The notes under the pieces are model-generated. The model had not been told where the DNA came from and ran no database searches. It saw only the letters and a program-made list of their open reading frames with translations. Shown here piece after piece: positions 1 through 64,000 of a stretch of DNA of 64,000 bases. The DNA is from Anaerolineae bacterium (GTDB lineage: Bacteria > Chloroflexota > Anaerolineae > Aggregatilineales > Phototrophicaceae), in contig JAJEBK010000030.1 in assembly GCA_022823945.1 (NCBI GenBank), forward strand, positions 1-64,000. The letters are read 5' to 3'. The stretch's first letter is position 1. The number at the start of each line of letters is the position of its first letter. The position numbers and the translations under genes were made by a program.

Positions 1-1623
1 CGTTCTTGTCTTCGTCGGGTAAGACGAGTTCGGTCCCGGATTCCAGGTTATCGTGAAGTCATAGCCGGTGTCTAAATCCACACCAGGGAATGTCGCAAAA
101 TTGCCAGTGTAGCCTCTGCCTGTAAACGGCATAGTAACAACGCCCCAGTATTTTCCGGCAGTGTCACTATCAATCGTCACATCATAGTGGCCCGTGTGCG
201 TGGGTCCATTCCATTCCAATTTTATATCGATCAAGCTAGGGCTATGTTCCGTTTCATGCCTCCGCTTGATCTCCAGTTTGGTCAGCGGCTCAACCTCGGG
301 TATCGGAGTTGGCGTTGCGCCATTGGTGGTCACATAAAATTGTCGACTCCCTTGAATCACATAGCGAAGGCCATTTCTATCGTAAGTGCCTCGAAAGTAA
401 AAGCGATGTCTCGAATTGGGCTTTAGCCCCGTAAAGCTGTAGCTGGTATCGGTCGTGAATACCGTGTGAGCATAGTCGTGGTAGGGCTGGTGAGGTCCAT
501 AAATCGCATAAATCGTGATCCTATAGCCGCTCGCGCCCTGCATGGGCAGCCATGTCAATTCAATGCTTGTGCTGGTCACCTTACTCACTGTTACTTCGGG
601 CCTGAAAGTGCGCGGCACCGGAGTGTCAGTTGCGGTGGGGATGCTGTCTTTCGCCTGCGCTTTGGCGAAAGTCAGCGGCGTCGCGGTCGCGGTTGATGTG
701 GGGGTGTTCGTCGCTGTAGCAGAAGGCGTGTTTGTCGGCGTATTGGTGGGCGTACTGGTCGCGGTTGGCGTATTTGTTGGGGTAGCCGTAGCCGTACTCG
801 TTAGCGTGGCGGTTGGCGTCGGCGTATCAGTAGGCAGAACTTGCTGGTCTTGCTGCGCGGAAAGTGTTTTTGCAGGCGTTTGCACCGTGATGGTGAAATA
901 ATCTGTCGGAGTTTCAATGTTATAGTAGCCGTATTCACTCGGACCGATGGTAACCGGCTCGATGGTGATGACATTCGCATGATTGGGGCGCAAACGGGTC
1001 ACCTGTATGCCAGCAGGCGCGGTGTTATCAAACTGCTTCCAAAAAAACCCGTTTATATAGATATTAAAGCCCACATCGCTTGCCGCTGCCGCGCCCCAAG
1101 AGAGGGTCGCCGTGTCATATGTGATGTCGGAAGTGGTGACGGTGGGCGTAGAGCCGCTGCTGGGCGCCGCCTTTGTTGTGAAGTGCGCATCAACGGACCG
1201 CTCATTCCCGTCTTTGTCCACCATGGTTAAAGTGAAGCTGTAGCGGGAGCTTGGCTGGAAGACGCGCTTTTGAAACAATCCCCAAGTGGTATTCCAGCCC
1301 GTAAGAGCAGCGGCATGCCATACGGCTCTTTTTCTTAAATATTTATGACTCCTGACCCTGTGGCCAGCATCGCTCACATAATCGCTCATATCGACGCTTA
1401 CAGCGTCGAAGCCCTGGTCTTTTAGATAAGACAAGAGTACGCCCCAATGCACGCCGCCGCTGTTATGCGTGATATTGATAAAGGTGATTCCGTAATTGCT
1501 TGGGTACGGTGTGGGTGTGGCTGTGGGCTCCTGCGCCTGCGCCAGAGACGCGCTAAGCAGCGCGGCGATGATGAGAAGCGGCAGCAGAAATTTCATAAGA
1601 CGCGGTACACGGCAGGCAACCAT
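1..1623 (-). CDS. Exported Fn3-like surface protein, partial (C terminus off window)
   Basis: The frame is open for 541 codons and runs off the left edge. The ATG at 1623 has GAGGA 7 bases upstream; an in-frame ATG at 1596 has no ribosome-binding site. Residues ~10-31 form a signal peptide (hydrophobic core, then SLAQAQ). Residues ~150-245, ~338-427 and ~455 onward resemble fibronectin type III sandwiches (patterns such as ATLSWG and IELTWLPMQGASGYRI). A Thr/Pro-rich linker at ~263-310, built from TPT/NTPT/ATAT units, separates the first two. This architecture is usual for exported Chloroflexota surface proteins. The binding partner is unknown; no catalytic motif is visible in the part present. 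Confidence 0.75.
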   Translation of the reverse strand, partial: MVACRVPRLMKFLLPLLIIAALLSASLAQAQEPTATPTPYPSNYGITFINITHNSGGVHWGVLLSYLKDQGFDAVSVDMSDYVSDAGHRVRSHKYLRKRAVWHAAALTGWNTTWGLFQKRVFQPSSRYSFTLTMVDKDGNERSVDAHFTTKAAPSSGSTPTVTTSDITYDTATLSWGAAAASDVGFNIYINGFFWKQFDNTAPAGIQVTRLRPNHANVITIEPVTIGPSEYGYYNIETPTDYFTITVQTPAKTLSAQQDQQVLPTDTPTPTATLTSTATATPTNTPTATSTPTNTPTNTPSATATNTPTSTATATPLTFAKAQAKDSIPTATDTPVPRTFRPEVTVSKVTSTSIELTWLPMQGASGYRITIYAIYGPHQPYHDYAHTVFTTDTSYSFTGLKPNSRHRFYFRGTYDRNGLRYVIQGSRQFYVTTNGATPTPIPEVEPLTKLEIKRRHETEHSPSLIDIKLEWNGPTHTGHYDVTIDSDTAGKYWGVVTMPFTGRGYTGNFATFPGVDLDTGYDFTITWNPGPNSSYPTKTRT

Positions 1624-1737
1624 GAGCAAATCCTCAGAAGCAGTGTAAGCGCATGGGAACAATTGAAGTATAGATTACATTCGCGCCGAAGTCAAATTCT
1701 TCTCGGCGTGGGGGAGCGGCTAATTTGCTGGATGCGC

Positions 1738-1998
1738 GCTGCTATGCCCCCACCCCAAACCCCTCCCCGAAGCATCAGGGAGGGGGAGCGCACTCAGAGA
1801 AAATGAAATCTGATGCTCAATTTCTTGCAGATTAGCAATAACTGCACTGGTTTCTCGACGAGTCTCCCTTCCCCATTGATATGGGGAAGGGCCGGGGATG
1901 GGGTAGAAAAAACTGCCCCTCCTCAGCTCGTTCTGGGGGAAGGGGCCGGGGATGGGGGCTTGGTTATCATATCCACAAAATTCGACACTCTCCGCGGA
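1738..1998. repeat. Dispersed G/C-rich palindromic intergenic element, copy A
   Basis: This fills most of the 397-base gap between the surface protein and the TyrA-like gene. It contains several C-run/G-run arms (CCCTCCC-like against GGGAGGG-like), two copies of GGCCGGGGATGGGG, and a tail TTATCATATCCACAAAATTC at ~1967-1986. Related elements lie near 13880-14025, 26540-26680 and 39115-39250, with a remnant near 61785-61830. No gene is supported in it. Confidence 0.7.
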
Positions 1999-2020
1999 GT
2001 TTTCAGCACGGACAACTTGC

Positions 2021-3037
2021 TTAGCGGTTGTTGTCTTTGGTGCCAAACAGCCGCCGCGTGATTGCGCCGCCAAACAAACTGCCCGCGATCGTGCTTTCGA
2101 TGCCCACTGTTGCGCTGGGCTGCTCGTCCCAGTCTCCCTTGTGCCGCCGGTTGATCCACAGCTGATACTCGTCGGAAGCGGCGATCAAGAAAGCTTCGAT
2201 GGCGTCTTCGTCATGGTCGGCCAGCGCGCCACGCAGCTCACGCAACTGGGCAACCAACTGGTCGATAGCGCGCCCCAGCCCATCGCGATTGGCGAGCCAT
2301 TCATCACGCAACGCATCGGGATGGTGCGTCAGCAGGTAGCGCGTCAACACATTGAATGGCGGGTTGGTAAGCCGCTGCGCGTCTGCCCAGGCGCGGTGAT
2401 TCATCGCGGCGCTATAGGCTGCGATGCTCAATACCTGCGGGATGCCTTCGGTCAGGGCAGTCAGGCTATCGTGTTCGGCCGGGTCGAGGAAGTGCGGCTG
2501 GGCACCCAGGATCACAGCGAAATTCACCGCCAGGTCGATTGCTTCGGGCAGGCTGCGCAAGCCGGGCGTGAGGTATATGGCGCTGTCATGAAAATAGTCA
2601 TCGCTGGCTACTTCCGGTTCCAGGCGATGATCCAGCATATAATCCGCGTTGACAACGGGCGTAAAGCCAATGACATGGTGCTCGTCGCCCAGCAGATCCG
2701 CCGCCCAGGCCAGCGAGGGCTGTTTCACCGCGGCGGTATCCAGGATAACCACGCCATCTCGCAGCGACGCTCCAATCAACTCATATCCCGCGCGCAGGTC
2801 TTCGTAGGGCAGGTTCATGATGACGACATCCGCCGTCTCGACCGCAGCATGTATCTTGCGTTCGAAGTTGGCGAATACTTTTTGCTTGCGGGCCGGTTTC
2901 TCGAAGTCGTCTCGGCTATCGTGCCCCACCAGCCGGAAGCGATGCCGACCGCCTTTTTCGGTGTATGCGCGCAGACGCAGGGCGATGGACACACCCAGAC
3001 GATCCAGTCCCAATATGGACACAGTTAACTCTGCCAT
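2021..3037 (-). CDS. Prephenate dehydrogenase-like (TyrA family) protein
   Basis: 338 residues. The N terminus has a Rossmann dinucleotide-binding pattern (ILGLDRLG, residues ~8-15), with a hydrophobic strand and acidic stretch typical of NAD(P)-dependent TyrA-type dehydrogenases. The segment DVVIMNLPYEDL, then VVILDTAAVKQP and HHVIGFTPVV, follows the prephenate/arogenate dehydrogenase order. TyrA converts prephenate to 4-hydroxyphenylpyruvate in tyrosine synthesis, but the helical C-terminal half is diverged, so the substrate is uncertain. The start has AAGGAG upstream. It is downstream of the HD, M50 group on the same strand (44-base gap), with repeat copy A just beyond its stop. Confidence 0.65.
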   Translation of the reverse strand: MAELTVSILGLDRLGVSIALRLRAYTEKGGRHRFRLVGHDSRDDFEKPARKQKVFANFERKIHAAVETADVVIMNLPYEDLRAGYELIGASLRDGVVILDTAAVKQPSLAWAADLLGDEHHVIGFTPVVNADYMLDHRLEPEVASDDYFHDSAIYLTPGLRSLPEAIDLAVNFAVILGAQPHFLDPAEHDSLTALTEGIPQVLSIAAYSAAMNHRAWADAQRLTNPPFNVLTRYLLTHHPDALRDEWLANRDGLGRAIDQLVAQLRELRGALADHDEDAIEAFLIAASDEYQLWINRRHKGDWDEQPSATVGIESTIAGSLFGGAITRRLFGTKDNNR

Positions 3038-3081
3038 GCCGCGCTCTCCTTGGTTGCCGCATCGTCATTCTAACACAGAAC

Positions 3082-3609
3082 TCAACTGTGGTTGTCGGCG
3101 CGCTGCAAGGCCAGCAGCTGTGCATGCAGTGGATGGCTGCCCAGCGATTCAGCATTGAATTGATGGTGCTCCGCCAGCCATACGACCGCTTCGTCCGTGC
3201 CGCACGCTCGCAAAATCTCGCCACTCCAGCGCGGATGATGCGCGCGCACGCTGAAGGGCGCTCGCCAGAAAGTCAAGTCGCCGCCAGCGCTCAAACGGCC
3301 AAACCAGTCGGGCGCAAGCGATTTGACCAGCACAGACAAGGTCTTCTGCCAGACAGCCAGCTTATAGCGCGACTTGCCAATATCGTGCAGCAGGGCAGCT
3401 TTGCGCAGGGTTGTCGGCGCGCCTGCATCGGCTTTTGTGACTGCCTGCAAAACGCGGGCGCTGTGCAACTGGTCGGCGCGCGACAATCGGCAGAACGCGG
3501 CATATTCGCAATCGGACAACAACTGCTGGGCGCGGGATAGATCGGGACGGGCGACAACAGCCAGCAAGGCACGAAACCCTTGCCCCAGCCGATAACGCAG
3601 CCTGGACAT
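3082..3609 (-). CDS. HD-domain phosphohydrolase-like protein
   Basis: 175 residues. A metal-binding HD signature is visible: a candidate first His at ~49, the HD pair in LLHDIGKS at 75-76, and later AEHHQFNAE and a C-terminal RADNH, which fit the remaining HD-superfamily ligands. HD proteins hydrolyse phosphate esters of nucleotides or cyclic nucleotides; the substrate here is unknown. Its start lies 4 bases after the stop of the site-2 protease gene, so the two are probably co-transcribed. It is short for a signalling HD protein and has no sensory domain. Confidence 0.7.
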   Translation of the reverse strand: MSRLRYRLGQGFRALLAVVARPDLSRAQQLLSDCEYAAFCRLSRADQLHSARVLQAVTKADAGAPTTLRKAALLHDIGKSRYKLAVWQKTLSVLVKSLAPDWFGRLSAGGDLTFWRAPFSVRAHHPRWSGEILRACGTDEAVVWLAEHHQFNAESLGSHPLHAQLLALQRADNHS

Positions 3610-3613
3610 GCCG

Positions 3614-4357
3614 CTAGAAAACGAGCAGGCGGAGGATGGCGCTGGTCGGCTGGCCCACGAAGAGGCTGAATGGGCTGGCCCCGCCCAAAGGAATGAAGGA
3701 CAGGAAGATCAACGCGATGAAGACATAATAGCTGGCTGTTCGCCAGTCGCGCCATTTGAAAGCCGGGAACATCAAAAAGTCTGACAGCGGACGCACATTC
3801 TGCTGGATTGTAACGGGGATCTGCATCCGATCCAGCCACTTGCCGGGCAGCAGCGCTTGCACAATGTGCCAGCCATCAATGGGGAATAGCGGGATCAGAT
3901 TAAAAACGAAGAGCAGGACATTCCAAAATACCGACGCATAGAGCAGCGCCGCCAACAACGCCAGCGGGTCGACAACCTGGTCGGGCAAATGATAGGCATA
4001 ATAACCCACGGCGCTCCAGCCTCCCAAGCGCAATAGCAGCGCCGAAGCGACCGCCAGCGCCAGATTGGAGAGCGGTCCCGCCGCCACAGCCGCCAGGAAT
4101 CCGCGCCGTGGATCTCGCATGCGCTCTGCAGAAATAGGTGCGCTGCCCAATATGCCAAAGCCGATGATGGCGAACATCAGCCAGCCCACCCAATTGATAT
4201 GCACCAGTGGATTCAATGTCAGCCGGCCCTGCAGTTTTGGCAGGTCATCGCCCATTTTCCACGCCACAAAATTGTGCGCGAATTCGTGCACGGTCATGGC
4301 GCAGCCCAGAACGACCAAGTTTATCAAGATAACCAGCGGATGAAGATCCAGTAGCAT
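3614..4357 (-). CDS. Site-2 protease family membrane metallopeptidase (M50)
   Basis: 247 residues from the ATG at 4357; a longer frame reaches 4447, but its extra 30 residues are polar and unlike the family. The zinc motif HEFAH (H24, E25, H28) lies in the first transmembrane segment, and a later FNLIPLFPIDGWH matches the second conserved site, where the Asp is the third zinc ligand. About six hydrophobic segments are visible. Family members cleave membrane-embedded substrates such as anti-sigma factors. There is no PDZ domain, so it belongs with the compact soil/Chloroflexota type. No substrate candidate is adjacent. Confidence 0.8.
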   Translation of the reverse strand: MLLDLHPLVILINLVVLGCAMTVHEFAHNFVAWKMGDDLPKLQGRLTLNPLVHINWVGWLMFAIIGFGILGSAPISAERMRDPRRGFLAAVAAGPLSNLALAVASALLLRLGGWSAVGYYAYHLPDQVVDPLALLAALLYASVFWNVLLFVFNLIPLFPIDGWHIVQALLPGKWLDRMQIPVTIQQNVRPLSDFLMFPAFKWRDWRTASYYVFIALIFLSFIPLGGASPFSLFVGQPTSAILRLLVF

Positions 4358-4554
4358 GTGCCTGTCTCGCCCCCGTTCGGTGCCGCTTCGCCCTCCACTA
4401 TAGCGCAATCTGGGCGCATGCGGCAGGGGTTTACGCGCTTCTAACATCTATCGCAAAATCTGTGGTGTCTGCCTATTGAACCGTTTCTGCGCAATTGATG
4501 TTACAGTATTGCCGCCATCTGGTTTTGCCGAAGCAGGCCGCGAAGGGGCTGGCT

Positions 4555-5715
4555 GTGAGCAAACGCGTGCTCTTTCTTTTTTCCGATACCGGCGGCGGGC
4601 ATCGCTCAGCCTTCCAGGCTATCCGCGACGCCTTGGCTATCCGCTATGGCTCGGCTGTGGAATTCGACGCGGTGGATGTCTTGCGCGAGTTGCGCTGGCC
4701 CCTCAACAAACAGCCGGAATTGTATCCGCGCATGGTCAATACCTCGAAGTTCCTGTGGGCGCTGATGTATCACAGCTTCGATGGCAAACGGCGCTCGAGC
4801 CTGGCGCGCCAGCTTATTTATCGCAACAACCGCCGCAAACTGAGAAGGCTGGTCCGCGAACGGCCGGCTGATGTGGTCGTTTGCACGCACTCTGTCATCG
4901 CCAATCCCACCTTTCGCGCTTTCTTGACATTGGACGAGCGTCCGCCTTTTTTGACTGTGGTCACCGACCTGGTTACCACGCCGTCATTTTGGTATGACCC
5001 GCGCGTCGACCACTGTTTTGTGCCGACCGAAAGCGCCTATCGCCGTGGTCTGCGACTGGGCATGTCGCCGAGCCAGATGCAGGTCACCGGCTTGCCAGTC
5101 AATCCGCATTTCCTCGATTCCATGACCGGCAAGGACGAAGCGCGCACTGAGTTCGGATTCGATTCCGACTTGCCGGCCGTGCTGCTGGTCGCAGGCAGCG
5201 AAGGCATGGGCGCGATCGACAAGCTGGTGGCGGCGTTGGATGCCGAGCGGCTGGATGCGCAGTTGGTCATCGTCTGCGGGCGGAACGAGGCTTTGCGCGT
5301 CAGACTGGCGAGCCGAACCTGGATCAACCGCCGCCACCTCTTTGGCTATGTAACCAATTACCGGGAAATGCCGCGCATCATGGCGGCTTGCGACATCATC
5401 GTTACCAAAGCAGGTCCTTCGACCATCAGCGAAGCCGCTATCGCTGGCTTGCCCATGATCATCAGCGACCGCATCCCCGGGCAAGAAAGCGGCAATGTGC
5501 GCCTGGTCACTGAAAATCGGGCTGGTGTCTACCTGCCCAAGCCAGAGCAGGTGGCGCAGCGCATCCAGCAATGGCTGGCAGAGGGACCAGCCGCCCTGCA
5601 GCAGCGCGCAGACAATGCCCGGCGCATCGCCAGGCCCGATGCTGTTTGGGATATTGCCGATGCCGTCTGGGAATGGGCGCACCGCCCCAAATTCAAGCGC
5701 CCGCGTCATGCATGA
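4555..5715 (+). CDS. MGDG synthase-like glycosyltransferase (GT28 type)
   Basis: 386 residues from a GTG at 4555, preceded by GAAGGGG; the ATG at 4495 would add 20 residues before the conserved start. RVLFLFSDTGGGHRSA is the hallmark glycine-rich N-terminal motif of monogalactosyldiacylglycerol synthase and processive diacylglycerol glucosyltransferases. The C-terminal half has KAGPSTISEAAIAGLPMII and PGQESGNV, which match the UDP-sugar binding lobe of GT28/MurG-like enzymes. It probably glycosylates a membrane lipid at the cytoplasmic face; the sugar cannot be told from sequence. It diverges from the M50 gene and converges on the gene at 5724. Confidence 0.8.
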   Translation: MSKRVLFLFSDTGGGHRSAFQAIRDALAIRYGSAVEFDAVDVLRELRWPLNKQPELYPRMVNTSKFLWALMYHSFDGKRRSSLARQLIYRNNRRKLRRLVRERPADVVVCTHSVIANPTFRAFLTLDERPPFLTVVTDLVTTPSFWYDPRVDHCFVPTESAYRRGLRLGMSPSQMQVTGLPVNPHFLDSMTGKDEARTEFGFDSDLPAVLLVAGSEGMGAIDKLVAALDAERLDAQLVIVCGRNEALRVRLASRTWINRRHLFGYVTNYREMPRIMAACDIIVTKAGPSTISEAAIAGLPMIISDRIPGQESGNVRLVTENRAGVYLPKPEQVAQRIQQWLAEGPAALQQRADNARRIARPDAVWDIADAVWEWAHRPKFKRPRHA

Positions 5716-5723
5716 TCGCCCGC

Positions 5724-6806
5724 TCAGCTATCAATCATCCGCCCGAGATAGACGCCATCCGCCACTTTGCTAATCGCCTGGTCCGCCAGCCGCAGCTTCC
5801 AGGTGCCGCCTGCGTTGACAGTCGTGAAGAGCAGCGCGCTGTTGTCTTCGCTGAAGGCGATTGGGCGAACCACGGTCGGAAGCGAGCGGCTTATGATCTC
5901 TTGACGCGCCGCCAGCAGGTCGATGCGCGCCAGCACGGTGCGGAATCGGCTGTCAGCGCCGGCTTCGCCCTCAACTTGCGACATGGCATACACAGCGAGG
6001 CTGTCGTCTGCGCTAACAAGCAGGTTGCCGGCGTATGGGAAATCGGCGACAGGCAGCGCTTCGATAACTTTGGTCTGGCCCGATTCCAGCGCGAAGACTT
6101 TCGCCACGAATCCGCCCGCGTCGCTCTGCACAAGCCGCAGCATGACATCCGCCCCGACGCCAAAAGCGCAATAGCAATGTTGCTCGCCGGGCAACTGACG
6201 AGAGTTGATATCGCCCGTGGCGAAATCCAGCACAAACAGCCCGGCGCGCAGCATATATGGACTGGTCCCGACGACTTCCGCCGTGCGCACTTCCATAATG
6301 AGTTGCTCGCTTCGTGGTCGGAAGGCCACAGGCAGCAGTCGGATGCCGGCTCGCGGACGATCCGCCAGCAGTTCGCGCAAGTTGTCGCCATCGCTGTCCG
6401 CCAGCCAGGTGGTCGTTGTCAGCGTTTCGTCGGCTAGTTGCCGCGCGATAGTCCAGGCGATGCGCGCGCCGTCCGCCGATACAACCCAGTCGATGCTGTG
6501 GTCGCTGGCTGCCAGGTCAATGAAGTGATGCTTGCGGATCGTGCCATCGTTCTGCGCCAGTTTGACTGCCTTGTCTTCGTTGTCCAGATAGATGACGCCG
6601 AGCGTGGTGAGCGCGAATTGACTGCCTTGCGCTTCGACCTCGCTCGCCTCGCCGCTCAACAGGTTGATGAAACTGAGTGTCGTCGTTTCCGCGCTGGCTG
6701 GATCGCGCAGCAAGAAGACATCCCAGTGCTGGGCTGGCGGGACAGCCTGCGCCTGCACCAGGCATGTGCAAAATAACAGCAACAAAGTTGGCAGCAACCT
6801 TTGCAT
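5724..6806 (-). CDS. Exported beta-propeller-like protein, unknown function
   Basis: 360 residues starting with a clear signal peptide (LLPTLLLLFCTCLVQAQA). The mature part has repeated short beta-strand units with patterns such as WVVSADGARIAWTI, ADDSLAVYAMS and FSEDNSALLFTTV, spaced like WD40/TolB-type propeller blades. No enzyme motif is seen. The family is not recognised; the fold is an inference. The ribosome-binding site is weak. It converges with the glycosyltransferase gene, 8 bases between stops. Confidence 0.55.
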   Translation of the reverse strand: MQRLLPTLLLLFCTCLVQAQAVPPAQHWDVFLLRDPASAETTTLSFINLLSGEASEVEAQGSQFALTTLGVIYLDNEDKAVKLAQNDGTIRKHHFIDLAASDHSIDWVVSADGARIAWTIARQLADETLTTTTWLADSDGDNLRELLADRPRAGIRLLPVAFRPRSEQLIMEVRTAEVVGTSPYMLRAGLFVLDFATGDINSRQLPGEQHCYCAFGVGADVMLRLVQSDAGGFVAKVFALESGQTKVIEALPVADFPYAGNLLVSADDSLAVYAMSQVEGEAGADSRFRTVLARIDLLAARQEIISRSLPTVVRPIAFSEDNSALLFTTVNAGGTWKLRLADQAISKVADGVYLGRMIDS

Positions 6807-6927
6807 CGTGTTTTAGAAAGTCCTGGCCTGCGCGGTCGCTTGCGCTTGTCAGTTCGCTCAAGCAATACGCGCCAATTATACCGCTGGCAGGCAGATGCGG
6901 CAATTTGTGCGGCAGCCCCTGTTAAAG

Positions 6928-6957
6928 AAAAAAGCCCCGCGCTGGCGAGGCTTCTGG
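6928..6957 (-). terminator. Intrinsic terminator after the 52-residue gene
   Basis: Read on the minus strand: an AAGCCTCGC / GCGGGGCTT hairpin with one mismatch, followed by six T. It lies 18 bases beyond the stop at 6975. Confidence 0.75.
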
Positions 6958-6974
6958 CAGGGCGAGTCTTTGCC

Positions 6975-7133
6975 TTAGTTCGATTTGCGATTGCGCCAAT
7001 GCTGACGTTGCGACCACTCTTGCGCGTCGCGCCGCCGCTTTTGTTGCAAGAAACGCTCGATGCGCGCTTCTTCCATCAACGCCTGCATACGTTGTTTGTG
7101 CCAGCTCGCGCCTGTGAAGCTCAGGTTTTCCAC
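6975..7133 (-). CDS. Small basic protein, 52 residues, unknown function
   Basis: The GTG at 7133 has GGAG 7 bases upstream, so it is preferred over an in-frame ATG at 7178 without a site. The protein starts MENLSFTGASWHKQRMQ, continues with an acidic helix (ALMEEARIERFLQQ) and ends in a very basic, Trp/Gln-rich tail (KRRRDAQEWSQRQHWRNRKSN). It is probably helical and may bind nucleic acid or ribosome components, by inference from charge only. A strong terminator follows and an inverted repeat lies upstream, so it looks like a self-contained transcript. No family recognised. Confidence 0.6.
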   Translation of the reverse strand: MENLSFTGASWHKQRMQALMEEARIERFLQQKRRRDAQEWSQRQHWRNRKSN

Positions 7134-7186
7134 GATGTGTCTCCATCTCTGGGGCAGCCGATAAGCGCAAGGTAACATGATTGGGC

Positions 7187-7210
7187 AGGTCGTACAAGTA
7201 TTGCGACCTG
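7187..7210. repeat. Perfect 7-bp inverted repeat upstream of the small gene
   Basis: CAGGTCG and CGACCTG arms are separated by about 10 bases. It lies ~55-80 bases upstream of the GTG at 7133 and could be an operator or a leader hairpin; no T-run follows it. Confidence 0.4.
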
Positions 7211-7247
7211 TTTCTAATACAACTTATACAAAGTGTATGGGCAAAGC

Positions 7248-7862
7248 CTAATAGGGACGATGATAGCTGACGCTCGGCAATGATTCGCGTGGATCGTCCG
7301 CCAGGTCGAAGCGCATGATGGACGCGGTGGCCGGGTAGTCGACTGGCAATCCATAATCCCGCAGGCGGTCTTTCATCAGCGCCTCGGGCACCTCGCCTTG
7401 TGCATGCAGCCAGGGGAAAACCAGAATATCGCCATGTCCGACAGCGGCGACGGCCTGGTCTCTGTGGTTTCTTCGCACAGAATCGAGAAAATCCAGCACC
7501 CGCTCCAGCACGGTCTGCGGCGTTTCGTAGGGCGGCTTGTTGCCCGTGTACAAGTCCCAGCCCATCTGCGCCAGCTCGGAGGTCGGGCGACCTTCGTAAG
7601 GGGTGTAGACTTCGCTGATGCGTTGATCAATCATCGGCTTTAGGTCGCCCAAGTCTTCGGCGACGATGGCGGCGGTTTCTTGCGCGCGTTGCATGGGGCT
7701 GCAATAAATGGCGCGGATGGCTTTGTCTGCCAGCCATTCGCCGGCCGCGCGCGCCTGACTCTTGCCCGTCTCGCTCAGCCTGTAGCCGGGCAAGCGGCCA
7801 TACAAGATTTTTTCGGGATTGTGCACTTCTCCATGCCGCAACAGATATAGGGTGGTTTTCAA
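7248..7862 (-). CDS. Histidine phosphatase family protein (phosphoglycerate mutase-like)
   Basis: 204 residues from a TTG at 7862 with AAAGG about 8 bases upstream. The catalytic LLRHGE (R9-H10-G11) is followed by LSETGKSQARAAGEWL and CSPMQRAQETAA, and the second His lies in VGHGDILVFPWL. These are the signature residues of the branch-1 histidine phosphatases (cofactor-dependent mutases, CobC-like and broad phosphatases). No neighbour points to a pathway, so the substrate is open. It is probably cytoplasmic. Confidence 0.85.
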   Translation of the reverse strand: MKTTLYLLRHGEVHNPEKILYGRLPGYRLSETGKSQARAAGEWLADKAIRAIYCSPMQRAQETAAIVAEDLGDLKPMIDQRISEVYTPYEGRPTSELAQMGWDLYTGNKPPYETPQTVLERVLDFLDSVRRNHRDQAVAAVGHGDILVFPWLHAQGEVPEALMKDRLRDYGLPVDYPATASIMRFDLADDPRESLPSVSYHRPY

Positions 7863-8004
7863 TCCAAGCGCCTTTCGCCGAGGTCGCCCGAAGTCTAGCA
7901 GTGGCGGCGCGCGTCCGCAATCGTCCGATATCTGTGGCTAACTATATTTCCCGCTTTCGCCTATCATCAGGCGCTAACGGAATTATTGCCTGGGACGGGA
8001 CCCT

Positions 8005-9249
8005 TTGCAGCCAGAGCCCCGCGTTTTTGACCGCCGCATGCTGACCATATTGTTGATCGTCTTCGTGCAGATGATCGGTACAGCCATGGTCAACCCGATC
8101 CTGCCGCTGTATGCCCAAAGCGAATTTGCCATGTCGCCGGAGCTGATCACCTTGTTGCTGACAGCATTCTTCGGCGCGCAATTCATCGCTGGACCCACCA
8201 TCGGGCGCATGTCCGACCGGCGTGGACGCCTGCCCGTGCTGCTGATCAGCCAGGTGGGCACGGTCATCGCGTTTGTGATGATTGGCTTTGCGGAATCGGT
8301 GCCGATCCTGTTTTTCGCGCGCGTGCTGGATGGCATCACTGGCGGCAACATCGTGGTGGCGCAAGCCTATGTGACCGATATCATGCCCGAGAACAAACGC
8401 ACACAAGCGCTGGGTTATGTCATGGCCGCGTTCGGTTTGGGCTTCATCGTTGGCCCGGCTGTTGGCGGTGTGCTGGCTAGCGGGCTGGGACCCCAGATGC
8501 CCTTTTTGATTGCGGCGGCGGCGGCGCTGATCACCGTGCTATTGACCTGGTTCACGCTGGAAGAGACGCTCAGCGATGCCGACCAAGCCCGCAACCGCGA
8601 CAGCAAACGCGCCAACATGCGCCTGACAACCATGTTGGGCAATGTGCCGCTGCTGGCGGTCATGGGCGTGTCATTTGTATCGCGTTTCGGCTTTGGCTTG
8701 TTGATCGGCACATTTGCCCTCTTCGCCGAAGCGGTGCTTTTTTCTGGCGAGGATTTTGCCGCGGTCAGCCTGGGCGTGGGCTTGTTGTTGATGGTGGTGG
8801 GCGTGGGGCAATTCTTTACGCAGATTGTCATTTTGCCGGCGATGCTGCGGCGTTTTGGCGATCCAGCCATCGTGATCATGGGCGCGGCTGCCAGAGCGTT
8901 TGGCATGTTTACGCTGGCAGTTGCAACAGAGCCGCTTTTGGGCTCCGTCAGCATGATCGCATTCGCTGTGGGCAGTGGCTTGCTGCTGCCGGCCCTGCAG
9001 TCGCTGGTTACAAAGACGGTCGCGCCAGAGCTGCGTGGCGGCATCCTGGGCGCGCATCAGTCGGTAATGAGCCTGGGCGTGATCATCGCCACGGCGGTTT
9101 CGGGCGGGTTGTTCGCAGTCGACCCGACTCTGCCCAACTGGCTGGGAGGTGCCTTGCTGAGTTTGGCAATATTGCCGGCGGCTTTTCTGTGGGCTTGGTC
9201 GCGCAAGAACAGCGCAATGGATGGCGGGCTGGCGGTGGCGACAAAGTGA
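8005..9249 (+). CDS. MFS transporter, TetA/multidrug efflux-like
   Basis: 414 residues from a TTG at 8005 preceded by GGGACGGGA. About 12 hydrophobic segments are present. The conserved loop GRMSDRRGRLPVL after TM2 is the MFS signature GxxxDRxGR, and GFIVGPAVGGVLA in TM5 matches the antiporter motif C of drug/H+ exporters. It therefore resembles TetA-type efflux pumps of the drug:H+ antiporter family. The exported compound is unknown. It is a single gene, followed by tRNA-Pro on the other strand. Confidence 0.8.
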   Translation: MQPEPRVFDRRMLTILLIVFVQMIGTAMVNPILPLYAQSEFAMSPELITLLLTAFFGAQFIAGPTIGRMSDRRGRLPVLLISQVGTVIAFVMIGFAESVPILFFARVLDGITGGNIVVAQAYVTDIMPENKRTQALGYVMAAFGLGFIVGPAVGGVLASGLGPQMPFLIAAAAALITVLLTWFTLEETLSDADQARNRDSKRANMRLTTMLGNVPLLAVMGVSFVSRFGFGLLIGTFALFAEAVLFSGEDFAAVSLGVGLLLMVVGVGQFFTQIVILPAMLRRFGDPAIVIMGAAARAFGMFTLAVATEPLLGSVSMIAFAVGSGLLLPALQSLVTKTVAPELRGGILGAHQSVMSLGVIIATAVSGGLFAVDPTLPNWLGGALLSLAILPAAFLWAWSRKNSAMDGGLAVATK

Positions 9250-9289
9250 AATGGTACAGAATGATGCCATGTTGTCGTGTTTAAGAATG

Positions 9290-9363
9290 TCGGGGCGGCG
9301 GGATTTGAACCCACGACCTCACCGACCCGAACGGTGCGCGCTACCGGGCTGCGCCACGCCCCG
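9290..9363 (-). tRNA. tRNA-Pro (CGG)
   Basis: Read on the minus strand it folds as a cloverleaf: acceptor arms CGGGGCG and CGCCCCG plus discriminator A, D arm with AGCCCGGTA, anticodon stem CACCG/CGGTG with loop TTCGGGT (anticodon CGG), and T arm GTGGG-TTCAAAT-CCCGC. CCA is not encoded. Confidence 0.95.
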
Positions 9364-9412
9364 ACTCGGCGGGCAGTCTAGCCGATGCAGCGACAGGTGA
9401 CAAGGTCAGATT

Positions 9413-10048
9413 ATGCCTGAGGCGCAACCCCCAACATTTACCGACCGCCTGCGTGACCACACACAAGTCCCGCTGGACCGGCTCGGCGCGCGGCTGGCGC
9501 GGCTGGGGGTGCATGCCGACCAGGTGACCATTTTGGGGCTGCTGCTGGTGGGGCTGGCGGCGCTGCTGCTGGCGCATGGCGCATTCCTGGCTGGCGCGCT
9601 GCTGATGTTGTGCAGCCTGCCGCTGGATGCGCTTGATGGCGCTGTCGCTCGGGCGGGTGGGCGAGAGGACCGCTTTGGCATGGTGCTGGATTCAACGCTC
9701 GACCGTTATGCTGACGGTTTTATTTTTGCTGCTTTCGGGTATTATTTCGCTGGGCAAGGGCGGATGGACATGCTCGTGGCTGCGTTGGCTGCGCTGATGG
9801 GCAGTTTCCTGGTCAGCTACATCCGCGCTCGCGCCGATGATGCCAAAGTGGCTGTCAAGGCGACTGTCGGGTTGTTTTCGCGGCTCGAGCGGGTGGTCGT
9901 TTTGCTGACGATGACATCGGCCGCGGGCATTTTGCAAAGCGCCGCGCCACTGGAGATTGGATTGCTGCTGCTGGCGACGGGCACGAACTTTACGGCGCTG
10001 CAGCGACTGCGATATGTACACAGGACACTGAAAGACCGAGGTGGATAA
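9413..10048 (+). CDS. CDP-alcohol phosphatidyltransferase family protein
   Basis: 211 residues with about six membrane segments. The full family signature D-x2-DG-x2-AR-x8-G-x3-D-x3-D is present at residues 72-97 (D72, D75-G76, A79-R80, G89, D93, D97); these Asp residues bind the metal and CDP-diacylglycerol. The enzyme transfers a phosphatidyl group from CDP-diacylglycerol to an alcohol such as glycerol phosphate or an inositol derivative. Length and layout fit phosphatidylglycerophosphate or inositol-phosphate synthases. Its stop TAA directly abuts the ATG of lgt, so the two membrane-lipid enzymes form an operon. Confidence 0.85.
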   Translation: MPEAQPPTFTDRLRDHTQVPLDRLGARLARLGVHADQVTILGLLLVGLAALLLAHGAFLAGALLMLCSLPLDALDGAVARAGGREDRFGMVLDSTLDRYADGFIFAAFGYYFAGQGRMDMLVAALAALMGSFLVSYIRARADDAKVAVKATVGLFSRLERVVVLLTMTSAAGILQSAAPLEIGLLLLATGTNFTALQRLRYVHRTLKDRGG

Positions 10049-11131
10049 ATGGAGTTTGAGCAAGCATATCTGGTCATCGGCAACTTGCAGGTGCGCTATT
10101 ACGGCATCATCATTGTGCTGGCGCTGCTGGCGGGCGCGTATGTCGCCTCGTTGCTGGCCAGTCGCAGCGGTCTTGATTCCGACCATATCTGGGGCGGTCT
10201 GACCTGGGCGATCATCCCCGGCATCGTTGGCGCGCGCTTGTGGTTTGTGCTCTTCCCGCCGGTCTCGCTGACGGCCGGTTGCGGCATCGAGGGCGAACTT
10301 TGCCAAGACACAGCCTGGATGCTTGGTAACTTCTTCGACAGCCAAAATGGCGCAATCGCTATCTGGAATGGCGGGCTGAGTATATTTGGCGCTGTGATTG
10401 GCGGCTCTTTTGGTGCCTGGCTCTATCTCAGCTCCTGGCACAACCGCATTGTTGGCGCGCTGACCACGCTCCTTACGCCTCTTCTCTGGCTCTACCAACT
10501 GCTGGAGTGGCTACTGAATGCCGCGCTGAATCGCCTGCGTGGCAAGGAGCCGGTGCCTTTCCGTTATCGCCGTCCGCAGAGCAGCTTTCCTGATGAAGGC
10601 ATGCGCTTGGGTCCCTGGATGGATATTGCCGGCGTCGCCATTCCGCTGGGACAAGCGATCGGCCGCGTCGCCAACTACATCAATCAAGAGCTGTATGGCG
10701 GACCCACGAATCTGCCCTGGGGCATCAACATCCCGCGCGAAGCCCGTGTCGCGCCGTATGAAAGTTTGATCGAATATCCAATTGATACGCTGTTTCATCC
10801 GCTTTGGGCATACGAAGCGCTGTGGAGTCTGGTTGCTTTCGTGGTCTTGTGGCGCGTTTATCATCTATATCGCGGGCTTTTGTCGAGCGGCGACATCCTG
10901 CTGATCTACATCGCGCAGTATTCCATTGGGCGCTTCCTGCTGGAATTCATGCGCGTGGAATACGCCACGATCGGGCAAACGGGCATCAACAGCTCGCAGA
11001 CGATTACCTTGATTGCTCTGGTCGCGTCGGTTGCGCTGCTGCTGCGGCGCCACAGCCGTCGCGTTGACGAGGCGCTAGCGGCGGATGAAGAAACCCAGCG
11101 CTCAGAAAGCTTGTCTGCGACCGACTCGTGA
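10049..11131 (+). CDS. lgt: Prolipoprotein diacylglyceryl transferase
   Basis: 360 residues. Lgt transfers diacylglycerol from phosphatidylglycerol to the lipobox Cys of prolipoproteins in the cytoplasmic membrane. Diagnostic stretches are VRYYGIIIVLALLAG near the N terminus, GRVANYINQELYG (the Lgt signature around GRIGNFINGELYG), HPLWAYEALWSL and IGRFLLEFMRVE. It has a cysteine-containing loop near residues 75-88 and an extra segment before the signature (~residues 130-185), making it longer than typical Lgt (~260-290). Lipobox proteins in this window (51915-52730, 58019-58486) and lspA are candidate partners. Confidence 0.92.
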   Translation: MEFEQAYLVIGNLQVRYYGIIIVLALLAGAYVASLLASRSGLDSDHIWGGLTWAIIPGIVGARLWFVLFPPVSLTAGCGIEGELCQDTAWMLGNFFDSQNGAIAIWNGGLSIFGAVIGGSFGAWLYLSSWHNRIVGALTTLLTPLLWLYQLLEWLLNAALNRLRGKEPVPFRYRRPQSSFPDEGMRLGPWMDIAGVAIPLGQAIGRVANYINQELYGGPTNLPWGINIPREARVAPYESLIEYPIDTLFHPLWAYEALWSLVAFVVLWRVYHLYRGLLSSGDILLIYIAQYSIGRFLLEFMRVEYATIGQTGINSSQTITLIALVASVALLLRRHSRRVDEALAADEETQRSESLSATDS

Positions 11132-11175
11132 TGGGGCAGTGATTGGCAGTGCAGGGGAGTTGGCGGAAAAACTGA

Positions 11176-11181
11176 TATACT
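11176..11181 (+). promoter_or_regulatory. -10-like TATACT upstream of metallo-hydrolase
   Basis: TATACT matches five of six consensus bases and lies 35 bases before the ATG at 11217. No convincing -35 is seen at the standard distance. Confidence 0.35.
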
Positions 11182-11216
11182 GCTGGTAACTTGTTGGGCG
11201 GTGTGAAGGCTCGGAC

Positions 11217-11975
11217 ATGGCGCGTGTAATTATCCTCGGCACTTCCGGCGCGGTCTGCGACGCCCGGCATGACTATACGCATTTCCTGCTGATAGGCGAA
11301 GAAGACGGACCGGTGCTGGTCGATGCCGGCTCGAACCCCTTGGAAAAAATCAAGCGGCTGGGCATTGATGACCTGGCGCTGCAAGACATCATCCTGACGC
11401 ATTTTCATTCCGATCATGTGGCTGGCGTGCCCAATATGCTCATGCACATGTGGCAGATGGGACGCAAGCAGCCGATCCACTTCTACGGCATTCCGCACTG
11501 CATCGACCGCGTCGAAGGCACGATGGATATGTATGGCTGGGAGTATTGGCCCAATTTCTTCCCGGTCTCGTTCACGCGCACGGGTTTGAGCGATGACACT
11601 TTGCTCTTCGAAAATCACGACTTTCTCATCCGCTCGTTTCCAGTCGTGCACTTTATACCCACCATCGGCATGCGCATCACCAACAAGCACAATGGCAAGG
11701 TGCTGGCGTACAGCTGTGATACCGAGCCCTGTCCAAACGCGCTGAAAATCGGCAAAGATGCGGATATCTTCATCCATGAAGCCGGCGGACCGCCGCCCGG
11801 ACACAGCACAGCGCGCATGGCTGGCGAAGCGGCGACACAAGCAGGCGCGAAACAGCTCCGCTTGATCCATTATCAGGTCTGGAATCAGGATCCAGAGTCT
11901 CTGGTTGCCGAAGCGGCGCAGACCTATGACGGTCCCATAGCACTCTGTCGCGATTTCGACGAGTTTGAGTTTTAG
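11217..11975 (+). CDS. MBL-fold metallo-hydrolase (RNase Z-like subgroup)
   Basis: 252 residues; the start has AAGG 7 bases upstream. The zinc motif THFHSDH (H62, H64, D66, H67) and later SFPVVHF and FIHEAGGP supply the remaining metallo-beta-lactamase ligands. The opening VIILGTSGAV, with GPVLVDAGSNP, resembles the RNase Z/arylsulfatase-like branch. It probably hydrolyses an ester or phosphodiester bond in the cytoplasm; there is no signal peptide. It is followed after ~157 bases by a binding protein that has its own promoter. Confidence 0.8.
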   Translation: MARVIILGTSGAVCDARHDYTHFLLIGEEDGPVLVDAGSNPLEKIKRLGIDDLALQDIILTHFHSDHVAGVPNMLMHMWQMGRKQPIHFYGIPHCIDRVEGTMDMYGWEYWPNFFPVSFTRTGLSDDTLLFENHDFLIRSFPVVHFIPTIGMRITNKHNGKVLAYSCDTEPCPNALKIGKDADIFIHEAGGPPPGHSTARMAGEAATQAGAKQLRLIHYQVWNQDPESLVAEAAQTYDGPIALCRDFDEFEF

Positions 11976-12044
11976 CCTTTTCGCGCGCCAACTGCTGTTT
12001 CTATCCCCATCATTCAGGCGAGGCGCTGCGAGTTGCCGTCCATT

Positions 12045-12073
12045 TTGGCGCATTTTGCCATTCGCGTTACAAT
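12045..12073 (+). promoter_or_regulatory. Sigma70-type promoter for the permuted binding protein
   Basis: TTGGCG at 12045-12050, a 17-base spacer, then TACAAT at 12068-12073. Predicted start of transcription is near 12080, 53 bases before the ATG at 12133. Confidence 0.6.
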
Positions 12074-12080
12074 TCACTCG

Positions 12081-12097
12081 CCTCTCGCTGCGAGAGG
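12081..12097 (+). promoter_or_regulatory. Hairpin at the predicted 5' end of the SBP transcript
   Basis: CCTCTCG-CTG-CGAGAGG is a perfect 7-bp stem that begins at about +1/+2 of the predicted transcript. It could protect the mRNA 5' end or be a protein-binding site. No T-run follows, so it is not a terminator. Confidence 0.5.
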
Positions 12098-12132
12098 TTC
12101 CGACAATCAAGCAAGCCATGGAGGCAATGAAC

Positions 12133-13806
12133 ATGAATTCGCGCATTTATATGACGCTCTTGCTGGTTTTGCTGCTGGGGCTATTGGCGCTGCCGGCTGC
12201 GAGCCAGGACGATTTGCTGAGCTTTGCCGCTGCAGATTGTGATTACGGTGGCAACCTCAAGTCGGTCGAGGCGCTCGATGAGCTCACCGTCCGCGTCACT
12301 CTCTGCAATACCGATGCGATCTTCGACCAAGAGATGGCCAGCCTCGGTTTGTCCATCCATCCCCGCGAATGGATGGAGTCCACCGGCGGCACTGGCGACA
12401 TTCTGACCACTGCCATTGGCACGGGACCCCTGCGCCTGGTGAATTGGGACCAGGGCAATGAAATGGTCTTTGAGCGCTTTGACGACTATTGGGGCGAGCC
12501 ATCCATTGAAGACACCGTCATCCTGCGCTGGAATTCCGAAGCGGCCGCCCGGGCGACCGAGTTGCGCGCTGGCACCATCGATGGCATGAAGTTCGCCAAT
12601 CCCGATGACATCCCCGTCTTCCGCGCCGACCCCAACTTCAACTTGATCGACATTCCCCCGCTGACCGGTGTATATGTCGCCATGAGCAACTTCTTCGAGC
12701 CGCTCAACGATATCCGCGTCCGCAAGGCAATCGCCATGGGCATCGACCGCCAGCGCATCGTCGACAACTTCTTCCCGCCCGGCTCGCCCTTGACACCCGA
12801 CTTTGTGCCGCCGGCTGTCTTTGGCCACATCGGCGAGGGTGGCGTGCCCGGCTTCGATCAAGAGGCGGCTGTGGCGCTTCTGGAAGAAGCCGCTGCCGAT
12901 TTGGGCTTCTCGCTGCCGCTGGAATCGCTTGTCGATACGCGCACGGGCGAATCGCGGGGCTTGACATTGACCTGGCGCGATGTCGTCCGCGGCTACTTGC
13001 CCAATCCTGGCATCATCGCCAACGATGTCGCCGCCCAACTCGCTGACATTGGCATCATCGCCGATGTGCAAGTCGTTGAATCTGGCGCATTCATCGCCTC
13101 GGCGCTTTCGGGCAACGAGCCGCTGCATATCCTGGGCTGGCATGCCGATTTCCCCGATGCCTCCAACTTTTTGACCTGTTGCCACGGACCGAACATGTCG
13201 CAGATGGGCGAGCCTTATCCAGAAGTCTATGAGCCACTGATTGCGGCGGGACAAGTGCTCGACCCCGATGCCCGCATGTCCTACTTCCAACAGGTGGCTG
13301 CAGGCATGGCCTCCGCTGTGCCTTGGGTGCCATTCGGGCACGCTGGCTCCGCCGATGTCTGGCAAGCCGATATCATTGGCGTCCACCCCGGCGTCCTCGA
13401 TGGCACGGAAGAATTCTCGCGCCTCGAAGACCCCGATGACGACAACATCATCTATATGCAGAACGCCGAGCCTATCTCGATCTATTGCAATGACACCTGG
13501 GATGGCGAGACCTTCCGCGCCTGCCACCAGGTACAAGAGTCGTTGCTCGACTTCGAGAAGGGTGGCGTCGCTGTTATCCCCGGTCTGGCAGAAACCTGGG
13601 ATGTCTCTGAAGATGGTACGGTCTGGACCTTCCACCTGCGCGAAGGTGTGCTCTTCCACAATGGCTCAACACTGGATGCCAACGATGTGGTCGCCACCTG
13701 GCATGCTTCCGCCGATTGCGCCAGCCCCAATCACACGGGCCGCGGCGAAGGATTCGCAATCTACCTGTCCATCTTCCAACAGTTCATCAATCCGGATCAG
13801 TGCTAG
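12133..13806 (+). CDS. Family 5 extracellular solute-binding protein in circularly permuted order
   Basis: 557 residues from the ATG at 12133, with GGAGG 8 bases upstream. Residues 1-25 are a signal peptide without a lipobox. SBP_bac_5 proteins normally begin with a segment ending in LAESW-VSEDG-TWTFHLR-V-FHDG---ADDV and then VES-EA-DDYTVR. Here the mature protein begins at the second element (NLKSVEALDELTVRVTL, ~41-57) and runs through GTGPLRLVNW, RVRKAIAMGIDRQRIV and LGWHADFPDASNF. The missing first element is at residues ~437-557 (PGLAETWDVSEDG, WTFHLREGVLFHNGS, LDANDVVATW). C36 is near the mature N terminus and C557 is the last residue. It presumably binds peptides or other solutes for an ABC importer. 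Permeases at 14037-16060 converge on it. Confidence 0.85.
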   Translation: MNSRIYMTLLLVLLLGLLALPAASQDDLLSFAAADCDYGGNLKSVEALDELTVRVTLCNTDAIFDQEMASLGLSIHPREWMESTGGTGDILTTAIGTGPLRLVNWDQGNEMVFERFDDYWGEPSIEDTVILRWNSEAAARATELRAGTIDGMKFANPDDIPVFRADPNFNLIDIPPLTGVYVAMSNFFEPLNDIRVRKAIAMGIDRQRIVDNFFPPGSPLTPDFVPPAVFGHIGEGGVPGFDQEAAVALLEEAAADLGFSLPLESLVDTRTGESRGLTLTWRDVVRGYLPNPGIIANDVAAQLADIGIIADVQVVESGAFIASALSGNEPLHILGWHADFPDASNFLTCCHGPNMSQMGEPYPEVYEPLIAAGQVLDPDARMSYFQQVAAGMASAVPWVPFGHAGSADVWQADIIGVHPGVLDGTEEFSRLEDPDDDNIIYMQNAEPISIYCNDTWDGETFRACHQVQESLLDFEKGGVAVIPGLAETWDVSEDGTVWTFHLREGVLFHNGSTLDANDVVATWHASADCASPNHTGRGEGFAIYLSIFQQFINPDQC

Positions 13807-13876
13807 CATTGCGCTGAGCTTGTGGGCGGCTCGTTGGAGTCGCCTACAGGTTCTGGGAGTGGCGATTGTAGTGAAG

Positions 13877-14025
13877 TTTACAACCCTGCCCCCCATCCCC
13901 CAGCCCCTTGCCCCCAAAATGAGGGAAGGGGAGCGCTACGGCGTTTTGAAGTCCCTCCCTCTTTATGGGGGAGGGATTTAGGGTGGGGGGAAAATGGTGC
14001 ATATCCACGATTTTCACCACTCCCA
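13877..14025. repeat. Dispersed G/C-rich palindromic intergenic element, copy B
   Basis: C-rich arms (CCCCCCATCCCCCAGCCCC) and G-rich arms (GAGGGAAGGGGAG, GGGGGAGGGATTTAGGG) alternate, followed by GCATATCCACGATTTTCACC, which parallels the tail of copies A and C. It sits between the convergent stops of the permuted binding protein and the permease operon. Confidence 0.65.
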
Positions 14026-14036
14026 ATCTTCTCAAT

Positions 14037-14972
14037 TTAATTCCGATTCAAGCGCGGGTCGAGGGCGTCGCGCATGCCATCGCCCAAGAGGTTGAAGCCC
14101 AGCACCGTGATCATGATGGCGATGCCGGGGAAGAACACCAAATGCGGCGAAGTAAAGAGATAATTGCGCGACTCGCTGAGGATCTGCCCCCATTCCGGCG
14201 TAGGCGGTTGCGCGCCCAAACCCAGGAATGACAGCGCGGCTGCGTCCAAAATCGCCGTGCCCACGCCCAAGGTACCCTGCACGATGATGGGCGTGATGGC
14301 GTTGGGCAAGATGTGCGCCAGGACGATGCGCCAGGGACTCGCCCCGATCGCGCGCTCTGCCAGGACAAATTCCTGCTCTTTGATTGACAGCACGCTGGCA
14401 CGGGAAAGCCGCGCGTATTGCGGTATGAAAGTGATCGTGATGCCCAGCAGCGCATTGGTCAAGCCAGGTCCCAGGATGGTCACAATGGATATCGCCAGCA
14501 GCAGCGCCGGGAAGGCCAACACCACATCCATCAGGCGCATGATGACATTGTCGACGCGTCCACCCGCATAACCCGCCGTGATGCCCAGCGCTGTGCCCAC
14601 GACGATAGACAGGCTGATGGTGATGACGCCCACCGACAGCGAAGTGCGCGTGCCATAGATCACGCGGCTGTACAGATCGCGCGCGTTCAGATCCAAGCCC
14701 AGGATATGCAGCGGATCTTCACAGCCCAGCCAGGGGATGCAGGGCGGTTTGCTGGGCAGGCGACCGGTCTCGCCGGGCACGCCGATCATGGTTTTGATTG
14801 GATCATGCGTGGCAAAGAGCGGCGCGGCAATGGCGATAATAACCAGCCCGCCGATGATGGTCATGCCCAGCAGCGCCGAGGGACTGTGTCGCAAGTTGTA
14901 GAGCGCCTCCAGCCACAGATTGGCGGACCGCGCATGACCGGCTTGCTCCAGCTGAGCTGGCTTCGCTTCCAC
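14037..14972 (-). CDS. ABC transporter permease, DppC/OppC type
   Basis: 311 residues from a GTG at 14972, with GGGGGGA upstream. It has an N-terminal membrane segment after a cytoplasmic arm, then five more. The BPD-transport EAA loop is visible as EFVLAERAIGASPWRIVLAHILPNAITP, the site that contacts the ATPase. The opening (SPSALLGMTIIGGLVIIAIAAPLFA) matches the N-terminal domain of OppC-like permeases. It lies 11 bases after the DppB-type gene and is the last gene of the minus-strand series lon, membrane gene, glpK, permease, permease. No ATPase gene is in the window. Confidence 0.88.
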   Translation of the reverse strand: MEAKPAQLEQAGHARSANLWLEALYNLRHSPSALLGMTIIGGLVIIAIAAPLFATHDPIKTMIGVPGETGRLPSKPPCIPWLGCEDPLHILGLDLNARDLYSRVIYGTRTSLSVGVITISLSIVVGTALGITAGYAGGRVDNVIMRLMDVVLAFPALLLAISIVTILGPGLTNALLGITITFIPQYARLSRASVLSIKEQEFVLAERAIGASPWRIVLAHILPNAITPIIVQGTLGVGTAILDAAALSFLGLGAQPPTPEWGQILSESRNYLFTSPHLVFFPGIAIMITVLGFNLLGDGMRDALDPRLNRN

Positions 14973-14983
14973 TGCCGTCCCCC

Positions 14984-16060
14984 CTAGTTAAAGCGGATCC
15001 GCGGGTCGAGGTAGCCATACATGATATCGACCACCATGTTGATCAGCACGAAGCCCGCCGCGATCACCACCGTGAAGCCCTGCACCAAGGTGTAATCGCG
15101 CGAGGTGATGCTGTCGACCAATGTGCGCCCAACGCCGGTCAGGCTGAAGATCGTCTCTGTCAGCACTGCGCCGCTGATGACCAGCCCAAAGTTCAAACCG
15201 ATGACGGTGATGACGGGCAGCAGCGCGTTGCGCAGGGCGTGCACCCCCACAACATTGCGTTCGCGCAGGCCTTTCGCCCGCGCCGTGCGCACATAGTCCT
15301 GGCTGAGCACTTCGAGGACGCTGGAGCGGCTCATGCGCGCGATGATCGCCAGGGGTATCGTGCCCACCGCCACCGCCGGCAAGATCAAATGCCGCAGCGC
15401 ATCCACCAGCAGTTCGCTGTTCAAAGTGAGCAGGGCGTTCAATGTGTTGATGCGCGAGAAGAATACGAGAATCCCCGCCGGCTCCTGCCCTTCCAAGACC
15501 CATCCCCAAAGCTCAAAAAACGGCTGCGGATTGGCGCCCGGCGTCAGCCTGCCCGATGGCGGCAGCGCCAGTGGCGTGTCTTTCAAGAGCACAGCAAAGA
15601 GGTAGGCCAGCATCAAACCAAGCCAAAACACCGGCATGGAAACGCCGATATTCGCGCCAATCATCGTGCCCACATCCAGCGCCGACTTGTGACGATAGGC
15701 GCTCAGCACGCCGATAGGCACGCCAACGCTGATGGCAAAGAGCAGCGCAAAACAGCCCAGCTCGACTGTGGTTGGCAACCGCTCTGTCAGCAGCTCCATC
15801 ACCGGACGGTGAAAACGCAGCGAATCACCCAGATCGCCTTGCACAAAGTTGCGCATATAAATCAGCAACTGCACTGGCACGGGCTGGTCGAGGCCGTTGC
15901 GCCGGGCGAAGGCTTCGCAGATTTCGGGTGTTGCCCGCTCGCCCAGCACAGCCAGGCAGGGGTCGCCAGGGATAGCGCGCGCCAGGCTGAAGGTGACGAT
16001 CATGATCCCGAAGATGACGGGGATGGAGAATGTCAGCCGCCGCAATACAAATTTGAGCAT
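14984..16060 (-). CDS. ABC transporter permease, DppB/OppB type
   Basis: 358 residues. The start FVLRRLTFSIPVIFGIMIVTFSLARAIPGDPC is typical of DppB-like permeases, and the EAA loop reads YVRTARAKGLRERNVVGVHALRNALLPV. Six membrane segments are visible. Residues ~165-220 carry an extended extracytoplasmic loop, longer than in E. coli DppB. It begins 9 bases after the stop of glpK. It would pair with the DppC-type protein just downstream and needs a separately encoded ATPase. The binding protein at 12133 is the nearest candidate partner. Confidence 0.88.
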   Translation of the reverse strand: MLKFVLRRLTFSIPVIFGIMIVTFSLARAIPGDPCLAVLGERATPEICEAFARRNGLDQPVPVQLLIYMRNFVQGDLGDSLRFHRPVMELLTERLPTTVELGCFALLFAISVGVPIGVLSAYRHKSALDVGTMIGANIGVSMPVFWLGLMLAYLFAVLLKDTPLALPPSGRLTPGANPQPFFELWGWVLEGQEPAGILVFFSRINTLNALLTLNSELLVDALRHLILPAVAVGTIPLAIIARMSRSSVLEVLSQDYVRTARAKGLRERNVVGVHALRNALLPVITVIGLNFGLVISGAVLTETIFSLTGVGRTLVDSITSRDYTLVQGFTVVIAAGFVLINMVVDIMYGYLDPRIRFN

Positions 16061-16069
16061 CGCCGCTGT

Positions 16070-17554
16070 TTACTCCGTTGCCCAGCCACGCGCTCGTTCC
16101 ACCGCCCGCTGCCAGCCGGCATATAGCGATTCGCGCTGGTCGGCGGACATGGTCGGCTCGAAGCGGCGCTGCAACTGCCACTGTCCCGCGATTTCATCCT
16201 GCGAACCCCAGAATCCCACCGCCAGCCCGGCCAGGTAGGCTCCGCCCAGCGCAGTCGTCTCGGTGACAGCCGGTCGTTCGACTGGCACGCCCAAGATATC
16301 GGCCTGGAATTGCATGAGGAAGTTGTTCACGACAGCGCCGCCATCAACGCGCAGCGCTTCCAGCGGTAAGCCTGAATCGTCACTCATGGCCGCCACGACA
16401 TCGCGCGTTTGATAGGCGATCGCTTCCAGCGTGGCGCGGACGATCTGCGCCCTGCCACTGCCGCGAGTCATGCCGACAATGGTGCCGCGGGCGTATTGAT
16501 CCCAATAGGGCGCGCCCAAGCCAACAAAAGCCGGCACCACATACACGCCGTCTGTGCTATCGATGCTTTCTGCCAGCGACTGGCTTTCGGCGGCATCGTC
16601 GAGCAAACGCAGCTCATCGCGCAGCCACTGCACAGCCGCGCCGGCCATGAAAATGCTGCCTTCCAGCGCGTATTGCAGCGGGTTATCGCCGACTTGCCAG
16701 GCGATTGTCGTGAGCAGGTTGTTGGCGGATTGCTGCGGCGCGTCCCCTGTGTTCATCAGCATGAAGCAGCCCGTGCCATAGGTATTCTTCGCCATGCCGG
16801 CTTGATACGCTGCCTGCCCAAATGTCGCCGCTTGTTGGTCGCCCGCCATGCCGGCGATGGAGATGCGCCGGCCGAAAAGCTCGGCATCGCACTCGCCATA
16901 GACTTGGCTACAGGGACGCACCTCGGGCAGCAGAGCACGCGGGATCGCCAGTCGCGCCAGGATTTCGTCTGACCAGTCGGCGCGATGAATGTCAAAAAGC
17001 ATGGTGCGCGCGGCATTGCTCACATCGGTGATATGCAGGCGGCCGCCACTCAGCTGCCAGGCCAGATAGCTGTCAATAGTGCCAAACGCCAGTTCGCCAT
17101 CTGCGGCTCGTTGCCGCGCGCCCGGCACATTGTCCAACAGCCAGGCGACTTTCGTGCCAGAGAAATAGGCGTCGGTGACCAAGCCCGTGCGCCGCAATAT
17201 CGTCTGGTCAAAGCCCTCCGCCTTGAGTTGATCGCAAAATCCTGCTGTGCGCCGATCTTGCCATACGATCGCGTTGTGAATGGGCGCGCCGCTCTGCCGA
17301 TCCCAGATCAGCGTGGTTTCGCGCTGGTTGCTGATGCCGATGGCGGCGATATCAGCGGGATCAGCAATGACTTCACGCGCGACTGCCAATTGCGATGCCC
17401 AAATATCTTGCGGGTCATGCTCGACCCAGCCCGGCTGTGGATAAATCTGGGGGAATTCTCGCTGGGCGCTGCGAATGATGCGCCCCCCGCGGTCAAAGAG
17501 AATGGCGCGCGATGAAGTCGTACCTTGATCCAGCGCCAGGATGAAATCTGCCAT
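16070..17554 (-). CDS. glpK: Glycerol kinase
   Basis: 494 residues from the ATG at 17554; a longer frame to 17683 adds unrelated residues. [18 protein letters not shown] is the FGGY-kinase phosphate-1 motif, and [47 protein letters not shown] and [15 protein letters not shown] are GlpK hallmarks. The enzyme phosphorylates glycerol to sn-glycerol 3-phosphate in the cytoplasm. No glpF or glpD is adjacent; instead it is followed by two peptide-type ABC permeases, an unusual pairing. Length equals the family norm (~495-500). Confidence 0.95.
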
Positions 17555-17618
17555 CAAACAACTGCCCTTCGTGTATTGGCGGACACTCACACAGCTTATT
17601 GTAGCGCATAGGCGGGGC

Positions 17619-18007
17619 TCAGTCGCGCCGCTCTGCCCTGTGCAGGCGCAGCAATAAACCGCAGCCCAGCCCGGCCAAGCCACCCGCCAGCGCCCAGACC
17701 GGCAGCCGCTCCAGCATCCCCAGCAGCATGTGAGGCGGATAATCGGGGAATGCGTGCGCGTGCCGCAAATCTTTGAAGAGCATCAGCGCGAAGGTCGACA
17801 GGCTGGACAATGCGCCAAAAACCGCGCCCACAGCCACAGCCGACGCCAGACTGTTCAACGCGCGGGGCATCAACAAAGCGGTCGCCGCCAGCGCCAACAG
17901 CGCGCCAAGCAGCGAGACCGCCACGGCATCATTGTCTTCCACCCCCGACCACAGCAATATGGCGATGCCACAAACCAGCAGCAGGTGTCGCGCCCAGCGA
18001 GAAGCCG

Positions 18008-18011
<4 letters not shown>
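17619..18011 (-). CDS. Small membrane protein, 130 residues, unknown function
   Basis: Four hydrophobic segments are visible ([69 protein letters not shown]) with short polar loops. No known motif is recognised. Its ATG overlaps the lon stop (ATGA at 18008-18011), so it is translationally coupled to lon, but nothing in the sequence indicates a role in proteolysis. Confidence 0.6.
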
Positions 18012-20494
<2,483 letters not shown>

Positions 20495-20644
20495 AGCATT
20501 CTGTCCTCGCTGGGCAGGCAACTGGGCGGCATGGCAATTGCGCCGCACCTTCTACTTTAGCGACTGTCGCGCAGAATTGGAATCAGTGTTCGCGGCGCGC
20601 GCCGATTTTTTGACGAGTTTCTAAGATAGCCCTATCCAACTCGT

Positions 20645-20672
20645 TTGCCGAAAAAGCGGATGTGCATACAAT
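20645..20672 (+). promoter_or_regulatory. Sigma70-type promoter for the L,D-transpeptidase gene
   Basis: TTGCCG at 20645-20650, a 16-base spacer and TACAAT at 20667-20672. It lies in the divergent gap between lon and the transpeptidase gene. Confidence 0.5.
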
Positions 20673-20716
20673 GGTCATGCTGGGACAAGCAATTTGCGAG
20701 ATGCGCAGGTAAGCCG

Positions 20717-22468
20717 ATGACAAAAAACAGCCGCAAAATCCGCCGCCGCCCGACCAGCCGCACACGCGAGCGGGTGCTTGCGCGCCAGCAGCGCCGTCTC
20801 GCCGCGCAGGAAACCCGGCAGGCAAACCGCGAAGAGCACGCCTTCTTTCGCCGGCGCTTTCCAGCCTATGACGAAAACAATGCCGCGCATCGCGCTTTGG
20901 CCTGGCTCTTTTCCAGCCGCTCGCCCCTTGCCAAATTGACAACGCTGGTCACGATTTCGGTGTTGGTATTTTTCATCGGCAGTTATGTCGTCTCTGGGCG
21001 CATCTTCCCCAATGTTTATACACTCGGATTGCCGCTCAGCGAATTGACTCCCGAACAAGCCGAGCAAGAAATCTTGCAGCACTGGCAGCTTGATGTGCAT
21101 ATTGACATCACAGTCGACGGCGAGCGCCTGCAAACGATGACGCCCGAAGCGCTGGGCTTGACCATAGACGCCGCGACGATGGCAGCAAGCGCAAAGGCGG
21201 CTGGCATCGCCGGCATTCCTTTCGGTTTGCACATCGCCCCGGCGGTCGGGGTCTCGCATGCCAAAGCGCAGTCGGTGCTGCTGGATATGACCGAAGATAT
21301 CTTCTTGCGGCATTATGAAGCCGGCTACAAATGGTCGGGCGGCACGCTCATCGCGGTGCCCGGACGCCGCGGACGCCACCTGGATGTGACGGGCAGTTTG
21401 CAAAGTCTCAAAGATGACATCGTCAACATCGTTACCTATGGACAATTCGAATTGACTACGAATGCCATCAACCCAACTGTTCTGGACAGTTCGCCCTTCC
21501 TGGACGAGGCGCTGGTCTTGTTGGATAGCGGTCTGCGCATCCGTGGCTATGATCCTTTCATTGACCAGATGTTTTCGTTCAGCGTGACAGATGTGCAAGC
21601 GGCAGAATGGCTGACGGCGGGCGAAAATGGCTTGTCGGTGCGCGATGATGCCTTCCGCGAATTTATCGATGCTGAAAACAGCCGATTGGTAGTGGACGGA
21701 CGGTACATCGACGAGCTTGAGGCGATAGAAAAACTGCAAAACGCGCTCATAGACGGCAACCCGGATATTCTGCTGCGCTTGCGCTACTTGCCATCGAAGT
21801 ATCAGGTTGAGCGGCAGGACACGGGCATGTCTATCGGTCGCAAGCGCGGCATACCCTTTGAATTCATCGGCGCGGCCAACCCCACGGTCAATTGGAATCA
21901 ACTGGTCATCGGCCAAGAAGTGCAGGTGCCCACGCGCGACAGCATGGTCCCGGTCGATCCTGTTCCGCACAAGCGCATCGTCGTCGATCTGGAATCGCAG
22001 TGGCTGTTGGCATTCGACAATCGCCAGTTGGTCTTCAGCTGGCCGATCTCATCGGGGCGCGAGCAGGCGGAGACATATCCGGGCATCTACCAGATCCTGA
22101 CACACAACGAGGTGGCGTCTGGCGGCAGTTATGCGCTGTGCAACGAAGCCGGCACCAATTGCAGCCACTGGAAGATGAAGTGGTTCATGGGCATTTATGA
22201 AGTTGTGCCTGGCTTGATGAACGGCTTTCATGGCGCGGTGGAGCTGCCCAATGGCAACTTCCTGGGTGGCGGCGGCGTTTACGAGCCGACCACTTTCGGC
22301 TGCATCATGTCGCTGGATGCCAAAGCCGAGCAGCTCTATCGCTGGGCAGAAATGGGCACCATGGTAGAAATCGTGTCCGAGCACTTTCAGCCCGAAAGCG
22401 ACCTGGCAAAATACGGGCTGGAATTCATCAGCACGATTGATACGACATACCGCCCCATTTCGGCATAA
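20717..22468 (+). CDS. Membrane-anchored L,D-transpeptidase-like protein (YkuD domain)
   Basis: 583 residues. A basic cytoplasmic arm (~1-75) leads to one membrane segment (TTLVTISVLVFFIGSYVVSG). Two repeat-like extracytoplasmic domains with VDGERLQTMTPEALGL-type strands follow, resembling the peptidoglycan-binding domains found before YkuD. A LysM-like stretch (NPTVNWNQLVIGQEVQVP) precedes the catalytic domain: IVVDLESQWLLAFDN, the His in NGFHGAVE, and the Cys in TTFGCIMS. In classical enzymes the Cys motif is SHGC; here Phe replaces that His. It probably forms 3-3 peptidoglycan crosslinks or anchors proteins outside the membrane. Confidence 0.82.
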   Translation: MTKNSRKIRRRPTSRTRERVLARQQRRLAAQETRQANREEHAFFRRRFPAYDENNAAHRALAWLFSSRSPLAKLTTLVTISVLVFFIGSYVVSGRIFPNVYTLGLPLSELTPEQAEQEILQHWQLDVHIDITVDGERLQTMTPEALGLTIDAATMAASAKAAGIAGIPFGLHIAPAVGVSHAKAQSVLLDMTEDIFLRHYEAGYKWSGGTLIAVPGRRGRHLDVTGSLQSLKDDIVNIVTYGQFELTTNAINPTVLDSSPFLDEALVLLDSGLRIRGYDPFIDQMFSFSVTDVQAAEWLTAGENGLSVRDDAFREFIDAENSRLVVDGRYIDELEAIEKLQNALIDGNPDILLRLRYLPSKYQVERQDTGMSIGRKRGIPFEFIGAANPTVNWNQLVIGQEVQVPTRDSMVPVDPVPHKRIVVDLESQWLLAFDNRQLVFSWPISSGREQAETYPGIYQILTHNEVASGGSYALCNEAGTNCSHWKMKWFMGIYEVVPGLMNGFHGAVELPNGNFLGGGGVYEPTTFGCIMSLDAKAEQLYRWAEMGTMVEIVSEHFQPESDLAKYGLEFISTIDTTYRPISA

Positions 22469-22571
22469 TCGCTCTGCCGGTGTTTCTCTTCCCTCGCGAT
22501 AAGGCGTATCGCTGATTTGCGTTGCCTGCGGTAAAATGCAGGTTTGTTGCCAGTGACAGCGAGGCGAAATC

Positions 22572-24449
22572 ATGAGCGAAGCGTATGGTACCTGGAAGAG
22601 CCCGGTCAGCGGCGCATCGATAGCCAGTGGCGTCAGCTTGCGCGATGTGCAATGGGATGACGCTGGCGAAACCCTGGTGTGGTGGGAAAACCGTGAGAAG
22701 ATCGGCGTTCTTGTGGCGCAAACGGGCACAGACGCCCCGCGAGATTTGACCGACGCGGCATTGAATGTGTCGGGCGCGGTTGGCTATGGTGGCGGCGCGT
22801 TCACAGTCGGGGCCGGCAGCGTCGTCTTCGCCACCAAGAGTCGTCTGTATCGCCAGTCGCTGGCTGGTGGCGCGGCGCTCGCGCTGACTCCTGAATTCGG
22901 CAGTTGCGCCTCGCCAGCCCTGTCAGCCGATGGCCGTTGGGTCGCCTATGTGCACAGCTATGAGCATGTAGACGGATTGTCTATCGTCGATGCGGAGGGC
23001 GCGCATTTTCCTCGCAAGCTGGCTTATGGCACCGACTTTGTCATGCAGCCGGTGTGGCACCCGGCCGGCCGGCACATCGCCTTTGTGGCTTGGAACCACC
23101 CGCAAATGCCCTGGAATGGCAGCGAACTGCGCCTGGTCGAGCTGGCTTTTGACGCTTCGGGCTTGCCTTATGCGCAGGACATTGTCACTTTGACAGGCGA
23201 CACAGCAACAGCCATTTTTCAACCCGCCTTTTCGCCCGATGGCCGCTATCTGTCTTATATCAGCGATGCCAGTGGCTGGGGCCAGGTCTATCTTTATGAT
23301 CTGGCTTCGCAGCGGCATATCCAGTTGACTCGGGCGGAGGCGGAACACGGCACGCCAGCCTGGGCGCAAGGCATGCGGACTTATGGCTGGTCCAGCGACA
23401 GCCGCGCTATCTTGACTTTGCGCAACCAACGCGCCTTCTTCAGTTTGCAGCGCTGCGATGTGGAATCGGGGGATTGCGAAACAGTCGCTGGCTTGGACGA
23501 ATACAGCGAAATGGAGCAGATCAATGTCGCGCCCAAGACCGATGCCATCGCCATGATCGCTTCGTCATCGTTGATCCCGCCGCGCGTGATTTCGCTGCGC
23601 GGGCAGGGCAGCCTGCAAATCCATCGCCGGCGCGGGGCAGAGAATCTGGGCGCAGACCAGCTTTCCGCGGCTCAGGCGATCACCTGGTCGGGCGACGATG
23701 GCGGTTCTGTGCATGGTCTCTATTATCCACCTGCGCTGCGAGATTCGCCGCCGGCTGGCGCGCCACCGCTAATTGTCAACATTCACGGCGGACCGACTTC
23801 GCAACGTTACGCCGGCTATTCCAGCGAAGTGCAGTTTTTCACCACGCGCGGGTATGCTGTGCTGCAAGTTAATCATCGTGGCGGCACCGGCTATGGCAAA
23901 GCCTATATGAACATGCACCGCGGCAACTGGGGCGTCTATGATGTCAGCGACTCGCTGGCTGGCGTCAACTATCTGGCGCAGGCGGGGCTGGCGGACGGCA
24001 GCAAAGCAGTCATCATGGGCGGCAGCGCGGGCGGTTTCACTGTGCTGCAATCGTTGGTCGAGCATCCCGGCTTCTACAAGGCGGGCATCTGCTCTTATGG
24101 AGTCTCGAACCAGTTTGGCTTGTTGATGGACACGCACAAGTTTGAAGAAAGGTATACCTATTGGCTGCTGGGCGAACTGCCCGAAGCGGCTGCGCTATAT
24201 CGTCAACGTTCGCCAGTTTTCCACGCCGACCAGATTGTCGACCCCATCATTGTCTTTCAAGGCACAGACGATGTGGTCGTTCCGCAAGACCAGTCGGACA
24301 GCATCGTCGCCTCGTTGAAGCGGCGCGGCATCCCGCACGAATATCACTTGTTTGAGGGCGAGGGGCATGGCTGGCGGCAGGCGGCGACAATCGAAACTTA
24401 TTACAACGCCATCGAGCGCTTCTTGCTGCAGCATGTCATTTATGCCTAG
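22572..24449 (+). CDS. S9 family peptidase (prolyl oligopeptidase/acylaminoacyl-peptidase-like)
   Basis: 625 residues without a signal peptide, so probably cytoplasmic. The first ~370 residues form propeller-like repeats (SADGRWVAYVHSY, SPDGRYLSYISDASG, SSDSRAILTL). The alpha/beta-hydrolase domain contains INIHGGPTSQRY-type oxyanion sequence (IVNIHGGPT), the nucleophile Ser in MGGSAGGFT, Asp in FQGTDDVVVP and His in EGEGHGW. The family cleaves short peptides, often after proline or from acylated N termini. A single gene in its own unit, 27 bases ahead of the antiporter gene. Confidence 0.9.
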   Translation: MSEAYGTWKSPVSGASIASGVSLRDVQWDDAGETLVWWENREKIGVLVAQTGTDAPRDLTDAALNVSGAVGYGGGAFTVGAGSVVFATKSRLYRQSLAGGAALALTPEFGSCASPALSADGRWVAYVHSYEHVDGLSIVDAEGAHFPRKLAYGTDFVMQPVWHPAGRHIAFVAWNHPQMPWNGSELRLVELAFDASGLPYAQDIVTLTGDTATAIFQPAFSPDGRYLSYISDASGWGQVYLYDLASQRHIQLTRAEAEHGTPAWAQGMRTYGWSSDSRAILTLRNQRAFFSLQRCDVESGDCETVAGLDEYSEMEQINVAPKTDAIAMIASSSLIPPRVISLRGQGSLQIHRRRGAENLGADQLSAAQAITWSGDDGGSVHGLYYPPALRDSPPAGAPPLIVNIHGGPTSQRYAGYSSEVQFFTTRGYAVLQVNHRGGTGYGKAYMNMHRGNWGVYDVSDSLAGVNYLAQAGLADGSKAVIMGGSAGGFTVLQSLVEHPGFYKAGICSYGVSNQFGLLMDTHKFEERYTYWLLGELPEAAALYRQRSPVFHADQIVDPIIVFQGTDDVVVPQDQSDSIVASLKRRGIPHEYHLFEGEGHGWRQAATIETYYNAIERFLLQHVIYA

Positions 24450-24476
24450 AGGCGCCGGGTTTGCCGAGGCGGGCGG

Positions 24477-25448
24477 ATGATCGCCAATATCCTCATGCTG
24501 TTGGTTGGGCTGGCTGGCTTGTTTTATGGCGGCAACTGGTTGGTGCGCGGCGCGTCCAATCTGGCGCTGTCTTTTGGCGTATCGGCGCTCGTCATCGGCA
24601 TGACCATCGTCGCGCTTGGGACATCCATGCCCGAGCTGCTGGTGAGCGTGCAAGCGGCGCTGGCTGGCAAAAGCGACCTGGCGATCGGCAATGTGATTGG
24701 CTCCAACATCGCCAATATCGGTCTGATCCTGGGCGCGACCGGCTTGATCACGCCACTGATCGTACAGGCGATTTTGCTGCGGCGTGAAATTCCCCTCATG
24801 ATCCTCATCTCCATTGGCACATTTGCCCTGGTTGCCGATGGACAAGTCAGCCGGCTGGATGGCGTTGCGCTGCTGGCGGGCTTCGTGATATTTAACCTGT
24901 TCTTTTATTTTCGCGCGCGGGCTGAGCGAAAAGCGCGTGAAAAACCGGACGTGGAACCAGCTGCCTCTACAGACAAGATCAGGCGCTGGCGCGAGCTGGC
25001 ATTCTTGGTCGCGGGGATCGCCATGCTGTTGATCGGCTCGCGGCTGATGGTAGAAGGCGCAGTCAACCTGGCGCGCATGATCGGCATCAGCGAGCTGGTC
25101 ATCGCCATCACTTTGGTGGCATTTGGCACTTCGCTGCCCGAGCTGGCGGCATCGCTTTCGGCAGCCTGGCACAAAGAAACTGACCTGGCTATCGGCAATA
25201 TCGTCGGCTCGAATATCGCCAACCTGCTGTTGATACTGGGTGTGACAGCGCTCGTACAGCCCATCCCGGTCGACCGTGGCGAAGTGCAGTTGGAATTCGC
25301 GGTGATGGTCGCTTTCGCGGCTCTGTTGATCCCCTGTGCCAGCAAGCAAATACTGAGCCGGCGGGCGTCGCTGGTCTTGCTGCTGGCTTATGTCGGCTTC
25401 GTCATCTACAGCCTGGCATCGGGCAGCGCGCCCAATCTGCTACAATAA
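24477..25448 (+). CDS. Calcium/sodium antiporter-like protein (CaCA family, YrbG type)
   Basis: 323 residues with two homologous halves of about five membrane segments each. The alpha-repeat signatures are ALGTSMPELLVSVQAA with GNVIGSNIANIGLILG in the first half, and AFGTSLPELAASLSAAW with GNIVGSNIANLLLILG in the second: the ion-binding regions of Na+/Ca2+ exchangers. The halves are joined by a short charged cytoplasmic loop (~142-170). It exchanges cations across the cytoplasmic membrane; ion specificity is not decided by sequence. The start has GAGGCGGGCGG upstream. Confidence 0.9.
   Translation: MIANILMLLVGLAGLFYGGNWLVRGASNLALSFGVSALVIGMTIVALGTSMPELLVSVQAALAGKSDLAIGNVIGSNIANIGLILGATGLITPLIVQAILLRREIPLMILISIGTFALVADGQVSRLDGVALLAGFVIFNLFFYFRARAERKAREKPDVEPAASTDKIRRWRELAFLVAGIAMLLIGSRLMVEGAVNLARMIGISELVIAITLVAFGTSLPELAASLSAAWHKETDLAIGNIVGSNIANLLLILGVTALVQPIPVDRGEVQLEFAVMVAFAALLIPCASKQILSRRASLVLLLAYVGFVIYSLASGSAPNLLQ
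25441..25446 (+). promoter_or_regulatory. Extended -10 promoter for the second metallo-hydrolase
   Basis: TGCTACAAT contains an extended -10 (TGn) and TACAAT at 25441-25446, overlapping the end of the antiporter gene. No clear -35 at 17 bases. Confidence 0.45.
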
Positions 25449-25481
25449 CAGCGGCGACAACCCGGCAAACAGGAAACGACC

Positions 25482-26507
25482 ATGGCGCAAATTCCGCCAG
25501 TTGCGCATTTTCGCAGCAGCAGCGGCGTCGATATCTATCAATTGCCCATGCTGCTCTTTCCGCCTGATTTCAGTGGGAATGCCTACTTGCTGGATGGCGC
25601 GGGACCGCTCACCCTGGTCGATACTGGCTCGGGCATGCCACAGAGCAACGCCGACCTTCTGGCTGGCTTCCAGGCTTTGCGCGAGCGCTTTGGCAAGTCT
25701 TATGCGCTGGGAGATATTGAGCGCGTCATCCTCACGCACGGGCATATCGACCATTTTGGAGGGCTGGCATTTGTGAAGTCGCATGCTAATGCCGAAGTCG
25801 CCATTCACGAACTGGATCGGCGTGTGCTGACCAATTATGAAGAACGGGTGGTGGTCGCGACCAAGGCGCTGGGCATCTATTTCGAGCGCGCTGGCATCGA
25901 TCCCGAGCGCCGCGACGAATTGTTCGCCATGTACGGCTTCGCCAAGCAGCATGTCACTTCTATCGAGGTCGATATCAATCTGCTGGACGAGCAGGTGCTT
26001 GACGGCTTGGAGTTCATTCACACGCCGGGACATTGTCCGGGCCAAGTCTGCATCCGCCTGGGCGATGTGCTGCTGAGCGCCGACCATGTCCTTTCGCGGA
26101 CGACCCCGCACCAATCGCCCGAAAGCATCACACACTACATGGGCTTGGATCATTATGCCGATTCCCTGCGCAAGCTGCTAAAAGTCCCGGGCATTCGCCT
26201 GGCGCTGGGCGGGCACGAAGACCCAATAGATGATGTGTACAGTCGCATCCAGGCAATCCGCGCCAGCCACAACCGCAAGCTCGAGCGCATCCGTACTATC
26301 CTGCGCGAGCAGGGCAAACCCATGACCATCAGCAAGATATCCGCAAAAATGTATCCCGATGTGATGGGGTATCATGCGTTGTTGGCGCTGGAAGAAGCCG
26401 GCGCGCATATTGAATATCTCTATCAACACGCCCAATTGCGTATCGCCAACTTGCGGCAATTTGAACGCGAAGAAAATCCCGCCATTTTGTATGAGCTTTG
26501 GGAATAG
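25482..26507 (+). CDS. MBL-fold metallo-hydrolase with C-terminal winged-helix extension
   Basis: 341 residues; ribosome-binding site AGGA before the ATG. The zinc motif LTHGHIDHFGG is followed by THTPGHCPGQ-like sequence (HTPGHCPGQVCIRLGDVLLSADHVL), giving the standard glyoxalase II-type ligand set. The C-terminal ~80 residues (NRKLERIRTILREQGKPMTISKISAKMYP) look like the winged-helix tail of LACTB2-like MBL hydrolases. Those proteins have endoribonuclease or thioesterase-like roles; the activity here is not decided. No operon partner: repeat copy C follows. Confidence 0.83.
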   Translation: MAQIPPVAHFRSSSGVDIYQLPMLLFPPDFSGNAYLLDGAGPLTLVDTGSGMPQSNADLLAGFQALRERFGKSYALGDIERVILTHGHIDHFGGLAFVKSHANAEVAIHELDRRVLTNYEERVVVATKALGIYFERAGIDPERRDELFAMYGFAKQHVTSIEVDINLLDEQVLDGLEFIHTPGHCPGQVCIRLGDVLLSADHVLSRTTPHQSPESITHYMGLDHYADSLRKLLKVPGIRLALGGHEDPIDDVYSRIQAIRASHNRKLERIRTILREQGKPMTISKISAKMYPDVMGYHALLALEEAGAHIEYLYQHAQLRIANLRQFEREENPAILYELWE

Positions 26508-26538
26508 GCAACTTCTTCCGCTTCTCCCAAAATGTCAA

Positions 26539-26683
26539 TAGGATAACCAAGCCCCCACCCCAAGCCCCTCCCCCAAAATGAGGGAGGGGCTTCAAAACAT
26601 ACTGAATCGCTGAAAAACTCCCTTTCCCTCGTACTGGGGGATGGGGGGTTATCATATTCACAAAATTCGCCACTCCCCTGATA
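26539..26683. repeat. Dispersed G/C-rich palindromic intergenic element, copy C
   Basis: CCCCCACCCCAAGCCCCTCC pairs with GAGGGAGGGGC, followed by a second arm pair (CTCCCTTTCCCTC / GGGGGATGGGGGG) and the tail TTATCATATTCACAAAATTC. The tail differs at one base from the equivalent stretch of copy A. It occupies the 273-base gap before the RDD gene. Confidence 0.7.
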
Positions 26684-26780
26684 CACCCGATTTTGACGCA
26701 AGGGCGCATTTCAGTGTAAACTGGGCGGTGGAAGCGTGGTTTTCTCGGCTGCGCGCAACAGAAACAGGAAGGAAGATGCC

Positions 26781-27245
26781 ATGGGCAAGAAATCGAAACA
26801 GGCTGCCGCCGCCAACACTACGCACGAACTCGCTGGCATCGTGCCGCGCATTTTGGCTGGCATCATTGATGGATTTTTGCTGCTGTTGCTCATGCTGTTG
26901 GCGCTGGCAGCGATTTCATCCAGTGGCGATCTGCTACCGGTCCTGGCGAACTTCTGCAGCCTGGCGGTGCCTGTCTTCTATTATTGGTACTTTTGGACGC
27001 GCCGCAATGGCCAGACGCCGGGCAAGTTCGCGCTGGGCATCCGCGTCGTAAAAGCCGATGGCACGCCTATCAGCGATGTTGACGCCGTCATCCGCGCTAT
27101 TGGCTATCAGGTCAGCGCCGTGTTCTTCGGGCTGGGTTATCTGTGGGCATTGATCGACCGCAAAAGTCAAGCCTGGCACGACAAGCTCGCGCGCACTTAT
27201 GTCGTCCGCAGCCAGACACAGCGCCGCATGGTCGATATTGGCTGA
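26781..27245 (+). CDS. RDD family membrane protein
   Basis: 154 residues from the ATG at 26781, with GGAAGGAAG upstream; a longer frame from 26736 lacks such a site. The RDD signature is recognisable: the Arg in VPRILAGIIDGFLLLLL with the following Asp, then RRNGQTPGKFALGIRVVKADG and a final LIDRKSQAWHDKLARTYVV. Three membrane segments. RDD proteins occur widely and some have been linked to ion transport; the role here is unknown. It precedes the TPR gene by 30 bases and may be co-transcribed with it. Confidence 0.85.
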   Translation: MGKKSKQAAAANTTHELAGIVPRILAGIIDGFLLLLLMLLALAAISSSGDLLPVLANFCSLAVPVFYYWYFWTRRNGQTPGKFALGIRVVKADGTPISDVDAVIRAIGYQVSAVFFGLGYLWALIDRKSQAWHDKLARTYVVRSQTQRRMVDIG

Positions 27246-27275
27246 GAGCCACTGTCGCAAGCTGCCGAGCTGACG

Positions 27276-27806
27276 ATGACGAAGCTGGCGCAATGGCTGG
27301 GCATCTCGCGCTACCGGGCGGATGAGCGCTATTTGCTGGCGCTGCGAGCCTTCAGCCAACGCGATTTAGGGTCTGCGCAAGCCAACATGGCCGAGGCGCT
27401 GGAACTGCTGCCCGGGCACGCCGAATACCACGCCGTGCAGGGTTTCTTTGCGCAAGAGGACAAGTCGCTGGAACATGCCGAAGCTTGTTACGAGCGCGCC
27501 ATCCAGTTGAATGCCTACGAGATGCTGGCCAATTATGGGCGGGGCAGGCTCGCTTATCGCAACCGGGAATGGGGCGCTGCTGCCGATCACTTCGTCAATG
27601 CGTTGGCTGCCCAACCCCAACGACCGGAAACGCTCTACTTCTTGGCGATGACACAGCATCGGCTGGGCAAGAATGACGAAGCTATCCGTTGGATGGCTGC
27701 CGCCGCAGAACGATTCGCCAGCGCTGCCGACCGCCGCGAGCGCCACTGCCACAGTTGGCTGCGCGAATTCGCTAAACTCATCTCGACACAGACGGGGCAG
27801 TCATGA
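27276..27806 (+). CDS. TPR-repeat protein
   Basis: 176 residues with at least three tetratricopeptide-like helical pairs: ALRAFSQRDLGSAQANMAEALELLPGHAEY, FAQEDKSLEHAEACYERAIQLNA, and AAADHFVNALAAQPQRPETLYFLAMTQHRLGKNDEAI... as successive units spanning ~20-150. There is no signal peptide. TPR units mediate protein-protein contacts; the partner is unknown. Its stop overlaps the start of the amylase gene (ATGA at 27803-27806), so the two are coupled in translation. Confidence 0.75.
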   Translation: MTKLAQWLGISRYRADERYLLALRAFSQRDLGSAQANMAEALELLPGHAEYHAVQGFFAQEDKSLEHAEACYERAIQLNAYEMLANYGRGRLAYRNREWGAAADHFVNALAAQPQRPETLYFLAMTQHRLGKNDEAIRWMAAAAERFASAADRRERHCHSWLREFAKLISTQTGQS

Positions 27807-29422
27807 GCAAGGGATACCGCATAATCGCCGCCGCTTTGATCTGCTGTCTGCTGGGCATGGCAGAATTGCCCGCGCAGTCGCAGGCCAGCCAGCCGACCTA
27901 TTGGTGGAACGACCGTGTCTTTTATGAGGTCTTCATCCGCAGTTTTCAGGACAGCGATGGGGATGGCATCGGCGATATCCAGGGATTAATCTCGCGGCTG
28001 GATTATCTCAACGATGGTGACCCGAGCACCAGCGACGACCTGGGCGTCACCGGCATCTGGCTGATGCCGCCGGCCGAAGCACACAGCTATCACGGCTATG
28101 ATGTTACTGATTATTATGCGGTGGAAAGCGATTATGGCACGCGGGCAGATATGCGGCAGTTGGTGGCAGCGGCTCACGAACGCGGCATCGCTGTCATCGT
28201 TGACATGGTGCTCAACCACACCTCCAGCCGCCACCACTGGTTTCTGGGCGCGCGCATCGGCGATCCAACCTGGCGCGACTGGTATATCTGGCAGGCCGAC
28301 GACCCCGGCTATCGCGGTCCCTGGGGCGCTGTGGCTTGGCATCGCGCAGGTGGCGATTATTATTACGGCGTGTTTTGGGATGGCATGCCCGACTTGAATT
28401 ATCGCAATGCCGCCGTTACGCAAGAGATGCAACATGTAGCGTCATTCTGGCTGCGGGATATCGGCGTCGATGGCTTCCGGCTGGATGCGATCAAACACTT
28501 GATCGAAGCTGGTGAACGACAAGAAAACCTGCCCGAAAGCCGCCAGTGGTTGAGCAGCTATGAGGCGCACCTGGAAACAGTCAAGCCGGGCAGCTTCACA
28601 GTCGGCGAGATTTTTGGCGGTCCTTCCTTCGTTGTGGCGCGTTATATTGAGGAGCGCGCTATCGACATCGGCTTCGACTTCAAGCTGGCCAGCGAAATGA
28701 TTGAGGCGGCGTCGCGTGGCAGCAATCGCGATATCATCCGCGCTCACCGAGCGGCCATGCGCGATTATCCCTTTAATCAATTCGCTACATTCTTGACCAA
28801 TCACGATCAGAATCGGCTGGCGAATGCATTGCGCCAGAATGTCGGCCGCAACAAAGTCGCCGCTTCGCTGTTGCTGACAGGTCCCGGCGTACCTTTCCTG
28901 TATTATGGCGAAGAAATTGGCATGATTGGTACCAAGCCCGATGAGCGCATTCGCACGCCGATGCAATGGGATGATTCGCCTTTGGCGGGTTTTTCTGAGG
29001 CGGCGCGTCCTTGGCAGCCCCTGCAAGCTGCCGAGCATGTCGCCAGCGTCAATGTCGCGCGTCAGGCGAACGCTGCCGACTCGCTGTTGAGCCACTATCG
29101 CGACCTGGTGCATTTGCGCAACAGCCATGCTGCGCTGCGGCGGGGCGATTGGACTCATGTAGAAAGTTCCACGCGCGGCATTTATGCCTTTCTGCGCAGC
29201 CACGAGCAGGAGCGGCTGATGGTCATCATCAATCTGGATGATGAGCCAATTGCAGGCTTCGCACTCAGCTTGGCAGAAAGCGAGCGGGATTTGTCCGCGC
29301 CGACCTTGGCGTTTGGCAGTGGCGAACTCAGCGCGCCGGTTCTGAATGCTGCGGGCGGCTTCGATGCCTACGCGCCAATGCTCGCCTTGAATGCGCACAG
29401 CACGATCGTCCTGGCTTTTTAG
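27803..29422 (+). CDS. Exported GH13 alpha-amylase-family glucosidase
   Basis: 539 residues with a signal peptide (ALICCLLGMAELPAQSQA). The GH13 conserved regions are in order: VDMVLNHTSSRH (region I), GFRLDAIKHL with the nucleophile Asp (II), the acid/base Glu in FTVGEIFGG (III), and FLTNHDQNRL (IV). WWNDRVFYEVFIRSFQDSDGDGIGDIQG is typical of alpha-glucosidase/oligo-1,6-glucosidase and trehalose-synthase-like members. It probably hydrolyses alpha-glucosides outside the cell. The region PFLYYGEEIGMIGTKPDERIRTPMQWD is well kept, and the protein is full length for the subfamily. No sugar transporter lies next to it. Confidence 0.92.
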   Translation: MSKGYRIIAAALICCLLGMAELPAQSQASQPTYWWNDRVFYEVFIRSFQDSDGDGIGDIQGLISRLDYLNDGDPSTSDDLGVTGIWLMPPAEAHSYHGYDVTDYYAVESDYGTRADMRQLVAAAHERGIAVIVDMVLNHTSSRHHWFLGARIGDPTWRDWYIWQADDPGYRGPWGAVAWHRAGGDYYYGVFWDGMPDLNYRNAAVTQEMQHVASFWLRDIGVDGFRLDAIKHLIEAGERQENLPESRQWLSSYEAHLETVKPGSFTVGEIFGGPSFVVARYIEERAIDIGFDFKLASEMIEAASRGSNRDIIRAHRAAMRDYPFNQFATFLTNHDQNRLANALRQNVGRNKVAASLLLTGPGVPFLYYGEEIGMIGTKPDERIRTPMQWDDSPLAGFSEAARPWQPLQAAEHVASVNVARQANAADSLLSHYRDLVHLRNSHAALRRGDWTHVESSTRGIYAFLRSHEQERLMVIINLDDEPIAGFALSLAESERDLSAPTLAFGSGELSAPVLNAAGGFDAYAPMLALNAHSTIVLAF

Positions 29423-29490
29423 ATGGCGGCGGAACGAGATGCAAGCGACAGGCAGGGCGGTCAACTGCTTCGTATGAAAGTAGGCGACTG

Positions 29491-30393
29491 TTGGAAAACT
29501 TCATCGGCGAATTGATGGCGCTGGGCGCGGCGCTCAGTTTTAGCCTGGCATCGACCACTTATACGCTGGCTGGGCGCAAGTTTGGGGCGAGCGTCTCCAT
29601 GGCGCTGAGCCTGGTGTTTTCGCTGATATTCTTGCTGCCGCTGCACCAGGCTCTGTACGGCGAGTTGTTTCCGATGGCTGCGTCCGGGCAGCGCTGGCTG
29701 GTGCTGGGCGCATCGAGCCTGGCCGGTTTTGTGATGTCCGCGCTGTTTTTGCTGCGGGCTTTTCAAGCGATCGGTCCGCGTTTGTCCATGTTGATCGGCG
29801 CGACTTCGCCGATTTTCGCGGCGGTTTTGGCTTGGTTGCTGCTGGGGCAGAGCTTGCCGTCATACGCGGTTCTGGGCATTGCGCTCGTGCTGGGTGGGGT
29901 AATCACAGTTGTCTCGAGCGATGTGCGGCACAGCATCCAGAGCCGACACGCGGATTACAGCAAGGGTTTGTTGATGGCTTTGGCGGCCGCCGTCTTGCAG
30001 GGAACATCGTATGTGCTGATGTCCGAGGGCGTTGCCGATGATTTCCCTGTTATGAGCGCCAGCATCATGCGCACGGTCTTTGCTTTGGGGGTCTTGTGGG
30101 TATTGATCGCTCTGCGTGGCAAGCTGCGGCAGAACCTGCGGCTCATCGTTGACCAGCCGCGCGCTTTGTCGCTGATCGCGCTGGCCGCATTCACGGGTCC
30201 CGTGCTCGGCGCCACCCTGGTGCTGGCATCGCTGCAATTCACCAGCGTTGGCATTTCGTCCACACTGACTGGCACAACGCCGATTTTGATGATACCCATC
30301 GGCTTTGTGGTCTTTGGCGAACAAATCACCAGGCGCGCGATTGGCGGCACTTGTGTGGCGGTGGCGGGTGTGGCGCTGCTCTTCGCGTCCTAG
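29491..30393 (+). CDS. DMT/EamA family transporter
   Basis: 300 residues with ten hydrophobic segments and two EamA-like halves: the first ends near LGIALVLGGVITVV, the second near IGGTCVAVAGVALLF. The start is a TTG at 29491 with only a weak site (AAAGTAGGCGA); no ATG fits the first segment better. The family exports metabolites such as amino acids. Substrate unknown. It follows the amylase gene by 68 bases on the same strand. Confidence 0.8.
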   Translation: MENFIGELMALGAALSFSLASTTYTLAGRKFGASVSMALSLVFSLIFLLPLHQALYGELFPMAASGQRWLVLGASSLAGFVMSALFLLRAFQAIGPRLSMLIGATSPIFAAVLAWLLLGQSLPSYAVLGIALVLGGVITVVSSDVRHSIQSRHADYSKGLLMALAAAVLQGTSYVLMSEGVADDFPVMSASIMRTVFALGVLWVLIALRGKLRQNLRLIVDQPRALSLIALAAFTGPVLGATLVLASLQFTSVGISSTLTGTTPILMIPIGFVVFGEQITRRAIGGTCVAVAGVALLFAS

Positions 30394-30461
30394 CGCTGGC
30401 TTTTCATTTGCGGCGTTGCCGGCTTGCTCAGCGCTTTTTCGCCGTCCACGCGCGGCTGCGC

Positions 30462-30467
30462 TATAAT
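30462..30467 (+). promoter_or_regulatory. Perfect -10 hexamer before the GNAT gene
   Basis: TATAAT lies 39 bases before the ATG at 30506. No good -35 is seen at 16-18 bases; the upstream sequence is pyrimidine-rich. Confidence 0.45.
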
Positions 30468-30505
30468 CGCTTTCAACGCGACTGGAAACGCAGAGGTCTC
30501 TTTTG

Positions 30506-31027
30506 ATGTCCAAAATGACGATACGCCCTTTGGAACGTGCCGACCGCGAATGGGTCGCCCACTTTCTGGACGACCGCTGGGGCACGACAACGATCGTTTC
30601 GCGCGGCAAAATGCGTTATGGACATTTGCTCGAGGGGCTGATTGCGGTGCGCGAAGAAGCGGACGACGCCAGTGCTGATAAAAACGCTGCGCCGCCCGAG
30701 CGAATCGGTTTGCTGACCATCGAATACGACGCGAAGGAGTGCGAGATCCTCACATTGGACAGCCTGGTTGAAGGCATGGGCATAGGCTCGGCTTTGCTGG
30801 ACGCGCTGGAAGAACGGGCGCGAGAGGCTGGATTGACGCGCTTGTGGCTCGTCACCACCAACGACAACCTGGCTTCTCTACGATTTTGGCAAAAGCGCGG
30901 TTACGAACTGGTGGCGGTGCATCGCAATGCCATCGCCGCTGCCCGCCGCATCAAGCCGCAAATCCCCATCACGGGCCGGCACGGCATCCCCATTCGCGAT
31001 GAGATTGAGCTGGAAAAACGTCTCTAA
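30506..31027 (+). CDS. GNAT family N-acetyltransferase
   Basis: 173 residues from the ATG at 30506, with AGAGG upstream. The acetyl-CoA binding motif A is visible as LDSLVEGMGIGSALLDALEERARE (Q/R-x-x-G-x-G/A type), followed by TRLWLVTTNDNLASLRFWQKRGYELV (motif B, with the FWQKRGY pattern). The N terminus IRPLERADREWVAHFLDDRWG is also typical. The acceptor substrate is unknown. Its stop overlaps that of lspA on the other strand by four bases. Confidence 0.85.
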   Translation: MSKMTIRPLERADREWVAHFLDDRWGTTTIVSRGKMRYGHLLEGLIAVREEADDASADKNAAPPERIGLLTIEYDAKECEILTLDSLVEGMGIGSALLDALEERAREAGLTRLWLVTTNDNLASLRFWQKRGYELVAVHRNAIAAARRIKPQIPITGRHGIPIRDEIELEKRL

Positions 31028-31497
31028 AGCCGCCGCGAGCGCCAGACATTTTCCGCGATGAGCAGCAGCACACCCAAAACAATCGCGTGATCAGCCGGGT
31101 TGGACACATTGGATATCACTTCGGGTATCTGGTAATGAATGAAGTCGATGACATGTCCGTGCTGCAGGCGATCAAGCAAATTGCCGGTTGCGCCGCCGAT
31201 GACCAAACCAGTGGCAAAGGGCGCGAGAAGCGCATCGGCCGCTGTCGCGCGCATACTCACCAGCAAGCCTGCGATGATCAGCAGCGCCACCACCAGGAAG
31301 ACATCGCCAGCCATGGGCAAGATGCCAAAAGCCGCGCCCGTGTTGCTGATCAGCGTGAGCTGGAAGAGTGGCGCCAGTGCCGGGCTGGGCTGCATGGTTT
31401 CGTAGTATTGCAAGTTGCCCAGCGCCCACGCTTTGGCGGCTTGGTCAATTGTGGCTGCCAGACACAACGCCGTCAGCAGAATCAACCATTTTCGCAT
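31024..31497 (-). CDS. lspA: Lipoprotein signal peptidase (signal peptidase II)
   Basis: 157 residues from the ATG at 31497, with a strong GGAGG site 7 bases upstream; the frame is open to 31656 but that part is not family-like. Four membrane segments. The catalytic aspartates lie in GGATGNLLDRLQHGHVIDFI and FNxAD-like NPADHAIVLG, matching LspA motifs III and V; SNTGAAFGI corresponds to the conserved NxGAAFG loop. LspA cleaves diacylglyceryl-modified prolipoproteins at the lipobox Cys, downstream of Lgt action. The usual partner rluD is not adjacent. Confidence 0.93.
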   Translation of the reverse strand: MRKWLILLTALCLAATIDQAAKAWALGNLQYYETMQPSPALAPLFQLTLISNTGAAFGILPMAGDVFLVVALLIIAGLLVSMRATAADALLAPFATGLVIGGATGNLLDRLQHGHVIDFIHYQIPEVISNVSNPADHAIVLGVLLLIAENVWRSRRL

Positions 31498-31556
31498 CGT
31501 CGCTCCTCCTGCAGTGGGCGAATCGGCCTGAAGCCATTGTAGCAGACGAGACGCGC

Positions 31557-32600
31557 ATGACAGCGTACAGCGAATGGACACTGGCGCAGCAGAAGGCGCT
31601 TTGGCAGCAGTTGGCGGTCGAAGCCTTGACGCGCTGGGATTTGGCTGCGCGGGCAATCAACTGGCTGGGCTATGGCAGCAACGCCGTCTTCAAAGTGAAA
31701 TCGGACTCAGGCGACTATGTACTGCGACTGCAGCCGGCCTGGCGCGCCAAAACTGCGCAGGTGCACAGCGAGTTGGTCTGGTTGCGCGCGATCCGCCAGG
31801 CGAGCAATTTGCAGGCGCCCTTTCCGGTTGCGATCCATCCCAAGCATGGCGATGCGCTGCTTGTCGAAGTCTCTCATCCCCGGTTGCCGCCGCCACACGC
31901 AGCTTTGGCTTGCCTCTTCGAATTTATCCACGGCGAAAGCAAATCCGCCACAGACCTGCAATGCGAGGAAGTCCGGGCAATCGGACGTTACCTGGCACAG
32001 CTGCACACGTTGGGGCAGATCGACCCGCACGCCGATTTTGACCGCCCGCGCCTTGATGCGCAGGGACTTTTTGGCGATGACTCGCCCTACGCAGCGCAGC
32101 ACGAAGACCAGATGCTGACGACCGCGCAGCGCGAAGTGTGTCAGGCGGTCACGCGAGCAGTGGAAAATGCCTTGACGCAGCTGCATCGGCATGATGCCGC
32201 CTTCGGATTGATCCATGCCGACCTGTTGGCGAAGAATATCCTTTTCACCGAGGCTGGCGTTGCCGCGCTGGACTTTGAATATTGCGCCTGGGGCTGCTAT
32301 CTGTATGACCTCGCGCCGCTGCTCTGGCAGTTCAAAGGTGAACGCCCCAAGGAGTATGCGCAGCTGGAGGCAAGTTTGTGGGCTGGTTACGCCGATTCGC
32401 CGGGCTGCGATCCGCCTCCGCGCGACTACCTGGAGACCTTCATCGCCGCCCGTCAGTTGGCTTCGTGCCGCTGGCTGCTGAATAACCGCGACCATCCACA
32501 GATCCGCGAATTGACGCCGGCGCTGCTGAAGGGGCGCATCGAAGAACTGCGCGCTTTTTTGGAATGTGGCAAGTTGCAGCGGCGCACAGCAACCTTGTGA
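31557..32600 (+). CDS. APH/ChoK-type phosphotransferase
   Basis: 347 residues from the ATG at 31557. The protein-kinase-like fold is shown by GYGSNAVFKVKSDSGDYVLRLQPAWR (nucleotide-binding loop and Lys-containing strand), the catalytic loop FGLIHADLLAKNILF (HxDxxxxN) and VAALDFEYCAWGCYLYDLAPLL (DFE in place of DFG). Such enzymes phosphorylate aminoglycosides, homoserine, choline or other small hydroxyl compounds. Nothing indicates which. Its end overlaps the start of the MFS gene, suggesting transcription together and possibly export of the product. Confidence 0.85.
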   Translation: MTAYSEWTLAQQKALWQQLAVEALTRWDLAARAINWLGYGSNAVFKVKSDSGDYVLRLQPAWRAKTAQVHSELVWLRAIRQASNLQAPFPVAIHPKHGDALLVEVSHPRLPPPHAALACLFEFIHGESKSATDLQCEEVRAIGRYLAQLHTLGQIDPHADFDRPRLDAQGLFGDDSPYAAQHEDQMLTTAQREVCQAVTRAVENALTQLHRHDAAFGLIHADLLAKNILFTEAGVAALDFEYCAWGCYLYDLAPLLWQFKGERPKEYAQLEASLWAGYADSPGCDPPPRDYLETFIAARQLASCRWLLNNRDHPQIRELTPALLKGRIEELRAFLECGKLQRRTATL

Positions 32601-33844
32601 TCCAGTCGCTCGTCTCGTCTCGCAAAGCAGCTGCCTACCCGCTATACCTGTTGATGATGGCGGCGCAGGCTTTCGCGTTGACCATGGTTTTCACGGTCAA
32701 CCTGGTGTATCAGGTGCAGCAGGTGGGCTTGAATCCGCTGCAGTTGGTGTTGGTGGGCACGACGCTGGAATTGACCGCCTTTCTGTTTGAGATCCCGACA
32801 GGCCTGGTCGCGGATGTGCACAGCCGGCGGCTTTCTGTCATCATCGGTTTTGCCTTGCTTGGCCTGGGCTTCCTGGTCGAGGGCAGCTTGCCGCTCTTTG
32901 AGGCGCTGCTGGTCGCCCAGGTGATCATGGGTTTGGGTTATACCTTTCTCAGCGGCGCGACATCTGCCTGGATTGTCGATGAGATCGGACCCGAGCGAGC
33001 GCCAAATGCTTTCATGCGCGGCTCGCAGGTATCTCAAGTCGTCAGCTTCGGCAGCATATTCGTCAGCGTCGCAATCGCCAGCCACAGCTTGCAAGCAGCT
33101 ATCATCGTCGGCGGCATTGTGCTCCTGTGCTTGTCGCTGCTGCTGATGATTGTGATGCCCGAAGCCGGATTTGCGCGGCGTCCAGCTGGGCAGCGGGATG
33201 ACTGGCGCGCCTTGTTCGCTACCTTCCGCGCGGGCATCTCCATGATTCGCGGCAGCCGCTTCTTGCTGCTTATTCTGCTGGCGACTCTCTTCCACGGCGC
33301 ATTTTCTGAAGGCTTCGATCGTTTGTGGACGGCGCATCTGCTGGACAGCTTCCAGTTCCCGCCGCTGGGAGAACTGGACCAGATCGTCTGGTTCGGCATC
33401 ATCAGCGCAGTTTCCATGCCGCTGTGTCTGGCGGCCACTGAATTGTTGCGGCGGCGGCTCGACTTTGCTGATGGTCGGCAAGTGGCGGCTGCCTTGATCG
33501 CGGTTTATGTAACCATGATCGGCAGTGTGCTGCTATTCGTTTATGGCACCAGCTTTGCCTGGGCGCTGATTGGGCTTTGGCTGGTGCAAGCGACGCGCGG
33601 CATCCGCAACCCGCTGCTGGAAGCCTGGATCAACCAGCACACCGCTTCTGAAGTGCGCGCGACGGTGCTTTCGGTGCAGAGCCAAGCCGATGCGCTCGGG
33701 CAGATTGCTGGCGGACCGCTGGTGGGCGCAGTCGGCTTGCTGTCTTCTGTACGGCTGGCGATATCCCTGTCGGCGTTGATGCTGCTGCCGGTTCTGCCTG
33801 TGTTCCGCCGTTCGATTCGCTATACTAGCTCCAGCGAATCATAA
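32597..33844 (+). CDS. MFS transporter
   Basis: 415 residues from a GTG at 32597 that overlaps the previous stop as GTGA; the upstream ATG at 32564 is an alternative adding 11 residues. About twelve hydrophobic segments are visible, with a conserved IPTGLVADVHSRRLSVIIGF loop after TM2 (diverged GxxxDxxxRR). The first helix (YPLYLLMMAAQAFALTMVFTVNLVYQV) resembles the tetracycline/macrolide-type MFS members. Substrate unknown. It is coupled to the phosphotransferase gene, and the RraA-like gene follows after 17 bases. Confidence 0.78.
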   Translation: MIQSLVSSRKAAAYPLYLLMMAAQAFALTMVFTVNLVYQVQQVGLNPLQLVLVGTTLELTAFLFEIPTGLVADVHSRRLSVIIGFALLGLGFLVEGSLPLFEALLVAQVIMGLGYTFLSGATSAWIVDEIGPERAPNAFMRGSQVSQVVSFGSIFVSVAIASHSLQAAIIVGGIVLLCLSLLLMIVMPEAGFARRPAGQRDDWRALFATFRAGISMIRGSRFLLLILLATLFHGAFSEGFDRLWTAHLLDSFQFPPLGELDQIVWFGIISAVSMPLCLAATELLRRRLDFADGRQVAAALIAVYVTMIGSVLLFVYGTSFAWALIGLWLVQATRGIRNPLLEAWINQHTASEVRATVLSVQSQADALGQIAGGPLVGAVGLLSSVRLAISLSALMLLPVLPVFRRSIRYTSSSES

Positions 33845-33861
33845 AAGGAGCAGTTGCGGCG

Positions 33862-34587
33862 ATGGACCGAAATGCGATGCTGGAAGAGCTAAAGAACTTC
33901 GATACGCCATCAATCACCAATGTGGTGGCGACATATCCCGATTCACCGCTGTGCCTGGGGCTCTACAATCCCTGGAGCGAGAATTGGTATACCGACCAGC
34001 GCATTCGCTGCATGTATCCGCAGCTGGGGCGGCGGGTCGGCTATGCGGTAACTGCTGTGTATAGCCTGCCCGACCCCAACTTCAATCGACTCAGCTTTCT
34101 GGATGTGCTGGATGCGCTTGAAGCCTCGCCACAGCCGACTGTTCTGGTCATCCAGCAGAAGTTCCCGCGGCGCTTGCAAGGCAAAGTTGGGCTGGCTGGC
34201 GGCAACATGGTTTCAGCCATGCGCGCGCTGGGCTGCCAGGGATTGATTTCCAACGGTCCTTCGCGTGATTTGGACGAAGTGCGCGAAATGGACTTTCAAT
34301 ACATGCTCAGTGGCGTCACGCCTGGACATGGCGCAATGGCGGTGCAGGCGGTCAATGTGCCAGTTTCTGTCGGCGGCATGGATGTCGCGCCGGGCGAATT
34401 GATCCACATGGACGAGAACGGCGCGTGCAAATTCCCGTCCGACAAGCTGGCAGCTGTCCTGGAGAATGCTCGCGCCTTGCAACAAGAAGAAGCCGCCCGC
34501 ATGGCAGCCCTGCAAAATGCCAGGTCCGCCGCCGAGCTGCGCGCCATCTTCTCCGGGCACAGCTATGGTGACGAAGCCGACTCGTGA
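33862..34587 (+). CDS. RraA-like/HMG aldolase family protein
   Basis: 241 residues; AAAAGGAG upstream of the ATG. The fold is that of the RraA/4-hydroxy-4-methyl-2-oxoglutarate aldolase family: GKVGLAGGNMVSAMRALGCQGLISNGPSRDLDEVREM contains the conserved G-G-x-x-x-x-A-x-x-x-G-x-x-G and R-D dyad used in metal and substrate binding (usually D-G-x-x-R-D). Members are class II aldolases, or RNase E regulators in proteobacteria; this lineage favours an enzyme role. C-terminal ~30 residues are helical and polar. Function not assigned further. Confidence 0.78.
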   Translation: MDRNAMLEELKNFDTPSITNVVATYPDSPLCLGLYNPWSENWYTDQRIRCMYPQLGRRVGYAVTAVYSLPDPNFNRLSFLDVLDALEASPQPTVLVIQQKFPRRLQGKVGLAGGNMVSAMRALGCQGLISNGPSRDLDEVREMDFQYMLSGVTPGHGAMAVQAVNVPVSVGGMDVAPGELIHMDENGACKFPSDKLAAVLENARALQQEEAARMAALQNARSAAELRAIFSGHSYGDEADS

Positions 34588-34711
34588 GGACGCTGTTGCC
34601 CGTCATCCTGCTGAATCGCCACCTACCAGCAGACCTACCCGTATGGGCAGTATAAAGCTCGGTGGAACGGCTGTATGCTAGCGCGCAACGGTCAATTCAG
34701 GAGCAAAGTGC

Positions 34712-35563
34712 ATGAACGACAAACGGGTACTCATCACCGGCGCGACCGACGGCATCGGCAAACAAGCCGCTCTGGAGATCGCTGGCATGGGCGCGGCTGT
34801 CACGCTGGTCGGGCGCAACGAAGCCAAAACCCGCGCAGTCTGCAGCGAGATCCAAAAACAGACCGGCAGCGACCAAATCGACTGGCTGCTGGGCGATCTG
34901 TCTTCGCTGGCGGATGTGCGGCGCATCGCCGATGAATTTCGGGGACGCCACGACCGCCTGCATGTGCTGCTCAACAATGCTGGCGCGGTCTTCTCGGAGT
35001 ATCAGCAATCGGTAGACGGCTTTGAGATGACCTTCGCGCTCAATCACCTGAGTTACTATCTGATGACCAACCTGCTGCTGGACATGCTGGTCGGAACGGC
35101 GCAGGCAACGGGCGAAGCGCGCATCATCAATGTGTCATCCAGCGCGCACCGCAATGCAACGCTGCTCCTGGAGAACCTGCGCGACGCCAACGGTTTCAGC
35201 ATGATGAATAGCTATGGCGCGAGCAAATTGATGAATGTGCTCTTCACTTACGAGTTGGCGCGGCGTCTGGAGGATACAGCAATCACCGTGAACGCTGTGC
35301 ATCCTGGCGTGGTCAGGACGCGCTTTGGACACGATACATCGCGCATTTGGTCGATTCTGGTCAAATTTTTGCAACTATTTGCCATCTCCCCACAGAGAGG
35401 CGCAGAGACCCTGGTCTATCTGGCGGCTTCGCCCGATGTCGCAGGCATCAGTGGCAAGTATTGGAACAACAAGCAACAGAAGCAATCCAGCGAAAATTCC
35501 TATGACCGCGAGCAGCAGCGCGCCTTGTGGCAATACAGCACGGAGGTCACCGGGGTCGGCTAG
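34712..35563 (+). CDS. Short-chain dehydrogenase/reductase, tandem copy 1
   Basis: 283 residues; AGGAG upstream. The Rossmann motif TGATDGIGKQAA (TGxxxGIG), the NNAG motif (LLNNAGAVFSEY), the active-site Ser in INVSSSAH and the YxxxK pair in YGASK define a classical SDR. It resembles retinol-dehydrogenase/WWOX-like SDRs by order and length. Cofactor preference may be NADP given the R in VGRNEAKTRAV. It and the next gene share long near-identical stretches, most clearly around 34840-34930, so they arose by tandem duplication. Confidence 0.88.
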   Translation: MNDKRVLITGATDGIGKQAALEIAGMGAAVTLVGRNEAKTRAVCSEIQKQTGSDQIDWLLGDLSSLADVRRIADEFRGRHDRLHVLLNNAGAVFSEYQQSVDGFEMTFALNHLSYYLMTNLLLDMLVGTAQATGEARIINVSSSAHRNATLLLENLRDANGFSMMNSYGASKLMNVLFTYELARRLEDTAITVNAVHPGVVRTRFGHDTSRIWSILVKFLQLFAISPQRGAETLVYLAASPDVAGISGKYWNNKQQKQSSENSYDREQQRALWQYSTEVTGVG

Positions 35564-35607
35564 CGGGCATCGTCCTGGCGAAACCGAGCCCTCAAGGAGA
35601 CGCGACC

Positions 35608-36471
35608 ATGCAAGGCAAACGAGTGCTCATCACCGGCGCGACCGGCGGCATCGGCAAGCAAGCCGCTCTGGAGATAGCGGGCAAAGGTGGGTCCGTCACG
35701 CTGGTTGGGCGCAACGAATCCAAAACGCGTGCCGTATGCAGCGAGATCCAGGCGCAGACCGGCAGCGACCAAATCGACTGGCTGCTGGGCGATCTGTCTT
35801 CGCTCGCGGATGTGCGGCGCGTCGCCGATGCATTTCGGGTTCGGCACGACCGGCTGGATGTGCTGCTGAACAATGCCGGCGCGTCTTTTTCGTCTTATTC
35901 ACAGTCTGTCGACGGCATCGAGATGACCTTCGCGCTCAATCACTTCAGCTACTACCTGCTCACCAACCTGCTGCTGGATGTCTTGAAAGCGACGGCTGCT
36001 GAACAGGGCGAGGCGCGCATAATCAATGTGTCATCCAGCGCCCACAGTGCAGGCGGTTCTGCGGGTTTGCAGCTGGATGCGCTGAACGATCCCGGCCAGT
36101 TCAGGGCTTTTCGCGCCTATGGCGGCAGCAAGCTGGCCAACTTGCTCTTCACCTACGAGCTGGATCGCCGCCTGGCAGGCGCTGGTGTTACCGTCAATGC
36201 CGTGCATCCGGGCTTGGTCAATACCAGCATCGGCGACAATATGTCCGGGTGGATTCGCTATTTCTTCAAGCTGATGAAAATCGTCATTGGGCGCACGCCA
36301 CAAAAAGGCGCGGAGACGTTGGTCTACCTCGCCACATCGCCCGATGTCGCCGGCATCAGTGGCAAATACTGGGCGGACAAAAAGCAGTTGGCCTCGAGCG
36401 CAGCCTCGTATGACCGCGAGCAGCAGCGGCAATTGTGGGCATATAGCGCGGAGGTATCTGGAGTCGGCTAA
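35608..36471 (+). CDS. Short-chain dehydrogenase/reductase, tandem copy 2
   Basis: 287 residues from the ATG at 35608, with AAGGAG upstream; an upstream in-frame start at 35527 lies inside copy 1. Motifs TGATGGIGKQAA, NNAGASF, NVSSSAH and YGGSK are intact. Compared with copy 1 the segment after the active-site Ser is different and four residues longer (HSAGGSAGLQLDALNDPG), which lies near the substrate pocket, so the two may differ in specificity. Its stop overlaps that of the DUF952 gene on the other strand. Confidence 0.88.
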   Translation: MQGKRVLITGATGGIGKQAALEIAGKGGSVTLVGRNESKTRAVCSEIQAQTGSDQIDWLLGDLSSLADVRRVADAFRVRHDRLDVLLNNAGASFSSYSQSVDGIEMTFALNHFSYYLLTNLLLDVLKATAAEQGEARIINVSSSAHSAGGSAGLQLDALNDPGQFRAFRAYGGSKLANLLFTYELDRRLAGAGVTVNAVHPGLVNTSIGDNMSGWIRYFFKLMKIVIGRTPQKGAETLVYLATSPDVAGISGKYWADKKQLASSAASYDREQQRQLWAYSAEVSGVG

Positions 36472-36821
36472 ACGACTTCAAAGCCGTTCTGGCTCTCGCG
36501 CAGGCTCGCCACAGCCACCACAGCATCCAGGTTGATAACGCCGTATATGTGCGGGAACAGGTCTGTTTCGTCAAACTCGCCTGCTTTTTCGGGGTCGGGG
36601 TGCGCCGGCGCTTCCCACACCAGCGGCGCATCTAAGCGGCTCTCGTCAATGCGCAGCAGCAGCAAATCGCCTCGTCCGCGATAGAAGAGCTTGGCGACTG
36701 GCAGAACCTGCTGCCAGGTCGAACAGTGAATGAAGCCCTCGCTGTCCAATGATGCCGCTCGATAGCTGCCCGCTTTTTGTGCCGCCGCCCACTCGTCGCG
36801 CGTGGTGATGTGATAGATCAT
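36468..36821 (-). CDS. DUF952 family protein
   Basis: 117 residues. The opening IYHITTRDEWAAAQKAG-YRAASLDSEGFIHCSTWQQV and the later LLLLRIDESRL, WEAPAHPDPE and LFPHIYGVINLDAV are the recognisable sequence of DUF952 proteins, whose function is unknown (some are thought to be glutathione-transferase-like or ADP-ribosyl-fold proteins). The ATG overlaps the stop of the upstream PLP-enzyme gene (ATGA at 36818-36821), so expression is coupled to Cys/Met metabolism here. Confidence 0.85.
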   Translation of the reverse strand: MIYHITTRDEWAAAQKAGSYRAASLDSEGFIHCSTWQQVLPVAKLFYRGRGDLLLLRIDESRLDAPLVWEAPAHPDPEKAGEFDETDLFPHIYGVINLDAVVAVASLRESQNGFEVV

Positions 36822-37942
36822 GCCAGCGCTTGCTGCAAATCGGCGATCAAATCGGCGGGATGCTCCAGGCCTATGGCGATGCGCAGCAGGTTTGCGGGCG
36901 TGTCGCTGTCTTCTTCGATGGACTCGCGATGCTCGATCAAGCTGTGAGTGCCGCCGAAGCTGGTGGCGCTGGTGAAAAGCCGCAAATTCTTGACCAGGTC
37001 GATGGCATTTTGCCGCCCGCCCGCGACAAGAATGGACATCAAGCCGCTGCCCACGCGCATTTGCCGGCGCGCCAGAGCGTACTGCGGATGGCTGGGATGA
37101 TGTGGATACAGCACCTGGGCGATTTTTTCATGCTCAGCCAGGTAGTCCGCCACTTGCCGGGCATTTTCGCTGATTGCGCGCACGCGATAAGCCAGGCTCC
37201 CCAAGCCGCGCAAGGCCAGCCAGCTGTTCAAGGGCGACATAACCGCGCCGCCAATGCGCACCAGCCTGTTCACCCGTTGGGCAAAGTCGTCTTCTTCGGC
37301 GAAGATGATGACCCCGCCCAGCACATCATGATGCCCGGCGATGTATTTGGTCAGCGCCATGACGACGATATCCGCGCCCAGCTCGAGTGGATTCTGCGCC
37401 ACCGGCGTGGCGACCGTGTTGTCCACCATCAGCTGCGCGCCAGCTGCATGGGCGATTTTGGCGATCGCGGCGATATCGGCCAGCCGAATCAGTGGATTGG
37501 TCGGCGACTCCAGAATGACCAGTTTCGTCTGTGGTCGGATCGCAGCGCGCACGGCATCCAGGTCGCTCATATCGACATAACTGGCGCGCAAGCCCCAGGG
37601 CGCAAAGAATTCGTTGAGTTGGACGCGGATACCGAAATACATATCGTCGCTGGCAACAATGTGGTCGCCGGGACGCAGCGCCTGGAACAGTGTCAGCATG
37701 GCTACCGAGCCACTGGCCACTGCATGCGCCACTGAGCCGCCTTCGAGCTGCGCCAGGGTCGCCTCGAGCGCGGCGCGGTTGGGATTTTGATAGCGCGTAT
37801 AAATCAGTTCGTCAGGCTCGTGTTCGCGCCCGGTCGTTTCGTATTGAAAAGTGGTGCTCAGCACGATGGGTGGCACGATTGCGCCACTGCCGGCATCGAT
37901 GGGCGAATTGTGCACGGCGGCGGTTTCTGGTCGGAGCTTCAC
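36818..37942 (-). CDS. Cys/Met metabolism PLP enzyme (cystathionine gamma-synthase/lyase type)
   Basis: 374 residues from a GTG at 37942, with GGGGA 7 bases upstream. Hallmarks: YTRYQNPNRAALEATLAQLEGG (YxRxxNPT-like), the PLP-lysine segment ALTKYIAGHHDVLGG, and SFGGTHSLIEHR (the family LGGxESL region). The family does gamma- or beta-elimination/replacement in transsulfuration: cystathionine synthesis or cleavage, or methionine gamma-lyase. The specific reaction is not decided. A stop at 36818 overlaps the next gene. A TACAAT extended -10 lies ~48 bases upstream. Confidence 0.87.
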   Translation of the reverse strand: MKLRPETAAVHNSPIDAGSGAIVPPIVLSTTFQYETTGREHEPDELIYTRYQNPNRAALEATLAQLEGGSVAHAVASGSVAMLTLFQALRPGDHIVASDDMYFGIRVQLNEFFAPWGLRASYVDMSDLDAVRAAIRPQTKLVILESPTNPLIRLADIAAIAKIAHAAGAQLMVDNTVATPVAQNPLELGADIVVMALTKYIAGHHDVLGGVIIFAEEDDFAQRVNRLVRIGGAVMSPLNSWLALRGLGSLAYRVRAISENARQVADYLAEHEKIAQVLYPHHPSHPQYALARRQMRVGSGLMSILVAGGRQNAIDLVKNLRLFTSATSFGGTHSLIEHRESIEEDSDTPANLLRIAIGLEHPADLIADLQQALA

Positions 37943-37989
37943 GCTGATTTCCCCTTTGCGTATTGCGCAATTTGACTTGTTCTGCGTGG

Positions 37990-37998
37990 ATTGTAGCA
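37990..37998 (-). promoter_or_regulatory. Extended -10 promoter for the PLP enzyme gene
   Basis: On the minus strand ATGCTACAAT provides an extended -10 (TGn) with TACAAT at 37995-37990. No strong -35 is seen at 17 bases. Confidence 0.45.
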
Positions 37999-38120
37999 TA
38001 GCGCTTCTGTGCACTCGCTTCCGACAGGCAGACAGAAAACAGCGGCATATAGGCGAGCCCACCCAGCGCGCCGCAAGTAAAATGGATTTGCCTTGGTCAG
38101 CCTGGATAAGGAAGCGCGCC

Positions 38121-38645
38121 ATGCCCGACATGCTGGTAAAACTCTATGACCTGCCGCCATTGGAGCCGGCTTTGGATCGACAACAGGAGAGAGGCATCAA
38201 CATCCGTCGAGGTCTGCCACCCGAAAAAGCGCTGACGTTGGCCTGGATCCGCGAGCGATTCAGCGAATACTGGGTCAGCGAGGCGGATGTGGCATATTCT
38301 CGCCAGCCACCCACGATCATGCTCGCGCAACGAGGCGAGCAGCTGCTGGGATTCGCCTGTTATGACACCACACACAAGAATTTCTTTGGCCCGACCGGCG
38401 TTGACGAAGCCGAGCGCGGGCTGGGCATTGGCACGGCGCTGCTGCTGGCGGCCTTGCACGATATGCGCAGCGCCGGCTATATGTATGGCATCATCGGCTG
38501 GGCGGGACCAACCGCCTACTATGAGAAAGTTGTGGGTGCCGCCAGCATCCCCGACAGCGAGCCGCCCGGCAGTTATCGCGGTATGCTGGGCACGCATGCG
38601 ATCTTTCACGAAGGCGCGTCCGGCGATTCATTCCTGGACCATTAA
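38121..38645 (+). CDS. GNAT family N-acetyltransferase
   Basis: 174 residues from the ATG at 38121, with AAGGA upstream. Motif A reads VDEAERGLGIGTALLLAALHDMRSAGY (R-G-x-G-I/A), followed by YGIIGWAGPTAYYEKVVGA, the fourth-strand/fourth-helix signature with the Tyr that often acts as general acid. The N-terminal ~70 residues carry an extra segment (ERGINIRRGLPPEKALTLAWIRERFSEYW). Acceptor unknown. Its stop directly abuts the sufE-type gene stop on the other strand. Confidence 0.85.
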   Translation: MPDMLVKLYDLPPLEPALDRQQERGINIRRGLPPEKALTLAWIRERFSEYWVSEADVAYSRQPPTIMLAQRGEQLLGFACYDTTHKNFFGPTGVDEAERGLGIGTALLLAALHDMRSAGYMYGIIGWAGPTAYYEKVVGAASIPDSEPPGSYRGMLGTHAIFHEGASGDSFLDH

Positions 38646-39080
38646 CTATAGTCGCTGGCTCGCGTGATAGACTACGGCATTGATTAGCTCGGTCAGCCCG
38701 CGCCCTTTGCCCATAGATATGTCGCGCCCAAAGAACGAAAACACGACATCGCCGGTGATGTTCGCCACCTGCTCCAACGGCGCGCCAGAACAAGCCTCGT
38801 CCAGGATGGCGCTCATGGCCATGGCAGAAAGCCCCTGCGGGTTCAGCACATCAAAGTAATAATCCAGCCGGCCATCGGGACGGTCGACCGCCCAAACGAA
38901 AGCCTCGGACTCGCAGCCGATGACGCGATGCGCCTCGTCGTAGGGCTTGGTGGCGACCGCAGACGGCACCGGCTGGAAGCTGTCGGCGATATCAATGAGG
39001 AAGTCGGCGCGCTCTTCACGCGTCGTGATGAAACCGAAGTCGTCCAGGTATTCTTGCAGTTTCGGCGGGAGGGCGGACAT
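38646..39080 (-). CDS. SufE family sulfur acceptor protein
   Basis: 144 residues from the ATG at 39080. LPPKLQEYLDDFGFI and the conserved Cys in VIGCESEAFVWAV (the SufE persulfide-accepting Cys, usually VxGCxSxVW) identify the family, with GLTELINAVVYHA near the end matching the R-x-x-G-x-x-x-M/L helix. SufE takes persulfide sulfur from a cysteine desulfurase and passes it to the Fe-S scaffold. It is downstream of a rhodanese on the same strand with repeat copy D between them. No sufS or sufBCD is in the window. Confidence 0.88.
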   Translation of the reverse strand: MSALPPKLQEYLDDFGFITTREERADFLIDIADSFQPVPSAVATKPYDEAHRVIGCESEAFVWAVDRPDGRLDYYFDVLNPQGLSAMAMSAILDEACSGAPLEQVANITGDVVFSFFGRDISMGKGRGLTELINAVVYHASQRL

Positions 39081-39114
39081 GTTCGACCGTTGGCAATTTT
39101 TGATCAATTCAATC

Positions 39115-39250
39115 CCTCGCGGTCCCCCCACCGCAATAGGGGGAGGGATGTGCCGTGATTTCGCAAAGGAATAGTCGTATCCGTTCGCAACTCATTCCGG
39201 CTTTGTCTCTCCCTTCCCTGATGCTTCGAGGAGGGGCCGGGGATGGGGTA
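39115..39250. repeat. Dispersed G/C-rich palindromic intergenic element, copy D
   Basis: CCCCCCACCGCAATAGGGGG at its left and CTCCCTTCCCTGATGCTTCG with GAGGAGGGGCCGGGGATGGGG at its right. The GGCCGGGGATGGGG word is shared with copy A. It sits inside the rhodanese-sufE operon, just after the rhodanese stop, and might affect expression of sufE. Confidence 0.6.
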
Positions 39251-39252
39251 GG

Positions 39253-40113
39253 CTATTTCTCGATCGGCAAGCCCACGCTGTTGCCCCATTCTGTCCACGA
39301 GCCGTCATAATTGCGCACATCGCCAAAGCCCAGCAGGTTTGTCAACACAAACCAGGTGTGGCTGCTGCGCTCACCGATGCGGCAATAGGCGACAGTCGGC
39401 TCTTCGGGGTTCAAGCCGAGTTCGTCCAGGTAGATGGCGCGCAGGTCGGCGGCATTCTTGAAAGTGCCGTCTTCGTTGGCGGCGCGCGACCAGGGGCAGC
39501 TGCTTGCGCCGGGAATATGCCCGCCACGCACCGCGCCTTCTTGCGGATAACCTGGCATGTGCAGCGTTTCGCCGCTGAATTCGCCTGGGCTGCGCACATC
39601 GACCAGTTGACCGCCCGCTTCAATATGCTGCAAGACGCCGTCGCGGAAAGCGCGGATCTGGCTGTCATCTCGTGCGGGCGCATCGTAGCTGCTCGGCGCG
39701 ATCACTGGCTTCTCGCGGGTGAGCTCGCGGCCTTCTTCCGCCCACTTCAGCCGTCCACCATCCATGATCTTGGCATTGGTATGCCCAAAAAGCTCGAAAA
39801 CCCATAGCGCATAGGTCGCCCACCAGTTGCTCTTGTCGCCGTAAAAGATGACGGTCGTTGCGGGGCTGATGCCGATGCGGCTGGCCAACGCGGCGAAGCC
39901 CGCTTTGTCCAGGTAGTCGCGGCGCAGCGGGTCGTTGAGATCTTTCACCCAATCGACCTCGACAGCGCCAGGGATATGCCCGCTGGGGTAAAGCAGGGGA
40001 TCTTCGTTCGATTCGATGATGCGCACATGCTCATCGGTCAGGTGCGCGGCGACCCAGTCTGTGCTAACCAGTTTGTCGGCATTGGCATAGCCGCGGCTCT
40101 TGATGTCACTCAT
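39253..40113 (-). CDS. Tandem-rhodanese sulfurtransferase (thiosulfate/3-mercaptopyruvate type)
   Basis: 286 residues; AAGGAG 8 bases before the ATG. Two rhodanese domains: the N-terminal, inactive one (~15-125) has [11 protein letters not shown] and [17 protein letters not shown], and the catalytic one (~160-280) has [12 protein letters not shown] and the active-site loop CRIGERS, with the persulfide-carrying Cys. CRxGxRS/E-type loops are typical of thiosulfate sulfurtransferases of the SseA/CysA2 type. It moves sulfane sulfur to thiols or cyanide. A leader peptide with three consecutive Cys codons and a terminator precede it, and a SufE gene follows. Confidence 0.92.
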
Positions 40114-40177
40114 GGTCTTTGCTCCTTGGCACTATTGTCTGATTGATCGACTTTCGCTCTTTGGATGTAGCCTGCAC

Positions 40178-40205
40178 AAAAAAAGCCAACCGCCCTGGGT
40201 TGACT
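40178..40205 (-). terminator. Candidate attenuator terminator in front of the sulfurtransferase gene
   Basis: Minus-strand AGTCAACC-CAGGGC-GGTTGGCT forms an 8-bp stem with one U-G pair, followed by seven T. It lies between the polycysteine leader stop (40252) and the sulfurtransferase ATG (40113), where a simple operon would not need a terminator. Confidence 0.8.
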
Positions 40206-40251
40206 CTTTGCTGCTCGACCAGCGTACATACGCTTCAACGCGCACACCCGC

Positions 40252-40314
40252 CTAGCAGCCGGCGCTCCAACAACAGCAGTTGATATGCGTTTGACTTTCA
40301 AATGATTCGCGCAT
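40252..40314 (-). CDS. Polycysteine leader peptide (20 residues), leaderless
   Basis: The frame reads M-R-E-S-F-E-S-Q-T-H-I-N-C-C-C-W-S-A-G-C then TAG. Three consecutive Cys codons (TGC TGT TGT) at positions 13-15 and a fourth as the last codon. The ATG coincides with the predicted transcription start (promoter at 40321-40349), so there is no 5' UTR and no ribosome-binding site. Leaderless polycysteine short ORFs acting as cysteine-responsive attenuators have been reported in mycobacteria. By analogy, ribosome stalling at the Cys codons when cysteine is low would relieve the terminator at 40178. That mechanism is inferred here. Confidence 0.78.
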   Translation of the reverse strand: MRESFESQTHINCCCWSAGC

Positions 40315-40320
40315 GATGAA

Positions 40321-40349
40321 AGGATAGCACAGCAGCAGACGCAGTTCAA
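40321..40349 (-). promoter_or_regulatory. Promoter placing the start site at the leader ATG
   Basis: On the minus strand TTGAAC (40349-40344), a 17-base spacer, TATCCT (40326-40321), then six bases to the ATG at 40314. Standard spacing puts +1 on the A of ATG. Confidence 0.65.
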
Positions 40350-40364
40350 GACCGGCTGGCGAGT

Positions 40365-40772
40365 CTATGGCGATTCATACACATCGGGCGGGAACTCGAT
40401 GTCCCCATTCAAGTCGTCCATGTGCAGTCGACAATGCTCCAACCGCAGGGACATGTGGATCCCCCGCGGCAGCAACACATCGAATCTGCCGCGCCCGATG
40501 CTGCCGACGATGGCTTTGCGCCGCGCGATGATGTAGACCCCGGCTTCGTCTTGATCTGTGGCGACTTGCCAGGCAAAGCTGCCGCGCAGTTCGATACTTG
40601 TCACGATGCGCGCTTCGTCATGCGGCTTCAGGTGGATATCGGCGTGCTCGGCGTTCAGAAAAAAGGTGTTGGGCGGCTCGACCTCCCACTGATACCGACG
40701 TTTATCTAGCGCCAGATCTCGCGCCGAGCTGATTAGTTTCAGCGCGCGCCACAGCCTGTCCAACTGCGCCAT
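40365..40772 (-). CDS. Hypothetical protein, 135 residues
   Basis: The ATG at 40772 shares its A with the TGA of the upstream aminotransferase gene (TGATG), indicating coupled translation. The protein is beta-rich with alternating strands (AEHADIHLKPHDEARIVTSIELRGSFAWQVATDQD, then GVYIIARRKAIVGSIGRGRFDVLLP), suggestive of an adhesin-like or DUF4097-like beta-sandwich. No signal peptide and no recognised motif. Function unknown. Confidence 0.6.
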   Translation of the reverse strand: MAQLDRLWRALKLISSARDLALDKRRYQWEVEPPNTFFLNAEHADIHLKPHDEARIVTSIELRGSFAWQVATDQDEAGVYIIARRKAIVGSIGRGRFDVLLPRGIHMSLRLEHCRLHMDDLNGDIEFPPDVYESP

Positions 40773-41602
40773 CAGAGCTCTTCCAGATGCGCAGCCACCC
40801 AACGTTGATAGGCTTCGCGCAGTTGCCAGGTTTTCTCGCCGGGCTCGCCAGCGCCGATTGTGATGCCATCAATCTCCACGACGGGGATAATGCCGCGGCT
40901 GCTGCTGCTCAAAAAAGCTTCGTCAAAACGCGGCAGATCGCGCAGAGTGGGCGCAATTTGCTGCATTGTCATGATGCCAGCGCAGACCGCAATCACGATC
41001 CGCCGCGCGATGCCGGCCAACACACCACTGCCAGCCGTGCGCAATTCGCCGTCAATGATGGCATAGAAATTGCTGCCCAGCCCTTCCAGGATAGCGCCTT
41101 CCGCATCCAGCAGGAAGGTCTCGTACAGGCTGGCTGGCCTGGCGGTCTCCAAACTCCGCCGCCGGTGCATCCAATCGCTGGATTTCGCGGCTGGATTGTG
41201 GCGCGCCAGCAGGGACGATGTATTGCAGCGAACGCCACGCTGGATGAGCATGTCCGCTGGCGGCGCATGCGGTTCAATAGTCAAGATCATTTCCTGGGGC
41301 TGGGCGGCCGGCACCGAGATGCGAAAACGCACATCGCCGAAGCCAGACTCGATGATCATCTGGCGCAGCGCCAAGCGCAGTTGCTGGCGTTCAAACTTCA
41401 GTGGAATGCCCTCGCGCCTCGCCGAGTCTGCCAAGCGTTCCATATGGGCGTCGAAGAGCAAAGTCTGCGTGCGATTGACCGTGTTGCTGACGGTGTAGAC
41501 GCCGGCGCGAGATTCGAATTCCGCTGCCGCGGCCAGGCTATCGGCATGGTAGTCGGCTTCGCGCAGACCGCTCTGGCCGAGACGTTTGATAATGGCGGGC
41601 AT
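40772..41602 (-). CDS. PLP aminotransferase class IV
   Basis: 276 residues. The class IV fold (BCAT/D-amino-acid aminotransferase/ADCL) is shown by RLADSARREGIPL, the Lys-containing NPAAKSSDWMHRRR segment, ILEGLGSNFYAIIDGEL with the conserved Glu that contacts the pyridine nitrogen, and RGIIPVVEIDG near the end. The reaction may be D-amino acid or branched-chain transamination, or 4-amino-4-deoxychorismate lyase; no pabB-type partner is present, so it stays open. It begins 3 bases after the upstream gene's stop. Confidence 0.85.
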   Translation of the reverse strand: MPAIIKRLGQSGLREADYHADSLAAAAEFESRAGVYTVSNTVNRTQTLLFDAHMERLADSARREGIPLKFERQQLRLALRQMIIESGFGDVRFRISVPAAQPQEMILTIEPHAPPADMLIQRGVRCNTSSLLARHNPAAKSSDWMHRRRSLETARPASLYETFLLDAEGAILEGLGSNFYAIIDGELRTAGSGVLAGIARRIVIAVCAGIMTMQQIAPTLRDLPRFDEAFLSSSSRGIIPVVEIDGITIGAGEPGEKTWQLREAYQRWVAAHLEEL

Positions 41603-41605
41603 CGC

Positions 41606-42769
41606 TCAGCTTCGCAGCCAGGCCTCGCGGAAGGCGCTCCAGTCGGCTTCAGTAAGTCGCCGGTCGGCATAGATTGCCACGCCCGTGAGCAGGGAGCGCG
41701 CGTTTTCGCCCAGCCGCTGCAAGCCATGACTGACGCCTTGCAAAGCAGTTGCCATCGTCTCGATTTCAGGATTGTGCGCGGCGCTGGCGCTGGCATAGTG
41801 CGGAATGCTGGCGTAGACCTCGGTAGTGGTTTCCAGCAAGTTGACATAAGTTTCAATATGATAGGCAACCCATTCGACATAATCCTGCGACTGCTGTCGA
41901 TAGCTCTGATACAGCATCAGCACGATTTCGTCGGCGGAGACCGTGACTCGCTTCTTGAAATTGTCGGTCCACATGGTGCCGGGCGCAATCGCGGCGATAT
42001 TCTGTGTGCGCAAGTTGTGTGGCGTCAGGTCGGCGGTCACCGCAATGCCGATTGGCTTCACCAGCCCGATTGCCGAACGCACGCGCCGGATCAAACCAAT
42101 GACATCGCCGTTGTCAGTGAACATCGGCTTGATATCCAGCAGCAAGCCATCAAAGCCCAACTGGTCGACCAGTATCTTGCTGAAGTTGGCGATATTTTCG
42201 TGCAATTCCTCGTCATCCAGTCGATAACCATCCGCTGTATTGTCGTGCGTCCAAATCTCCACCCAGGCATATACAGCCATTGACTCGTCCGCGCTGCGCA
42301 CCGCCGCGACGAAGTCCGCAATATCACTTCGCGAGTCCATGAAGCTGCTGCTATCCAGGCCGCTTTCCCAACGGCCTGCCAAGCCCAAAGTACTGACATA
42401 GGCGTATATCTTGCCGATGCCGTTGGCAGCCATTTCTGCAACCGCCGCGTCCAACTGGTCTCCGCCCAGGTTGCCAAATGTCCATGCGCGGTCCAGCCAA
42501 ATGGCATTGTTGCGGGGCAGCGCTTCATTTTCGGGCAGCAGCAGCCGACTCGCCACAGCGCCCAACAGCCCAATGCCCAACACGGCAGCGCCTATCGGCA
42601 GTGTTCTGCGCAAGGCGGCAAGGGTTCTGGAGCCGCGGCGACCATCGCTGGCCCGGGACGGATTGCTCCGCGGTGCCTTGTCTGAGGGCATGAATAATGC
42701 CTTGATACGCCGCCATAACCCGAATCGTGGCTTTGATTGCGCCTGGCTTGGCCTGCTTGTCATCGACAT
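41606..42769 (-). CDS. Membrane-anchored glycosidase-like (TIM-barrel) protein
   Basis: 387 residues from the ATG at 42769. A basic, Ser/Arg-rich cytoplasmic arm (~1-55) is followed by one membrane segment (PIGAAVLGIGLLGAVASRLLL). The outer domain has strand motifs of a (beta/alpha)8 barrel: GIGKIYAYVSTLG, SMAVYAWVEIWTHD, GFDGLLLDIKPM and IGIAVTADLTPH, with acidic residues at strand ends as in retaining glycosidases. I do not recognise the exact family; glycoside hydrolase-like is an inference. No substrate hint from the neighbours (dgkA upstream). Confidence 0.5.
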   Translation of the reverse strand: MSMTSRPSQAQSKPRFGLWRRIKALFMPSDKAPRSNPSRASDGRRGSRTLAALRRTLPIGAAVLGIGLLGAVASRLLLPENEALPRNNAIWLDRAWTFGNLGGDQLDAAVAEMAANGIGKIYAYVSTLGLAGRWESGLDSSSFMDSRSDIADFVAAVRSADESMAVYAWVEIWTHDNTADGYRLDDEELHENIANFSKILVDQLGFDGLLLDIKPMFTDNGDVIGLIRRVRSAIGLVKPIGIAVTADLTPHNLRTQNIAAIAPGTMWTDNFKKRVTVSADEIVLMLYQSYRQQSQDYVEWVAYHIETYVNLLETTTEVYASIPHYASASAAHNPEIETMATALQGVSHGLQRLGENARSLLTGVAIYADRRLTEADWSAFREAWLRS

Positions 42770-42866
42770 GGGAATATCCGCCAATCCATTCCAGCGACCA
42801 TAACCGCAGTATAACATGAATGGAGTTTCAGGTTAGCGTTGGCGCGGTCTCTTGATTGCGCGGGCG

Positions 42867-43298
42867 CTAGGCAAGCCGATTCAGCAGCGGCGGCAACAGG
42901 ATCAACGCGCCGACAACCGTGGCCATCAGCGCGGCCAGCAGCACAGCGGCAGCAGCCACATCTTTTGCCACGCGAGCCAGGGGATGAAGCTGCGGAGCGC
43001 TCAAGTTGACAGTCGCTTCAATGGCGGCATTTGTGAATTCGCCGATCCACACCAGCCCACTTGCCAAGGCCAATGTCGCCCAGTCGCGCCGCTCGATCTC
43101 CAGCCAGATGCCCACGACCAGGACAGTCGCGCTGGCCAACGCCAGGATGCGCGTATTCTTCTGATACCGCAGCATGTACGCGCAGCCAGCCAAAGCATAA
43201 GCCAGGCTGTCGCCGCGCGATTCGCTGGTCATTGGGCTGTGAAGGCGTGGGTCGGTGCGTTGACCGCGCTGCCATGCTCGTCGCAGTCGGCTAAACAT
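42867..43298 (-). CDS. Diacylglycerol kinase family (DgkA-type undecaprenol kinase)
   Basis: 143 residues with three membrane segments. The family signatures are E-x-x-N-A-A-I-E (GEFTNAAIEATVNL) and LARVAKDVAAAAVLLAA, where Glu/Lys/Asp residues bind ATP and metal. Gram-positive-type members phosphorylate undecaprenol rather than diacylglycerol. The N-terminal 25 residues are a basic arm. It overlaps ybeY by eight bases, a common pairing in Firmicutes-like clusters (phoH, ybeY, dgkA). Confidence 0.9.
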   Translation of the reverse strand: MFSRLRRAWQRGQRTDPRLHSPMTSESRGDSLAYALAGCAYMLRYQKNTRILALASATVLVVGIWLEIERRDWATLALASGLVWIGEFTNAAIEATVNLSAPQLHPLARVAKDVAAAAVLLAALMATVVGALILLPPLLNRLA

Positions 43299-43767
43299 CG
43301 CCGCCGCCGTATTGAGTCACGAGGCTCGCGTCAATGCCCAGTTTTCGCAAAGCCCTTGCCTGTGCCGCCCACATGATTTCCCGCTCAGTCGCTGTCCCGT
43401 GCGCGTATCCGAGCAAGTGCAATGTCGCATGCACCACCAGCAAACAAAGCGTAGCGCCGAGGTCTGTGCCGTTGGCCGCTGCGCGCGCCGTCACATAATC
43501 GAGCGCGATCACGATATCGCCCAGGTAGTGGTTTTCGCCAGCGATTTCCTCGGGCAGGCTGGCCGCGGGAAAAGCCAGCACATCGGTTGGCGATTTGCTG
43601 CCGCGATGCTGTCGATTGAGCGCCGCCACCGCCACACTATCCTGGATGACGATGCCCAGACAACCGGCCTGCGCATGCAGCTCCAGAACAGTCCTGGCTG
43701 CCCGTATCAAGCGAGCTTCGTCGATGGCAACTTGTTGATCAACTTGCAGTGAAACGCAATCACTCAC
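43291..43767 (-). CDS. ybeY: rRNA maturation endoribonuclease YbeY
   Basis: 158 residues from a GTG at 43767 overlapping the pgpH stop (GTGA). The metal-binding triad HATLHLLGYAHG (H-x3-H-x5-H) is intact, and RGSKSPTDVLAFPA and YLGDIVIALDYV are the conserved YbeY strands. YbeY processes the 3' end of 16S rRNA and takes part in ribosome quality control. The partner phoH, often upstream, is absent; pgpH is upstream instead. Confidence 0.93.
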   Translation of the reverse strand: MSDCVSLQVDQQVAIDEARLIRAARTVLELHAQAGCLGIVIQDSVAVAALNRQHRGSKSPTDVLAFPAASLPEEIAGENHYLGDIVIALDYVTARAAANGTDLGATLCLLVVHATLHLLGYAHGTATEREIMWAAQARALRKLGIDASLVTQYGGGDV

Positions 43768-46199
43768 GTTTGGGCATCTGCTTCTTCGGACGCCGGCGAC
43801 AACTTGGTCTGGCTGTTGGACTTGCTGCCATTGCGTTTTGGCAGGGGCGGCACTTCGAAGATCGGCTCGTTGTCATCCAGCGCGCGTTCAGCCTTAGCGC
43901 TGCTGTCTGCATTGGCTGGCGTTTCTGCTGGGGTGGCATCTTCGTTGACCTTGACCGTTCGATTGCCGCTGTTGCTGGCTGCGGCAAGGCTGCTGGCGGA
44001 TTGACGATTTCCGTCTGCGGGCGTTGCTGGCCGGGGTGGGTCAGATCGCCTGGTCGCGGATGGCTCGCTGCGCGGGCTGCTGCCGGGAAGAACGGCGCGC
44101 GCATAATCAATGCGCGGATGGAACAAGCCTCGGAAAATATCGATGAAGGTGTCTTCTATTTTCTTCAAGTCGTTCAGGGTCAGGTTGCTGGCATCCAGCT
44201 GGCCGCCATTGCGTTTTCCCTCGATGATGTTATGGACGACTTCCGCGATTTTTTTGTTGCTCTCGGGCTGGACGGCGCGGATAGCCGATTCGCAACTGTC
44301 CGCCATCATCACGATGGCCGTTTCGCGACTTTGTGGGATGGGTCCGGGATAGGTAAAATCGGCGGGATCAACGTCATGCTCGTCGCCAGCATTCGCCAGC
44401 GCTTGCTGATGAAAGACGAAGACTTGCGTCGTGCCATGATGCTCGCGGATAAAGTCGCGGATGCGGTTGGGCAGGTTATACACTTTGGCGATTTGGTCGC
44501 CTTCGGTCGCATGATTAATGATGATGGCGGCGCTGCGATAGGGATCGTTCAGTGTGTCGTGCGGGTTGTGAATGTGCTGTTGATTTTCAGTGAAAAAGAA
44601 GGGGTCTTTCATCTTGCCGATGTCATGATACAGCGATGCGACATGGGTGAGCTGGGTGTCCGCGCCGATCGCGTCGGCAGCCTGTTCAGCCAAATTCGCC
44701 ACTTGCAGCGAATGTTGATAAGTGCCGGGCGCTTCTCGCAGCAGCCGCTGCAGCAGGGGTTTGCTGGGCTGGCTTAATTCCATGAGTTTGAAAGGCGTGG
44801 CCAGGTTCAGCGAAATCGTCAATGCGTACATGACAGCGAAGGCGGTGGTCGGCACCAGCGCCAGACCACTGAGAAAGGCCTGCCCGATATTGGCGATGTC
44901 CGCCGCTTCTACGCCCACCTGCAGCGCGAATATCGCCACGACGAAAGTATTTGCCAAGCCAACAACCGCGCCGGCGATGAAGTAATTGTTCAGCCGGCCG
45001 GCATTGCGCAATGTCAATACCGCCCCGATGCCGCCGGCCGCAATCAAACTGACGATCTCCAGCGAAGGACTGCGGCTCAGCAATCCGCACAGGAAAGCGA
45101 AACCCACAGTCGCGATAATCGCCAGGTTGGGCGTGCTGACCGCCACATAAACGATGCCCAGCGCCGCCGCCGGCATCAGGTAGATGTTGTTGATGCCGAA
45201 GGCGCGCATCAATGCCAGAGCCAGCAAAAAGAGCGCGCCGATCAAGAGCAGGTCGCGGGCGCTGCGCAAGATCTGCGGCTCGAAGCGCACCATATACAAG
45301 CCCAGCAGCATGGTCACCAGCAGGCTTGCCAACAAGGCGCGCAGGATGCGGATGTTGCGGTTGCTGGGTTGGGTCAGCAAACCAAGCTCGTTCAAAGCCT
45401 CGAATGACAGCGCGTCGATGGGCTGGTTGGCTGGCGCGACAGTCTGTCCGGCAATAAACTGCCGCTGCTGGTTTTCCACGCTGTCCAGCGCGGTCGCCAG
45501 GTCGATCGCCGACTGTTCAGGGTTTACAAATGTGTTGGCGCGCAGCACATCGGCGGTGATGGCGGTGACGATCTGGCTCTCCTGCGGCGTCATGTGCAAG
45601 CTGACTTGCGCCGGTAGTTGGTCGCGCTCGCGCTCCAGGCCGCCTTCGCGAATTTCTTTGCGCATCACACGCTCGAGCACGGAGATAATGTCGTTGCGCA
45701 CTTGCAGCCAGTTGTCTTCGGGCAGCTGCAAAATGGCGTTGATTGTGTCTTCATCTTCGTTGAGCTGCAGCGAGGTGATAGCTTTGATATCGGCGATCTG
45801 CTGTTCCAGGGTTGCAAAGCTGTCTCCGCGCACATTGTCGATATATGCCAAAATCTTCACCGCAAGTTCGCGCTGCTGCCGCGCCACATTGGGGTCGGGC
45901 GGATAGAATACGGTGGGCACATGCGCCTCGACTTGCGCGCGCTCTTGCTCGGTCAGGATTGCGCTGACGAATGAGCCTTCTTCGCGGGCGATGATGTCTT
46001 CGGTGGGCACAGAACCCAATGTCAGGTTGGCGACACTGTTGAAGCCCGGCACGATTTCGTCAAAGGCTACGATCAATGTGCACAGCAGCGCAAAGACGCC
46101 ACCAGCCACACACAGAGTCACATAGCTCATCGCCCTGCGGGAGTGCGCCGGCAGGAAATTGAAGCGGTCGCCGAGCCGGTTTGACAGTTGGTAACCCAC
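43764..46199 (-). CDS. pgpH: 7TM-HD family cyclic-di-AMP phosphodiesterase-like protein (PgpH type)
   Basis: 811 residues from a GTG at 46199 with GGGA upstream. Domain order: one N-terminal membrane helix (~25-48), a large extracytoplasmic domain (~50-295), seven membrane segments (~300-500), then an HD domain with HVASLYHDIGKMKDP as the HD pair, NPHDTLNDPYRSAAIIINHA and REHHGTTQVFVFH. PgpH hydrolyses the second messenger c-di-AMP. The C-terminal ~110 residues are a long, low-complexity Pro/Ser/Ala/Asp-rich tail not found in Listeria PgpH. It sits between yqeY and ybeY. Confidence 0.88.
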   Translation of the reverse strand: MGYQLSNRLGDRFNFLPAHSRRAMSYVTLCVAGGVFALLCTLIVAFDEIVPGFNSVANLTLGSVPTEDIIAREEGSFVSAILTEQERAQVEAHVPTVFYPPDPNVARQQRELAVKILAYIDNVRGDSFATLEQQIADIKAITSLQLNEDEDTINAILQLPEDNWLQVRNDIISVLERVMRKEIREGGLERERDQLPAQVSLHMTPQESQIVTAITADVLRANTFVNPEQSAIDLATALDSVENQQRQFIAGQTVAPANQPIDALSFEALNELGLLTQPSNRNIRILRALLASLLVTMLLGLYMVRFEPQILRSARDLLLIGALFLLALALMRAFGINNIYLMPAAALGIVYVAVSTPNLAIIATVGFAFLCGLLSRSPSLEIVSLIAAGGIGAVLTLRNAGRLNNYFIAGAVVGLANTFVVAIFALQVGVEAADIANIGQAFLSGLALVPTTAFAVMYALTISLNLATPFKLMELSQPSKPLLQRLLREAPGTYQHSLQVANLAEQAADAIGADTQLTHVASLYHDIGKMKDPFFFTENQQHIHNPHDTLNDPYRSAAIIINHATEGDQIAKVYNLPNRIRDFIREHHGTTQVFVFHQQALANAGDEHDVDPADFTYPGPIPQSRETAIVMMADSCESAIRAVQPESNKKIAEVVHNIIEGKRNGGQLDASNLTLNDLKKIEDTFIDIFRGLFHPRIDYARAVLPGSSPRSEPSATRRSDPPRPATPADGNRQSASSLAAASNSGNRTVKVNEDATPAETPANADSSAKAERALDDNEPIFEVPPLPKRNGSKSNSQTKLSPASEEADAQT

Positions 46200-46201
46200 G
46201 T

Positions 46202-46648
46202 TTATCCCAGCAGCTCTCTGGCAATTGCGTTGACCGCCCGGCCATCTGCGCGTCCTTGTACGCGCGGCATGACGACACGCATGACTTCGCCCATCTGCTT
46301 CATGGAGGTCGCGCCGATCTCTGCTACTGCCGTCGATACGATAGGCATGAGCTCGTCGGCGGTCAATTGCTGCGGCAAAAATGACTCGATCAAGCCCAGT
46401 TCATATCGCGCTTCAGCAACATCATCAGCGCGCCCGGCCGCTTCCAGTTCGCTGATGGATTCGCGGCGTTGTTTCGCCTCGCGCCGCAATATCTTCAGTT
46501 CCGCTTCTTCATCCAGCGCCGACCGCGTGTCGATCTCGACCTGTTTGAGGGCGCTTTGTAGCAAGCGGATGGTATTGCGGCGTTGGTTGTCGCGCGCGCG
46601 CATGGCAGCTTTGAGTTCGTCACTCAATCTCGCTGTTATCGATGGCAT
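46202..46648 (-). CDS. yqeY: GatB/YqeY domain protein
   Basis: 148 residues. The YqeY helical domain is recognisable: LSDELKAAMRARDNQRRNTIRLLQSALKQVEID, RRESISELEAAGRADDVAEARYELGLIESFLPQQLT, and the tail GATSMKQMGEVMRVVMPRVQGRADGRAVNAIAREL. The family resembles the tRNA-binding domain of GatB; the standalone role is unclear. Its ATG shares a base with the mtaB stop (TGATG). It ends three bases before the pgpH start. Confidence 0.92.
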   Translation of the reverse strand: MPSITARLSDELKAAMRARDNQRRNTIRLLQSALKQVEIDTRSALDEEAELKILRREAKQRRESISELEAAGRADDVAEARYELGLIESFLPQQLTADELMPIVSTAVAEIGATSMKQMGEVMRVVMPRVQGRADGRAVNAIARELLG

Positions 46649-47970
46649 CAGCTCACGCTCACATTCTGACCATTGCAGAGAGTATTGACGACTTCTTTCA
46701 CTTTACCATGAATTATGCCGCCGATGAACTTTCCCGGTTCAAAGCGCGTAATCACATTGGACAAGTCGCGCGGATGTGTCGTCCGCACGCGCAAGTAATT
46801 GTCTGTATAGCCAGTCAGCACAAAACCGTCTGGCGTCGCGCCGATGACTTGTTCCCACAACACTTCTTGCGCGCTGCCCAGCAGGGTTGTCGCAAAGTCG
46901 CGCTCCGAAGTCTCCGAGAGTTCCAGCAAGCGGGCGCTGCGCCGCTTCTTCAGCGCGCTGCTGACTTGGTCGCGCATGCGGCTGGCGGGTGTGCCGGGCC
47001 GGCTGCTGTAGCGAAAGACATGCAATCCGCCGAAGTTCATCTCGCGGACGAAACGCTCGGATTCTGTGAATTCTTCATCGGTCTCGCCTGGGAAGCCGAC
47101 GATGACATCGGAGGTGATGCGCAATTTCGGGATGGCAGCGCGGGCAGCTTGCACGAGCGCGCGGAAACGTTGCTGGTCGGTGTTGCGCCGCATGCGTCGG
47201 AGCGTGGCATCACAGCCGCTTTGCAAGGGCAGGTGCAGATGGCGGCACAAACGGCGATCATCCCACAACGCGAAAAAGTCCGGCGACAGATCCCACGGCT
47301 CCAGCGACGACAGACGGATTCGCGGCATAGCTGTCTGATGCAAGAGCGCCTTCACCAGCCCGACCAGCCCGTTGGGATCGCCCAGGTCATGCCCATAGCT
47401 GCCCAGATGAACGCCGGTCAACACCGCTTCTTGACAGCCGCTGCTGTGCAGGGCATTCACCTCGCGCACGATGTCAGCCAGGGATCGGCTGCGCCCCGCC
47501 CCTCGCGCAATGGTGGTGACGCAGAAGGTGCAGGCATTGTCGCAGCCATCCTGCACTTTGACGAAGGCGCGTGTCCGCCCCAGCCCGCCCGGCGTCCAGC
47601 CGCGTTCAAATGGTTCGCTGTCATAGAATTCCAAGGGCTGTCCGGTGATCTGCGCTACCAACTGGTCTTTGTCGCGGTTGCCGATGATGCTGTGCACGCC
47701 AGGCAGAGACGCCATCTCTTGCGGCGCGATCTGCGCATAACAGCCGGTCACCGTCGTTTCGCCGCCCGGGTTGGCGCGGTGAAAGTCGCGGATCAGCTTG
47801 CGGCTGGTCTTGGTAGCTTCTTGCGTGACCGCGCAACTATTCAGCACGAAGTGGTCGGCTTCTTCTGGTTTATCGACCACTTCGTGCCCCAGTTGCTGGA
47901 ATTGCCGCGCAATCGTTTCGATCTCGCTCTGGTTGAGCCGACAGCCAACCATGCGCAAATGCACTTTCAT
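46648..47970 (-). CDS. mtaB: tRNA t6A37 methylthiotransferase MtaB
   Basis: 440 residues from the ATG at 47970; the open frame to 48135 is not conserved. The N-terminal UPF0004 domain (VGCRLNQSEIE, NSCAVTQEATKTSRKLIR, VTGCYAQIAPQE) supplies one Fe-S cluster, the radical-SAM motif is CDNACTFC, and a TRAM domain closes the protein (FVLTGYTDNYLRVRT). VGCRLNQSE rather than TxGCQMN indicates MtaB over MiaB. It adds a methylthio group to t6A37 of tRNAs reading ANN codons. Confidence 0.93.
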   Translation of the reverse strand: MKVHLRMVGCRLNQSEIETIARQFQQLGHEVVDKPEEADHFVLNSCAVTQEATKTSRKLIRDFHRANPGGETTVTGCYAQIAPQEMASLPGVHSIIGNRDKDQLVAQITGQPLEFYDSEPFERGWTPGGLGRTRAFVKVQDGCDNACTFCVTTIARGAGRSRSLADIVREVNALHSSGCQEAVLTGVHLGSYGHDLGDPNGLVGLVKALLHQTAMPRIRLSSLEPWDLSPDFFALWDDRRLCRHLHLPLQSGCDATLRRMRRNTDQQRFRALVQAARAAIPKLRITSDVIVGFPGETDEEFTESERFVREMNFGGLHVFRYSSRPGTPASRMRDQVSSALKKRRSARLLELSETSERDFATTLLGSAQEVLWEQVIGATPDGFVLTGYTDNYLRVRTTHPRDLSNVITRFEPGKFIGGIIHGKVKEVVNTLCNGQNVSVS

Positions 47971-48878
47971 AATCTGACATCCTCGCTGCGTTCGCCCGGC
48001 GCATAGACGAGCACCTGATCGAAACGCGCGACCACGCCGCCACCGCCGCTGGCTGTTGATTGGACGACCAAGCCCAGCGCCCCCGATGAAAGCGAATCGT
48101 CCACGAACACCTCGCTCATCGTGCCGCCCACGCAATCGCCGGCATAATATGTGCTCACCCCATCGGCATCATCGGGCAGGCAGAGCGACACAGGCGCGCC
48201 ATTGATGGCGAAGCGAAATGCCGAGCCAGCGCCGATAACGCGAATGGCATTCTCCACATCAAGCCCTTGACGAATGTGCGGCGAAGCGATCCAGGCGCTG
48301 CGCAACCGTGTGCTGTCAGCTTCAGCCTGCCACAGCGAATAGAAGCCATCGCTGCTGATCAAAAAGGCATAATAGCGGTCGGATTGGGCATCGCCCAGCG
48401 TCTGTCGCAGCGCAGCGCCAGCCAATGGCCAGAGCGCTTCCAGCCCGCAGAGGACGATTGCGGGCAGATCACATCCGTCTCCGCGATTGTCGTTGAGGCG
48501 AAACAGAATGCCAAAACCGTTGTCGACCGGTCCAGCGATTGCGCGCGCCGTAACTTGTATATCAAAGTCGCCAAAATTGTGCTGCGCTGTCGACCAGGTT
48601 GCCGTTTGCGCCGCATTGACAGCCAGCTCAAGCTCGCCCTCCACAATCGCCGAGCGCTGCCGTCCGTCATAGAGCGTCCAGTCTTCCAGAAAGCCATCGA
48701 ATGCGGCGGCGAAGAGCAAATCGCCAGGCGCGCCGGCCACGAGCTTTTCTTGCCGGACGAGCAACGCATATACTAGGTTTGTGCCGACCAATGTAATCAG
48801 CAGCGTGAAACAAAGCAGAGGCAATTTGCGCCCAGCAAATGCGCTTTTGGATGTTCCAGAAGGGATCGCCGCCGCCAC
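47967..48878 (-). CDS. Exported/anchored protein with a lectin-like beta-sandwich, unknown function
   Basis: 303 residues from a GTG at 48878, with AGGA 8 bases upstream; the frame is open to 49001 but without a site. A membrane segment (LPLLCFTLLITLVGTNLVYALLV, ~20-42) is followed by a beta-rich domain (~55-300) with FDIQVTARAIAGPVDNGFGILFRLND and DDSLSSGALGLVVQS, the pattern of concanavalin A-like/DUF1080 sandwiches that bind sugars. Four Cys may form disulfides. Its stop overlaps the mtaB start (ATGA). Confidence 0.6.
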   Translation of the reverse strand: MAAAIPSGTSKSAFAGRKLPLLCFTLLITLVGTNLVYALLVRQEKLVAGAPGDLLFAAAFDGFLEDWTLYDGRQRSAIVEGELELAVNAAQTATWSTAQHNFGDFDIQVTARAIAGPVDNGFGILFRLNDNRGDGCDLPAIVLCGLEALWPLAGAALRQTLGDAQSDRYYAFLISSDGFYSLWQAEADSTRLRSAWIASPHIRQGLDVENAIRVIGAGSAFRFAINGAPVSLCLPDDADGVSTYYAGDCVGGTMSEVFVDDSLSSGALGLVVQSTASGGGGVVARFDQVLVYAPGERSEDVRL

Positions 48879-48985
48879 TGTGTAAATCCTGCGACTTGCT
48901 GATGAAAGCGTGATTGTAGCACATGGTCTCTGCGCGGACAGGGCTGCCGGTCGAGGCTCAGCATGGTTTGCCTCGCATTTTGGCC

Positions 48986-49014
48986 TTGACACTGTGCGCA
49001 AATGGCGATAGACT
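48986..49014 (+). promoter_or_regulatory. Strong sigma70-type promoter for the aspartokinase leader transcript
   Basis: Consensus TTGACA at 48986-48991, a 17-base spacer and TAGACT at 49009-49014. Predicted +1 is near 49021, giving a ~200-base leader before the aspartokinase ATG. Confidence 0.75.
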
Positions 49015-49045
49015 CACTGTGAATTGACGGACGGCGAGCGGAAGC

Positions 49046-49135
49046 ATGTTCAGCGCGACATCCGGCACAACTGGCGCTATGACCACCACTATGATGCGCA
49101 TAGGCGCGCAGCATGGAGGTTTCCGCTTGTTGTAG
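49046..49135 (+). CDS. Thr/Met-rich leader peptide of the aspartokinase attenuator (29 residues)
   Basis: The ATG at 49046 has a modest site (GCGGAAGC); an in-frame ATG at 49079 could also start. The peptide has six Thr and four Met in 29 residues, with the run M-T-T-T-M-M-R-I at residues 12-19, and stops at 49133-49135. Thr, Met and Ile are products of the aspartate pathway whose first enzyme is encoded next. The arrangement resembles thrL of enteric bacteria in logic. The codon run lies 24-35 bases before an antiterminator strand, and the stop codon lies just past it. Confidence 0.82.
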   Translation: MFSATSGTTGAMTTTMMRIGAQHGGFRLL

Positions 49136-49179
49136 TCTGAAACAGACAAAGCAGCAAAAGGGTGTGTGGATAACCTCCA
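49114..49179 (+). promoter_or_regulatory. Antiterminator pairing in the aspartokinase leader
   Basis: TGGAGGTT at 49114-49121 is perfectly complementary to AACCTCCA at 49172-49179, which is part of the terminator's loop and inner arm, so the two structures exclude each other. A further hairpin GTCTG-AAA-CAGAC at 49135-49147 lies just after the leader stop and could be a pause hairpin. Confidence 0.78.
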
Positions 49180-49193
49180 GACGCCCTTTTTTT
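49157..49193 (+). terminator. Attenuator terminator before aspartokinase
   Basis: AAAGGGTGT (49157-49165) pairs with ACGCCCTTT (49181-49189) with one U-G pair; an inner TGGA/TCCA stem extends it. A run of seven T at 49187-49193 follows. It ends 30 bases before the aspartokinase ATG. Confidence 0.88.
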
Positions 49194-49222
49194 GTTTTTA
49201 TGGGGAAGGTGAGGGAATAACC

Positions 49223-50668
49223 ATGGCGAGACTGACCTTGAAATTTGGCGGCACATCGGTGGGATCGCCAGAAGCGATCGCCCAGGTGTGCCAGATTATC
49301 AGCGACCAAAGACGCCAGGGAAACCTGTTGGCTGTGGTGGTCTCGGCCATGTCGGGCGTCACCGACCAGCTTTTTGATGCGGCTGCTGCGGCTGCGGCGG
49401 GCGACCAGCAAGCGTATAGAAGCATCAACGCTGAACTGCTGTCCCGACACGAAGCTGTCATCAATCAGCTTGTCGGCTCGTCTGCGGCGCGTGATGAAGC
49501 GCTGACAGCCGTGCGCGACCTGTTACGGCAGCAGTTGGAGTTGTGCGATGCTGTGCGCATCCTGGGCGAAGCCAGCCCGCGCATCACCGACGCCATTGTG
49601 TCCTTTGGCGAGCGGCTGAGCAGCCGGGTGATCGCGATTGTTCTGCGCGAACGGGGAATCGACGCGCTGCAAGTCGATTCTCATACCTGTATCGTAACAG
49701 ACAACATTTTCCAGGCTGCCGGGCCGCTATGGGAAGAGACAGAAGCGCGCATCCGCCGTGAGCTGCTGCCCGCCTATGAAGCCGGCAGCGCCCTCGTCAT
49801 CACCGGCTTTATCGGCGCGACGCCCGATGGCACAGTAACTACGCTGGGGCGTGGCGGCAGTGACTTTAGCGCTTCCATTTTCGCCGCCTGCCTGGATAGT
49901 GACGAGCTGCACATCTATACCGATGTCGAAGGCGTGATGACCACCGACCCGCGCCTCGACCCGCGCGCTCGTGTGCTCCCCTATGTATCCTATCGAGAAA
50001 TCGGTGAATTGGCTTTTTATGGGGCGAAAGTGCTGCATCCCAAGACGGTGCAGCCGATAGTCAATCGCGGCATTCCTCTGCGCGTCCGCAATACATTTAA
50101 TCCCGCTCACGAAGGCACGCTCATCGGCGAGCGCACCCGACCCAGCGTCACCGTCATCAAAGCCGTAACCAGCATTCGCGATGTATCCATGCTGACAGTC
50201 AGCGGACGCGGCATGCTGGGCGTGCCGGGAATCGCCGGTCGGACATTTTTGGCGACCGCCCAAGCCGGCGCCAGCATCTTGATGATCTCGCAATCATCAT
50301 CCGAGCAGAGCTTCTGCTTCACTGTCGTTGATGCGCTGGCGGCAAATGTAAAAGCAGCTGTCGAGGCAGAGCTGCGGCAAGAGATCCAGCACAAAGCCAT
50401 CGACAGCGTCGATACCCTGCCCGACATTGTCATCATCACGGTGGTCGGCAGTGGCATGCGCGGGACGCCGGGCGTGGCGGGGCGCGTATTTTCGCTGTTG
50501 GGCGAGCGTGAAATCAATGTGCTGGCGATCGCCCAAGGCTCATCCGAGTGCAGCATTTCTTTTGTGGTGTCAGAAGCCGACCTGGAACGAGCGGTTGTCG
50601 AACTGCACACGCTGGCATTGGAAACTGCCGAGATTGATCGGGCAAATGGGCAGGGCAGCCACTACTAA
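49223..50668 (+). CDS. Aspartate kinase
   Basis: 481 residues from the ATG at 49223, with GGTGAGGGAATAA upstream. The kinase domain has KFGGTSVGSPEAI, then SFGERLSSRVIA, TLGRGGSDFSAS (the ATP/Asp-binding GRGGSD) and VMTTDPRL. Two ACT domains follow (~320-480): ISQSSSEQSFCFTV and IAQGSSECSISFVV, which bind regulatory amino acids. It phosphorylates L-aspartate, the first step toward Lys, Thr, Met and Ile. It is monofunctional, with no homoserine dehydrogenase part. A Thr/Met attenuator precedes it. lysC or thrA-type naming is uncertain. Confidence 0.95.
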   Translation: MARLTLKFGGTSVGSPEAIAQVCQIISDQRRQGNLLAVVVSAMSGVTDQLFDAAAAAAAGDQQAYRSINAELLSRHEAVINQLVGSSAARDEALTAVRDLLRQQLELCDAVRILGEASPRITDAIVSFGERLSSRVIAIVLRERGIDALQVDSHTCIVTDNIFQAAGPLWEETEARIRRELLPAYEAGSALVITGFIGATPDGTVTTLGRGGSDFSASIFAACLDSDELHIYTDVEGVMTTDPRLDPRARVLPYVSYREIGELAFYGAKVLHPKTVQPIVNRGIPLRVRNTFNPAHEGTLIGERTRPSVTVIKAVTSIRDVSMLTVSGRGMLGVPGIAGRTFLATAQAGASILMISQSSSEQSFCFTVVDALAANVKAAVEAELRQEIQHKAIDSVDTLPDIVIITVVGSGMRGTPGVAGRVFSLLGEREINVLAIAQGSSECSISFVVSEADLERAVVELHTLALETAEIDRANGQGSHY

Positions 50669-51555
50669 GCGGGCGCAATCAATTGGCGCAAGATGGCCTC
50701 CCAGTGAGTGAACAAGACGAGATGCCCGGCATTGGCTTCCAAATGCAGCTTGGCATTGGGGACCAGCTCTGCCATGCGTTTGCCCACGATGGGCGCGGAA
50801 TACACATCTGCTTCGCCCCACCAGATATCCACTGGCACACGCAGCGCTTGCAAATGAAAGCCCCACGAGCGCGTCAATGCCGCAAGCTCATCGACAATGG
50901 CATCACTGCCCAGTTGGCGGATTTCGTCCCAGATATCGCGCCGCAGGTTAAAAAGCGCCAGTTGACTCAGCGCGTGACGGTCGACCTGCGCCAGCAAGCT
51001 ACCATAATCGCGGATGAATTGGTCGGGGCTGCGCTGCGAATCATAAAATAGATATCCGCGCAGCAGCAGACGAAACAGCATGTCATTGCCCCGCGCCAGC
51101 TGCATCAATCGCCCATATACAGGATGGATGACGCCGAAACTCTGCGCTTGGTCCAGCGGCGGCAGGCTGGCCACCACTGCGCAGCGACTGACATGCTGGG
51201 GATAGCGATGGGCAAAGGCAAGCGCGTAGGGCGCTCCAGCCGAATAGCCCAGCACGGCGCAGCGCTCCAGCTCCATCGCGCGGAAGAGCGCATCAATATC
51301 GCCAGCGCCATCGAGGATAGTGCGACCCGCTTTGCGCGCAGACAACCCATAACCAGGCCGGTCGATGCCGATGAGCCGGATGCCCAGCCGTTTTAGAATG
51401 CTGTCATCGGGATGGCGCAGGCTGCGACTGCCAAACAGATCGTGGCAAATGAAAACCGGCGTCCCGTCTGGTTCGCCATGTTCCACGAATCCCAACTGCC
51501 GTCCATCGCTGAGCTTGGCGGTGCGTGCTGTCGCTACCTGCGCCAAATGCGGCAT
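50665..51555 (-). CDS. Alpha/beta hydrolase
   Basis: 296 residues. The nucleophile Ser lies in the elbow VLGYSAGAPYAL (G-x-S-x-G), the oxyanion region in VFICHDLFGSRSLR, the Asp in VPVDIWWGEADVYSA and the His in EANAGHLVLFTHWE. The order equals the classical triad. There is no signal peptide. Members include haloalkane dehalogenases, esterases and lipases; the substrate is unknown. It converges on aspartokinase, with stops overlapping by four bases. Confidence 0.87.
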   Translation of the reverse strand: MPHLAQVATARTAKLSDGRQLGFVEHGEPDGTPVFICHDLFGSRSLRHPDDSILKRLGIRLIGIDRPGYGLSARKAGRTILDGAGDIDALFRAMELERCAVLGYSAGAPYALAFAHRYPQHVSRCAVVASLPPLDQAQSFGVIHPVYGRLMQLARGNDMLFRLLLRGYLFYDSQRSPDQFIRDYGSLLAQVDRHALSQLALFNLRRDIWDEIRQLGSDAIVDELAALTRSWGFHLQALRVPVDIWWGEADVYSAPIVGKRMAELVPNAKLHLEANAGHLVLFTHWEAILRQLIAPA

Positions 51556-51679
51556 GTCATGTTCACCCGTCCAAATGTTTTAGCAGGGTAGCTGAACTTG
51601 CCCAACGGCGAAAGTCCAAAGGCATCAGCGCCCAGGGCAATCGAATCCAAGCATAAATCCGCTAAGACAGCGCCGAAGC

Positions 51680-51890
51680 GAACAAAATTCAACACAGAGA
51701 TCACAGAGGTCATAGAGAAAAGCGTTCGATTTAACTTTGCTTGACTGACAAAACGCCCTAATTAAAACGACGATTCAGAAATGTTCTACCGTTTCAAACC
51801 AATCTCTGTGCCCTCGTTACTCTCTGCGTTCTCTGTGTCAAAAAAACGCAGCGCTTTGTAGTTTCACTGCTGTGCCTTTGTGGCAAATGA
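51680..51890. repeat. CACAGAG-type intergenic repeat with inverted halves
   Basis: AACACAGAGATCACAGAGG at ~51690-51710 and, inverted, TCTCTGCGTTCTCTGTGTCA at ~51821-51842 form an imperfect large inverted repeat; CTGTGCCTTTGTGGCAAATG follows. A related fragment CTGTGCCTCTGTGCCGAAAA lies at ~54150-54175. The 359-base gap between genes holds this element and no supported gene. Confidence 0.55.
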
Positions 51891-51914
51891 ACTATTTCAT
51901 TCTATTGTCTTGCA

Positions 51915-52730
51915 TCAGCGCTTGTAAACAGCCAGGATGGTCGGGACAGCCTGCAACGATGGCTGCATATAATCTGCATCGGGCAGCGAAAGCATGGTCG
52001 ATCGGCCGCCGTCCAGGTTGAACGCCGTGACGATATCCAGATCGGCTGAAGCCAGGAATGCGCTCAGTTGCTGCAGCGACGGACCAAGATAGGGCGCGAT
52101 AATGACGAGGATATGCCCTTGGCTGTCCTGGGCGATGACGCTGCGCCGATTGCGTTCCGCTCCGCGCGGGTCGGTGAATGCCTGTTTGCCATTTTCCACC
52201 AGCAGCGGATAACCCTGCACAACCTGTTCACTTGGATACAGCGGCATGCCAGCATGATTGGGCACGACAGCCGCCTCGCCATTGCGAACCAGCAAGCTGC
52301 CGCCAAGCCGGCGGTAGGCTTCGCCATGCGCGTGGCCATCGCTGACTACCAGCCCCATTGCCCGCCGCGCCGAGTCAAAGTAGTTGGCATTGACGATGAG
52401 ACTGGCATCTGGCTCTTGCGCCCGCCAACCCGCCAGACTTTGCGCTGCGCCAGGTTGATAGATGGCGCGGAATCGATATTGCTTTGGGTCTATGCGCGCG
52501 ACAAGCAACTGCGCGCTGGCGTCATTGAGCGGCATCATGCTGCGGATTTGCAAACCCGGCGCGATCTGCTGCCAGGGTGGCGCGAAAGGCCAAGGCAGAT
52601 CGACCAGGCTGCAGCCCGCCAGGAGAATCAGCAGGACAGCCAGGCAGGACAATCGCGCGACCCAGGGCGCAATCCCGACTCTGCGCTGCAAATTGCTGTG
52701 CTGTCCGGCTGACTGCCCGCGACGATTCAC
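51915..52730 (-). CDS. Phosphodiester glycosidase family (NAGPA-domain) lipoprotein
   Basis: 271 residues from a GTG at 52730. A hydrophobic stretch with lipobox LLAGC (Cys ~40) predicts lipid modification by Lgt and cleavage by LspA. The NAGPA/DUF2233 domain is marked by IVNANYFDSARRAMGLVVSDG, SVIAQDSQGHILVIIAPY and FNLDGGRSTMLSL (the family N-L-D-G-G-x-S). Such enzymes hydrolyse GlcNAc-phosphodiester or related bonds in exopolymers. It acts outside the membrane. The gap upstream of its end is filled by the CACAGAG repeat. Confidence 0.85.
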   Translation of the reverse strand: MNRRGQSAGQHSNLQRRVGIAPWVARLSCLAVLLILLAGCSLVDLPWPFAPPWQQIAPGLQIRSMMPLNDASAQLLVARIDPKQYRFRAIYQPGAAQSLAGWRAQEPDASLIVNANYFDSARRAMGLVVSDGHAHGEAYRRLGGSLLVRNGEAAVVPNHAGMPLYPSEQVVQGYPLLVENGKQAFTDPRGAERNRRSVIAQDSQGHILVIIAPYLGPSLQQLSAFLASADLDIVTAFNLDGGRSTMLSLPDADYMQPSLQAVPTILAVYKR

Positions 52731-52752
52731 GATGCGAACTTTGCGCAGTCGC

Positions 52753-53931
52753 TCAGGCCAGCAAGTGGGCGATGCCGCGAATTCGCTCGACCGCTTCTTT
52801 CAGCTTGTTGATGTCATCGGCGAAGGAGAAGCGAATGTGCGCGTCGCGGGTGATGCCAAATGCGCTGCCTGGAACGCCCACCACCACCGCTTCTTCCAAA
52901 ATGATATTGGCCACTTCTGCGCTGGATTTGCTGGTCTCGTCGACTTTCGGGAAAGCGTAGAACGCGCCTTCAATCGCCGGGCTCGACATGTTGGGGATGG
53001 TGTTAAAGGCGCTGACCATATAGTCGCGGCGTTCTTCATAGGCGCGACGCATGACCTCGACGCAGTCTTGCGGACCGGTCAGGGCGGCCACGGCGGCATG
53101 CTGGGTGAAGGTGGCGGCTGAGGTGGCGGTCTGCGAATTGAACATGCCTGCCACATTGATCAGCGAGCTTGGTCCGGCCAGCCAGCCCAAACGCCAACCT
53201 GTCATGGCGTAGGCTTTGGACATGCCATTGATGACCACCACGCGCTCGGATATTTCCGGGATAGAGGCCAGCGACACCGCCGGTCGGCCGTCGAAATTGA
53301 GCTTTTCATAAATCTCGTCGGAGATGATGTACAAGTCGTGTTCCAGCGCCAGGCTGGCGATCGCTTCCAGCTCGCTCGAAGAAAGCATGTGCCCGGTCGG
53401 GTTGCAGGGCGAGTTGACGATGATGGCTTTGCTGCGTGGCGTGATGTGCTCGCGCAGCTGCTCGAGGCGCAGTTTGTAGCCATCGGCGCTGCTGGTCTCG
53501 ATGGGCACGGGCGCGCCGCCGACCATGGTGACGATAGACGGATAACTGACCCAGTAGGGCGCGGGGAAGAGCACTTCGTCGCCGGGATCGAGCATGGCTT
53601 TCAGCGCCAAGAAGAGCGCCAGCTTGCCGCCGGGCGTGACGATAATGCCGCTGTTGGGGTCGACTCGCACCTGATTTTCGCGCTGCATTTTGTCGGCAAT
53701 AGCCTCCAGCAGCGGGCGGATGCCCTTGGATGGCGCGGCATAGCGGGTTTCGCCATCTCGCATGGCTTTTATGCCAGCCTCGACGATATGCGCTGGCGTG
53801 TCAAAATCCGGCTCGCCACCAGCCAGGCCGATAACCGCGTGTCCCTCAGCCGCCAGTTGCTTGGCTTTGTCATTCATGGCGATGGTCGGCGACTTGCCGA
53901 TTCGCTCTGCCAGTTGGGTCGGTGATGGCAT
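52753..53931 (-). CDS. PLP-dependent aminotransferase class I/II (aspartate aminotransferase-like)
   Basis: 392 residues; GGAGACGAGGACGAGC upstream. AspC-like order: GHAVIGLAGGEPDFDTPAHI, RYAAPSKGIRPLLEAIADK, INVNSPCNPTGHM-type sequence (IIVNSPCNPTGHML), IISDEIYEKLNFDG with the Asp that holds the pyridine N, the PLP-Lys in GMSKAYAMTGWRLGWLA, and RFSFADDINKLKEAVERI with the carboxylate-binding Arg. This is the Ib subgroup found in Chloroflexota and Firmicutes, transaminating aspartate with 2-oxoglutarate. Confidence 0.93.
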   Translation of the reverse strand: MPSPTQLAERIGKSPTIAMNDKAKQLAAEGHAVIGLAGGEPDFDTPAHIVEAGIKAMRDGETRYAAPSKGIRPLLEAIADKMQRENQVRVDPNSGIIVTPGGKLALFLALKAMLDPGDEVLFPAPYWVSYPSIVTMVGGAPVPIETSSADGYKLRLEQLREHITPRSKAIIVNSPCNPTGHMLSSSELEAIASLALEHDLYIISDEIYEKLNFDGRPAVSLASIPEISERVVVINGMSKAYAMTGWRLGWLAGPSSLINVAGMFNSQTATSAATFTQHAAVAALTGPQDCVEVMRRAYEERRDYMVSAFNTIPNMSSPAIEGAFYAFPKVDETSKSSAEVANIILEEAVVVGVPGSAFGITRDAHIRFSFADDINKLKEAVERIRGIAHLLA

Positions 53932-54215
53932 TGCTCGTCCTCGTCTCTGCGCTTATTCGCTTCAGCCGCTCAGTGTAGCCGTTTTTCGCTTGCATGACAG
54001 GGTTGGTCGCCCGCGCCTTGAATGCACTGTCACACTTTGAAGTCTTGCAGTGACGCGGCTTGTCTCGCACACTATGTCGCTATTGTGCATGCGGCGACAA
54101 AAGAGTCGCTTCTACGACATTTCTTCATATTGTTGCATTGCTTTATTGAACTTACTTCTGTGCCTCTGTGCCGAAAAAATTTATGCGATTGACCTGCTAC
54201 ACGAGATGAATCGGA

Positions 54216-54243
54216 TTGCGACTGGCGCGGCATCTGCTACAAT
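54216..54243 (+). promoter_or_regulatory. Promoter of the conventional SBP-permease operon
   Basis: TTGCGA at 54216-54221, a 16-base spacer and TACAAT at 54238-54243, with TGC just before it (extended -10). +1 is near 54250. The rest of the 365-base gap holds a CACAGAG-type fragment and nothing else I can support. Confidence 0.6.
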
Positions 54244-54296
54244 GCTCGCGGACAAATCGTTGATCCAACTTGTTCCATATACGAAAGGAAGTTCCC

Positions 54297-56030
54297 ATGT
54301 CAAGACAAGCTGTATTCATCCTGTTGGCGTTGCTGCTGGCGCTGGTGGCTGCGCTGCCAGGCCTGGCACAGGACAATGTCGATATCTATGGGCGCGAACT
54401 GCCCGCCGATGCCGCTCCCTACGAGATGCAGGTATACCGCAACCTCTGCGACTCAGCGCGCCAGGAAACTTCGCTATCCTCGATCGTCACCGTCTATTCG
54501 CGCATCTGCAGCACGGGCGCATTCGACAAGTTCTCCGATTCGCTGGTCGTTTTGGACAACAACATGAACATCATCCCGTCCGCCGCCACAGACTGGTCGG
54601 TGTCAGAAGATGGCAGGACCTGGACATTTAACCTGCGCGGCGACCAAATGTGGAACGATGGCACGCCCGTAACCGCCAATGACTGGGTCGCCAGCTGGCG
54701 GCACATGGCGAATCCGGACAGCGCCTACGATTTCGTCTGGCTGTGGCTGGGCATCATCGATGGCTGGGATGAGGCGGTCGCTGGCGAGATCCCGGTCGAA
54801 GAGATCGGCTTGGAAGCGATTGACGACAACACATTGGCGGTAACCACGCAAGTGCCCTTCCCGCCGCTGCCGGCTACCTTCTTCTTCTGGCCGCCCATGC
54901 AAGCCAAGGCGCTCGCGGAGATCGGCCCCGACTACATCCTCGACCCCGAGACGCATGTATCGTCCGGTCCTTTCGTCCTGCGCGAATTTGAGCCCGGCAG
55001 CCATGCCGTGCTCGAAGCCAACCCCGATTATGTCGGTCCGCGCACACCCTGGCTGCGGCGCATGGAATTTGTCTATGGCGACATGCTCAACAGCAGTTTC
55101 CTGGCTTTCCAGGACCACGAAATCGACCAGGTGCACCAGTCTTTGTTGAGCCCGGCCGACTTTGAGGTGATCTTCGCCGATGAGGTCATGGGCGCCAATT
55201 ATCGTCAGCACGCCGGCGACTTCCGCACCGACTACCTGCTGATGGACACCTACACCGAGCCCTTCAACGATGTCAATGTTCGTCTGGCTTTTGCCAAGGC
55301 GCTCGACCGCGAAAGCATCGTTGAGAATGTCGTCGGCGCGACTGTCGGCATCCCCGCCTATTCTTTCCTGGCGCCAGGCTTCCCCGCTGCCAACAGCGCT
55401 GGCCTGCAAGGCATCCAGGACTACGACTGCGAAGCCGCGCAGGGTTTGCTGGCTGAGGCTGGCTATGCTGGTGGCGAAGGCTTCCCCGCGACTGAACTGG
55501 CGCTGCGTGGCGAATCGGCCTTCATCCAGGATTGGTTCATCGCCGCCGCCGCTTCCATCAGCCAATGCCTGAATGTCGAAATCACCGTCAACAACCTGGA
55601 ATTCCAGGACTACATGACGCGCCTGCTGGAACGCCCGACCACCCTGCAATTCGGCGGCGTATCCTATGGCATGGATTATCTGGATCCCGCCAACATGATG
55701 GGCGTTTGGGTATCGACAGGGCGGCATTCATGGCGCAACGAAGAATTCGACAGCCTCGTGCGCGAAGCCAATTCTTTCACCGGCGACCCGGCCGAACGCA
55801 TCGCCATGTACCAGGAAGCCGAACGCATCATGGTCTCCGATGTCGGCGGCATCTTCCTCGTGCACCGCATCCAGGGCGATCTCTGGCAGCCCTACATGGG
55901 CGCCACTGGCAATTGCTGGGAGCCCGATCGCCAGGGCTTGGCGACGACACACTGGGGCAACGAACACTGCTGGGGTGATTATTACATCACCAACGATGTC
56001 ATGAATTACGATACGCATCGCAGCCAGTAG
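54297..56030 (+). CDS. Family 5 extracellular solute-binding protein, conventional order
   Basis: 577 residues from the ATG at 54297, with GAAAGGAAG upstream; a signal peptide (ILLALLLALVAALPGLAQ) has no lipobox. Elements come in the usual order: SAATDWSVSEDGRTWTFNLRGDQMWNDGTPVTANDWVASW-type sequence near 100-140, then IGLEAIDDNTLAVTTQ, SSGPFVLREFEPG, DVNVRLAFAKALDRESIV and a C-terminal LVREANSFTGDPAERIAMYQEAERIM. It probably binds peptides for the permeases that follow (56122, 57098). It serves as the in-window control for the permuted paralogue at 12133. Confidence 0.92.
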   Translation: MSRQAVFILLALLLALVAALPGLAQDNVDIYGRELPADAAPYEMQVYRNLCDSARQETSLSSIVTVYSRICSTGAFDKFSDSLVVLDNNMNIIPSAATDWSVSEDGRTWTFNLRGDQMWNDGTPVTANDWVASWRHMANPDSAYDFVWLWLGIIDGWDEAVAGEIPVEEIGLEAIDDNTLAVTTQVPFPPLPATFFFWPPMQAKALAEIGPDYILDPETHVSSGPFVLREFEPGSHAVLEANPDYVGPRTPWLRRMEFVYGDMLNSSFLAFQDHEIDQVHQSLLSPADFEVIFADEVMGANYRQHAGDFRTDYLLMDTYTEPFNDVNVRLAFAKALDRESIVENVVGATVGIPAYSFLAPGFPAANSAGLQGIQDYDCEAAQGLLAEAGYAGGEGFPATELALRGESAFIQDWFIAAAASISQCLNVEITVNNLEFQDYMTRLLERPTTLQFGGVSYGMDYLDPANMMGVWVSTGRHSWRNEEFDSLVREANSFTGDPAERIAMYQEAERIMVSDVGGIFLVHRIQGDLWQPYMGATGNCWEPDRQGLATTHWGNEHCWGDYYITNDVMNYDTHRSQ

Positions 56031-56121
56031 CCGCTAAGCAAGACATGCAGATGGGGGCGGGCGCTTTGCTCGCTCCCATTCCCCTGCGCAGCCCGCCTGT
56101 CATAGAGGTATCCCTCGCCCA

Positions 56122-57093
56122 ATGCTCGGTTACATTCTGCGCCGATTGCTTTCGCTGTGTTCTGTGCTGCTGGTCGTTTCGGCGCTCGTTTTTGTTTTGA
56201 TGAATCTAGTGCCTGGCGGGCCCTTTACGCTGGCTGACCGCGGTTATAGTGGCGCGGCGCTGGAAAACCTGGAACGCAAGTATGGCTTGGACAAACCCAT
56301 CCATGTGCGCTACCTCAATTACCTGACCAGCGCGCTGCAGCTCGACTTTGGCAATTCATTCTCTGTAGCTGGCAATCCGCCGGTCACCGAACTGATCGCG
56401 CGCATCTGGCCCGTCACTTTTCAACTGGGGCTTTACACCATCCTGCTCTCCTTTGGGCTGGGCATCACCCTGGGCATCGTCGCCGCCTATTATCACAACG
56501 GCATCGTCGACAACCTGGTTACATTTGTGGCGACCATGGGCATCGCCGTGCCCAACTTCATCATTGCGACCTGGTTCTTGCTGATCTTTGGCTTTCAAAA
56601 TGGCTGGGGCGTGGAAAGCAAGTGGATCATCGGTCCCATCGTGCCGGGCGGGGCGGCCATTTTGTCCTGGGATTATATTTTGCCCGTATTGACTTATGCG
56701 CTTGCGCCACTGGCCCTGGTCTCGCGCTATACCCGTTCCAGCTTCAGCGATGTGCTGACCGCCGATTTCATCCGCACAGCTCGCGCCAAGGGCTTGTCCG
56801 AGCGCTTTATCATGCTGCGCCATGTCTTCCGCAACGCGCTGATCCCCATGATTACCGTGCTGCTGCCGCAAATCCCCAACTTGCTGACGGGTTCGCTCTT
56901 CATTGAAGTTGTCTATGGCGTGCCGGGATTGGGCAAGTTTTTCGTCACCAGCATCTTCAACCGCGACTATCCGATGATCATGGGCTTGGTGCTGCTGATC
57001 GCGCTGCTATGGGGCTTGACCTATCTCATAACCGACATCCTCTACACCGTCATCGACCCGCGCATCCGCCTGGGCGAAACCAAGGGAGCGTGA
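56122..57093 (+). CDS. ABC transporter permease, DppB/OppB type
   Basis: 323 residues. YILRRLLSLCSVLLVVSALVFVLMNLVPGGPF opens it, a typical DppB N terminus. The EAA loop FIRTARAKGLSERFIMLRHVFRNALIPM contacts the ATPase. Six membrane segments. It is 91 bases downstream of the binding protein and 4 bases before the partner permease, with no ATPase gene following, so the importer must recruit ATPases encoded elsewhere. Confidence 0.92.
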   Translation: MLGYILRRLLSLCSVLLVVSALVFVLMNLVPGGPFTLADRGYSGAALENLERKYGLDKPIHVRYLNYLTSALQLDFGNSFSVAGNPPVTELIARIWPVTFQLGLYTILLSFGLGITLGIVAAYYHNGIVDNLVTFVATMGIAVPNFIIATWFLLIFGFQNGWGVESKWIIGPIVPGGAAILSWDYILPVLTYALAPLALVSRYTRSSFSDVLTADFIRTARAKGLSERFIMLRHVFRNALIPMITVLLPQIPNLLTGSLFIEVVYGVPGLGKFFVTSIFNRDYPMIMGLVLLIALLWGLTYLITDILYTVIDPRIRLGETKGA

Positions 57094-57097
57094 CAAT

Positions 57098-58006
57098 ATG
57101 CCTGACGGCGTAGAAAACCGGCCGCCTGTGCTCGAGGCGGAACAGCTGGAACAGCGCTCGCTGCTGCGCGATGCCCTGCGCCGGTTTCGGCAGAATCGTC
57201 TGGCTATGTTGGGCGCGCTGATGTTGGGTCTGCTGGTTTTCACCGCCGTTTTCGCCGAGCTAATCGCGCCATATGGGCTGAATCAGGTCGATTTTAGCAT
57301 CGTGCGCCTGCGTCCTTTTCAAGACATCAATCATATCCTGGGTGGTGATGGCGTCGGGCGCGACTTTTTGACGCGGCTCATCTATGGCGCGCGCACATCG
57401 CTATTTGTCGGCTTGCTGGTGCCGCTGCTCTCCTTTGGCTTTGCTGTGCCACTGGGGGCGCTGGCCGGATACCGTGGCGGCCGCTGGGATTTTTTCATTC
57501 TGCGCGTTATCGAGATCGCCACCGCTATCCCGCCGCTGCTCTTCGCCATGTTTCTCATCAGCATCACCGGCGCTGGTTTGGGCAATGTCATCTTTGTGTT
57601 GGCCATCACCTCCTGGATCGAGCCGGCGCGCATCTCCCGTGCGCAATTCCTGAAGCTTCGCGAGACCGAGTTTGTACAGGCTGCGCGGACGCTGGGCGCG
57701 ACCGAATTTCAGATTATCACGCGGCACATTTTGCCCAACTCGCTGACACCCCTGCTGGTCTCTTTCACATTTGCGGTGCCGCTGGCTATCTTTGCCGAAG
57801 CCGGCTTGAGCTTTTTGGGCATAGGCATCACCGAGCCAACCGCAAGTTGGGGTAAAATGGTGGGGGGAAGCGTGAAGTCGTCGACCGTCGTCGTCGACTA
57901 TCATCTGGCGCTATTCCCGACTCTGCTGGTGGCGCTGACGATGCTGAGCTTTTCTTTCGTTGGCGATGGCTTGCAAGAAGCGCTGGATCCGGCGCGTGGC
58001 GATTGA
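57098..58006 (+). CDS. ABC transporter permease, DppC/OppC type
   Basis: 302 residues; GGGAGCGTGA upstream. An N-terminal arm with RFRQNRLAMLGALMLGLLVFTAVFAELIAPYG is the OppC-N domain, and the EAA loop is EFVQAARTLGATEFQIITRHILPNSLTPL. The end SFVGDGLQEALDPA is the family C terminus (GDxLRDxLDPR). It forms the heterodimeric channel with the preceding permease. A cytochrome c-type lipoprotein gene follows after 12 bases. Confidence 0.92.
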   Translation: MPDGVENRPPVLEAEQLEQRSLLRDALRRFRQNRLAMLGALMLGLLVFTAVFAELIAPYGLNQVDFSIVRLRPFQDINHILGGDGVGRDFLTRLIYGARTSLFVGLLVPLLSFGFAVPLGALAGYRGGRWDFFILRVIEIATAIPPLLFAMFLISITGAGLGNVIFVLAITSWIEPARISRAQFLKLRETEFVQAARTLGATEFQIITRHILPNSLTPLLVSFTFAVPLAIFAEAGLSFLGIGITEPTASWGKMVGGSVKSSTVVVDYHLALFPTLLVALTMLSFSFVGDGLQEALDPARGD

Positions 58007-58018
58007 TGGGAGTTTGCG

Positions 58019-58486
58019 ATGAAGCGATCAAGCATCATTGGGCTGGTGGCCTTGTTGTGTGTTGCGCCAATATTGACTGCATGCAGCAGCAGTCCCGCGG
58101 CCACGCCGACGGTCCCTCCGCCGACGCGCACACCTTTCCCCACCTTTGCTTATATTAAGCCGACAACCGAAGGCGTCTTTGAGACCGACGCTGCCGATAG
58201 CGACGCTGCGCCGACAGCCAGCATAGAGCTGGATGAGAAGCTGGTCGGGCGCGGGCGAGGCCGCTACGAGGCGTTGGAATGCGGCAGCTGTCACGGCGAA
58301 AACGGCGAAGGCACAAGCCAGGGCAAGAGCCTGCTGCAATTTGACTTGCCCGAAGAAGACTTCATCACCTTTGTCCGTTCGGGTGGCGAGCTGGGGACCA
58401 GCCATCAGTATTCCACCGACCGACTCAGCAATAGCGGCTCGCGGAATCTGTATCAGTATCTGGTTTCCCTGGCGCAAAGCAGCTGA
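58019..58486 (+). CDS. Mono-heme cytochrome c lipoprotein
   Basis: 155 residues. A signal peptide with lipobox LTAC (Cys ~22) is followed by a Ser/Thr/Pro-rich linker (~24-70) and a small cytochrome c domain: the heme site is ECGSCHG (CxxCH), followed by ENGEGTSQGKSLLQ, with no obvious distal Met except by structure, since the C-terminal part GTSHQYSTDRLSNSGSRNLYQYLVSL contains none. It would be tethered outside the membrane and carry electrons. Its linkage to an ABC importer operon is unusual; it may be a separate transcription unit. Confidence 0.85.
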   Translation: MKRSSIIGLVALLCVAPILTACSSSPAATPTVPPPTRTPFPTFAYIKPTTEGVFETDAADSDAAPTASIELDEKLVGRGRGRYEALECGSCHGENGEGTSQGKSLLQFDLPEEDFITFVRSGGELGTSHQYSTDRLSNSGSRNLYQYLVSLAQSS

Positions 58487-58500
58487 GTTCCGCGACTCGT

Positions 58501-59229
58501 ATGGTCCATTCCGATCAGGCAGCGCTGCGTGGCGAGCCCAGTTATGTGTGGCGGGCTGGGCAAGAGCGGCGCTTGCAGATGATGGCGCGCTGGGCGCAAT
58601 TGAGCGATGCGCGCGTTTTGGTGGCGGGCTGTGGAATCGGCATGTATGCGCGAAAGATCCGCCAGCTCTACACATCCCGGGTAGATGGCTTTGATATTGA
58701 ATTTGACCGAGCTCGCAGCGCGCGGGCAGCCGGCATTCCCGCATTGACAGCCGCCGGCGAGCATATCCCATTCGCGGCGGGCAGCTTCGACACAGTGCTG
58801 TCTCACGAGGTTCTGGAACATGTTGTTGATGACCGGCGCGCTCTGCAAGAGATGTTGCGCGTCACTCGCGTCGGCGGACGCATCCTGCTATTTTGCCCCA
58901 ACCGCTGGTATCCTTTCGAAACGCACGGGCACTATTGGCGGGGAACATATCATTTCGGCAACACGCCGCTGATCAATTATCTGCCCTCCGCCCTGCGCGA
59001 TCGCCTTGCGCCGCATGTACGCGCTTACACCGCCCGGGATATTCGTCGGCTGCTTGCGGACGACCGCGCCCTTGTCGTGCATCACCAACGCATCTTCGGT
59101 GGCTATGACAATATCATCGCGCGGTTGGGTTCGCCGGCGCGCTTATTGCGAGAATTCTTGCAACGCTGTGAAGGCACGCCCCTGGATTTCTGGGCGCTAT
59201 CCCATTTTGTGGTTGTGCAAAAGCGCTGA
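58501..59229 (+). CDS. SAM-dependent methyltransferase (class I, type 11)
   Basis: 242 residues. Motif I is ARVLVAGCGIGMYARKI (E/DxGxGxG-like), motif post-I DGFDIEFDRARSARAAG, then GEHIPFAAGSFDTVLSHEVLEHVVDDRRALQEMLRVTRVGGRILLF, the usual methyltransferase 11 sequence. The C-terminal ~80 residues (HGHYWRGTYHFGNTPLINYLPSALRDRL) resemble those of polysaccharide or quinone methyltransferases. Substrate unknown. It converges on the transglutaminase gene with no gap. Confidence 0.85.
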   Translation: MVHSDQAALRGEPSYVWRAGQERRLQMMARWAQLSDARVLVAGCGIGMYARKIRQLYTSRVDGFDIEFDRARSARAAGIPALTAAGEHIPFAAGSFDTVLSHEVLEHVVDDRRALQEMLRVTRVGGRILLFCPNRWYPFETHGHYWRGTYHFGNTPLINYLPSALRDRLAPHVRAYTARDIRRLLADDRALVVHHQRIFGGYDNIIARLGSPARLLREFLQRCEGTPLDFWALSHFVVVQKR

Positions 59230-61683
59230 CTATTCCCGGTCCAGCCTGGGCAACCGGCGTCTCAGCCAGCGTCGCAAGATATTGCCGCGAGTCCGATGCC
59301 AGGCTTTGTCTGCTGACTCAGCATAGCGTTCGTCATCGCCCGATTGCTGTGACACACCACCATAGCGTTCGCGCGTGTACAAATCGCTGATGGTGCGGAT
59401 GCTCTCGCGAGCCGCTGGGATATGCCGTTGCAATTCGCGGCGTTTTTCCAACGTCGTCTGCTGGCTGCCGACCTGAATGCCGATGAGCTGTGTATAGCGA
59501 TCCAGGCGGGCAAAAGCGCGCGATATTGGGCTCAAACCGCCAAAGCCACGGAATTCCCACCACCAAAAGAGCAACAGCGCGATGATAGCCAGCAAGACCG
59601 CCAGCGACATGGCGGCCAAGGCAACCAGGATTAGCGGCTGGATTTCGTTGAGGGGCGGCAGATTGTTGGGCGAGTTAGGCGGTTGCACCGTGGGCAAGAT
59701 GACCGGCGTGGGCGTGAGGGTCGCTGCTGGTGGCGATGGGCTGGTGGCGGTTGGCGTGGGCGTCGGGTCTTGCAGAAAATTTTGCGCGGCTTCTTCGCTG
59801 GGCGCGGCGGTTGGGCTGGCTGCGAGAGTCGGGCTGGGGTCGGGCGAGGGGCTGGTGGTCGCTTCTGGCGTCAAGGCATCATCAAATTCTTGCGCTTCGT
59901 CATCACCCTCGCGCTTGATTGGCGCCTGGGCAGCCGTAGGCTCGAAGCTGATCCAGCCATAGCCCGGAAAATAGACCTCGACCCAGGTGTGAGCGTCGCG
60001 TTCGCGCACGACAAACCGGCTGCTCGCGGGCTCGAGCTCGCCCTGAGAAAAGCCGGCCGCCAGCCGCGCGGGAATGCCGAGATTGCGCAGCATGACGATC
60101 ATGGCGGTGGCGAAATAGGTGCAATAGCCTTCCTGCGCATCAAAGAGCAGCCACTCGACCGCATCGACATTGGCGGGCGGCGCGCTGATGGATTCGTTGT
60201 AGCGAATATTCTTTCGCAGCCAGCTTTCGATGGCGCGGGCGCGGTCGTAGGGAGTATCTGCTTCCGCTTCTGTCACGATTTGCTGTGCCAATTCCAACAC
60301 CTGCGCGCTGGGCAAGCCGACAAACAGGCTGGCGCTGCTGACCCAATCGGGATAATTCGTGCCGGCTCGGCGCAATTCGTCCGCCGTGGCGATGCTGATC
60401 TGGCTGGTTACGGCATAAGTCTCGCCCGGGCGCATCACTTGCAGCGGGCGGATCACCGACACATTCATGGCGAAGTTCTGTGGCTTGTCGGTATACAGCA
60501 GGTCGATCTTGGCATCGCGACTGATGCGCTGGGGCTGGGGCGCGGTGTAGTAGATGCGGGCATTGGCTGCGCCGATCGTGATTCGCTGTTGCACGGGCTG
60601 CCTGCGCAGGCCCAGCACTTCGTTGTTCATGGTTATTTCGACCGGCGCGGACCGATCGGTGATGCGCAAGTCGGCAGAAGGCGACCACTGTCCGTTGCTG
60701 TACCGTTCATACACGCGCGACCGCCAATAATAACGCTGGGGCGAAGGCGGAGCTTCTACCGTGAAGACGACTTCGTCCCCCAGGGTGATAGCGCCGCCCA
60801 GGTCCAGTTGGTCAGCTCCATAATAATCCGTAGTCGCGAGTCCATCACCATCAATCGGTGCGAAGACACGACTCCAGGCATCGGCAATCTGCTGCAAAGG
60901 GTCGGAAGCGAGGAAATCCTGAAAGTCGTCCAGGCGCTGCTGCAAGTTGCTGCTGGGCACATGCCAGGCCAGCGCCAGCGCCAACACCGAAAGCGCCAGT
61001 CCGATCGCGGCGATCTGTCTGAATAGCAAGAGCGGGAAGCGAATGCCACGCGCGCGCCATTGCCAGCGGCGGGTGATCAAGTTGGAGCGCACCAGCAGCA
61101 CAAGCGACATCAGCAAATAGCCCAGCAGGTAGCGATCCAGCGGCGCTTCGCCACCAAAAATAGCGATGTTCACCAGCAGAATCAGCCCGGGCGGCAAGAT
61201 CACTCGCCAGACGCGCTCCAGCCGAAACAAATGCCAGGCGCTGCTATAGGACAGCAGCCAAAACAGCATGCCCACCAGCAAGGTGAAGACCAGTTCGTCT
61301 GTGTTGATGCCCGCGCCGACAACAGCGACCAGCCAGTCAACACTGCGATTTACAGTCTCAAGTACAGCTTCGGGCAAGGGCAGGTCGATTTGCAGCGCGG
61401 TGGCAGTCAATACAGCGGCCACGCCCATCAGCAGCGTGATGAGCAATGCGCGCGCTTCACCAATTCGGCTGTGCGCAACGATCGCGCCATAGAGCAGGCC
61501 ACAGAGCAAAACTGGCAACACGACATTGAGGTCGATCTCCCAGCCAACATGTTCGATAGCCAGCAGCGGCATCAGCAGCAGCACACTGCTCACGATGAGC
61601 GTGGAAATCGTGTCGGGCGCAATCGGACTGCGCCAGCGAGATCGACGTCGGTGTCGGCTGGTGAAAAGGGCGGCAGCGGTCAT
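59230..61683 (-). CDS. Transglutaminase-core membrane protein
   Basis: 817 residues. Seven or so N-terminal membrane segments (~25-250) precede an extracytoplasmic domain with a transglutaminase-like core: Cys in FDAQEGYCTYFATAMIVMLRNLGIPARLAAGF, His in RERDAHTWVEVYFPGYGW and an acidic ISFEPTA. A Ser/Thr/Pro-rich linker (~600-680) leads to a last membrane segment (LILVALAAMSLAVLLAIIALLLFWWW) and a DUF4129-like cytoplasmic tail. This TgpA/YebA layout is common; family members modify cell-surface proteins. No partner (moxR, DUF58) is adjacent. Confidence 0.88.
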   Translation of the reverse strand: MTAAALFTSRHRRRSRWRSPIAPDTISTLIVSSVLLLMPLLAIEHVGWEIDLNVVLPVLLCGLLYGAIVAHSRIGEARALLITLLMGVAAVLTATALQIDLPLPEAVLETVNRSVDWLVAVVGAGINTDELVFTLLVGMLFWLLSYSSAWHLFRLERVWRVILPPGLILLVNIAIFGGEAPLDRYLLGYLLMSLVLLVRSNLITRRWQWRARGIRFPLLLFRQIAAIGLALSVLALALAWHVPSSNLQQRLDDFQDFLASDPLQQIADAWSRVFAPIDGDGLATTDYYGADQLDLGGAITLGDEVVFTVEAPPSPQRYYWRSRVYERYSNGQWSPSADLRITDRSAPVEITMNNEVLGLRRQPVQQRITIGAANARIYYTAPQPQRISRDAKIDLLYTDKPQNFAMNVSVIRPLQVMRPGETYAVTSQISIATADELRRAGTNYPDWVSSASLFVGLPSAQVLELAQQIVTEAEADTPYDRARAIESWLRKNIRYNESISAPPANVDAVEWLLFDAQEGYCTYFATAMIVMLRNLGIPARLAAGFSQGELEPASSRFVVRERDAHTWVEVYFPGYGWISFEPTAAQAPIKREGDDEAQEFDDALTPEATTSPSPDPSPTLAASPTAAPSEEAAQNFLQDPTPTPTATSPSPPAATLTPTPVILPTVQPPNSPNNLPPLNEIQPLILVALAAMSLAVLLAIIALLLFWWWEFRGFGGLSPISRAFARLDRYTQLIGIQVGSQQTTLEKRRELQRHIPAARESIRTISDLYTRERYGGVSQQSGDDERYAESADKAWHRTRGNILRRWLRRRLPRLDRE

Positions 61684-61784
61684 CGCTTTGTGAAAGTTGG
61701 CTGACTTTGGATGACAAGTAGCTTATGCCAGTTTTCGCAGGCTGGCAAGCGCTGTGAGCAAGGAGCGCGACTATGTTATGGGGT

Positions 61785-61830
61785 CTCTCCGTCATTATGG
61801 GGGGGGGGATTTTAGGTTGGCTGCAAATGG
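61785..61830. repeat. Remnant of the dispersed repeat upstream of rnpB
   Basis: TCATTATGGGGGGGGGGATTTTAGGTTGGCTGCAAATGG parallels TTTATGGGGGAGGGATTTAGGGTGGGGGGAAAATGG of copy B. It contains a run of ten G (61799-61808) and overlaps the likely rnpB promoter (TTGGCT 61817-61822, TACACT 61842-61847, spacing 19). Confidence 0.45.
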
Positions 61831-61851
61831 CGAATCTGCGCTACACTTGCG

Positions 61852-62216
61852 GCATCCGGGTTTGCCAGGGAGATCGCGGCAGGTAATGCGCCTGTCGAGG
61901 AAAGTCCGCACTCCACAGGGTGACGATGCCGGCTAACAGCCGGGCAGGGCAACCTGACGGCAAGTGCAACAGAGAGCAGATTGCAGCGCAGGCTGTGAGG
62001 GTGAAAAGGTGCGGTAAGAGCGCACCGGACGCGGCAGCGATGTCGTGTGCCAGGCAAACCCCATCGGGAGCAAGGTGAAGCAGGCGCAATGGAGGGACCC
62101 CTTCCGCAAAAAGCGCCGGGTGCACCGCTAGAGGTCGGTGGCGACGCCGACCCCAGATAGATGATCTCCTCGTCTGCGGACGGACAGAATGCGGCTTATG
62201 CGGCAGACCCGGATAC
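61852..62216 (+). ncRNA. rnpB: RNase P RNA, bacterial type A
   Basis: P1 is formed by GCATCCGGGTTTGCC (61852-61866) against GGCAGACCCGGATAC (62202-62216) with two mismatches. The universal core CRs are present: GAGGAAAGTCCGCACTCC at ~61897-61914 (CR I), and ACAGAATGCGGCTTATG at ~62184-62200 (CR V). The length of ~365 bases and the many inner stems match type A. It trims the 5' ends of tRNA precursors. Confidence 0.96.
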
Positions 62217-62219
62217 CTT

Positions 62220-62255
62220 GCGCCCCTGCAGTCAATCAGGGGCGCTCTGCTCTTT
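62220..62255 (+). terminator. Terminator of rnpB
   Basis: GCGCCCCTG (62220-62228) and CAGGGGCGC (62237-62245) form a perfect 9-bp stem, followed by the T-rich TCTGCTCTTT. Confidence 0.85.
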
Positions 62256-62280
62256 ATCCGCCAATTTTCCGGAGGTAAGC

Positions 62281-63735
62281 ATGGACCGCCGCCCCAACAT
62301 TTTGTGGATATGCACCGACCAGCAACGGCATGACACGATTGGCGCGCTGGGCAACGCGCATGTCTCCACGCCGTATATCGACCGGCTGGCGGGGCAGGGC
62401 ACAGCCTTTCTGCGCGCCTATTGCCAAAGTCCGATATGCACGCCCAGCCGCGCCAGCTTCTTGACCGGCATGTATCCCAGCGCCGTCCGCGTCAACCGCA
62501 ATGGCAACCCGGCTTTCCCCGATTTCCCGCCCTTGATCAGCCGCCGCCTGGCACGCGCCGGCTACACCTGCGGGCTGGTCGGCAAGCTGCATCTCACCAG
62601 CGCCTATGGACGAACCGAAGAGCGCGCCGACGATGGCTACAGCTATTGGCAGTACAGCCACGCGCCCCGCGACGACTGGGCTGGTGGACACGATTATGCC
62701 GACTGGGTGCGCGACAATGGCGGCGACCTCGGCGAACTGGTCAACGATGTGCGCGGCGTGCCAGCCGAGCTGCATCAGACGACCTGGTGCGCTGAAAAGA
62801 CGATCGAGTTCATGCAAGCCAACCGCGACTCCGCTTGGTTCGCCAGTGTCAACATATACGACCCCCACCCGCCATTTAATCCGCCGCAGCAGTACCGCGA
62901 ACTATTCGACCCGTCTGCCGTGAATCCGCCCCGCTTCCGCGCTACCGACCTGGCGCAGCAGGCAAAACTGGCGGATATCGACTTCCAATCGGGCGCGCGC
63001 CATCCAGATTGCCTGGACATCAACAGCCCCATTTTGCCGCAGTCGCCGCGAAGTTCGCTCATTGAAGCCGAAACGTCTGGCGCACGCGATGCCCGCACGC
63101 TCATCGCCGCCTATTACGCCATGATCAAGCTGATAGATGACCAAATCGGGCGCATCATGACGGCGCTGGAGGCCAGCGGGCAGCGCGACAATACGGTCAT
63201 CATTTTCACCAGCGATCATGGCGAAATGCTGGGCGACCACGGCTTGATCCAAAAAGGCTGCCGCTTTTATGAGGGGCTGGTGCGCGTGCCGTTGATCATG
63301 GCTTGGGGCGGCCAATTTGCGGCGGGGTTGCGCAGCCGGGCGCTGGTCGAGCTGACGGATATCGTGCCGACCCTGCTGGATATCTGCGGACTGGCGATCC
63401 CGCCATACCTGACCGGCAAGTCGCTTCTGCCCATCCTCACCGGCGAGCAAGACCCCGACCAGCATCGTGACATGGTGCGCAGCGAATACATCGACGCGCT
63501 GGACCTGCCCGGCGGTTCAGCAGCGACCATGCAATTTGATGGGCGCTACAAATTCATCCGCTATCACAATCACAGCCTCGGCGAGCTATATGACTTGCAG
63601 AATGACCCTGGCGAATTTGACGACTTGTGGGGAAGCGCCGCGCATCAAGAGCTGAAAATGGAACTGGCGCTGCGCAGCCTGGATGCCGCGGTGATGAACC
63701 AATATCACGGACCGCCGCGCATCGGACCCATGTAG
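62281..63735 (+). CDS. Sulfatase family hydrolase
   Basis: 484 residues from the ATG at 62281, with a strong GGAGG. The formylglycine motif is CTPSR (from SPICTPSRASFLTGMYPS): the Cys is oxidised by a maturase for activity. Metal ligands lie in WICTDQQRHD (Asp pair), VIIFTSDHGEMLGDHGLIQKG and LVGKLHL. There is no signal peptide, so the enzyme appears cytoplasmic, in contrast to many Bacteroidota sulfatases. It probably hydrolyses sulfate, or phosphonate-type, esters. No maturase gene is in the window. Confidence 0.93.
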   Translation: MDRRPNILWICTDQQRHDTIGALGNAHVSTPYIDRLAGQGTAFLRAYCQSPICTPSRASFLTGMYPSAVRVNRNGNPAFPDFPPLISRRLARAGYTCGLVGKLHLTSAYGRTEERADDGYSYWQYSHAPRDDWAGGHDYADWVRDNGGDLGELVNDVRGVPAELHQTTWCAEKTIEFMQANRDSAWFASVNIYDPHPPFNPPQQYRELFDPSAVNPPRFRATDLAQQAKLADIDFQSGARHPDCLDINSPILPQSPRSSLIEAETSGARDARTLIAAYYAMIKLIDDQIGRIMTALEASGQRDNTVIIFTSDHGEMLGDHGLIQKGCRFYEGLVRVPLIMAWGGQFAAGLRSRALVELTDIVPTLLDICGLAIPPYLTGKSLLPILTGEQDPDQHRDMVRSEYIDALDLPGGSAATMQFDGRYKFIRYHNHSLGELYDLQNDPGEFDDLWGSAAHQELKMELALRSLDAAVMNQYHGPPRIGPM

Positions 63736-63745
63736 CTGATGCAAT

Positions 63746-63782
63746 AAAAAAAAAGAACCCCTCGTATCATTGATGCGAGGGG
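63746..63782 (-). terminator. Terminator of the cold-shock gene
   Basis: Minus strand: CCCCTCG / CGAGGGG 7-bp stem extended by ATCA/TGAT, followed by TTC and nine T (63754-63746). Confidence 0.85.
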
Positions 63783-63808
63783 CGGTGGAGTGATCCATTC
63801 GGGCAGGG

Positions 63809-64000
63809 CTATACGCGTAGAACCCTGCTCGCCTGTTTCCCTTTTGGACCTTCGGTGATGGTGAATTCGACAGTCTCGCCTTGATCGAGGCTGCGGTAGC
63901 CCTCTCCGTCGATGGCTGAATAGTGGACAAAGATGTCTGGACCTTGCTGTTGTTCGATGAAACCATAGCCCTTTTCAGCGCTAAACCATTTCACCGTCCC
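63809..64000 (-). CDS. Cold-shock domain protein, partial (5' end off window)
   Basis: 64 codons are visible to the right edge; the first are GTVKWFSAEKGYGFIEQ, so the true ATG should lie a few codons beyond 64000. KGYGFI and DIFVHYSAI are the RNP1 and RNP2 nucleic acid-binding strands of CspA-family proteins. C-terminal VEFTITEGPKGKQASRVLRV is standard. It binds single-stranded RNA/DNA as a chaperone. A strong terminator follows at 63746-63782. Confidence 0.93.
   Translation of the reverse strand, partial: GTVKWFSAEKGYGFIEQQQGPDIFVHYSAIDGEGYRSLDQGETVEFTITEGPKGKQASRVLRV

Follow-up and report, generated by a model that had tools for sequence, protein, structure and literature searches.

The window, a 64-kb stretch of DNA, belongs to a genome of 3.51 Mb in 55 contigs (G000) whose genus appears to fall in the phylum Chloroflexota, class Anaerolineae. 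Its minus strand carries a rhodanese gene and a sufE-like gene, with a promoter, a short cysteine-rich ORF and an intrinsic terminator before them:

38646-39131 (-): SufE-like protein (PF02657, 36.8 bits)
39253-40113 (-): two-domain rhodanese of 286 aa, an SseA-type thiosulfate sulfurtransferase (PF00581; PDB matches)
40122-40127 (-): AAGGAG, Shine-Dalgarno sequence of the rhodanese gene, read directly
40178-40204 (-): intrinsic terminator GTCAACC-CAGGGC-GGTTGGC-T7, from direct reading and folding
40210-40259 (-): long hairpin GCUGCU-A-GGC-G-GGUGU...ACGCU-G-GUC-G-AGCAGC, -29.1 kcal/mol
40246-40251 (-): GCGGGT directly 3' of the leader stop codon, at the place of the candidate antiterminator 5' half in 29 sister genomes
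40252-40314 (-): leader peptide ORF MRESFESQTHINCCCWSAGC, with ATG at 40314-40312 and TAG at 40254-40252
40257-40255 (-): fourth Cys codon, codon 20 and the last of the leader ORF, read directly
40270-40278 (-): Cys codons 13-15 (TGC TGT TGT), the proposed sensor, read directly
40321-40329 (-): extended -10 element TGCTATCCT, with TG at -15/-14 and TATCCT at -12 to -7 if the A of the ATG is +1
40344-40349 (-): -35 element TTGAAC, read directly

A preliminary description of this DNA had picked out the promoter TTGAAC-17-TATCCT, a 20-codon ORF with three consecutive Cys codons, the terminator and AAGGAG, and direct reading of the window located all of these parts on the minus strand, base for base. 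The spacer between TTGAAC and TATCCT is 17 nt, and 6 nt separate TATCCT (40326-40321) from the leader ATG. The terminator core pairs GTCAACC (40204-40198) with GGTTGGC (40191-40185) over 7 bp and runs into T7 at 40184-40178; its stem reaches 12 bp in the fold when the A-U extension is counted. Folding of the leader region, which the preliminary description had suggested as a check, gave -14.1 kcal/mol and z -3.92 for the terminator and z -3.72 for the long hairpin.

For a chance count in the window, we collected ATG-started short ORFs (sORFs) of 10-40 aa on both strands, counting once per ATG. Two adjacent Cys codons (CC) occurred in 47 of these 857 sORFs, three (CCC) in 3, and a promoter of the same geometry in 2; the sole sORF combining CC with the promoter geometry was the sseA leader MRESFESQTHINCCCWSAGC. 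A search of region 39900-40600 against Rfam returned 0 matches at E up to 5, so the leader carries no match to a T-box or metabolite riboswitch. The leader peptide as query found no match in NCBIfam.

The rhodanese gene starts at ATG 40113-40111 (-). Its product matched 8k55 ('sulfur transferase', 388 bits) best in the PDB, then 1uar (372) and 3p3a (344), followed by 3hzu ('sseA', 341) and, lower, 3hwi (300) and 3aax (299). The last two we take to be M. tuberculosis CysA2, and the protein was named SseA type because the sseA structure 3hzu outranks them. The SufE-like ORF is listed from GTG 39131, though its translation more likely begins at an in-frame ATG, 39080. In each of the 32 same-genus loci that we examined, a sufE match lies directly after the rhodanese gene; among the named rhodanese loci this holds for 18 of 75. 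According to the available part of a report on M. tuberculosis, the SufE-like protein encoded by the neighbouring gene binds and activates SseA (PMC12375888); this SseA-Rv3284 (SufE) pair likewise consists of neighbouring sulfurtransferase and SufE-like genes with interacting products. The window pair is preceded by the putative attenuator, whereas the same part of that report does not mention a cysteine leader for SseA-Rv3284 (PMC12375888). A GNAT acetyltransferase gene (PF00583, 37851-38645, plus strand) lies between sufE and a gene for a Cys/Met-metabolism PLP enzyme (PF01053, 36818-38131). Because the GNAT gene intervenes on the opposite strand, the PLP enzyme is probably outside the sseA-sufE operon.

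Conservation of the leader and a candidate antiterminator in the genus

The rhodanese was present in 54 of 61 genomes searched, the window's own included, and we read its upstream region in all 34 same-genus genomes of this search. Every one of them has an ATG-started leader ORF of 19-20 codons with 2-4 adjacent Cys codons, ending 128-151 nt 5' of the rhodanese gene. CC is found in 34/34 and CCC or more in 29/34, with CC only in L004, L009, L014, L016 and L026, while most residues outside the Cys run diverge among the 34 leaders. All seven core terminator pairs are preserved in 34/34. The conserved Cys sORF that the preliminary description expected in relatives is thus present in all 34 same-genus genomes read, and none of them lacks the Cys codons or the terminator, a loss it had regarded as contrary to its reading.

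Relative to the A of the leader ATG, the 34 genomes all have TTG at -35 to -33, TG at -15/-14, TA at -12/-11 and T at -7, and none has a Shine-Dalgarno-like motif within 18 nt 5' of that ATG (0/34). This promoter geometry suggests that the ATG is the first base of the transcript, which would make the leader ORF leaderless. A pattern of promoter, ATG and TGTTGT was found in 21/21 genus genomes versus 0/13 others searched, and the reversed-pattern control gave 0. We also built a model of the element (R1) from the 34 genus sequences and applied it to the 61 genomes. At E up to 0.05 each of the 34 gave a single full-length match, and the 27 other genomes gave no full-length match, yielding terminator fragments at most. 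Weak full-length R1 matches on contigs C52 and C54 of the window genome (E 2.7 and 8.4) were set aside as noise.

Just 3' of the leader stop codon, GCGGG(U) is predicted to pair with (A)CCCGC in the terminator 5' arm and loop in 29/34 genomes, and this helix is degenerate in the window's own subclade (5/34). Outside that subclade, the strongest helix formed after the Cys codons with the terminator 5' arm or loop was (G)GCGGG(U):(A)CCCGC(C) or part of it, at stop+2 to +4, in 29/29. Over all 34 genomes, 87.7% of the cells of the GCGGG(U):(A)CCCGC helix are paired, compared with at most 42.6% for slid controls in which the helix was shifted by 1-3 columns. Two of its pairs changed on both sides, G-C to A-U in L032 and U-A to C-G in L015. 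Column shuffles matched these two changes in 8/500 cases and the covariation score in 20/500; they matched the percentage paired in 146/500, the cells changed on both sides in 111/500 and the further pair types in 308/500.

We assumed a ribosome footprint reaching 12 nt past the first base of the A-site codon. Coverage then ends at codon 17-19 when Cys codon 1-3 of the run is in the A site, and a ribosome at the leader stop covers GCGGGU. RNA left free under the stalled ribosome had a mean z of -1.73 in the 29 species (27/29 below -1), versus 0.0 for RNA left free when the ribosome is at the stop. The 5' arm paired with upstream RNA at 0.73 in these species compared to 0.51 in shuffles, with 10/29 at or below 0.05, and the helix strength of single sequences was at or below 0.05 in only 3/29. 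In ten of these species (L011, L017, L019-L023, L027, L028 and L032) the 5' arm was paired in the stop-state fold as well, at 0.65-0.87, which counts against a clean two-state picture. The case for the antiterminator stands on position and conservation, not on energy; by these, a helix that would exclude the terminator and be freed by the stall is predicted in 29/34 genomes. The preliminary description had found no antiterminator convincing by eye, which holds for the window copy, where the helix is degenerate, but not for the 29 sister genomes, where it is clear.

Cysteine-rich leaders at other genes and in other genera

Further leaders in the window genome were sought only at the cysK/M, PAPS reductase, SufS and ATP sulfurylase families. 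The one PAPS reductase match, cysH (PF01507, 166 bits), has two Cys-rich sORFs in tandem before it, MVTNAQKHAVIFSCAAACCCPMQGMPWPAVASC and MFVRSQVCLCCCCAPAGAAYPRLAARCCR, with a terminator after each. This series of two leaders and two terminators occupies L229:1039-1405 (G000:C15). Leader 1 has the promoter TTGACA-17-TAGGCT-6-ATG and leader 2 has AGGAG; in our own reading, the genes after cysH look like siroheme-synthesis genes. The tandem cysH leaders apparently constitute a double attenuator. Leader MTMPHRICCCPWHMTGA and a long-looped terminator stand before the gene that scored best as cysK/M-like (TIGR01136, 305 bits, under the cut-off of 344). In this stretch, L225:1264-1440 (G000:C31), the terminator has an 11-bp stem and a loop of ~37 nt (AAGTCAACTGG...CCAGTTGACTTTTTT). 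No Cys leader was seen by eye at ATP sulfurylase in the window genome, and no Cys-dense sORF with leader layout was noticed at the SufS-family loci L230-L232. As the same genome has Cys leaders at cysH and the cysK-like gene, the sseA-sufE leader is probably one member of a cysteine-attenuation regulon.

Within the genus, cysH was found in 33/34 and cysK in 32/34 genomes, and the 30 best loci of each, all from the genus, were fetched. At least two Cys-rich sORFs precede the gene in 30/30 best cysH loci and one in 30/30 best cysK loci (for example MKYPTCCCCCCRMR), and the longest Cys run is 3-6 in all 60. The loose sORF rule behind these leader counts (3 Cys in 8 codons, any start) also gave hits on the reverse strand, used as a control, in 1/30 cysH and 12/30 cysK regions. 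ATG-started sORFs with 4 or more Cys in 8 codons were found on the sense strand in 30/30 cysH and 29/30 cysK regions and on the reverse strand in 0/30 and 1/30, respectively; the rhodanese leader under the rule of 4 or more Cys in 8 codons gave 11/33 sense and 1/33 reverse. A scripted search placed a terminator after cysH leader 1 in 30/30 loci, after leader 2 in 18/30 and after the cysK leader in 27/30. At cysH leader 2, the coding segment after the Cys run (UUAUCCGAGGC) pairs with the terminator (GCUUCGGAUAA). This helix measures 7-12 bp in all 18 scored loci (of 30), with the best helix of L247 elsewhere, and lies beyond 95% of shuffles in 7/18. A helix standing out from shuffles was seen in 0/30 loci for cysH leader 1 and in 5/30 for cysK.

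The rhodanese was found in 129/154 genomes of the order. We read 94 rhodanese upstream regions outside the genus, comprising 93 of the 95 in the order list (G049 and G144 left out) plus G036. An sORF with 4 or more Cys in 8 codons was present on the sense strand in 16/94 and on the reverse strand in 0/94. These 16 Cys-dense leaders span 6 genera and 3 families; MCCACCCACMAP, VCMCPCGCC, RCCCCCHS and FCFVCVCLC are examples of their peptides, and all 16 have a terminator-like hairpin between sORF and gene, that of L164 with an interrupted T run. Among 26 hand-chosen leaders, a -35/-10 pair (loose pattern) put the ATG at or near +1 in 18, and a Shine-Dalgarno-like motif occurred in 3. An antiterminator in the other genera did not rise above chance (pairing 0.58 versus 0.54; mean z -0.55; 1/25 in the helix test).

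The best 80 of 581 named rhodanese loci were screened for 3 Cys in 7 codons with CC, at most 400 nt upstream, which gave a sense-strand sORF in 6/80 and a reverse-strand sORF in 3/80. The six sense-strand loci are L053 and L054 (the genus genomes G014 and G017), L056, L058, L062 and L066, of which L056 and L058 are Anaerolineae and have terminators. No actinobacterial title was among the sORF-positive loci in the best 80 of 581.

A proposed attenuator and its divergence in the window's subclade

We propose that the leader is very probably a ribosome-mediated transcription attenuator that senses the supply of cysteinyl-tRNA and controls the sseA-sufE operon. As in trp-type attenuators, the leader ORF holds a codon cluster for one amino acid and an intrinsic terminator stands before the first gene. 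Judging from the promoter geometry, transcription would start on the A of the leader ATG, where a 70S ribosome would initiate without a Shine-Dalgarno sequence. When cysteine is ample, a ribosome at the stop codon would mask the post-stop segment, the terminator would form and the operon would be off. When cysteine is low, the ribosome would stall at codons 13-15 with its footprint short of the stop codon, and the post-stop segment freed in this way would pair with the terminator 5' arm and loop, leaving the operon on. The preliminary description had already suggested a cysteine-codon leader attenuator in a phylum distant from mycobacteria, and the conserved Cys codons, promoter geometry and terminator, together with the cysH and cysK leaders, speak strongly for it.

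The window's own copy departs from this scheme. Five species, L001-L005, have rhodaneses 93-100% identical to the window's and have lost the loop CGC, so that GGGU:ACCC (4 bp) is left in L001-L003 and none of the helix in L004-L005. This subclade retains the sensor, promoter and terminator, and a long hairpin seems to have arisen whose 5' strand lies at the place of the antiterminator. The hairpin is also found in L002-L004; in L005 it is imperfect, the stall-state region has z -0.81 and the no-ribosome fold lacks it. Its 5' strand begins with codons 19-20 and the stop, and its foot adjoins the A-U extension of the terminator. Because the hairpin spares the terminator core, stalled-ribosome folds of the window's copy still form the terminator. 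RNA free under the stalled ribosome had a mean z of -2.06 in the subclade, compared with +0.5 under a ribosome at the stop. Mean pairing of the 5' arm in the stall state was 0.02 in the five species versus 0.42 in shuffles, and in L001-L003 the pairing in the stop state (0.47, 0.30 and 0.83) exceeded that in the stall state (0.00-0.09), the opposite of the model.

No alternative credible antiterminator common to all five subclade species was found; a helix lies beyond 95% of shuffles in 2/5, and the longest helices are at differing places. Neither short candidate named in the preliminary description survived. GTTGA near 40230, as GUUGA:UCAAC at stop+15/16, occurs in 2/5 members (L001 and L003 only) and lies within the hairpin loop. 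Pairing of the Cys codons with TCAAC, through GUUGG in Cys/Trp codons against UCAAC, is available in 4/5 but was rejected because a stalled ribosome would sit on these codons. The terminator 3' arm can also form 10 bp with GCCGGCUGCU (codons 18-20) in 5/5; this pairing was likewise discarded, since it depends on G-U pairs and faces competition from two far stronger hairpins.

We weighed other accounts of the leader and of its form in this subclade. The sORF might encode a functional Cys-rich micropeptide that binds metal or has a redox role and is merely co-transcribed, as the metallothionein-like look of some other-genus leaders (e.g., MCCACCCACMAP) might suggest, but the peptide is poorly conserved outside the Cys run even in the genus, a terminator lies 3' of the sORF, and the conserved companions are the non-coding post-stop segment and the terminator loop, making this account extremely improbable. 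A leader that senses some other slowing of Cys-codon decoding, such as oxidative or electrophile stress or metal poisoning of Cys-tRNA charging, would fit the ties of M. tuberculosis SseA and SufE to oxidative stress and redox balance described in the available part of PMC12375888. We judge it very unlikely, since the other leaders of this genome guard cysteine synthesis (cysH and the cysK-like gene).

Two further readings concern the window's own copy, and both are compatible with the general attenuator. The attenuator of the subclade may be decaying or locked, with its antiterminator eroded, a hairpin that only insulates the terminator and a low, constant readthrough whatever the cysteine supply. 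A helix cut to 4 bp in L001-L003 and missing from L004-L005, and a terminator left free in the stall-state fold, would agree with such decay. We nonetheless hold it to be unlikely, because the Cys codons, the ATG-at-+1 geometry and the terminator are retained in all five species, and a window hairpin so far stronger than shuffles (z -3.72) is not a product of decay. Otherwise, the copy may work through the long hairpin itself, which a ribosome at the stop codon would prevent and a stalled ribosome would allow; the hairpin behind RNA polymerase would then lower termination without base-pair competition, or act as a pause that times ribosome and polymerase. This reading draws on the position of the 5' strand (40259 on), which begins immediately beyond the footprint that we assume for stalling at Cys 15 but falls under a ribosome at the stop, and on the hairpin ending at the base of the terminator A-U extension. 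It is doubtful, however, in that the conservation comes from 5 species, L005 has an imperfect hairpin in a region that folds no better than shuffles, and no leader-peptide attenuator with such non-competing logic is known to us.

Relation to known leader peptides and significance

Cysteine-responsive attenuation in M. smegmatis was reportedly described by Canestrari in 2020, as cited by later papers. Cys leader peptides were predicted before cys operons in Mycobacterium, P. acnes and B. longum, with no conserved terminators in the portions of that paper available (Seliverstov 2005, PMC1262725), and Cys-rich leaderless sORFs upstream of cysA2, Rv0485 and nirA appear in the accessible text of Shell 2015 (PMC4633059). 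Translation attenuation is cited for the mycobacterial polycysteine sORFs in the available text of PMC13236596. The Chloroflexota leaders resemble these sORFs, as far as they are presented in the accessible part of PMC4633059, in having the ATG at the transcript 5' end (here predicted from promoter geometry), a Cys cluster in a short ORF, a position before sulfur-assimilation or sulfurtransferase genes and several operons per genome. Here, too, the ORF has neighbouring Cys codons in its second half and precedes sulfur genes, and the promoter geometry, with the extended -10 at -12 to -7 in 34/34 and no Shine-Dalgarno sequence, would place the ORF at the first transcript base.

The two systems differ in their terminators. 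Mycobacterium has no conserved terminator hairpin in the available text of PMC1262725, whereas the Chloroflexota leader has a terminator in 34/34 and a matching antiterminator in 29/34. The mycobacterial arrangement, as far as the available sources describe it, combines the absence of an intrinsic terminator with control at the translation of the next gene, and is not what is found here. The target here is sseA-sufE in the phylum Chloroflexota, compared to cysA2 in mycobacteria, and the likeness is one of layout. The Cys leaders of P. acnes and B. longum (cbs) likewise lie in short ORFs that precede sulfur genes and have runs of Cys codons close to the stop (PMC1262725), but belong to Actinobacteria and have no terminator described in the available part of that paper (PMC1262725).

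Terminator-equipped leaders are known from Streptomyces lividans, whose leaderless LeuL2, TrpL1 and IlvL have Rho-independent terminators in the accessible text of PMC8079986. Trp/his/leu-type attenuators, including these (PMC8079986, as far as available), share with the present leader the codons of the sensed amino acid, a U-tract terminator and, in 29/34 genomes, a competing antiterminator. Unlike them, the present leader is proposed to sense cysteine, has the antiterminator 5' half directly after the stop, lacks most of the helix in the window's own copy and has tandem counterparts at cysH. A separate observation concerns the S. lividans metNIQ leader MSTTSDRTPATEATTTPGARCMCRRMCAF, described as methionine-dependent in the available part of PMC8079986; it contains CMCRRMC and may be a leader for cysteine.

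A literature search for cysteine-related leader peptides or attenuation in Chloroflexi, with most subscription papers outside its reach, found no report of such a system. The leader unites trp-type logic with a polycysteine sORF of mycobacterial kind, but is equipped with a terminator, and the switch of the window lineage is possibly novel. We offer a bolder view only tentatively, as on balance it is improbable: the window lineage would have been rewired, trading an overlapping antiterminator for a long hairpin that directly abuts the terminator, so that ribosome position would control termination without pairing competition, inside a Chloroflexota polycysteine-leader regulon (sseA-sufE, cysK and cysH, the last with two successive attenuators) that evolved apart from the mycobacterial one.

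These data point to leader peptides as a means of cysteine control in a phylum where we found none reported, with a terminator-based logic unlike the mycobacterial description. Several operons of one genome are involved, with tandem units at cysH, and leaders this short (14 codons and up) are easily missed by gene finders. The pairing of a thiosulfate sulfurtransferase with SufE suggests that cells short of cysteine may switch on a sulfane sulfur route to the Fe-S machinery. The genus would form a natural series in which the sensor was kept while the switch changed, so that the evolution of attenuator logic becomes testable.
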